Program-made: the position numbers and the translations under genes
Notes under the pieces: generated by a model
What the model saw: only the letters and a program-made list of their open reading frames with translations
Told to the model about the DNA's origin: nothing
Database searches by the model: none
NCBI GenBank assembly: GCA_015688915.1
Contig: JAATGX010000077.1
Span: 1-34,594, forward strand
From: Desulfuromonadales bacterium
GTDB taxonomy: Bacteria; Desulfobacterota; Desulfuromonadia; Geobacterales; Pseudopelobacteraceae
Length of the DNA stretch: 34,594 nt
Direction of reading: 5' to 3'
Shown: in pieces, positions 1-34,594 of the stretch
Layout: the number at the start of each line of letters is the position of its first letter
Numbering within the stretch: the stretch's first letter is position 1

Positions 1-1
1 C

Positions 2-166
2 ACCACGGCGGACGGGCGCTGCTTCCCGGTTCGCAGCATGCCCTCCCGCACCATGGATGACGTCATCAACGGCGTGGTGATCACCTTTTCGAACATCACC
101 GAGACCAAGGCGCTGGAGGTGGAACTGCGGTCAGAGATCGCACGGTTGAAGAAAAAATCTGAATAG
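2..166 (+). CDS. C-terminal fragment of a PAS-containing signalling protein (resembles the C-terminus of CheB/CheR-PAS fusion proteins); truncated by window start
   Basis: Frame 2 is open from the window start to TAG at 164-166: TTADGRCFPVRSMPSRTMDDVINGVVITFSNITETKALEVELRSEIARLKKKSE; 'GVVITFxxITExK' is a typical PAS/PAC ending. Confidence 0.6.
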   Translation, partial: TTADGRCFPVRSMPSRTMDDVINGVVITFSNITETKALEVELRSEIARLKKKSE

Positions 167-302
167 CGCTGATCTTCCGTCAAGCGTCCCCCCCTTTTAA
201 AAAGGGGGGTCAGGGGGGATTTGAAGGTGCGCCGTTACAGGCAAATCCCCCTTTTTCAAAGGAGGACTTGTCACGTGAGCGCTGTTGACGGAAAACCAGC
301 GC
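166..302. repeat. MITE-like palindromic intergenic element (~137 bp)
   Basis: Terminal inverted repeats GCGCTGATCTTCCGTCAA (166-183) and the reverse complement of TTGACGGAAAACCAGCGC (285-302), 16/18 identical; internal inverted segments such as GGGGGATTTG/CAAATCCCCC. Confidence 0.6.
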
Positions 303-345
303 AACTCAGGAGAAAAAATATGTTTCTTGAATCAAAGGGGTAGCC

Positions 346-1068
346 ATGGGTATCGACAACGACAAGGACCTGGCCACGGCAGCGACACAACTGCGCCGGC
401 GTGCGGAAGAACGGCTGAGCGCAAAAGGGCCTGGGGCGCACCCTCCCCCGATGGAGAACGAGGCGCAACGGCTCCTCCACGAACTGCAGGTCCACGAGAT
501 CGAACTGGAGATGCAGAATGCCGAGCTCCGCCTGACCAGGGACGAACTTGAAAAGGCATTGGACAAGTACATCGACCTGTACGACTTCGCCCCGGTCGGC
601 TACTTCACCTTCGACCTCCACAGCACCATCATGGACGTGAACCTCTCCGGGGCCGGCCTCCTGGGAGTCGAGCGCTCCCGGCTGATCGGCCGGCGTTTCG
701 GACTTTTCGTCGCAGATGAAGACCTTCCCGCCTTCACCGCCTTTCTCGGCACTGTTTTTGCTGGGCAGGACAAGGAATCATGCGAAGTGACACTCCTCAA
801 CAAAGAGGGCGAGACTCTTCCGCGCATCGTGCAGATCGATGCCATGGCCGGCAACTCCGGGTGGGAGATCCACGTTGCGGTCATCGACATCACCGAGCGC
901 AAGCGGGTGGAGGAGTCGTTGCGCGTCCGCAACGAGGAATTGGCCCGCTTCAACAGCGCCTCGGTGGGGCGCGAACTCCGCATGATCGAATTTAAGAAGG
1001 AAATCAACGAACTCTGCGTTCAGTCCGGCCAGCCGCCGCGCTATCCGCTCGACTTCGAAAAAGAGTAA
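346..1068 (+). CDS. PAS domain-containing protein
   Basis: 240 aa ORF with 'LHELQVHEIELEMQNAELR' helix followed by a PAS core 'YDFAPVGYFTFD...IMDVNLSGAGLLG' and 'AVIDITERKRVEE' ending; AAGGGG upstream of the ATG. Confidence 0.85.
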   Translation: MGIDNDKDLATAATQLRRRAEERLSAKGPGAHPPPMENEAQRLLHELQVHEIELEMQNAELRLTRDELEKALDKYIDLYDFAPVGYFTFDLHSTIMDVNLSGAGLLGVERSRLIGRRFGLFVADEDLPAFTAFLGTVFAGQDKESCEVTLLNKEGETLPRIVQIDAMAGNSGWEIHVAVIDITERKRVEESLRVRNEELARFNSASVGRELRMIEFKKEINELCVQSGQPPRYPLDFEKE

Positions 1069-1069
1069 C

Positions 1070-1118
1070 CCTTCTCCCCAAGGGAGAAGGTGCCCCGAAG
1101 GGGCGGATGAGGGGGCTT
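1070..1118. repeat. Intergenic palindromic repeat (CCTTCTCC..GGAGAAGG / GCCCCGAAGGGGC type)
   Basis: Two adjacent short palindromes between stop and next gene: ccttctccccaagggagaagg and gccccgaaggggc. Confidence 0.5.
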
Positions 1119-1171
1119 TTGGCGTGCTGCAAAAACCTGACCGGACACCGCTGCCCCTGACCGAAAGGAAC

Positions 1172-2872
1172 ATGACCATGCCGCCTGAAACGAACATCAT
1201 GACACTTGAAAAATGCCCCACCGGCATCCGCGGGCTGGACGACATCACCAGTGGCGGGCTGCCGCGCGGGAGGACCACGCTGGTGTGCGGCGGCACGGGG
1301 TGCGGCAAGACGCTCCTGGCCCTGGAATTCATCGTCCGCGGCATCCGGGAATTCGACGAACCGGGGGTCTTCATGTCGTTCGAGGAGACCACCGAAGAGT
1401 TGGCCAGCAACGTCGCTTCCCTCGGCTTCGACCTGGAGGAGTTGATCCACGGCGGGAAACTGGCGATGGATTATGTCCACGTAGAGCGGTCCGAGATCGA
1501 GGAGACCGGCGAATACGACCTGGAAGGGCTCTTTGTGCGCCTTGACAGCATGATCGTGGAAACCGGCGCGAAGCGCGTCGGCATCGACTCGCTCGAGGCG
1601 CTCTTTGCCGGGCTCCCCAATGAGGCGATCCTGCGCGCCGAGCTGCGCCGGCTCTTCCGCTGGCTGAAAGACCGGGGGGTTACCACCGTCATCACCGGCG
1701 AACAGGGAAAAAACGAGCTTACCCGCTACGGCCTTGAGGAATACGTCAGCGACTGCGTGATCTTCCTGAACCATCGGGTGGTGAACCGGGTCGGAACGCG
1801 GCTGTTGCGGATCGTCAAGTACCGCGGCTCGTCCCACGGGACCAACGAATACCCGACCATGATCGACGAGCATGGCCTGAGCGTGCTTCCCATCAGTTCC
1901 CTGGGGTTCGACTACCCGGTCTCCACCGAGCGCGTCTCCACCGGCATCGACCGGCTGGACGCCATGCTGGGGGGCAAGGGCTATTACAGCGGCAGCAGCG
2001 TCCTGGTTTCCGGGACCGCGGGCACGGGAAAGAGCAGCCTGGCCGCCGCCTTTGCGGATGCCGCCTGCCGCCGGGGAGAGCGCTGCCTCTACGTCGCCTT
2101 CGAGGAGGCGCCGGCGCAGATCTGCCGTAACATGGCCTCCGTCGGTTTCGACCTGGACCAATGGACCGGGAAGGGGCTCCTGCGCTTTCACGCCGTGCGC
2201 TCCACGCTCTGCGGCCTGGAACAGCACCTGGGCAGCATGATAAAGCTCGCCAGGGAGTTCCGGCCCGCCGTCGTCGTCATCGACCCGGTCACCAACCTGT
2301 CGGCCGTCGGCAGTGCCGAAGAGACCAAGGCGATGCTGACGCAGGTGGTCGATTTCTGCAAAAACCAGAGCATCACGACCCTGTTCACCAGTCTCACCGA
2401 AGGGGGCGGCCCGCAGGAGCAGACCGATCCGGGGGTCTCGTCGCTGATGGACACCTGGGTGCTGCTGCGAAATACCGAGACCCCCTCGGGCGAGCGCAAC
2501 CGCCTGCTGTTCGTCCTCAAGAGCCGCGGCATGGCCCACTCCAGCCAGGTGCGCGAGTTCATGCTTTCCGACAAGGGGGTCCAGCTCACCGACGTGTACA
2601 TCGGCGCCGGAACGGTCCTGACCGGCTCGGCCCGGCTGATCCAGGAGGCGCAGGATGAGGCCGTGGCCGAGGCCCGGCACCGGGACGCCACGCGTCGCCA
2701 GCGTGACCTGGAGCAGGAAAAGGCGCAGGTCCAGGCCCGGATAGGGGCGTTGCAGCACAAGGCCGCACTGCTGGCGGAGGACCTGGATTCACTCACCGGC
2801 GACGAACGGAGCCGCCTGGAAACCGCCACCCGCAACCGCGCCGACCTGGCCAGCGCCCGCCAGGTCGATTGA
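1172..2872 (+). CDS. kaiC: KaiC-family double-RecA ATPase
   Basis: Two P-loops (GGTGCGKT and SGTAGTGKSS), EE catalytic pairs (SFEETTEEL, AFEEAPAQI), 'STGIDRLDAMLGG' linker and 'KSRGMAHSSQVREFMLSDKG' CII signature. ATG at 1172 has an AAAGGA RBS and is in frame with the longer 1124 ORF. Confidence 0.93.
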   Translation: MTMPPETNIMTLEKCPTGIRGLDDITSGGLPRGRTTLVCGGTGCGKTLLALEFIVRGIREFDEPGVFMSFEETTEELASNVASLGFDLEELIHGGKLAMDYVHVERSEIEETGEYDLEGLFVRLDSMIVETGAKRVGIDSLEALFAGLPNEAILRAELRRLFRWLKDRGVTTVITGEQGKNELTRYGLEEYVSDCVIFLNHRVVNRVGTRLLRIVKYRGSSHGTNEYPTMIDEHGLSVLPISSLGFDYPVSTERVSTGIDRLDAMLGGKGYYSGSSVLVSGTAGTGKSSLAAAFADAACRRGERCLYVAFEEAPAQICRNMASVGFDLDQWTGKGLLRFHAVRSTLCGLEQHLGSMIKLAREFRPAVVVIDPVTNLSAVGSAEETKAMLTQVVDFCKNQSITTLFTSLTEGGGPQEQTDPGVSSLMDTWVLLRNTETPSGERNRLLFVLKSRGMAHSSQVREFMLSDKGVQLTDVYIGAGTVLTGSARLIQEAQDEAVAEARHRDATRRQRDLEQEKAQVQARIGALQHKAALLAEDLDSLTGDERSRLETATRNRADLASARQVD

Positions 2873-2888
2873 GGGTAACCACTGATGA

Positions 2889-2946
2889 GCGCTGATCTTC
2901 CGCTACCAGCGCTCACGTGACAAGTCCCCCTTTGAAAAAGGGGGGG
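2889..2946. repeat. Partial second copy of the 166-302 element, inverted orientation
   Basis: Reverse complement of 2908-2946 matches 246-283 (ccccctttttcaaagg[a/g]ggacttgtcacgtgagcgct) almost perfectly; outer end gcgctgatcttccg is identical to 166-179. Confidence 0.65.
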
Positions 2947-2967
2947 AACGAATACAGGAGACCACGT

Positions 2968-3288
2968 ATGCCAAAAAAGACCAGACCAGACACCGTTCCC
3001 CCTTCCCAGACACCGGAATTCTGGCAGTTGAGGCTCTACGTGGCGGGCATGACCGCGCGCGCGGTCGCGGCCTTCGACAACCTGAAAAGGTTGTGCGAGG
3101 AGCATCTGGCCGGCTACTACGAGATCGAAATCATCGATCTGCTGGAAAACCCGAAACTCGCCGCCGGCGACCAGATTCTCGCCGTGCCGACCCTGGTGCG
3201 CAAGCTGCCACCTCCCATGAAAAAAATCATCGGCGATCTTTCCAACGAGGAGCGGGTCCTCGTTGGCCTGGACCTGCGGCCGCGGTGA
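2968..3288 (+). CDS. kaiB: KaiB-family protein (first copy)
   Basis: [72 protein letters not shown] is a full KaiB signature; RBS CAGGAG upstream of ATG 2968. Confidence 0.93.
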
Positions 3289-3305
3289 GCGAAAAGGAAC
3301 CTTCC

Positions 3306-3644
3306 ATGACAACGAAACGTGCCCAAACGGCGCTTGAGGCCCTGGAAGCCGCGAGCCGGGACATCGGGGGCCAGATCTATACCCTGCGACTCTATGTGGC
3401 CGGGCTCACCACGCGCTCCCAGGAGGCCATCCGCACCGTCACCACCATCTGCGAGGAACACCTGGCGGGCCGCTACAGCCTGGAGGTGATCGACATCTAC
3501 CAGCACCCGGTCCTGGCCAAGGGGGAGCAGATCATCGCCGCACCCACCCTGATCAAGAAACTGCCGCTCCCGTTGCGTAAGATCATCGGCAACATGGCTG
3601 ACAAGGACAAGGTCCTGGTCGGCCTGGATTTGAGGAGCAAGTAA
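3306..3644 (+). CDS. kaiB: KaiB-family protein (second copy)
   Basis: [71 protein letters not shown]; paralogue of the upstream gene; start at 3306 rather than the track's 3093. Confidence 0.93.
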
Positions 3645-3645
3645 C

Positions 3646-5523
3646 ATGAGCGTTACAGCGGACGAAGCACCGCGCACCACGCGGGAGTTGCTCGGGGAGA
3701 TCGAACGGCTCCGCGGCCGGCTCGACGAGGCCGACCAGACCCTTGACGCCATCCGCAGCGGCGACGTGGACGCCCTGGTAATGACCGGCCCCCAGGGAGA
3801 CCGCGTTTTCTCCCTCACCGGCGCCGAGCGGACGTACCGGCTCATCGTGGAGACCATGAACGAGGCAGCCCTGACGGTGGACCTGGACGGTACGATACTC
3901 TTCTGCAACCGGCGTTTTTGCGACCTGGTGAAGACCCCCATGTCGAACACCATCGGCAAAAAGCTGACCGCTTTTTTCGCGCCGGCCCAGCACCACGGGC
4001 TGCGGAGGCTCCTGGCCAAGGCCCAGGCCGGGCCCGTGCAACGGTGCCTCACCCTGCAGGCCGCCGGCGGCGCCGCGGTATCCACGCAGATCGCGGCCAG
4101 CCTGCTCACGGCCGACGATCTCACCAGCATCTGCCTGGTAGCCACGGACCTGACCGAACTGGAGGCGCAAGCCAACTCGATCCGCGTCATGCGCGAGCAA
4201 CAGCAGGCCCTGGAGGAAAGCCGGGCCGAACTGCAGACGGCCAACGCCCTGCTGAACGATTCCCGCCGGGCCGCCCTCAACATCATGGAAGACGCGGTCT
4301 CGGCGCGTCATGAAACCGAGGAGGCGAGCGCCAGCCTGCAACGCGAAATAGGGGAACGCATACAGGCCGAGGAGAAATTGCGGAAAGCCCACGACGAGTT
4401 GGAATTGCGGGTCTGGGAGCGGACGGGAGAGCTGGCCGGCGCAAACGCGCATCTCACGCAGGAAATAGAAGAGCGCAAAAAGGCTGAAGAATCGCTCAAG
4501 GGCGCGTATGCGGAAATAAAACGGCTGAAGGACCAACTCCAGGCGGAGAACACCTATCTGCAACAAGAGGTTGCCCAGCAGTACAACTTCGGCGAAGTCA
4601 TCGGGCAAAGTAGTGTCCTCTCGCACATCTTCCTGCGGGTCAAGCAGGTAGCGCCCATGACCGCGACCGTTCTGCTCCTTGGAGAGACCGGCACCGGCAA
4701 GGGCGTGATCGCCCGCGCCATCCACAGAAGCAGCACCCGCAAGGATCGGCCGCTGATAACGGTCAATTGTACGACCCTGCCCGCGTCCCTGGTGGAAAGC
4801 GAACTCTTCGGGCGGGAAAAGGGGGCGTTCACCGGATCGGATACCCAGCAGATCGGGCGCTTTGAACTGGCCAACGGCGGCACCATATTTCTCGACGAGA
4901 TCGGCGAGTTGCCGATGGAGTTGCAGTGCAAGCTGCTCCGGGTCATTCAGGACGGCGAGTTCGAGCGGCTGGGCAGTCCCCGCACCATAAAGATCGATGT
5001 GCGGATCATCGCGGCAACCAACCGGAATCTGGAAGAGGAGATCAAGAACGGCAGGTTCCGCGAAGATCTGTTTTACCGGCTCAATGTCTTCCCCATCACC
5101 ATGCCGCCACTCCGGGAACGCAAGGAAGACATCCCGCTGCTCGTTCAGCATTTCGTGGCCAAGTTCAACAAGAAAATCGGCAGGAATATCACGACCGTGT
5201 CAAAAGGCACCGTAAACATCCTGCAGGAATACCACTGGCCCGGCAACGTGCGGGAGCTGGAAAGTGTCATCGAGCGGGCGATAATCACCAGCCAGGGAAC
5301 CACACTCCAGGTATCCGACCGGCTGGATGCGCTCCGAAAGCCGGAGGAGCCGTCAGGGCAGAGCGTCAAGGCGCTTGCCGAGCTGGAGCACGACCACATT
5401 ATCCAGGTGCTCCAGAAAACCGGTTGGCGCATCGAGGGGAAAAACGGGGCCGCGGTAATCCTTGGCCTCAACGCCAGCACGCTGCGCGCCCGGATGCGGA
5501 AGTACGGCATCGTTCGCCACTGA
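3646..5523 (+). CDS. PAS-domain sigma54-dependent transcriptional activator (AAA+, Fis-type HTH)
   Basis: PAS-like N-terminus, coiled coil, AAA+ with [14 protein letters not shown] loop, '[13 protein letters not shown]', '[18 protein letters not shown]' and a C-terminal '[21 protein letters not shown]' HTH. No receiver domain seen. ATG lies 1 nt after the kaiB2 stop. Confidence 0.92.
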
Positions 5524-5573
5524 TGGCAGTGCGTCTCACCCCCTCGACCCGCACCTCCGAACCATAACCGCCC

Positions 5574-5609
5574 TCCGTCATATATGGCGGTTATGTCAAA
5601 CATGACGGA
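5574..5609. promoter_or_regulatory. Candidate activator-binding site (UAS) upstream of the radical SAM gene
   Basis: tccgtcatatatggcggttatgtcaaacatgacgga: 8-bp inverted arms TCCGTCAT/ATGACGGA; highly similar to 7354-7389 upstream of the other sigma54 promoter. Confidence 0.6.
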
Positions 5610-5705
5610 TTCCGTGGATAATGTTCCCTCCACCCGGCCCTCCCCACGCATCTTTATACCCTTCACGATCAACCGGTTGTACGTTCAGCATCCGCGCATC
5701 CTCTC

Positions 5706-5721
5706 CGGCACGTTAGTTGCG
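5706..5721 (+). promoter_or_regulatory. Sigma54 (-24/-12) promoter
   Basis: cGGCACGttagTTGCg, GG-N10-GC spacing, GG at 5707-5708 and GC at 5719-5720, ~80 bp upstream of the ATG at 5799. Confidence 0.8.
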
Positions 5722-5798
5722 ATTCGTTTTTTGCGGGAAACGCCACATAGGTTTGCCGCACGCAGGTTATGCCGTCATGGCGACAGGGGAGCATCCGC

Positions 5799-7322
5799 AT
5801 GAAGATCCTGCTTGTATATCCGCACTATCCCGACACCTTCTGGAGTTTCCGCCACGCCATGAAATTCATCGGCAGGAAGGCGAGCTTCCCGCCGCTGGGC
5901 CTTCTGACCGTGGCGGCCATGCTCCCGGCCGAATGGGAAAAGCGGCTCGTGGATATGAATGTCCGCCCCCTCACCGATGATGACCTGAGGTGGTCGGATT
6001 ATGTCTTTATCAGCGCCATGGCCATCCAGCGCGAATCGGCGCAGGAGGTCATCGCACGCTGCCGGCGGCTGGGGGTCAGAATCGTTGCCGGAGGCCCCCT
6101 GTTTACCACGTACCACCAGGATTTCCCCGAAGTGGACCACGTGGTGACGGGCGAGGGGGAACTCACCCTGCCCCGGTTTCTGGCCGACCTGGAAAACGGC
6201 GAGGCCCGGCATCTGTACACCGACGACCAACGGACCGACCTGGGGAACAGTCCGGTCCCGCTCTGGGAGTTGATCGATGTGAGCGCCTATGCCGCCATGA
6301 ACATCCAGTATTCACGGGGATGTCCCTTTGACTGCGAGTTCTGCGACATAACGGTATTGTTCGGGCGCACGCCGCGCACCAAGGGGCTCGCGCAACTGAC
6401 GGCGGAGCTGGAGAGCCTGTATGTGCGGGGATGGCGCGGCGCGATCTTCTTTGTTGACGACAACTTCATCGGCGACCGGGGAAAGCTGAAGCGGGAGGTT
6501 CTTCCCGGCATTATCGACTGGATGGAGAAACGGGGGCGCCCGTTCTACTTTTACACCGAGGCGTCCATCGATCTGGCCGACGACGGCAGCCTCATGGAAC
6601 TGATGGTCAGGGCCGGATTCGAAGAGGTCTTTATCGGCATCGAGACCCCGCACGAGGACGGCCATGCGGAAAGCGGCAAGGTGCAGAACAGGAACCGGGA
6701 CCTGCTGGCCTCGGTAAAGGGCATCCAGCGGGCGGGCCTGCAGGTGCACGGGGGATTCATCGTGGGCTTCGACAGCGACCCGCCGGCGATCTTCGATCGG
6801 CAGATCCGTTTTATCCAGGAGAGCGGCATCGTCACCGCCATGGTCGGGGTACTTTCCGCCATGCGCGGCACCCGGCTGTACCAGCGCCTGGAGCGGGAAG
6901 GGAGACTGCTCGGGGAAGGCTCCGGCAGCAATACGATCATGGACCTCAACTTCGTCCCCCGAATGGAGCAGACAACGCTCATCGGTGGTTACCGGACCAT
7001 CCTCGACACCATCTACTCACCCAAAAACTACTATAGGCGGGTGATCCGCCTCCTCAGGGAGTACCGGCCGCTGCACCTGGGAAAATTCCACCTCCAGCCG
7101 GGATACGTGGGTGCGCTCTTCAAATCGATCCTGTTCCTGGGGATTCTGGGCAAGGAGAGAGTGCACTTCTGGAATCTCTTCTTCTGGTCTCTCACACGGC
7201 GGCCGCGGCTCTTCCCCCTGGCCATAACCTATGCCGTCTACGGGTTCCACTTCAGAACGGTCGCGGAAAAGATCGACTGGATCGGGATAGGCCCCGGCGA
7301 CGGGGTCATAAAACCGTCCTGA
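5799..7322 (+). CDS. B12-binding-domain radical SAM protein (DUF4070/HpnP-like group)
   Basis: MKILLVYPHYPDTFWSF...FPPLGLLTVAAMLP cobalamin-binding-type N-terminus; CPFDCEFCDI is the CxxxCxxC radical SAM cluster motif; 'GGPLFTTY', 'VTGEGE' motifs. Confidence 0.87.
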   Translation: MKILLVYPHYPDTFWSFRHAMKFIGRKASFPPLGLLTVAAMLPAEWEKRLVDMNVRPLTDDDLRWSDYVFISAMAIQRESAQEVIARCRRLGVRIVAGGPLFTTYHQDFPEVDHVVTGEGELTLPRFLADLENGEARHLYTDDQRTDLGNSPVPLWELIDVSAYAAMNIQYSRGCPFDCEFCDITVLFGRTPRTKGLAQLTAELESLYVRGWRGAIFFVDDNFIGDRGKLKREVLPGIIDWMEKRGRPFYFYTEASIDLADDGSLMELMVRAGFEEVFIGIETPHEDGHAESGKVQNRNRDLLASVKGIQRAGLQVHGGFIVGFDSDPPAIFDRQIRFIQESGIVTAMVGVLSAMRGTRLYQRLEREGRLLGEGSGSNTIMDLNFVPRMEQTTLIGGYRTILDTIYSPKNYYRRVIRLLREYRPLHLGKFHLQPGYVGALFKSILFLGILGKERVHFWNLFFWSLTRRPRLFPLAITYAVYGFHFRTVAEKIDWIGIGPGDGVIKPS

Positions 7323-7353
7323 CGCAGCCCCCCCATGCGCCTCGCCATGGTCG

Positions 7354-7389
7354 TCCACCATATATGGCAGTTATGTTAAACATGGCGGC
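7354..7389. promoter_or_regulatory. Candidate activator-binding site (UAS), second copy
   Basis: tccaccatatatggcagttatgttaaacatggcggc aligns without gaps to 5574-5609 and sits ~124 bp before the -24 element, versus ~126 bp for copy 1. Confidence 0.6.
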
Positions 7390-7483
7390 TTCCGTTGACG
7401 CCTTTCCTTCCACCGGGCCTGTAGCATTTTAAATTTATCCATACAATCAAGATGTTACCACCTCATCATCCGCAGCCATCCTC

Positions 7484-7499
7484 TGGCACGTTAGTTGCG
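7484..7499 (+). promoter_or_regulatory. Sigma54 (-24/-12) promoter
   Basis: TGGCACGttagTTGCg; GG 7485-7486 and GC 7497-7498; same GGCACGTTAGTTGCG core as the promoter at 5706. Confidence 0.83.
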
Positions 7500-7578
7500 C
7501 TGTTCCTGCCAGGCCCTACGTGGGGCACTGACGTGCTTTCTGAATGGATCAAGCAGATATCTGTTCGCGGGGAGTTCC

Positions 7579-8166
7579 ATGAATATACCCGACATCATTA
7601 TGGATATCCAGACGCTGGGCCGCTTCGGCATGTTTGTCGATGGCAAACCCGTGGTCACCCAGTGGCCGAATGAAACGGTAAAGGTGTTTTTCTGTTCCCT
7701 GCTTTCGCCGCTGGACATCTATTTCACCTGGGACCGGATCTGCCGCTCCCTGTGGGGTGTGGCGGTGACACCGGCCAACAGGCGGCGACTGGAGGAGACC
7801 TGTATCCGCCCTCTTATCGGCTTCCTGCTCGAAGAACTGGGCTTCAACCCCATCCTCGTGGGACTCGATGGCATAAGAATCGACCATCAGCGCATCCATG
7901 TGGATGCCCTGGAGTTTCACGACACCGTCATAGAAGGACTCAGACTGTTGTCCCTCGGCAACCATGCCGCGGCGCTCGTGCAATTCAGCAGGGCCAACGC
8001 ACTCTATGTCGGCAAGTATCTGCCGGGAATGCCGGGGAAGATCATCGAAAGTACACGCAATGAGCTCGAGGCCCTGTACCGGACCAACTGCGGTCAGGGA
8101 CGCCATGCCGCTCATACGGCATTCCGGCTGTTCGGACTGCAACCCAAGGGCAGTACGCCGGCGTGA
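7579..8166 (+). CDS. Short SARP/BTAD-like protein (winged-helix plus bacterial transcriptional activator domain)
   Basis: IQTLGRFGMFVDGKPVVTQWPNETVKVFFCSLLSP..ICRSLW resembles the SARP DNA-binding region; IDHQRIHVDALEFHDTVIEGLRLLSLGNHAAALVQFSRANALYVGKYLPGMPG resembles BTAD. RBS GGAG before ATG 7579. Confidence 0.65.
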   Translation: MNIPDIIMDIQTLGRFGMFVDGKPVVTQWPNETVKVFFCSLLSPLDIYFTWDRICRSLWGVAVTPANRRRLEETCIRPLIGFLLEELGFNPILVGLDGIRIDHQRIHVDALEFHDTVIEGLRLLSLGNHAAALVQFSRANALYVGKYLPGMPGKIIESTRNELEALYRTNCGQGRHAAHTAFRLFGLQPKGSTPA

Positions 8167-8430
8167 TCGGGCTTTCCGATGGATTCGAGCAGACAGTGAT
8201 CTGCATATAACAAGCTGGACGGGTTTATCACGACCGCCCGGATAGGATTCGGGTTCCGAGCGTTCCCCAATCCCTCGCACCTGAATGAGGTACCATCATG
8301 AACACCCCGGCATTCATGGACACGTGGCCCGGTATGTATGGGCACATGACAACAAGCGCGGCTCAACCGGGGATGGAATACCTCTCTATTTCCGGTTGCG
8401 GTCAAATCGAAATCCAAAAGGAGAATTACC

Positions 8431-8610
8431 ATGAAATCAAGTACAAAGGACCGGGTGGAAGGGGCATTTCACGAAGTCAAGGGCGCGGTTAGGGAGTCAG
8501 CCGGAAAACTAAGCAATAATCCGACGCTGGAGGCAAAAGGTATCGGTGAAAAAATAGCCGGCAAAGTCCAGGAAAAGATTGGTCAGTTCAAGAAGCTCCT
8601 GGGGAAATAG
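8431..8610 (+). CDS. CsbD-like stress-response protein (59 aa)
   Basis: MKSSTKDRVEGAFHEVKGAVRESAGKLSNNPTLEAKGIGEKIAGKVQEKIGQFKKLLGK; good RBS (AAAGGAG); below the ORF-track length cutoff. Confidence 0.88.
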   Translation: MKSSTKDRVEGAFHEVKGAVRESAGKLSNNPTLEAKGIGEKIAGKVQEKIGQFKKLLGK

Positions 8611-10747
8611 GCGTGCCCTTCGCAACAGAGCGGAAGCACGGGAAGGAATCGGCCATGAAGCCGGGAGAGTCGCTCGGAGCGCCGAGTGCAAGCCGCTTGA
8701 TTGCTGTCACGAGTTCGCGGTAAAGGGCAAGTCGCCCCCGGCATGCTTCGACCTGGGCGCCGGACAGTTCCGCGCATGTGGAGGCGGCGGTTTCGACCGC
8801 ATCCATCGCGGCATCGACAGTCACGGGCGGCGCAACTTCCCCCCGATTCCGCAGGAGTCCCGCCACCACGGCGAGCGCCGCGGCCACCTCCGAATCGAGC
8901 CGGCGCATCGCTGCCAGAACGGCGGCGGGCAGTGTGGCCCGGCCCTGTTCGTCGCGGGCAATCGCGAGCACTATGAGGAAAACGCTCTGGGCATCGCCGG
9001 TTATCCGCTCAATTTGTCCCGAATCCGTTGTGCCGGGCTCAAACTTCGTCGATTCGATGAACCCCTGCACGTCCGCCACCTGCTGGGAAATGAGACTCCG
9101 GAGCGCGTCAACATCTGCCTGACCGGTGGCTCCCGCCCCCGTGCAGGCGAGCGACAGCCCCGACAGCGAGCGGAGCAGATCCGCCAGCCGCTCGCGCATC
9201 CGGTCCGCCGCGCGGACAGGCCACAACACGTGCTCGACGATGCCGAACACGATGAGCCCGAACAGAACGCCGATCAGGCGGTCGCGGACCACGGTGGCGC
9301 TGCTGGCCGGACCAAAGCCCTGAAGTGTGGCCTTGTAGAAGGCGAGGCCGACCTGGTAGCCGCCGTAGGAGATGCGGGGGGTGCCGAAATTGACCCATGC
9401 GGCCACAGCGGTACCCGCACCGAAGACAAGCCAGAAGCCGCCGATGGTGTCCACCTGGGGAAACAGGAACACCAGGGCGATGAGCCCCATGCCACCGCCG
9501 ACGGCGGCGCCGCCGAAGCGGAGAACCCCCTTCTGGTTGCTGGCGCCGATGGTCGACAGCGATACGACGAAGCACGTGATTACCGAGGTGTAGATGCCCG
9601 GATAATCGAAGCCGATAAAGCAAACGTAGCAGATCAGCGCCGCCAGTGCGCCCTTGACGGCAAAACGGACATACTCGGGATTGTCGAACGCATCCGGCAG
9701 GAAAAGGCTCCGTTTTTCAAGTGAGGCGGGCTCGGATCGGCCGGACTCACCGAAGGTGCGCGGCGTGGCCAGGGCGATCTGGTCCAGTGTCCGTTCCATA
9801 TCCATGAGAAGTGAGGCCAGCCCGGTTCCCCGCTCGTCGGCGAGAGTCACCCATGTGCCGGGCTCCGGCAAGTGCAGCTCTTCGAATGCCCGCCGCGTCC
9901 GATCGCACCCGTCGGCCAGACGGATGAACCGCTCCCGTTGAATCCTTCCGGCAGAGACATCCGCGACCGTTTCCAGCGCCACGGCAGCCGTCACCAGCCG
10001 GTCCACGAGCGTTATGATCGTGGCGAGCCCCTCGCGGTGCCTGCGCACCCACGGGCGGATCATGGCCGCGGTCTTCAGCAGTGCGAGCGGCCTGGACATG
10101 CCGGCGATTGAAAGAGATCTCAGTGAGACGCTTTCCGGCTCTTTCCCGTTGCTGAAGGCCACATGCCGAAGCGTCTGCGCAACCGCCTCGAGCCGGGTGT
10201 CAAGTTCTCGTTTCAGAAGTGCCAGGGGGTCTCCCGGAGACAGCAGGAACTGCACGGCGAGGTTCACGGAGAGTCCGAGCACCGCGCACCACCATATCCA
10301 GAGCATGAACTCGACCTGCGCCTCCGGGTACGGTGGAAATACATCCGGAATTATCATGACAAGGGCCGCCGGAAGACCGATGGCAGAGCCCAGGGCGCCG
10401 ATCGTCAGGACCCGCTTGAGGAAGAGTCCCCCAAAGAGGAACAGTGCCAGAAAGCAGATACGGAGCCACGGGATGTCGAGGGACAGTTCCAGGGCGAGGA
10501 GGGCCAGCCCCATGCCGATGGTCGTTCCCGCGATACCCATGACCGATCCCACGAGCGTTGCCACCGTGTCTTCCTGGGTGATCAGGTACATGACGATCAT
10601 GACGATCAGGGCGTGCGGGATCCGGTGCATCATGATCGGAATCGTGGCCGCAAGGCAGGCGATGGTCAGCCGGAGGGTGGCGCTCCCTCTTCCGGGGGTC
10701 GGGGTGAGTTCGCGGCGGAGAACATCCAGGAGGGCGGAAGGGCTCAT
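8588..10747 (-). CDS. FUSC-family (aromatic acid exporter/YccS-like) membrane protein
   Basis: 719 aa with two blocks of TM segments and soluble regions; start overlaps the stop of the upstream HlyD-type gene (ATGA). Confidence 0.85.
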   Translation of the reverse strand: MSPSALLDVLRRELTPTPGRGSATLRLTIACLAATIPIMMHRIPHALIVMIVMYLITQEDTVATLVGSVMGIAGTTIGMGLALLALELSLDIPWLRICFLALFLFGGLFLKRVLTIGALGSAIGLPAALVMIIPDVFPPYPEAQVEFMLWIWWCAVLGLSVNLAVQFLLSPGDPLALLKRELDTRLEAVAQTLRHVAFSNGKEPESVSLRSLSIAGMSRPLALLKTAAMIRPWVRRHREGLATIITLVDRLVTAAVALETVADVSAGRIQRERFIRLADGCDRTRRAFEELHLPEPGTWVTLADERGTGLASLLMDMERTLDQIALATPRTFGESGRSEPASLEKRSLFLPDAFDNPEYVRFAVKGALAALICYVCFIGFDYPGIYTSVITCFVVSLSTIGASNQKGVLRFGGAAVGGGMGLIALVFLFPQVDTIGGFWLVFGAGTAVAAWVNFGTPRISYGGYQVGLAFYKATLQGFGPASSATVVRDRLIGVLFGLIVFGIVEHVLWPVRAADRMRERLADLLRSLSGLSLACTGAGATGQADVDALRSLISQQVADVQGFIESTKFEPGTTDSGQIERITGDAQSVFLIVLAIARDEQGRATLPAAVLAAMRRLDSEVAAALAVVAGLLRNRGEVAPPVTVDAAMDAVETAASTCAELSGAQVEACRGRLALYRELVTAIKRLALGAPSDSPGFMADSFPCFRSVAKGTPISPGAS

Positions 10748-11940
10748 CGTCCGTTGGCGTTCACGGTTGCCACGGCCGAGGCGCCCAGGCGGAAGGAGTC
10801 GTCCGGTTTGTCGATCTTGATGCGCACGGGAAAGCGCGCCGCGAGGCGGATCCAGTCGAGGGAACGCTCCACACGTGGCAGGCCGTTGACGCTTGTTCCG
10901 TTCTCCGGCAGCACGGCCCAGCCAAGTCCGACCACGCTGCCCCGGAAGTGCTTTCCGGGCTGTGACTGCAGATAGAGGTCCACCGGCGCCCCGGCGGGGA
11001 TGTGACGGAGCTGGGTTTCCCGGAAGTTGGCAACGACGTACCAGGTGGTGGTATCCACCAGGGTGAACATCTCCGCGCCGGCCCGGGCGAACGCCCCTGT
11101 GGAAATGTTCATGTTGACGACGAGACCGGTGAATGGCGCACGGACGCGGCAGTAGCTCAGATCAAGCTCCGCCGCGTGCACGGCCGCCGCGGCCGCGGCC
11201 ACCCTGGCGTTCGTGCCGTCGACCTGGCCGATGGCGTCCTCGGCGCGGGAGCTTTCGCTGCGGGCCTGTCGAAGGGCCGCCTCGGTGGCGGTATGCTGTG
11301 CGCGTGTCGATGCCAGGGTTGCCACGGCGGCATTTTTGTGCGCCCGCGCCTGATCGAGCGCCGCGAGGGCCGCCGCCCGCTGCGTCCCGGCTTCCTCCAC
11401 ACGGTCCGCCGTGACGAACTGCTTCGGCAGCAGCGGTTCGAGGCGCTTCAAATGCTCATCGGCATGCCGGAACTGGGCTTCGAGCCGGGCGATCTCGGCG
11501 TCGGCGGCCACCGGATCCATCTCCCGGCGCCTGACGTCGGCCTTGGATGCATCGACCTGGGCCTCTGCCCGGGAGACGGCGGCCACGGCGGTGACAGCGC
11601 CTTTCTTGAGGCCTTCCACCTCCTTGCGCGTGAGGGCGAGCGCGGCCCGGGCTTTTTCCAGCGCGATCTCATAGGGCCGCGGGTCGATCACAAAGAGAAG
11701 ATCCCCCTCCCGAACCAGTTGGTTGTCGCGCACGTGGATCTCGATGATGCGGCCGCTGACCTGCGGGGCCATTCCCACGAAGTTGGCCCTTACCGTGGCA
11801 TCATCCGTCTGAGGCCTCTTCTCCCACTGGAGCAGCGCCACGGCCACGGCTATGACCGCGGCTCCCACAATCGCCGCACCCAGCAGCCGACCAAGGAGAC
11901 GACGGGCTTTCGGGTCTGTTGGAACGTTTTCGACACTCAT
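10744..11940 (-). CDS. HlyD-family membrane fusion (periplasmic adaptor) protein
   Basis: N-terminal TM, 'TDDATVRANFVGMAPQVSGRIIEIHVRDNQLVREGDLLFVIDPRPYEIAL' biotinyl-lipoyl-like motif, coiled coil, 'RVRAPFTGLVVNMNISTGAFARAG'. Confidence 0.92.
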   Translation of the reverse strand: MSVENVPTDPKARRLLGRLLGAAIVGAAVIAVAVALLQWEKRPQTDDATVRANFVGMAPQVSGRIIEIHVRDNQLVREGDLLFVIDPRPYEIALEKARAALALTRKEVEGLKKGAVTAVAAVSRAEAQVDASKADVRRREMDPVAADAEIARLEAQFRHADEHLKRLEPLLPKQFVTADRVEEAGTQRAAALAALDQARAHKNAAVATLASTRAQHTATEAALRQARSESSRAEDAIGQVDGTNARVAAAAAAVHAAELDLSYCRVRAPFTGLVVNMNISTGAFARAGAEMFTLVDTTTWYVVANFRETQLRHIPAGAPVDLYLQSQPGKHFRGSVVGLGWAVLPENGTSVNGLPRVERSLDWIRLAARFPVRIKIDKPDDSFRLGASAVATVNANGR

Positions 11941-11944
11941 GGCG

Positions 11945-12148
11945 TTACCCTCTGAAAAAAGCCACCCAGAGCAGGAGGGTGACGAGAATGCCGAGACTCG
12001 TATAGACCAGGCTACGCGGACCCAGGTAAGGATCGAGCCCGGTGCGGACGAAGAGCTGCCGCGCAAGCAAGGCCGCCACGGCCCCGATTGCGGCGCACAG
12101 CATCCAGGACGGAAAAAACGAGCCGATAACGTTGATCTGGGGTCCCAT
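11945..12148 (-). CDS. DUF1656-family small inner-membrane protein
   Basis: 67 aa, two TM segments (MGPQINVIGSFFPSWMLCAAIGAVAALLARQLFVRTGL...), sits between the TolC- and HlyD-type genes as usual for DUF1656. Confidence 0.85.
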   Translation of the reverse strand: MGPQINVIGSFFPSWMLCAAIGAVAALLARQLFVRTGLDPYLGPRSLVYTSLGILVTLLLWVAFFRG

Positions 12149-12158
12149 TGCTGCTACC

Positions 12159-13673
12159 TCACCTGGCCTCGGGGGCGGTATTGAAGGCTAGCGCCGCCGA
12201 GGCGGTATAGAGCTGGAGCTTGGTGTCCAGCTCGACGAAACGTGCATGGCTCAACTCGCGGCGAGCGGCCAATAAATCGATGAGCGTCCCGAGACCTTGA
12301 CGGTACGATTCCAGGGTAGCCTCGTAGGACAGACGGGAAGCCTCCGCCAGCGCCGCCGCGACATCGAGCTTGCGGACGGCAAGCCGAACGTCCGTGTAGG
12401 CCTTCCAGACCTCTCTGATGGCCCGGTCGCGGGCGGCAATCACCTCGTCTTCGGCGGCCCTGCGCTCGGCCTCCACCAGTTCCACCTCCCGCCTGGTTGC
12501 TCCCCCCTCGAAAAGGTTCCACTCGAAGAGCAGTCCCGCGCCTCCACTCGGTTCGGCGGCGTTGAACCACCCGGTCGACTGGGTTCCGCCGGTGATTTTG
12601 ACACGGCCGGCAAGAACATTGACATTGGACACCAGGGAAAGGGTCGGGAAATAGGCCGCGCGGGCGCGACGCACCTCAGCCTCCTTTCCGCGGAGGGCCG
12701 CCACCTTGGCTATGAGGTCCGGCCGCCTGTCGAGCGCCTGGTCGATAACCTTGTCCACCGACTCTTCCAGTGCCGCCGGCGACGGCAGCGACGAGAAATC
12801 GGCGACCCGGATCTCTGTCGTGGGCGGAATGCCGACGCTTTCCGCCAAGGCCACCTGGGCGTCACGTTCCATGGCCAGCACGTCCTCCAGGTCGAAAACC
12901 GCCTGTGCTTCCTGCTGCCGGGCAAGAGCGGCCTCGGGAAGGGTCGCCAGTCCGTTCTTCAGTCGGGCGTCCGCCGCCTCCCGCACGGCACGGGCCGAAT
13001 CAAGGGAGCTCCGGGCAACGGCGATCTTTTCTTTCAGGCTGGTAAGGGCAAAATAGGCACGCTGGACGTGGAAGACGATCTCCTGGTGCTTGCGGTTGAA
13101 ACCAAGGTTGGCTGCGAGCAGACGCTCTTTGGCCGCGTCCATTGCGTTCCCCCGGCGGCCGAAGTCGAGAAGCAGCCACCGCAGATTCAGTGCGGGAAGA
13201 ATCTGTTCCAGGTCCGAGCGAAAGAAACCGTCGGGCGCGACATTCCGGGGCGCGGGAATTGCCTGGCTCTGATAGCCCCCAAGCGCCGCCAGCACGAGAA
13301 CCGGGTAATACTTGCTTTCCACGAGTCCGACGCCGATCGCGGCCTGGCGGGCCGTCTCCCATGCAACGCGTGTTTCAGGGTTGGTGCGCTGGGCCATGTC
13401 GATCAGTTCAACCAGTTCGTAGCGCTTTTGCGGGTCAATGGGTGAGCGCTCGGCCGACTTGAGCACACTCCGGTACCTGCTCAGGTCCGGGGCGCTCCAC
13501 AGCGTGCTCGCCGCGGGCGCCACCTGACGCGCCAGCCGTTCGGGCAGATCGCGGCTGTTCCGCATGGACTCGGCCGTTTCGGCCGGTGATGCCTCGGCTC
13601 CCGTGGAATCTCCCGGCCGGCCCAGGAGGACGCACACCCCGAGGAGCAGGGACAAAGAGACGGTCGGCCTCAT
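12159..13673 (-). CDS. TolC-family outer-membrane efflux protein
   Basis: Signal peptide MRPTVSLSLLLGVCVLLG; 'LVELIDMAQRTNPETRVAWETARQAA', 'LRWLLLDFGRRGNAMDAAKERLLAANLGF', 'ARAAYFPTLSLVSNV' are TolC repeats. Confidence 0.92.
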   Translation of the reverse strand: MRPTVSLSLLLGVCVLLGRPGDSTGAEASPAETAESMRNSRDLPERLARQVAPAASTLWSAPDLSRYRSVLKSAERSPIDPQKRYELVELIDMAQRTNPETRVAWETARQAAIGVGLVESKYYPVLVLAALGGYQSQAIPAPRNVAPDGFFRSDLEQILPALNLRWLLLDFGRRGNAMDAAKERLLAANLGFNRKHQEIVFHVQRAYFALTSLKEKIAVARSSLDSARAVREAADARLKNGLATLPEAALARQQEAQAVFDLEDVLAMERDAQVALAESVGIPPTTEIRVADFSSLPSPAALEESVDKVIDQALDRRPDLIAKVAALRGKEAEVRRARAAYFPTLSLVSNVNVLAGRVKITGGTQSTGWFNAAEPSGGAGLLFEWNLFEGGATRREVELVEAERRAAEDEVIAARDRAIREVWKAYTDVRLAVRKLDVAAALAEASRLSYEATLESYRQGLGTLIDLLAARRELSHARFVELDTKLQLYTASAALAFNTAPEAR

Positions 13674-13836
13674 CAAATCCCTCCGCTGGCGCGTGTGTCT
13701 CCTCCCGGCAGAGCCGGGGGGAGGTGGAAGCAAGTAATCGGCAAGTAACTCATCAATGTTCCGCGCAATAGGTTGAGATGTTTTTTCCGACGTTCGCTAT
13801 CTCGCGAAACGATTATCCACTTTGGTCACGCTTTAT

Positions 13837-13854
13837 TAGCAATTCCGATGCCAT
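13837..13854 (-). promoter_or_regulatory. Candidate sigma54 promoter for the efflux operon
   Basis: Minus strand GATGGCATcggaaTTGCTaa; GG-N10-GC spacing; ~165 bp upstream of the TolC start. Confidence 0.65.
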
Positions 13855-13887
13855 CGTAACTCATTGAAAATGCTTGATAACACGAAT

Positions 13888-13925
13888 CGAAATATCGCGA
13901 AATATGGGTAATTCGCGATATTTCG
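13888..13925. promoter_or_regulatory. Perfect inverted repeat, candidate binding site for the adjacent sigma54 activator
   Basis: CGAAATATCGCGAA (13888-13901), 10-nt spacer, TTCGCGATATTTCG (13912-13925); located just upstream of the -24 element. Confidence 0.6.
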
Positions 13926-13961
13926 TGAAAATAGAGGGTTTGGGACAATGGATTGGAGTTG

Positions 13962-15431
13962 CTAGGGGGCTTTGAAGAGGTGTTTGCTTATGTTGAGGGA
14001 TTTGATTTTCGACTCAAGAGTCGAGGGTGGAATCCCGAGCTTTGCGGCCGCTCCCAGCGGTCCGGACACCCGGCCCCTGCATTCCGCCAGGGCCGCCTCG
14101 ATCAGACCCTTTTCCTGGGTCACCAGTTTGTCGGCGAACCGCATGTTCGCCGGCTGGGTTTGGCCGGGCCCCGGAATGAGCCAACTCCCGTCGACCGCAA
14201 AGTCCCCTGAGTCGCAGAGGATCACCGACCGTTCAATCACATTCTGCAACTCCCGGATATTGCCCGGCCAGTGGTATGCCCGGAGCAGCTCCAGGCTCTT
14301 CTTGCCGGTATTTCGTATTTTCTTTCCCAGCTTGGAGGCGTATCGGTCAACAAAGTATTCGACCAGCATGGGGATGTCTTCTTTTCGTTCCCGAAGAGAA
14401 GGCATGTGGATGGGAAACACGTTGAGCCGGTAGAACAGGTCGATTCGAAAGGTTCCGCCAGTGATGGCATCGCTCAAGTCACGGTTGGTGGCGGCGATCA
14501 CCCGCACATTGGTCCGAATCGTTTTATGGCCTCCCACACGCTCCAGTTCGTTTTCCTGCAGAACGCGCAGGAGAACGGCCTGGGTTTCAAGCGGAAGTTC
14601 CCCGATCTCATCCAGGAAGATTGTCCCTCCTTCGGCCAGTTCAAAGCGCCCGAGGCGCCGCTGGTGGGCCCCCGTGAAGGCTCCCTTCTCATGGCCGAAT
14701 AATTCCGAGGCTATCAACGACGCGGGGATTGCCGCGCAATTGATGCTGACAAAGGCACGTGAGGCCCGCCTGGATCGTTTGTGGATCGCCCGGGCGACGA
14801 GCTCCTTCCCCGTGCCGGTTTCACCGGTGATGAAGACCGTGGAATCGGTCGGCGCGACCTTGGTGACATGCGCAAGCACGGCTTTCAGTACCGGCGAGGC
14901 GCCCACGATCTCCTCGAACATCGATACCTTGCTGATTTCTTCCCGTAGCGAAATGTTCTCTTTGTACAGACGGTCTCTCAATTTCTTGACCGAGTCGAGC
15001 GTCCGGCGGAGACGATCTTCAGTATGCTTCATGTCCTCGATGTCGACGAGCGTCCCATACCACTTGACTATGTTTCCCTGTTCGTCGCGCAGCGGCACGG
15101 TGCGGCCCAGGATCCACCGGTATTCGCCGTTGGCCTGCCGAACGCGCAGTGTTTGCTCTACCGGTTCCCCATCAGCCAGGGCCGTCCGCCATTTTCCCAC
15201 AACCCGTGCCAGGTCTTCGGGATGGACTACGGTCATCCACCCCCAGTTCAGCCATTGCTCCCTCGAAAGACCCATATAATGCAACCAGCTTGGAGTGACA
15301 AAATCAACGGAACCGTCAGGGAGGGCGGTCGCGATGAAGGCGGGAATCGTCTCGATGATGGCGCGAAGCTCATCTTCGTGGTGCCGGATCCTGTCTTCGG
15401 CCTCAATAGTTACAAGCGAGGTGTTTTCCAT
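13962..15431 (-). CDS. PAS-domain sigma54-dependent transcriptional activator
   Basis: PAS (IPAFIATALPDGSVDFVTPSWLHYMGLSREQWLNWGW), AAA+ with GETGTGKE, canonical GAFTGA, 'YHWPGNIRELQNVIERSV', C-terminal Fis-type HTH. Start taken as MENTSLV; an upstream in-frame start at 15512 would add a hydrophobic segment. Confidence 0.9.
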   Translation of the reverse strand: MENTSLVTIEAEDRIRHHEDELRAIIETIPAFIATALPDGSVDFVTPSWLHYMGLSREQWLNWGWMTVVHPEDLARVVGKWRTALADGEPVEQTLRVRQANGEYRWILGRTVPLRDEQGNIVKWYGTLVDIEDMKHTEDRLRRTLDSVKKLRDRLYKENISLREEISKVSMFEEIVGASPVLKAVLAHVTKVAPTDSTVFITGETGTGKELVARAIHKRSRRASRAFVSINCAAIPASLIASELFGHEKGAFTGAHQRRLGRFELAEGGTIFLDEIGELPLETQAVLLRVLQENELERVGGHKTIRTNVRVIAATNRDLSDAITGGTFRIDLFYRLNVFPIHMPSLRERKEDIPMLVEYFVDRYASKLGKKIRNTGKKSLELLRAYHWPGNIRELQNVIERSVILCDSGDFAVDGSWLIPGPGQTQPANMRFADKLVTQEKGLIEAALAECRGRVSGPLGAAAKLGIPPSTLESKIKSLNISKHLFKAP

Positions 15432-15537
15432 GGTGTCCACTGTGTAGAGATATTTTCCGCCGAATATTCCTTTAGCCAGTAGCATGCCAAAAATAAACGT
15501 AATTAATATCAATATGATGTAAATAATGTCAAAATTT

Positions 15538-15607
15538 TACTAAAATATTTTATAATACACATCGAATTATTTGGTAATTTGTCTTGGATTTACAAAATAT
15601 TTTAGTA
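15538..15607. promoter_or_regulatory. AT-rich inverted repeat between divergent activator genes
   Basis: TACTAAAATATTTT (15538-15551) and AAAATATTTTAGTA (15594-15607) are perfect 14-bp arms; the left arm abuts TATAAT (15551-15556). Confidence 0.5.
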
Positions 15608-15644
15608 TCGGGATTGTATTCGGACCAGGAACAGGAGACGTGGC

Positions 15645-17180
15645 ATGATAGACAAGAACGTATTCTTCAGGGAGGTGACGATCAGAATATGCAGCAGTCT
15701 TCAGATAAAGACCGCTCTTGGCAGTGCATTTGAGTATTTACGGCGCCATATGCCGTTGGACATTCTCAGTCTCATCATTCGTGACACCAAACTTGCCGCT
15801 CTGAGGAAAATCGCCCAGGTAGCGGGCGATAAAGCGGAACTTACCAACGAAATCATTGCGCTTCCTGAGGACCTTTGGGCAAAGGTGCGATCGTGGGAAA
15901 TTCGTGTTCCCACCATTATGGGGTCTGACCGGGATGAAGTAATTCGGGGATTGGCCCCCCATATCGAGCTCGACGAAAACTCGATAATCCTCATACCGCT
16001 CTGGGTCGGAAACGAGTTTCTGGGCGGGTTGACGCTTCGCGCATGGGGCAAGGGGATGTATAATTCTTCCCATGTCGACCTTCTGAGCGCCGCAACCGAG
16101 CCCTTTGCCATTGCCCTGGCCAATGCCCTGGCCCATGAAAGCCTTCTTAACTACAGGGATATTCTGTTAGACGACAACCGGTTTCTGAACAAGGAGCTCT
16201 CTTCCCAGGCAGGGGACGAGATTATTGGCGGGAATTCGGGATTGCGCAACGTGATGGAGATGGTTCGGCAGGTGGCGCCGCTGACGAACTCGGTGCTGCT
16301 TTTGGGGGAAACGGGGACGGGCAAGGAAGTGATCGCCAATATGATTCATTTCGCCTCTCCCCGCAAGGACGGGCCTTTCATCAAGGTAAATTGCGGTTCG
16401 ATTCCGGAAAGCCTCATGGACAGCGAGCTGTTCGGTCACGAAAAGGGAGCGTTTACCGGAGCAGTCACCGAGAAACGCGGCCGATTCGAACGGGCTGACG
16501 GCGGGACCATCTTTCTGGACGAGATTGGCGAACTGCCTCCCCAGGCCCAGGTTCGTCTGCTACGGGTACTCCAACATCGTGAAATCGAACGGGTCGGCGG
16601 CAGCAGAGCGATTCCATTGAATATCAGGGTGATTGCCGCCACCCACCGCAACCTGGAAAGCATGGTTTTGGAAAACCGGTTCCGCGAAGATCTCTGGTTT
16701 CGATTGAATGTTTTCCCTATCATTATTCCCCCGCTCCGGCAACGGAAAGAGGATATCCCGGCCCTGACCCGCCATTTTATCGCGCGAAAAAGCATGGAGT
16801 TGGGAATTGTATCGCCGCCCGCCATTGCTCCGGGCGCCCTGCAACGCCTCATGAACTATGCCTGGCCCGGTAATGTCCGTGAGGTGGAGAACCTGGTCGA
16901 AAGGGAGTTGATACGGCACCGGAGCGGGCAACTGCTATTCGATTCCGTGCTTCCTGCCGACCATGATAGTAAAGCCATTGATCCCGGGGAGGATAGCAGC
17001 CTGCCAGCCCCACTGAAACTCGACGAATTAATGGCCTTGCACATCAGTAGCGTTCTGAAAATGACCAAGGGAAAGATTCACGGGCCGGGTGGCGCAGCCG
17101 AATTGCTCGGCTTGGAGCCGAATACCCTGCGGGCACGTATGGACAAGCTTGGCATTCATTACCGTCGCAAACGTAAGTGA
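15645..17180 (+). CDS. GAF-domain sigma54-dependent transcriptional activator (FhlA/NorR-like architecture)
   Basis: GAF-like N-terminus, AAA+ with GETGTGKE, GAFTGA, '[25 protein letters not shown]', 'YAWPGNVREVENLVERELI', C-terminal HTH 'AAELLGLEPNTLRARMDKLGI'. Confidence 0.92.
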   Translation: MIDKNVFFREVTIRICSSLQIKTALGSAFEYLRRHMPLDILSLIIRDTKLAALRKIAQVAGDKAELTNEIIALPEDLWAKVRSWEIRVPTIMGSDRDEVIRGLAPHIELDENSIILIPLWVGNEFLGGLTLRAWGKGMYNSSHVDLLSAATEPFAIALANALAHESLLNYRDILLDDNRFLNKELSSQAGDEIIGGNSGLRNVMEMVRQVAPLTNSVLLLGETGTGKEVIANMIHFASPRKDGPFIKVNCGSIPESLMDSELFGHEKGAFTGAVTEKRGRFERADGGTIFLDEIGELPPQAQVRLLRVLQHREIERVGGSRAIPLNIRVIAATHRNLESMVLENRFREDLWFRLNVFPIIIPPLRQRKEDIPALTRHFIARKSMELGIVSPPAIAPGALQRLMNYAWPGNVREVENLVERELIRHRSGQLLFDSVLPADHDSKAIDPGEDSSLPAPLKLDELMALHISSVLKMTKGKIHGPGGAAELLGLEPNTLRARMDKLGIHYRRKRK

Positions 17181-17244
17181 ATCTTAGCTACAGCCTGAAT
17201 CTTTGTGCGACGGGGCTTCTCTATGATCGGCAAAGATGCCGAAT

Positions 17245-17571
17245 TCATCTCGCCTGCCTGTCCCGCTGAACCTTGCCGAAATGGAGCGACAGTGGAGTAC
17301 CCAACGCCAGGACGCCAATCACCAGCGCCGCGAAGTCCGGATTGGGCCCGATAACCACCGGATGGCTTGAAAGAATGCAAACGCCGAGCAATACATTGAG
17401 CGCGCCCCAGAGAAAATTCACGATTGGGCGAGAATATCCCACGCCTCTCGGTGTGGCGAACGGCGTGGGAAACGGCGTTCCTTGCAGTCCGCAGACCAGA
17501 TGCGGGATGCAATTGCAGAGAAAGGCACCGGCAAAGAAAATAGCAGCATAGTCCATATAATCACCTTTCAT
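17245..17571 (-). CDS. Small multi-TM hypothetical membrane protein
   Basis: MKGDYMDYAAIFFAGAFLCNCIPHLVCGLQG...; ATGA overlap with the AbrB-family gene stop suggests translational coupling. Confidence 0.7.
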   Translation of the reverse strand: MKGDYMDYAAIFFAGAFLCNCIPHLVCGLQGTPFPTPFATPRGVGYSRPIVNFLWGALNVLLGVCILSSHPVVIGPNPDFAALVIGVLALGTPLSLHFGKVQRDRQAR

Positions 17572-18623
17572 GGGTAAGGAGTGGCATGGGCGGCATCGGC
17601 CTGCCTGGCGATGAACCTGGCTATGGCGGGCCCGAGGATCAGAACGGCGATGCAGCGCACCGACTGCATTGCCATTACAAAAGGGATATCAACGTTACTG
17701 GATGCAGCGATGATCGCCACCGAATCCGCGCCGCCGGGGCTCGTGGCCAGATATGCGGTCAACGGGTCAATGCCGGCGGTAATGACGAGCAGGGCGGCGA
17801 AGACGCCGCAGAGCGCAATCAAGGCCAGCGTGCAGAGGATAATGCGCGGTAGCGCCTGTGCCGCATGGATGAGCAGCGGCCGCGTAAAACGCAGACCGAT
17901 GCTCCAGCCGACAAACGCATAGCCGACCGCCAGCAACCAGCGCGGCAGTTCGATCGTCATCCAGCCGTGGTGGGTCAGGAAGATGCCCCCGGCAAGCGGC
18001 AGCAACAGCGCCCCGGCGCGAAGCCGCAGTTGGCGGGCAATGATTGTTCCCACAACCGCAAGGGCAAGCGTCTCGGCCAGGGGCACCCAGGCAACGGCAG
18101 GGAACCAGGTAATGGTGTGTGGCGCATGGTGCGCACCCGCGCCAAACACCCTTGCGACCACCGAGGCGATGGCCGCGACCAGTATGACCCGCAGATATTG
18201 CATGAAGGCGACCAACTGTGCATCGGCTCCGTAATTCTCCGCCATGAGGGTCATGACCGTTGCCGCACCCGGACTGAGCCCCCACACGAGCGTGGTGCCG
18301 GGCAACACCCCCATGCGGGTCATCAGCCACCCGAGAAAACTGCTTGCCGCGATCACCGATACCACGCCGGCGGTAAAGAGGGGCCAATGACTGACGACAT
18401 TCCCGGAGATCATCAGCGACAGCATTTTGGCGATCATGCAGCCAATGATCCCCTGGGCAAGAGCGTTGGCGCGCCGGGGGATCTGAACATTACCGCCGTT
18501 GGCGGTGAGCGCGATTCCCGCCGCCATGGGGCCGAGCAGCAAGGCCGCCGGCACACCGAGCCATGTCAGGAGGAAGCCAAGGCCGGCCGAAAGACTGACG
18601 AGTATGATCCACTGTGAAGTCAT
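17568..18623 (-). CDS. AbrB-family (ammonia monooxygenase-type duplication) membrane protein
   Basis: ~10 hydrophobic segments in two similar halves: 'LLGPMAAGIALTANGG', 'WGLSPGAATVMTLMAENYGAD', 'LATSPGGADSVAIIAASSNVDIPFVMAMQSVR'. Confidence 0.87.
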   Translation of the reverse strand: MTSQWIILVSLSAGLGFLLTWLGVPAALLLGPMAAGIALTANGGNVQIPRRANALAQGIIGCMIAKMLSLMISGNVVSHWPLFTAGVVSVIAASSFLGWLMTRMGVLPGTTLVWGLSPGAATVMTLMAENYGADAQLVAFMQYLRVILVAAIASVVARVFGAGAHHAPHTITWFPAVAWVPLAETLALAVVGTIIARQLRLRAGALLLPLAGGIFLTHHGWMTIELPRWLLAVGYAFVGWSIGLRFTRPLLIHAAQALPRIILCTLALIALCGVFAALLVITAGIDPLTAYLATSPGGADSVAIIAASSNVDIPFVMAMQSVRCIAVLILGPAIARFIARQADAAHATPYP

Positions 18624-18648
18624 TGCATTTCTCTTACGGGTTGAAGGC

Positions 18649-18908
18649 ACCAGAACCTTGGTTTCAGGCCGCCTCAACATTGATATGTGAGGACATCCTC
18701 TAAAAACTATTAGTAGAGGATGTCCTCATATATGTCAACAATATTCCTTTACCACCTTGTTCTTTCTCCCGCAAATGCGCCCGGCCTGGCGGGGTGAATC
18801 GAACGGGCAACCAGAACCTTGGCTTCAAGCCGGCGGGGTGTTAGTATACGCGGACTCTCGCCCAAATTCTTATTGGAGGATACCCCGCCACATGTCGACA
18901 ACACGTTC
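18649..18908. repeat. Diverged tandem duplication of the TetR leader/start region (copies ~18649-18746 and ~18810-18908)
   Basis: accagaaccttggtttcaggccg and accagaaccttggcttcaagccg; both followed after ~83/82 bp by atgtc[a/g]acaa....ttcc. Confidence 0.6.
18688..18728. promoter_or_regulatory. Palindromic candidate TetR operator
   Basis: TGAGGACATCCTCTA (18688-18702) and TAGAGGATGTCCTCA (18714-18728) are perfect 15-bp arms, each containing a near-palindromic GAGGAyrTCCTC; between divergent transporter and TetR genes. Confidence 0.6.
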
Positions 18909-19503
18909 CGCCGTCGCACGGGAGCCGAAACGGCAACGGGGGCACATTCGTGTCGCCGCAATCATAGAAGCCGGGGTCGAGGTGTTCACGGAAAAGGGCT
19001 ATGATGCCGCCACCATGACCGAGATTGCAGCCCGTTCGGGGACAGCGATCGCTTCGCTCTACCGCTTCTTTCCTTCCAAGGAAGCGCTCGCCGACGCATT
19101 GCTGCTTCAGTACGCGAACTATGCTCTGGATGGGCTCGCCGAACTGCGCAGTCGGGCACCGGGCATGACGCTGGACGGCATTGCCGGAGCATTCGTCGAC
19201 TTCAGGTTGGAGCTTCAGTCGCAACGCAGGTTTGCCATCAGTCTGGCGGATACGCGTGGTGCCATCGACGATAAGCGGCAACGGTTTCGTGAAGCCATGC
19301 TTGATGGTATGGCGGGCATTTTGCGGGAAGTCATCCCCTCTCTGACAAAGGCGAAATCCGAGGTCATGGCGACCATTCTCCTGCAGATCCTCAAAGGAGT
19401 GGCCGTGGTCAGCCAGGAAAAACCCACGGCACGACGCGTGCTCTTGGCAGAAATCAAGAAACTGATCTATGTATATCTGGCCTCGGCAGAGCCCTTGGTT
19501 TGA
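18892..19503 (+). CDS. TetR-family transcriptional regulator
   Basis: RVAAIIEAGVEVFTEKGYDAATMTEIAARSGTAIASLYRFFPSKEALADALL is a canonical TetR HTH. Confidence 0.93.
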   Translation: MSTTRSAVAREPKRQRGHIRVAAIIEAGVEVFTEKGYDAATMTEIAARSGTAIASLYRFFPSKEALADALLLQYANYALDGLAELRSRAPGMTLDGIAGAFVDFRLELQSQRRFAISLADTRGAIDDKRQRFREAMLDGMAGILREVIPSLTKAKSEVMATILLQILKGVAVVSQEKPTARRVLLAEIKKLIYVYLASAEPLV

Positions 19504-19522
19504 ATAAATTATACATTCACGC

Positions 19523-19551
19523 TTGACATTACAATCCGCTCACTGTAATTG
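19523..19551 (+). promoter_or_regulatory. Sigma70-like promoter for the riboswitch transcript
   Basis: TTGACA (19523-19528), 17-bp spacer, TAATTG (19546-19551). Confidence 0.5.
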
Positions 19552-19571
19552 TAAGAACATAAAATCAAATA

Positions 19572-19662
19572 TATATCACCGAAATGGCAAAATCCGGGGG
19601 ACCGGATGACGCAAAGCCACCTGCCCAGGCCGGGAAGAGGGGTTATCGAAGCGGTAAACGAG
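19572..19662 (+). ncRNA. GEMM-type (cyclic di-GMP-I / cGAMP family) riboswitch aptamer
   Basis: GGCAAA followed by hairpin ATCCGG-GGGA-CCGGAT (GNRA loop), then GACGCAAAGCCAC, the GEMM core, then a P3-like region and GGGGTTATCGAAGCGGTA; ACCG/CGGT can close P1. Confidence 0.75.
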
Positions 19663-19691
19663 GTATTGCTCTGTTGCAATACCGGATTACG

Positions 19692-19730
19692 CCTGCCTTT
19701 TCGAGAGAAATAGCAGGTTTTTTTGTTTTT
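19692..19730 (+). terminator. Rho-independent terminator (riboswitch expression platform)
   Basis: cctgccttttcgagagaaatagcagg followed by TTTTTTTGTTTTT. Confidence 0.75.
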
Positions 19731-19779
19731 TAGTGGTTTCCACCACCGCAGAATAAACTACATTAACGGAGAGTGAGTC

Positions 19780-20070
19780 ATGACCCGATCAGATCTGGCG
19801 GAACGTCTTGCGAAGGAGCAGGGGATCGCTTATGCAATTGCAGAGGAGATTGTTCGAACCATCTTCGGCCACATGACAGAAACATTGATTGCCGGAGGAA
19901 GGATCGAGATTCGTGGTTTTGGAAGTTTCGAGGCGAGGGAATATGAGGGACGGAGCGGCAGAAACCCCAAAACCGGCCAGTTGGTAATGGTTAAACCCAA
20001 AAAGTCCCCTTTCTTCAAGACCGGCAAAGAACTAAAGGAACGTATCATGGTCGGAAACGGCAAAGGATAG
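19780..20070 (+). CDS. HU/IHF-family DNA-binding protein
   Basis: MTRSDLAERLAKEQGIAYAIAEEIVRTIFGHMTETLIAGGRIEIRGFGSFEAREYEGRSGRNPKTGQLVMVKPKKSPFFKTGKELKERI. Confidence 0.93.
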   Translation: MTRSDLAERLAKEQGIAYAIAEEIVRTIFGHMTETLIAGGRIEIRGFGSFEAREYEGRSGRNPKTGQLVMVKPKKSPFFKTGKELKERIMVGNGKG

Positions 20071-20149
20071 TCGGCTTTATCTTGGCTGTGCGGCGGTACG
20101 GAGTTGATTCGGTACAGAACAGGCCTCACGCATACAGGGGGATAGACAG

Positions 20150-20533
20150 ATGTTCTTCAGCAAACAGCAGCCTGACCTTGAGATAATTATCGGACCGGAA
20201 TCTACCATCCGCGGCGACATCACCTCCAAGGGGACCGTCAGGATCGATGGCGGCTTTGAAGGGGTTCTGGCCGCGGACTGCGTAATAATCGGTGAAAAAG
20301 GGGGCGTCACCGGCGACTCCACGGTGCGGCAGATGATTGTTGGCGGCCGGATCGTCGGAAATATCCGGGCCAGCGCGGGGGTGGATATCCAACGCACGGG
20401 AAATGTGTGCGGCGACATATTCTCGACGCATCTCTGCATTGCCGACGGCGGAAAGTTCGATGGCCGGTCGACCATGCAACGCACCAAGGAGATAAGCTTC
20501 AAGGGAGAGGAAACCGCCACAGAAGCTGGCTGA
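20150..20533 (+). CDS. Bactofilin (polymer-forming cytoskeletal protein)
   Basis: TIRGDITSKGTVRIDGGFEGVLAADCVIIGEKGGVTGDSTVRQMIVGGRIVGNIRASAGVDIQRTGNVCGDI is the bactofilin beta-helix repeat. Confidence 0.9.
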   Translation: MFFSKQQPDLEIIIGPESTIRGDITSKGTVRIDGGFEGVLAADCVIIGEKGGVTGDSTVRQMIVGGRIVGNIRASAGVDIQRTGNVCGDIFSTHLCIADGGKFDGRSTMQRTKEISFKGEETATEAG

Positions 20534-20595
20534 CAAAATCCGCTCGCCCGCTGCCGTGGCCGTCAGGCGTCAAACCAAACAGAAAAAAACTTCGG

Positions 20596-20623
20596 GGGTT
20601 AGCTAATTAGCTAACCCTTTTTC
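20596..20623 (+). terminator. Rho-independent terminator after bactofilin gene
   Basis: gggttagctaattagctaaccc + ttttt. Confidence 0.8.
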
Positions 20624-20770
20624 ATTCATCCGTATTATCTTCCACTGGGCAGGTTGCACATAATTGCCCCCTGTCTTCATCATGCACGGCTGCGTTTACC
20701 GCGATGCATCACGGTTTCGGAAAGGTGAGCCATGAAGACCTATCCACCAAATAAACGACGAGGTGAATGT

Positions 20771-21103
20771 ATGAAACGCCTGGTGACGAGGATGATACTC
20801 TTTCTCTTGTTATGCCTTCCCGGTGGCCCCGCCCTGGCCGGGGCGGCGGCCGTATCCGGTCATACGGACAGCATCAATGAAGAGCAGATTCAGAAGCTGC
20901 AAGACAGGATGCTGAGCGATTCCCAGGTCATGGCCCTGATAGCGGCGCTCCGGGACGATCCTGATTTACAGGTCCTTCTTAACGATCCCTCGTTCATGCA
21001 AGCGATCAGCGCCAGGGATATCAACACCCTCACCAATGACCCCCGTTTTATGAAACTGTTCAGCAATCCTTTGATCAAGAAAATCATAGAGCGGATGGAA
21101 TAA
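20771..21103 (+). CDS. Secreted hypothetical protein with STI1/DP-like tail
   Basis: Signal peptide MKRLVTRMILFLLLCLPGGPALAG; 'LRDDPDLQVLLNDPSFMQAISARDINTLTNDPRFMKLFSNPLIKKI'. Alternative start at 20732. Confidence 0.7.
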   Translation: MKRLVTRMILFLLLCLPGGPALAGAAAVSGHTDSINEEQIQKLQDRMLSDSQVMALIAALRDDPDLQVLLNDPSFMQAISARDINTLTNDPRFMKLFSNPLIKKIIERME

Positions 21104-21618
21104 TGGCACGAACGCAGCAAAACCTCGTATTGATCGGTATGCCGGGCGCTGGCAAGAGTACGGTCGGCGTGATCCTCGCCAAGAAGACGACACGCGATTT
21201 CGTGGATACGGATGTGCTCATCCAGACGTCACAGGGCCGCACCTTGCAGGACATTGTCGATACGGACGGGTACGCCGTGCTCCTGAAGATTGAAGAAAGC
21301 ATCCTGCTCGGCCTTTCCGTCCGTAACAGCGTCATTGCCACGGGCGGCAGCGCGGTCCACAGTGACCGGGCCATGATCCGGCTCAAGACACATGGCATCC
21401 TCATTTTTCTCCATGCGAATCTGGCCACGCTGGAGTCAAGGATTCCTGATTTCAGTACGCGTGGCCTGGCAATACGGCCGGGCCAAAGCTTTGCCGAACT
21501 GTTTGACGAGCGCCTGGCGCTCTACATGAAATACGCAGACATCACGATCACATGTGACGGCATGACACACGAACAGGTCTGCGAAAGAATCATCGAGCAG
21601 GTGAGCGAGAACCTCTGA
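21103..21618 (+). CDS. Shikimate kinase-like P-loop protein
   Basis: NLVLIGMPGAGKSTVGVILAKKTTRDFVDTDVLIQ (Walker A and DxD), VIATGGSAV; start overlaps upstream stop (TAATG). Confidence 0.8.
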   Translation: MARTQQNLVLIGMPGAGKSTVGVILAKKTTRDFVDTDVLIQTSQGRTLQDIVDTDGYAVLLKIEESILLGLSVRNSVIATGGSAVHSDRAMIRLKTHGILIFLHANLATLESRIPDFSTRGLAIRPGQSFAELFDERLALYMKYADITITCDGMTHEQVCERIIEQVSENL

Positions 21619-21706
21619 CACGCGGATGGCTTGTTTCGCCGCGTTCCCGGGTAATTTTCGATCTCGATCCGTTGCAAATATTCCCTTCCATGATATTCTG
21701 TTCGAC

Positions 21707-22555
21707 ATGGCAGACAATATTCTTGCAAAAAAGGCAGCAGGGGCTGCATCGCCGGAATTGGCCGAAAAGATAATTTTCTATTTTGTCGATCACGGGATGC
21801 AGATCCTCATCGCTATTATCCTGATGGGCATAGGTGTCGTCATTGCCCGCTGGGTCGGCAACCTCGTGCATCGCTGGCTGACGGCAAAGGCTTTTGACGA
21901 GCCGGTGAGCAGCCTCATCGTCAAGGTTATCAAGCTCCTCATCATCGGGTTCGTGGCGATCATGGCGCTCGGCCAGATCGGGGTCCAGATCACGCCGCTC
22001 ATAGCCGGGATCGGCGTGGCCGGGGTCGGTGCGAGCCTTGCCATGCAGGGGATTCTCGGCAACCTTGTGGCCGGGCTGACGATCATTTTCTCAAAACCAT
22101 TCCTGATTGGTGAATATATCGAACTTCTCGGGGTATACGGTCAGGTTACGGATATCGCCCTCTTCTCCACCACCCTGCTGCATGCGGACAATTCCCGCGT
22201 TATTGTCCCCAACAGGAAGATTGTGGGGGAGATTCTCCACAACTACGGCAATGTCCGCCAACTCGATCTGACCGTCGGCGTGGCATACAGTACGGACATC
22301 ACCATGGCGCTCGCAACCGTGAATGATATCCTGCAACGAAACCCCGCTGTCCTGAAAGAACCCGCTCATGTCGTCGGCATAGCGGCCCTGAATGAATCAG
22401 CCATCGCCCTTGCGATCAGGCCATGGGTGAAGGTGGAGGATTTCGGCCCCGCGCAGGCTGCAATCTATCAGGCTGTCATAGAACATTTCCGTGACAGGAA
22501 GATCGATATCCCGGCTCCCCGGCGGGATATCCATTTTCTGAATCCGGTGCCCTGA
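21707..22555 (+). CDS. Small-conductance mechanosensitive channel (MscS family)
   Basis: TM segments followed by 'AGIGVAGVGASLAMQGILGNLVAGLTIIFSKPFLIGEYIEL' (MscS TM3 pore) and 'ALFSTTLLHADNSRVIVPNRKI'. Confidence 0.92.
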   Translation: MADNILAKKAAGAASPELAEKIIFYFVDHGMQILIAIILMGIGVVIARWVGNLVHRWLTAKAFDEPVSSLIVKVIKLLIIGFVAIMALGQIGVQITPLIAGIGVAGVGASLAMQGILGNLVAGLTIIFSKPFLIGEYIELLGVYGQVTDIALFSTTLLHADNSRVIVPNRKIVGEILHNYGNVRQLDLTVGVAYSTDITMALATVNDILQRNPAVLKEPAHVVGIAALNESAIALAIRPWVKVEDFGPAQAAIYQAVIEHFRDRKIDIPAPRRDIHFLNPVP

Positions 22556-22632
22556 AATCCGGGATATATCTCCCTACCAGGCCACGAGCGATCAACAAAT
22601 CCTTACCAATTTTCGCTGTTCCGGGAGGGTCC

Positions 22633-23628
22633 ATGTCTGCCATGTTCAATCTCCGTAGCACATTGGTCCGAACCGCCTTCATCTGCTCATTTATCCTCCC
22701 GCCCACCGCACTCCACGCCCAGGAAGAGTGCCGGGTCGTAAAGCCGGGCGATGGCTGCGTTACTACCTGGGATGCCGATGGAACCCACCTTGTTCAGAAA
22801 AAATTTCCCCAGGTGATTTCAAACCATGTCCTGGTAACGGACACGGAAACCGATGCCCATGATTATGCCGAATTCGAATTCGGGATGGTCCGGACAACCG
22901 CACTCCCTTCCATCGAGATCATGGAAGAAAACAGGGAGAATCTGGCAGCGACTTTCAATATGGTGCGCCCTCAGTGGGACGGCGCAATGAAGGACATTCA
23001 CTTCGGTCAAAATCGGGCCGCAATGAAGGATACAAGTGTCGACATGGCAGCCACGAAGGCGGCCGTCGTGACGGTAAAGGGGAGCAAAGCGCATGGGAGC
23101 GGATTCCTGGTCAGCCCCAACGGCTATCTCATCACCAATGCCCATGTGATTTTCGGTACAGGCGACAAGCCCAGCGTGAGGTTTCTGAACGGGGTTGAGA
23201 AGCGTGCCGAATTGGTGAAAATCGATAATCTGCGGGATCTGGCCTTACTCAAGGTCGATTGCCATAACTGCCGGTATCTGGCCATGGGTAATTCGGACAA
23301 TGTCACGGCCGGTGATGCCGTTGTTGCAGTCGGAACCCCTCTTGATCTGAAGAATGAAGGGATGGTGACAACGGGCCGGGTAAAAGGGCGGCACGCGATC
23401 AACGGCATCGGCAGGGGATTCGATTTTTTCGAATCGAGCATCCTGACGGCGCCCGGCAACAGCGGCGGCCCCTTGCTCAATCAACAGAGACAGGTGATCG
23501 GGGTAAACTCCTTGAGTAATTTCATGATGCTCGCCAAGTATTACCAGCGAACCGGTAAAGTGCTGGCAGACAAGCTTGCAGGTGGCGCCAGCCCGATCAA
23601 TGAGGTAAAAAGATTCATAGATCGGTGA
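22633..23628 (+). CDS. Secreted trypsin-like serine protease (S1C/Deg-like, no PDZ seen)
   Basis: Signal peptide; catalytic motifs GSGFLVSPNGYLITNAHV, DLALLKVD, APGNSGGPLLN. Confidence 0.87.
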   Translation: MSAMFNLRSTLVRTAFICSFILPPTALHAQEECRVVKPGDGCVTTWDADGTHLVQKKFPQVISNHVLVTDTETDAHDYAEFEFGMVRTTALPSIEIMEENRENLAATFNMVRPQWDGAMKDIHFGQNRAAMKDTSVDMAATKAAVVTVKGSKAHGSGFLVSPNGYLITNAHVIFGTGDKPSVRFLNGVEKRAELVKIDNLRDLALLKVDCHNCRYLAMGNSDNVTAGDAVVAVGTPLDLKNEGMVTTGRVKGRHAINGIGRGFDFFESSILTAPGNSGGPLLNQQRQVIGVNSLSNFMMLAKYYQRTGKVLADKLAGGASPINEVKRFIDR

Positions 23629-23675
23629 CGGCCGACCTGTTCAGCTTCGATTCATCCTTTGCCGTCAGACAGCGC

Positions 23676-23701
23676 GCCGGGAAGGCTTTCCCGGCTTATT
23701 T
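23676..23701 (+). terminator. Terminator-like hairpin after protease gene
   Basis: gccgggaaggctttcccggc followed by ttattt. Confidence 0.55.
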
Positions 23702-23824
23702 GTCCTCGAACCTCTTCCAGTATGCCGTGCGGCGGTCGCCTTCCTTACCCTCGGCCCATCTGTTTAAAACTACGAAAACCACCCCGGCGAATACCCACAT
23801 GAGAATCATTCCGGTTATGCTCAT
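23696..23824 (-). CDS. Small single-TM protein (42 aa)
   Basis: MSITGMILMWVFAGVVFVVLNRWAEGKEGDRRTAYWKRFEDK with strong RBS (AAAGGAGGctgtcATG). Confidence 0.6.
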   Translation of the reverse strand: MSITGMILMWVFAGVVFVVLNRWAEGKEGDRRTAYWKRFEDK

Positions 23825-24161
23825 GACAGCCTCCTTTGTGTAATTTTGGCACCTCTGTGTAAGATACAGGTCTCAGGGGTTACAGTATACCATGGATAGC
23901 GGAATGTTTCTGTCAGGGCTCCATCAATGGTCAAAATGAACATGAGTACGGGATGGTATTTTCATTGCTCAAATATAACGCATATTTTATACTTCACCTG
24001 CTTTTGCATTTCGGGAAGCACATGACATCCACCCAGGGGAATCCGAGCGCCAACACCATACATAATCCAAGCCCCCGCTTCATCCATGTCCAGAAACCCC
24101 ATGCCAATTCCCCCTGCTCTACCAGGCAGACAGACCGTAAACCAGCACCGGGAGCCTCCCT

Positions 24162-25778
24162 ATGGAAATTATAACCTTCGTCGCCGGACTCGCTGCCGGC
24201 CTCTTCATCGCCGGACTGTTCCTGAAAAAACGCCTGAGCGACGCGGTAAATATCGCCCGCAGCGAAGGGCAGGTCGAGCTTGCCCTGTTGACCGAGCGCC
24301 TGACCACCGCAACGGAGGACGTGAAGCGTCTGCGGAATGACCTGAGCGAATCGGGACAGCAGGGAGAGAGCCTGCGGCGGCAAGTTGAGGCATCGCGGAA
24401 CGAGTCTGCCCAACTGGCGGAACGGGCCCGCCGTGTGCCGGTATTGGAACAGGATCTGAAAGCCGCCGCCACGAACGCCGAGGAGCAGGGGCAGCAGATC
24501 TCCACTCTGCGTCAAAAGCTGGGGGGAGCCGAATCGACCATTGCGAGCCAGCTTCAGGAGATCGCCCGCCTGACCGAAGAATCGCGGGAGCTCACGGTTC
24601 GGCACGACAGGTCGCTCGCCGATCTGCAAGGCCTGAATACCCAGTTCACCGAGGTTTCCACCACCCTGGATGCCGAGCGGAGACAAAACGATGAAAAGCT
24701 GGCCCTGCTCAATGAGGCGCGGGAACAGCTCTCGAACCAGTTCAAGGCCTTGGCGAACGAAATACTGGAAGAAAAGGCCAAGCGCTTCACGGAACAGAAC
24801 CAGGCCAATATCGGCCAACTGCTGGAGCCGCTCAAGGTCAAGCTGACCGAGTTCCAGGGAAAAGTCGAAGAGGTCTACGTGCAGGAGGGGAAGGAGCGGA
24901 GCGCGTTGGCGGCACAGGTCAAGCACCTGATGGACCTGAACAGGCAACTGTCCGATGACGCCCACAACCTGACCCGTGCCCTGAAGGGGTCCAGCAAGAC
25001 CCAGGGCAACTGGGGAGAGATGATCCTGGAGAAGATCCTGGAGTCGTCCGGGCTGCGCAAGGGGCATGAGTATCACGTGCAGGAGAGCCACACCCGTGAG
25101 GACGGCAGCCGCGTCCAGCCGGATGTGATCATCCATCTGCCCGAGGAGCGGCATATCGTTGTCGATGCCAAGGTGTCGCTCAACGCCTACGAGGAGTATG
25201 TCAACGCGGAGGATGACGCCGGCCGCGAGACGGCGTTCAAAAGGCATCTGGATTCGGTACGGGGCCATATCAAGGGGCTGTCGGACAAGAACTACCAGGA
25301 TCTCCATGGGGTAAAGTCCCTGGATTTCGTGCTGATGTTCATACCCGTGGAGCCGGCCTTCATGCTGGCCATCTCCCAGGACAACGACCTGTGGCAGGAA
25401 GCGTGGAAACGGAATGTGTTGCTGGTCAGCCCCAGCACCCTGCTGTTTGTCGTCCGCACCGTGGCCCATCTCTGGCGGCAGGAGCAGCAAAACCGCAATG
25501 CCCAGGAAATTGCCCGGCGCGGAGCGGAACTGTACGACAAACTGGTCGGTTTCGTGGATGACCTGAAGGGAATCGGTACCCGGCTCACGCAGGCACAGAA
25601 GGATTACGACAACGCTTACGGCAAGTTCGTGGGGGGCAAAGGCAACGTCATCCGCCAGGCCGAGATGTTGAAGGGGTTGGGGGTGAAGCCGGGCAAGAGC
25701 ATGCCGACGGATGTGCTTGACAGCGCCATGGAGGAACCCTCACTGCTGCCCGGCAACCTGGAACTTGTTCGTAAATAA
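24162..25778 (+). CDS. rmuC: DNA recombination protein RmuC
   Basis: N-terminal TM, long coiled coil, then 'GNWGEMILEKILESSGLRKGHEYHVQ', 'QPDVIIHLPEERHIVVDAKVSLNAYEEYV', 'FVLMFIPVEPAFMLA', 'VSPSTLLFVVRTVAHLWRQEQQNRNA' RmuC core. Confidence 0.95.
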   Translation: MEIITFVAGLAAGLFIAGLFLKKRLSDAVNIARSEGQVELALLTERLTTATEDVKRLRNDLSESGQQGESLRRQVEASRNESAQLAERARRVPVLEQDLKAAATNAEEQGQQISTLRQKLGGAESTIASQLQEIARLTEESRELTVRHDRSLADLQGLNTQFTEVSTTLDAERRQNDEKLALLNEAREQLSNQFKALANEILEEKAKRFTEQNQANIGQLLEPLKVKLTEFQGKVEEVYVQEGKERSALAAQVKHLMDLNRQLSDDAHNLTRALKGSSKTQGNWGEMILEKILESSGLRKGHEYHVQESHTREDGSRVQPDVIIHLPEERHIVVDAKVSLNAYEEYVNAEDDAGRETAFKRHLDSVRGHIKGLSDKNYQDLHGVKSLDFVLMFIPVEPAFMLAISQDNDLWQEAWKRNVLLVSPSTLLFVVRTVAHLWRQEQQNRNAQEIARRGAELYDKLVGFVDDLKGIGTRLTQAQKDYDNAYGKFVGGKGNVIRQAEMLKGLGVKPGKSMPTDVLDSAMEEPSLLPGNLELVRK

Positions 25779-25895
25779 AGCCTTGCGGTCTCGCATCCCG
25801 TCTTCGGGGCGGCTTCTTGGTGAATGACCGAGCTGCCTGTCGTAAGAATTCAGTATTCCGGACCGTTAGTGGACTGTGGCATGCCATTAACCCGG

Positions 25896-25924
25896 TTGAT
25901 AGTATGCGATTATTTTGAAATAAT
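25896..25924 (+). promoter_or_regulatory. Sigma70-like promoter
   Basis: TTGATA (25896-25901), 17 bp, AATAAT (25919-25924). Confidence 0.45.
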
Positions 25925-25941
25925 ACTTACGAAAGGGGGTG

Positions 25942-26406
25942 ATGTACATGGTAGGCAAATTGATACTCCTTATGACTGTTTTGCTCATAACGTGCGGCTT
26001 TACGTCCCGGTCGGACGAGATGCGTGCGCAACTGAGCACCCTTCCGCAACATTACGCCAATTTTGATGTGAAGATGGCCTGGGATATAAAGGCCGTTGAC
26101 GGGAACACGGTGATCGACGGTGTCCTTCAGAATGTCCGCTATGCCACGATGGAGAACATCGAAATATGGGTTGCCGTGCTTGATACACAGGGAAAGACGG
26201 TACAGCGGGCGGCTGATTATGTTGTACCGTTGCGGCTGGACAGGGACGATACTACCGCTTTCAGCGTGAAGCTGCCGACGGTTGCGCCCCATGGTGTCAA
26301 ACTCGTTTTCACCTATAAATACGATGGGTTTGATGGCGGCGGCAATGACGGCTTTGGCGGTGGTGGAGCAGGCTGGATGCAGTCGTTTGAGTCTGAAATA
26401 CCGTGA
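25942..26406 (+). CDS. Secreted/lipoprotein-like hypothetical protein with Gly-rich tail
   Basis: MYMVGKLILLMTVLLITCGFTSRSDE signal/lipobox-like N-terminus; C-terminal GGGNDGFGGGGAGW. Confidence 0.65.
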   Translation: MYMVGKLILLMTVLLITCGFTSRSDEMRAQLSTLPQHYANFDVKMAWDIKAVDGNTVIDGVLQNVRYATMENIEIWVAVLDTQGKTVQRAADYVVPLRLDRDDTTAFSVKLPTVAPHGVKLVFTYKYDGFDGGGNDGFGGGGAGWMQSFESEIP

Positions 26407-26439
26407 AGTCGTTTTGACACGACACCAGACGAGTCCTCA

Positions 26440-27402
26440 TCAGGCGGCCTTCTGGGCGGTCATGATCTCCGCAAACCGGTTGAACAAGTCGCTGTTGAAG
26501 GCCCCGGCTTTCGCCTCTTCGTGCATTGTCTTGAGCGCATCCGCATGCGAGCAGGCCTTGCGGTACGTCCGGTCGGTGATCAGGGCGCTGTAGACGTCGC
26601 AGATTCCGGTCAATTGCGCACTGCGGGGGATATCGTCACCCTTGATCCCGGTCGGATAGCCGTTGCCGTCGTACCGTTCGTGGTGATAACGGATAACGGT
26701 GAGTGCAACCTCACTCTTGAGTCCGTTCCGCTTCAGGAACTCATATCCCTTCTGGGCATGCTGCTTCACCTTGTAGTATTCGACATCGGAGAGGGCGTCC
26801 GGTTTGTCGAGGACCTTGTCGGTGATAAAGATCATGCCGAAATCGTGGAGAATCGAGCCAACCCCCACGTCAATCATCTCATCAGGAGCAACATTGAACA
26901 ATTTTTCGTGAAGCAGCAGGTTGAGGGCCGTCACCTGCACGCTGTGGGCATAGAGATAAAAGTTGTGACCGACGATGGATTGGAGCGATTCCAGCGCATT
27001 CGTATCGGTCGTCAGATAGTTCATCATATGCAGGATCAGGTTGCGGCTCCGGGACATGTTGGCGGCTATTTCCGGCGACTCGAACACGTCGATTACGTAA
27101 TTGACCGAGGTCTGATAAAGGATTCTCCCTTTTGCCAGACTGTTGAGGTCGTCTCTGGCGAGGAGGTTGGCCAGATTGTCCTCCAGATACCTGTTGATCT
27201 CCTCCAGGTCGCCGGTCCTGACGTACAGGAACTCCGTGAAATTCCGCTGCAGGCGGCGGCGGTCGTCGCCGGTAAACTTGCGTTCCTCGTCCTTGTAGAG
27301 AACGTAATTGTCGTTGCCCCTGAGGTACAATGCCACATCCGGAAAGCCCTCGGGATTGATGCAGTCAATACTGATGGGTCTCCAGAAACGGTCGTTCATC
27401 GA
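26440..27402 (-). CDS. HD-GYP domain protein (putative cyclic-di-GMP phosphodiesterase)
   Basis: YAHSVQVTALNLLL, LHDFGMIFITDKVLDKP, YHHERYDGNGYPTGIKGDDIP, QLTGICDVYSALITDRTYRKA. Confidence 0.88.
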   Translation of the reverse strand, partial: SMNDRFWRPISIDCINPEGFPDVALYLRGNDNYVLYKDEERKFTGDDRRRLQRNFTEFLYVRTGDLEEINRYLEDNLANLLARDDLNSLAKGRILYQTSVNYVIDVFESPEIAANMSRSRNLILHMMNYLTTDTNALESLQSIVGHNFYLYAHSVQVTALNLLLHEKLFNVAPDEMIDVGVGSILHDFGMIFITDKVLDKPDALSDVEYYKVKQHAQKGYEFLKRNGLKSEVALTVIRYHHERYDGNGYPTGIKGDDIPRSAQLTGICDVYSALITDRTYRKACSHADALKTMHEEAKAGAFNSDLFNRFAEIMTAQKAA

Positions 27403-27497
27403 CATATCCTTTGCTGGTTCCAGGGGGCGCCGTGTTCCGGAATCATGCCGGTGTCCCGCTGAAAACAAAAAACACCCTTCACCCGTGCGCTCTCAAA

Positions 27498-28742
27498 TCA
27501 CTGAATCTTGCGGATCGTATAGTTGTTGGAATCCGTTACATAGAGAGCGGTGCCATCGGTGGTGATGCCGACCGGGTATTTAAAGAGCGCCTTATCACCA
27601 GATCCATCAGTAGACCCGACACCATTATTGCCGACAGTACTCGCAGTACCCGCAATCGTCACCACACTCCAGGTCCCGTCGGGTAACGGGACCACCTTGC
27701 GGACCGTGTTGTTATTGGAATCGGTTACGTACAGGTTCGTCCCGTCCGAGGTGATGCCGTTGACGTTGCTGAAACTCGCGGCAGCGCCAATGCCATCGGC
27801 CGATCCGGTAACGCCGGCTGTTCCTGCTATCGTTGAAACCTTGTGGCTCACCCCATCTATCTTGCTGATCGTATTATTGACGACATCCGCTACATAGAGA
27901 TTTGTCCCATCGGTGGTGATGCGGGCGGGAGACTTGAAACGTGCATCAGGCCCGGAGACCGGTGGAGCGCCCACGGGCGGATTTGATCCGTTTTTGCCCG
28001 GAGAGCCCGCTATCGTGGTAACGGCATACGGCGGGGTCAGGCTTATTTTGCGGATTATCAAATTGGCGGAATCGGTTACGTAGAGGTTTTCCCGGTCCGT
28101 GGTAATGTCTATGGGGAGGTAAAAACGCGCATCTGTTCCGACTGCGGCATCAACCGCCCCGACAATTCCCACGCCGCCGGCAATGGTCGTGACAACCCCG
28201 GAGGCGATAACGATCTGGCGAATCGTATGATTATTGTAATCCGTTACATAAAGGTTTGTCCCATCCGTGGTGATGCCGCTGGGATTGTAGAAATACGCGC
28301 TGTTACCCGGTACGCCGGTCAGGGTCGCATCGCTCGCGTTTGATCCGGCTGCACCGGGGACACCTGCGATCGTCGTAACGGTTTGGGTGACAATATTTAT
28401 CATACGGATCGTATGATTGCCGAAATCCGTCACATAGAGGTTGTTTCCATCCGCGGCGATGCCGTTCACAATATTGAATCTTGCAGCGGCACCAACGCCA
28501 TCAACAGATGATTCGGGCCTCTCGCTGGCGGTACCGGCTATCGTTGAAACAATCGTCGAATGGATATCCTTGGTGACCAGAGGAAGCGGCGTTCCCTGAA
28601 CCGAACCCCCAATTATGCCCCCCTTGATGGTAACTGAAGAATAGTTGCTATAGCTCACACTGGTGTCAATCCCATTGTTGCCGCAGGCGGCACTGCACGC
28701 CGCGAAAAGAACCACCAATAAAAAACGCATACCTTTCAACAT
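27498..28742 (-). CDS. NHL-repeat beta-propeller lipoprotein
   Basis: Lipobox-like LVVLFAACSAACGNNG; six repeats of the type DGTNLYVTDSNNNTVRKI with intervening TIAG motifs. Confidence 0.87.
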   Translation of the reverse strand: MLKGMRFLLVVLFAACSAACGNNGIDTSVSYSNYSSVTIKGGIIGGSVQGTPLPLVTKDIHSTIVSTIAGTASERPESSVDGVGAAARFNIVNGIAADGNNLYVTDFGNHTIRMINIVTQTVTTIAGVPGAAGSNASDATLTGVPGNSAYFYNPSGITTDGTNLYVTDYNNHTIRQIVIASGVVTTIAGGVGIVGAVDAAVGTDARFYLPIDITTDRENLYVTDSANLIIRKISLTPPYAVTTIAGSPGKNGSNPPVGAPPVSGPDARFKSPARITTDGTNLYVADVVNNTISKIDGVSHKVSTIAGTAGVTGSADGIGAAASFSNVNGITSDGTNLYVTDSNNNTVRKVVPLPDGTWSVVTIAGTASTVGNNGVGSTDGSGDKALFKYPVGITTDGTALYVTDSNNYTIRKIQ

Positions 28743-28959
28743 TCAATTCTCCTCAACGTTTAGTGGATACCCTGTCAGCGGGGAAATCATATCACAAAAG
28801 ACCACGAATCTGTATCGAAGGTTTCATGCGGGAATGATTATTGCTTGAAAATCGATTTATTGCAACTCATAATAGTACTAGACAAAATCCTGATTACTAA
28901 GATAAATCTATAATCACCATGAATACATTTCACGTCACCATCACCCGTTGCTCCAGACC

Positions 28960-29304
28960 ATGACCGAACCTCAAACACCTGATCCATCAACCTTTGGACC
29001 GGCTCTCCGCCTGATCCGAAAGCGGCGGAGATATTTCTTCGGGACCATCCTCATCTATGTGCCGGCCTTGTGGATAGCCCACTCCATTTCCCCCACGGAC
29101 AGGGCCATGGGCACCGTGTTCGGGGTCTGGGTTGTTTTCCTCGTTATTACCGCCCTCCTGTCGGCAGTAGTCACCTGTCCCCGTTGCGGAAACTATTTTC
29201 ATGTGAACGGCATGGTCATTCTGTACCTGCGAAAGTGCCTTCATTGCCAACTTAACATCGACGCGGACAAGCCGGACAAAAAAAAGAGGCTCCAAGCCCC
29301 TTGA
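28960..29304 (+). CDS. Small membrane protein with zinc-ribbon-like CPRCGN...CLHC
   Basis: Two hydrophobic segments followed by TCPRCGNYFHVNGMVILYLRKCLHCQLNI. Confidence 0.7.
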   Translation: MTEPQTPDPSTFGPALRLIRKRRRYFFGTILIYVPALWIAHSISPTDRAMGTVFGVWVVFLVITALLSAVVTCPRCGNYFHVNGMVILYLRKCLHCQLNIDADKPDKKKRLQAP

Positions 29305-29342
29305 ACCGTCTGCCAGCGTGTCCGTGCCACCCGATCGTTTTT

Positions 29343-29585
29343 CTATTTCCTGCCCCTGTACACATCATAAAAATAGACAATCGAAACTATTGAACTCACG
29401 ATCAGAGCAAAAATTATATACGGTACGACAATATCGATCTTTCCATCAAAAAACAACGCACGTATAGAGGGCGATAACGAGGGGAACAGGCAGATCATTC
29501 CCAGATACAGGCCGAAACAGATGGTGACAACAGCATTGCCTATGAACCAGTAATAAAGGGTCGATGACTTTAAGGAGCATTTCAT
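29343..29585 (-). CDS. Small two-TM hypothetical protein
   Basis: MKCSLKSSTLYYWFIGNAVVTICFGLYLGMICLF...; RBS GGAGGG upstream. Confidence 0.6.
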   Translation of the reverse strand: MKCSLKSSTLYYWFIGNAVVTICFGLYLGMICLFPSLSPSIRALFFDGKIDIVVPYIIFALIVSSIVSIVYFYDVYRGRK

Positions 29586-29651
29586 GGCAACACCCTCCTT
29601 TTTCCCATGACACCGCGCCCGGCGTTGCATCATGGGGTGCGAGCATACCGG

Positions 29652-29888
29652 CTATGCTTTTCTTACCACGGTTTTTATCTTGTTGCTTACCAAACTCGCC
29701 ATACCTTTTACCAGACCGGTCATAAGCAAAATGGCGGGTATTGTTTGCAGCAGGACGATGAGTGCGCAGAATCCCAGGAAGATCCATACGAAGATACCAC
29801 TGTCGTCCATACGTCCCGCTACAGCCGCAAATTCGGTGGCTGGTGCAGTCCCTGCAGCTTTTTCCATCATGGCGACTAACTGTTCCAT
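29652..29888 (-). CDS. Small membrane hypothetical protein
   Basis: MEQLVAMMEKAAG...GIFVWIFLGFCALIVLLQTIPAILLMTGLVKG; RBS AAGGAGG upstream. Confidence 0.6.
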   Translation of the reverse strand: MEQLVAMMEKAAGTAPATEFAAVAGRMDDSGIFVWIFLGFCALIVLLQTIPAILLMTGLVKGMASLVSNKIKTVVRKA

Positions 29889-30192
29889 GGCGTCCTCCTT
29901 TTTGAGATTGGTTTAATGTCTATGTCTTAGTACTAGCATCGGCCGTGCCAAGGAAGACCGTCATGCGGCATCAGAATCATAACCTTTCCATATCAATTGG
30001 TTACATATGTATTGCGCCGCACGTGGGGGAGCGGGCCGCCGGGATACATCAAAGGTGTATATTTTTGCCATACACCGGAGAGAGAGGAATCGCCAGCAAG
30101 TGCCCTGAGCAGGGGACTCGCGACAAGCATGACGAATCGGCGCATGTGTATAAACCTCCCCTCGCCCGAACCGGGGTTCTGCCTATCTTTCC

Positions 30193-30221
30193 TTGACAGG
30201 CACGCCTTGGTTGGGTAAATT
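30193..30221 (+). promoter_or_regulatory. Sigma70 promoter of tRNA gene
   Basis: TTGACA (30193-30198), 17 bp, TAAATT (30216-30221), 10 bp before the mature tRNA start. Confidence 0.6.
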
Positions 30222-30231
30222 GGCAGCTTAT

Positions 30232-30307
30232 GCCACCTTAGCTCAGATGGTAGAGCAATTGATTCGTAATCAATAGGTCGCCGGTTCGATTCCGGCAGGT
30301 GGCTCCA
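30232..30307 (+). tRNA. tRNA-Thr (anticodon CGT), CCA encoded
   Basis: GCCACCT acceptor pairs AGGTGGC; TTGAT-TCGTAAT-CAA-type anticodon arm with CGT; GGTTCGATTCC T-loop; encoded CCA. Confidence 0.95.
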
Positions 30308-30341
30308 CGTACGAATCCGGCACACCCCGAAGCCGTTCTGA

Positions 30342-30367
30342 AGCCCGCGGAAATAGCGGGCTTTTTC
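30342..30367 (+). terminator. Rho-independent terminator of tRNA transcript
   Basis: agcccgcggaaatagcgggct followed by tttt. Confidence 0.8.
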
Positions 30368-30470
30368 TGTACGGACCGACAGAGTGCGGCTTCAGGACAG
30401 ACGATGACACTCAAAACCCAGGGCGAGGTGGGGCATGTGCGCACTACTCGGAAGGTGTGTTGCAATCCAG

Positions 30471-31292
30471 ATGATAACCGTCATGCTGACGTTCCTGATG
30501 GCTTTCGTGGTCTTGCCCCCCAGTGCCAAGGGTGCGGATTTTGAAATCCCCCTGAAAGAGCTTCCCCCCGCCGCCGGCACGGGGTATGAGATTCCTTTGA
30601 GCGACCTGACACGGGAAGAAAGGAAAAAACCGAAAAAGCCGCGGAACAAGAACCGCGCGGAAAAGAAGATTTCCAACCATGTGGAACAGGAGACGCCCCA
30701 ACCACCATCCGTACCATCATCGGAGTCTGCCCTGCCCTCATCTTCGGCACATGAAACCGGCCAGGCGGTGGCGCCTGCCGCGCAGTCGCCCCAAAAGCCG
30801 GCACTGACCGGGAAGGAAGAAAAGACCAACAACGGCACTACCGACAAATCCGCGGCCGCCGCGGACAAGATCGTAATCGTTCACGAACCCTACAGTTATG
30901 TGGTTGCCGGCAAACCGACCGTCATTGACGCGGTCATAATCAGTTCTCCCGGCGCGCTCCGGTCGGTTCGCTGCCGGTTCCGAGCGGCCGAGACGGGCGG
31001 CTATGCCTCTGTGGCCATGCAGAAAATGCCCGGCTCCACCTACACATACACTGCAACGCTCCCCCCCCTTTCCCAGGGCTCAAACCCCTTACGCTACAGT
31101 GTCATTGCCACGGATGCATTGCACAAGGAAACCCGCAGCCGGGAGTTTGTCACGCCCGATCGCGCAACATCGGTGGTTCCGGGATGGCAGTTGGAGACAT
31201 CTCAGGGGAAAATCAAGGTATGGCTTGAAGACCCTCCCAACCCCCTGGTGGGCTTTTCCGATACACTGGTCGAGGACACCGGTAAACCCTGA
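30471..31292 (+). CDS. Secreted hypothetical protein with repeated EIPLxxL motif
   Basis: MITVMLTFLMAFVVLPPSAKG signal; FEIPLKEL and YEIPLSDL; Pro/Ala-rich linker; Ig-like C-terminal region. Confidence 0.65.
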   Translation: MITVMLTFLMAFVVLPPSAKGADFEIPLKELPPAAGTGYEIPLSDLTREERKKPKKPRNKNRAEKKISNHVEQETPQPPSVPSSESALPSSSAHETGQAVAPAAQSPQKPALTGKEEKTNNGTTDKSAAAADKIVIVHEPYSYVVAGKPTVIDAVIISSPGALRSVRCRFRAAETGGYASVAMQKMPGSTYTYTATLPPLSQGSNPLRYSVIATDALHKETRSREFVTPDRATSVVPGWQLETSQGKIKVWLEDPPNPLVGFSDTLVEDTGKP

Positions 31293-31330
31293 CGGCGCAG
31301 GAGGGTGCAGGCGCATGACTCGTTGACGAC

Positions 31331-31368
31331 AAAAGACCGGGAATCCATAACGGAAACCCGGTCTTTTG
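31331..31368. terminator. Bidirectional terminator between convergent genes
   Basis: AAAAGACCGGG...CCCGGTCTTTT. Confidence 0.75.
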
Positions 31369-31410
31369 TTGGGTGGACCAAAATCTGTTCTGACGATGCG
31401 GCATTGACCT

Positions 31411-32406
31411 CTACTGATTACCGATCTTTCTGCTTCGCGTTGAAGAAATCCCTTCAAATCTGAATCGCCCCCAATATTCGCCGTTGCGGTAGAGTGAAGC
31501 TCCGCCTGCCGGCAAGTGGACCTGGCTGGAATTTGTCACCACAAAGGAGTAGTCGGAGCGCACCCCTTCCCCGAATGATTCTTCCCTGACCGGCAGGCGA
31601 TACTCGGCCAGCTTGGCCAGCGACCCCGCCTCGGCGTGGACAACCTGCGCTCCACTGCTGTCGGCCACGCTGGTGGGGGAGGCATGGAGGAGATACCCGG
31701 CAAAGCCGCCGGGCAACTGGCCGTAGAGCATAAGCCGGGCAGTGCCGGAGTTGTTCAGGCGCACATCATAACAGGGCGTCCACCCCTCTCCTCCCAACGC
31801 ATAGCGTACCCTGATCCTGCCGTTTTTGGGTGCAAGTGCGACCCGCGCAACGGTCGTTCCCCCCTGCGCTCCTTTTTTAATGCTACTGATGCGGACATCG
31901 AGCCGGCGAATCTCCTGTTCGGTCTTGCGCCGTGCCGTGTAGACCGCCTCAAGCTGGGCAATGGCGAACTCGGTTCCCTGGCGGATGGACTGCATCGGTT
32001 CGGGATTGGTCTTGGTCTTGCGCGGCGCCTTACCGCTCTGTGACTTGGCGGCGGCCGTAAAGATCTCCTCGCGGGTCTCCAACGCCTTGAGCCGGTCCTG
32101 CAAGCGACTCTTCTGCTCAAGGAGTTGTTCCAGCTCCTTCGCGCCCTTCCCTTCCTGACGGGACGGCAGCATCTCGACATTCCGGATGACGGCGTTGCCT
32201 AACGGCCTGATGCGCAGGCTTTCCGGGAGCATGCCGCCGGGCAGGCTGATTTCAACAATCCCCTTGGCGGCAACGGTTTCAACCTCCACCAGGGCACCGT
32301 CGGAAAAGAAGGTAACATTCCTGCTCTCGGCGGCAAAACCCGCCGTTGCAGATGCCAACAGGAGGATGGCCATGGTTGTAATGAAGTTCACATGTTCTCC
32401 TTTCAA
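31411..32406 (-). CDS. DUF4139/DUF4140-like secreted protein
   Basis: Signal peptide; 'VTFFSDGALVEVETVAAKGIVEISLPGGMLPESLRI', coiled coil, 'WTPCYDVRLNNSGTARLMLYGQL'. Confidence 0.65.
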   Translation of the reverse strand: MKGEHVNFITTMAILLLASATAGFAAESRNVTFFSDGALVEVETVAAKGIVEISLPGGMLPESLRIRPLGNAVIRNVEMLPSRQEGKGAKELEQLLEQKSRLQDRLKALETREEIFTAAAKSQSGKAPRKTKTNPEPMQSIRQGTEFAIAQLEAVYTARRKTEQEIRRLDVRISSIKKGAQGGTTVARVALAPKNGRIRVRYALGGEGWTPCYDVRLNNSGTARLMLYGQLPGGFAGYLLHASPTSVADSSGAQVVHAEAGSLAKLAEYRLPVREESFGEGVRSDYSFVVTNSSQVHLPAGGASLYRNGEYWGRFRFEGISSTRSRKIGNQ

Positions 32407-32521
32407 CGTTCGGCACTATTCTCACAAGACTCTGCTGATATACCGTTTTTTATTAGAAAGGTCTATTTAAATCACCGGACCGGTCTTGTGCAAAAACTCA
32501 TCACCCCTCATCCTTTATCCC

Positions 32522-33670
32522 TCATACCCCCATGGCCTGCGCCATGTCCGCAATCAGGTCGTCGGCGTCCTCCAACCCCACCGAGAGGCGGACCAGGGTA
32601 TCGGTGATCCCCTTGCGGGTCCGCTCGTCGGGGGGAACGGAAGCGTGGGACATGCGGGCCGGATAGGAGATGATACTTTCCACTCCCCCCAGGCTGACGG
32701 CGAAGGCCGAGAGCCTGGCCCCTTCCAGCAGACGTTTGGTGGTCTCGAAGGAGTCCAGTTCAAAGGAGAACACGGCGCCGGGGCCATCGGCCTGAGCGTT
32801 GTGGACGGCGTGGCCGGGATGGCTGGCCAGCCCCGGATAATGCACGGCCCGGACCTGCTTCTGCTCACCCAGCCACTGGACGATCTTGATGGTGCTCTGC
32901 TGGGACTGGTCCATCCTGATCTTGAGGGTCTTGAGTCCCCGCTGGGCCAGGAACGAGTCCTGGGGCCCCAGGATGGCGCCGAAACCGTTCTGGATGTAGC
33001 GGATGCGATTGCCCAGTTCCGTGTCCCTGACCACGGCAAAACCGCAGATCACATCGCTGTGGCCGCTCAGGAACTTGGTGCCGCTGTGCAGGACGATGTC
33101 GCACCCCAAATCCAGCGGACGTTGCAGGTAGGGGGTCATGAAGGTGTTATCCACCAGGGTGACGATCCCCCTGGCCCGGGCCAGCTCCGCAACGGCCCGC
33201 AGGTCCGTGACCTTGAGCAGCGGATTGGAGGGGGTCTCCAGGTAAATGCCCTTGGTCTCCGGCCGGATTGCGGCGGCGATAGCCTCCACGCTGGTGGCGT
33301 CCACAAAGGTGGAGGTAATGCCAAGGCGGCTGAACACGCCGGTCAGGGCCCGGTAGGTGCCGCCGTAGACGTCGTCGCACACCACCAGGTGGTCGCCGGC
33401 GGAGAAGATCAGCAAGGTGGAGGTGATGGCTGCCATGCCCGAGGCAAAGGCGAATCCGCGCGTCCCTCCCTCCAGAAGGGCGATGGCCTCTTCCAGGGCC
33501 TCGCGGCTGGGGTTGTCGGAACGGGCGTAGTCGTATTTGCCGAAGTTATCCACCGATTGCTGGCGAAAGGTGGAGGTCTGGTGGATGGGGATACCCAGGG
33601 CCCCGGTGCGGGGATCAATGGTCTGGCCGCCGTGGATCAGCTTGGTCGCGAATTTCATGTCGGTCTCCAA
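32522..33670 (-). CDS. Cys/Met-metabolism PLP-dependent enzyme (cystathionine gamma-synthase/lyase family)
   Basis: 'FATKLIHGGQTIDPRTGAL..PIHQTSTF', 'YARSDNPSREALEEAIALLEGG', 'SGTKFLSGHSDVICG' (PLP lysine). Confidence 0.92.
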   Translation of the reverse strand: METDMKFATKLIHGGQTIDPRTGALGIPIHQTSTFRQQSVDNFGKYDYARSDNPSREALEEAIALLEGGTRGFAFASGMAAITSTLLIFSAGDHLVVCDDVYGGTYRALTGVFSRLGITSTFVDATSVEAIAAAIRPETKGIYLETPSNPLLKVTDLRAVAELARARGIVTLVDNTFMTPYLQRPLDLGCDIVLHSGTKFLSGHSDVICGFAVVRDTELGNRIRYIQNGFGAILGPQDSFLAQRGLKTLKIRMDQSQQSTIKIVQWLGEQKQVRAVHYPGLASHPGHAVHNAQADGPGAVFSFELDSFETTKRLLEGARLSAFAVSLGGVESIISYPARMSHASVPPDERTRKGITDTLVRLSVGLEDADDLIADMAQAMGV

Positions 33671-33686
33671 TAATGTTGAATCAGTA

Positions 33687-33808
33687 TCTCACAGAGTTCA
33701 CAGAGGCACAGAGAAAAACCGAAAAAGTGACTCTTGCAAGGATAAATCAGAATAACAGGTAACTTCCCTGTTTTTTTGTTTCTCCGTGCCTCTGTGCGCT
33801 CTGTGAGA
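33687..33808. repeat. Long imperfect inverted repeat between the two PLP genes
   Basis: TCTCACAGAGTTCACAGAGGCACAGAGAAA (33687-33716) and TTTCTCCGTGCCTCTGTGCGCTCTGTGAGA (33779-33808), 27/30 complementary. Confidence 0.7.
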
Positions 33809-33825
33809 ACACGCGTTTCTGAATT

Positions 33826-34594
33826 TCAAGCTTCCAACGCCTGCCGCAGATCATCGATCAGGTCGTCCGCATCCTCGATGCCCACGGAAAAGCGCAGCAG
33901 CACATTGTTTATCCCCAGCTTGGCGCGCAACTCCGGTGGGATGTCGGCATGGGTCTGTACCTCGGGAAAGGTGATCAGGCTCTCCACTCCTCCCAGGCTT
34001 TCGGCAAAGGAGATCAGCCCGGTTCTCAGCAGGATCTGCTCCACCAGGGTCGGATTGTCGACCTCAAAGGAGATCATGGCGCCGAATCCCCGGGCATGGG
34101 CTTTCATCCGGTCATGGTGCCGGTGTTCGGCCAGGCCGGGATAATGCACCCCGGCGATGCGCGGATGCGCCTTCAGCCAGCGGGCCAGCGTGAGCGCGTT
34201 CTCCTCCTGGCGGTCCAGCCGCACCCCCAGGGTCTTGATACCGCGGATCACCAGCCAGGAATCCTGCGGCCCAAGCACCGCTCCGGCGGCGTTCTGGTGG
34301 AAATAGACCCGTTCGGCCAACTCCGGTTCCCTGACCACCACCAGCCCGGCAATGGTGTCGTTGTGACCGGCCAGGTATTTGGAGGCGCTGTAGACCGTGA
34401 TGTCCGCCCCCAGATCCAGGGGTTTCAGCAGGTAGGGGGTCAAGAAGGTGTTGTCCACGATCAGCAGCAGACCGCGGTCGCGGCAGAGGACGGACAGGGC
34501 CGGGATGTCGGCGAACTTGAGCAGCGGATTGGTGAGCGATTCCACGAATACCGCCCTGGTCTCGGGACGGAGGGCCGCCGCGACCTGGCCGATG
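33826..34594 (-). CDS. Second Cys/Met-metabolism PLP-dependent enzyme, N-terminus truncated by window end
   Basis: Reading frame stays open to the window end (IGQVAAALRPETRAVFVESLTNPLLKF...), 'YSASKYLAGHNDTIAGLV' PLP lysine; paralogue of the downstream gene. Confidence 0.92.
   Translation of the reverse strand, partial: IGQVAAALRPETRAVFVESLTNPLLKFADIPALSVLCRDRGLLLIVDNTFLTPYLLKPLDLGADITVYSASKYLAGHNDTIAGLVVVREPELAERVYFHQNAAGAVLGPQDSWLVIRGIKTLGVRLDRQEENALTLARWLKAHPRIAGVHYPGLAEHRHHDRMKAHARGFGAMISFEVDNPTLVEQILLRTGLISFAESLGGVESLITFPEVQTHADIPPELRAKLGINNVLLRFSVGIEDADDLIDDLRQALEA

Follow-up and report, generated by a model that had tools for sequence, protein, structure and literature searches.

A 34,594-nucleotide contig of a Desulfuromonadales bacterium (JAATGX010000077.1; the window hereafter, meaning this whole stretch of DNA) carries two neighbouring genes, one for a radical SAM protein and one for a small SARP-like regulator, that are each preceded by a sigma54-type promoter and a similar upstream dyad. 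The first-pass annotation of the locus considered both that one activator controls the two genes and that the promoter region had been duplicated. We asked what the shared layout signifies, which protein might act on it and which genes it serves.

Architecture of the two window promoters

The two sigma54 promoters with their common dyad, as first annotated, are indeed present: the 26-mer core CATATATGGCRGTTATGTYAAACATG occurs at 5579-5604 and again at 7359-7384, with 0 occurrences expected from dinucleotide shuffles of the window. Each copy belongs to a composite promoter in which a 36-bp element, TCCGTCATAT-N16-ATATGACGGA, is followed by an IHF-type site, placed 39-41 bp ahead of the -24 GG, and by a sigma54 -24/-12 promoter close to consensus (Table 1). 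The outer arms of the pseudo-palindromic element comprise 10 bp each. Counted from where the element begins (5574, 7354), the -24 GG lies 133 and 131 bp away, and the 124-126 bp originally given between dyad and -24 is about right if measured from the CAT. Alignment of the two window regions gave an ungapped block starting from the dyad, a short second match before the promoter and then the promoter itself.

Table 1. Coordinates of the features discussed in the window.
Feature	Position	Strand	Basis or remark
KaiC, upstream in the activator gene cluster	1124..2872	+	Pfam 1.4e-108
KaiB copy 1	2917..3288	+	Pfam 2.3e-25
KaiB copy 2, domain ~3387-3629	3093..3644	+	Pfam 8.5e-23
Sigma54 EBP: PAS sensor, coiled coil, AAA+ with GAFTGS loop, HTH_8; proposed activator	3646..5523	+	Pfam
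Upstream activating element 1, 36-bp pseudo-palindrome	5574..5609	+	sequence, no covariation, PWM scan
IHF-like site 1, GATCAACCGGTTG	5667..5679	+	begins 40 bp before -24 GG
Sigma54 -24/-12 promoter 1, CGGCACGTTAGTTGC	5706..5720	+	
Target gene 1, B12-binding radical SAM protein with DUF4070	5799..7322	+	Pfam
Upstream activating element 2	7354..7389	+	sequence, PWM scan
IHF-like site 2, AATCAAGATGTTA	7445..7457	+	
Sigma54 -24/-12 promoter 2, TGGCACGTTAGTTGC	7484..7498	+	
Target gene 2, small SARP-like regulator, wHTH + short BTAD	7579..8166	+	
CsbD-like stress protein	8431..8610	+	Pfam PF05532 9e-16; same-strand element 950 bp upstream

The consensus of 78 sites reads TCCGTCATATATGGCAGTTATGTtAAAtATGACGGa, an accessory block tTGAcGG, the IHF-type WATCAANNNNTTR and then CTCTGGCaCGtTAGTTGCG. 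Across these sites the -24 GG and -12 GC are invariant and their flanks are strongly TGGCACG-N4-TTGC, which identifies the promoters as sigma54 type, and the placement of WATCAANNNNTTR between upstream element and promoter is that of an IHF-assisted promoter. The symmetry of the element, its fixed distance from -24/-12 and its sharing by putatively co-regulated genes characterize an upstream activating sequence. The conserved accessory TTGACGG block (profile columns 43-48) lies some 8 bp beyond the element as a repeat of the ATGACGG half-site and is degenerate in copy 1; it could be a third binding half-site.

The proposal that the differences between the two dyads are partly compensatory did not hold up. 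Of the two dyad positions that differ between the window copies, one is compensated, and over 40 distinct sites the arms show Watson-Crick matches as often as independence predicts at every variable arm position (27 matches observed versus 26.2 expected at positions 4/33, 28 versus 26.8 at positions 5/32). Without covariation, the symmetry fits protein contacts and not a structure preserved by compensation. A structured RNA was rejected because the arms do not covary, Rfam returned no credible match and, in addition, the element precedes the promoter.

Recurrence and spacing of the composite promoter

We screened the genome of origin (a MAG of 2.9 Mb in 311 contigs, 75% complete) and its relatives for the motif. 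The core pattern yielded 6 sites on 3 contigs in the own genome, all six with a sigma54 promoter about 125 bp downstream, or 130-133 bp when the distance to the -24 GG is counted from where the element begins, and the reversed pattern yielded 0. A sequence-only profile built from these six sites found 2 further sites, giving 8 in total, and one of the two fronts a second radical SAM/DUF4070 gene. Among 57 relatives, the core pattern is present in 18, with the reversed control at 0 everywhere, and profile matches are present in 35. The two window promoters belong to a larger class of sigma54 promoters of identical construction, of which a single Geobacter-like genome has as many as 43.

These data bear directly on a recent local duplication, by which the likeness would be shared descent without further regulatory meaning. 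The window pair itself looks the part, with a 66-nt match at 79% identity and partial similarity of the spacers, but the identical arrangement is found ahead of unrelated genes, on other contigs as well as in dozens of genomes throughout the order. Moreover, the spacers between anchors of the six own promoters share 42-44% identity, near the 28-33% expected from composition, while the four anchors are conserved. Genome-wide recurrence thus refutes duplication as a sufficient explanation, and we regard this origin as very improbable.

A PWM scan of 730 kb of DNA identified 121 elements, against 0 in the reversed sequence used as control. A strong sigma54 promoter lies within 300 bp of 107 of them, at 128-132 bp in 102 cases, at 120-122 bp in four and at 288 bp in one. 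The PWM was trained on sites from a model that includes the promoter, a circularity that only the promoter-blind pattern test avoids; in that test on the relatives, 25 of 28 elements have a strong sigma54 promoter 116-136 bp away, compared with 1 of 56 control windows. By the first-pass annotation, a dyad occurring at many sites unrelated to sigma54 promoters would have spoken against its reading, and both searches found the opposite.

An IHF match of at least 8/9 was present in 68 of 105 sites versus 3 of 105 in the control, and 67 of the 68 matches are located 39-41 bp before the GG. The four short-spacer promoters lie about one helical turn closer to the element, and in two short-spacer sites with a full IHF match the turn is missing on opposite sides of the IHF site. 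Fixed spacing together with one-turn shifts is what would be predicted if a looped activator had to stay on one face of the helix.

Multiple copies in a genome, some of them in clusters, might also be expected of a mobile element or repeat (MITE or REP-like) carrying a sigma54 promoter by chance. What recurs, however, is short anchors at fixed spacing with no continuous body and no terminal repeats, ahead of the same gene families in different genera, and presence of the element follows the EBP clade described below. Neither alignable full-length copies nor target-site duplications were seen among the sites read, and a mobile origin seems to us scarcely credible.

The candidate activator and its clade

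The protein encoded at 3646-5523, directly upstream of the first element, has a Sigma54_activat domain, the loop and a Fis-type HTH, which place it among the sigma54 EBPs (PF00158 7.6e-70, PF02954 1.1e-8, PAS_9 1e-7). Its GAFTGS loop is a one-residue variant of GAFTGA and is also the clade consensus. It is the sole close-clade member found in the own genome, in which an RpoN gene and IHF/HU-family genes were found as well; one HU/IHF-family DNA-binding protein, of nine in that genome, is encoded in the window at 19780-20070 (+). Two more sigma54 EBP genes of the window, divergently oriented at 13962-15512 (-) and 15645-17180 (+), fall outside the 3646 clade, their products showing 47-51% identity to the 3646 EBP in the AAA+ region.

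Close relatives of the EBP, with 63-83% identity over linker, AAA+ and HTH and then a gap down to about 57%, are encoded in 27 of the 57 genomes (own included). At least three sites were found in 24 of the 27 EBP-positive and in 1 of the 30 EBP-negative genomes (p=9e-12, uncorrected for the relatedness of these genomes, several of which are incomplete). Presence and absence alternate inside several genera, and site number correlates with EBP paralog number (rho 0.56). In a phylum sample of 396 genomes, drawn evenly, 8 have both, 1 has only the element, 2 have only the EBP and 385 have neither (p=3e-14); the EBPs of the two EBP-only genomes show 61-63% identity.

Gene order follows the same pattern. 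In public genome records, an element is positioned within 6 kb of the EBP gene at 13 of 19 loci with at least 71% identity versus none of 61 with at most 62%. As in the window, an element on the same strand starts no more than 200 bp past 16 of 37 EBP genes (14 genomes). The culturable isolate IMCC39146 also carries the EBP and the element (L158). Furthermore, the recognition helix reads N[AP]STLRARMRK in most of the clade versus KPTTLNSRMK[KR] in the next paralog group. The annotation had put forward this EBP as the activator, and the co-occurrence and adjacency of its clade make it the best candidate. Because its close relatives accompany the element from genome to genome, both window genes are very probably under the control of a single activator.

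Sites in genomes with no EBP found, namely G009 (2 strong sites) and G032 (7 sites, 83% complete), would suit another regulator that binds the element and is merely linked to the EBP clade, the EBP itself acting elsewhere. Against this stand the presence, copy number and position of the EBP clade, all of which follow the element, and the fact that sigma54 promoters require an EBP; we consider a separate regulator unlikely. Conversely, G018 and G050 encode a close EBP, yet have 0 profile matches.

AAA+ and HTH_8 domains are universal among the 26 clade members scanned; a receiver is present in 8 and PAS in at least 16. With PAS or receiver sensors on one AAA+/DNA-binding module, several signals can feed one regulon, and the paralogs may thereby converge on the same promoters. 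A clade-type EBP without a sensor domain was observed in G052 (L249:7429-8547, minus strand), where its gene follows an element of its own at a distance of 40 bp; judging from this arrangement, it might be a self-amplifying activator. EBP-element pairs also occur in two genomes outside the class (G291, C29:262976-263122; G335, C58:33669-33812), which suggests transfer of the whole module.

In the window, kaiC and then two kaiB genes (1124-3644) stand directly before the PAS-EBP gene. KaiB was found in only 13 of the 57 relatives (above cut-off in 11) and near the EBP in few, namely in the window, in G014 (C57) and more loosely in G034 (C13). With KaiB so rare and so seldom near the EBP, KaiBC was rejected as a general EBP partner, and the clock link is local.

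Target genes and the proposed regulon

First downstream genes were picked mechanically by ribosome-binding site and length, so that individual target assignments may be wrong. Recurrent or notable target families are BON/OsmY, CsbD, LTXXQ/Spy, YflT, Usp, DnaK, HPF/S30AE, DJ-1/PfpI, Cu/Zn and Fe SOD, AI-2E, Thivi_2564, glucan enzymes, PEP-CTERM, small SARP-like and radical SAM DUF4070 proteins. A same-strand element lies no more than 1.5 kb upstream of CsbD genes in 14 of the 23 EBP-positive versus none of the 7 EBP-negative genomes. The CsbD-like gene of the window probably forms one transcription unit with target gene 2 or is reached by readthrough from it.

The BTAD match of the SARP-like window protein is below the cut-off (E=0.0016), that of its G014 relative above it (5e-5), and the predicted structure of the window protein is of low confidence (pLDDT 50, pTM 0.39). 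Relatives with 50-57% identity are encoded behind the element in 4 other genomes. Relatives of the radical SAM/DUF4070 protein are also targets in G020, G038 and on the own contig C136, and the B12-binding radical SAM/DUF4070 family was noted as a recurrent regulon target across genera (window 5799-7322; L015; L105:3-251; L242:18030-19601). Just upstream of one regulon promoter, on the own contig C294, is an ORF of more than 2200 aa (L008:7211-13936, minus strand), cyclic beta-glucan synthase-like by eye, and ORFs of similar size occur downstream of sites in G013 and G034.

By gene content, diverse stress-protection genes behind one promoter type, the set reads as a general stress regulon, a label suggested by the gene families. 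Radical SAM, glucan-enzyme and PEP-CTERM targets are not obviously stress genes, and the regulon might instead serve surface, biofilm or exopolysaccharide remodelling, given targets that include PEP-CTERM proteins, outer-membrane proteins, glucan enzymes and the very large cyclic-glucan-synthase-like ORFs. A comparative study argues, going by its title, for sigma54 as central control of the bacterial exterior (PMC3162934). The targets that keep recurring are nevertheless CsbD, BON/OsmY, YflT, SOD, DnaK, HPF, DJ-1 and Usp, and we hold a surface function to be the less probable one, with an appreciable chance of being right.

We thus favour stress protection as the output and conclude, with good confidence, that both window promoters belong to a multi-promoter sigma54 regulon run by the EBP clade with IHF. 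In the proposed mechanism, a clade EBP (3646-5523 in the window) would bind the 36-bp element, probably as more than one dimer, IHF would bend the spacer at its own site, 40 bp ahead of the -24, and the AAA+ domain of the EBP would contact and remodel sigma54-RNA polymerase at -24/-12, with the spacing held to one helical face. The output would be a stress-protection set of CsbD, BON/OsmY, YflT, Spy-like, Usp, SOD, DnaK, HPF, DJ-1 and other proteins; in the window, it would be the radical SAM enzyme and the small SARP-like regulator, then CsbD, with the SARP-like target adding a second regulatory tier.

More tentatively, and with slightly less than even confidence, we propose that sigma54 underlies a general stress response of Geobacter-like bacteria, in which up to about 40 promoters with one enhancer would be served by activators with common DNA-binding and AAA+ domains, interchangeable sensors and converging inputs, possibly a KaiBC-linked one among them in the own genome, alongside an RpoS-like sigma. 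Replacement of RpoS was rejected because nearly all relatives possess an RpoS-like sigma; the sigma54 system is therefore additional.

NifA/NtrC-type promoters combine an activator site about 100-150 bp upstream, an IHF site in between, -24/-12 and an AAA+ activator. The present system shares this layout and is of the IHF-assisted EBP/sigma54 type by every testable feature. It differs from NifA/NtrC-type systems in its distinct 36-bp element, its stress-type targets, the recurrent EBP-then-element gene order and a spacing that hardly varies over as many as 43 promoters in one genome. As a rule, sigma54 regulons are small, with one activator that has one sensor, and general stress genes are normally under sigmaS, sigmaB or EcfG. 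The target families overlap with those of the latter responses (CsbD, OsmY/BON, YflT), whereas the promoters here are of sigma54 type. Its unusual features are the stress-type target genes, the size, the rigid geometry and the sensor-swapped activator clade.

In Desulfovibrio vulgaris, the sigma54 regulome includes EBPs assigned to stress responses, e.g. DVU3305 and DVU3381, and the predicted DVU2894 repeat GTCA-N6-TGAC has half-sites resembling GTCAT/ATGRC of the present element (PMC4641369). The stress regulons there comprise one or few operons each, and the available part of that work describes no 36-bp composite element or multi-sensor clade (PMC4641369). Geobacter sulfurreducens has a large RpoN regulon, for which the accessible text reports no such enhancer element or stress EBP regulon (PMC2725144). 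A search of openly accessible literature found no paper joining sigma54, Geobacter and such a stress regulon, and a sigma54/IHF-dependent stress regulon seems to be previously undescribed.

In G. sulfurreducens, stress genes without an identified RpoN element were induced when RpoN was over-expressed (PMC2725144), and the regulon proposed here could explain such a response without a recognised promoter. The profile is ready for annotating the regulon in any such genome, and a candidate activator is named. A rigid-geometry enhancer marks a stress-type regulon of up to 43 promoters in a bacterial order that matters for metal reduction and subsurface chemistry.
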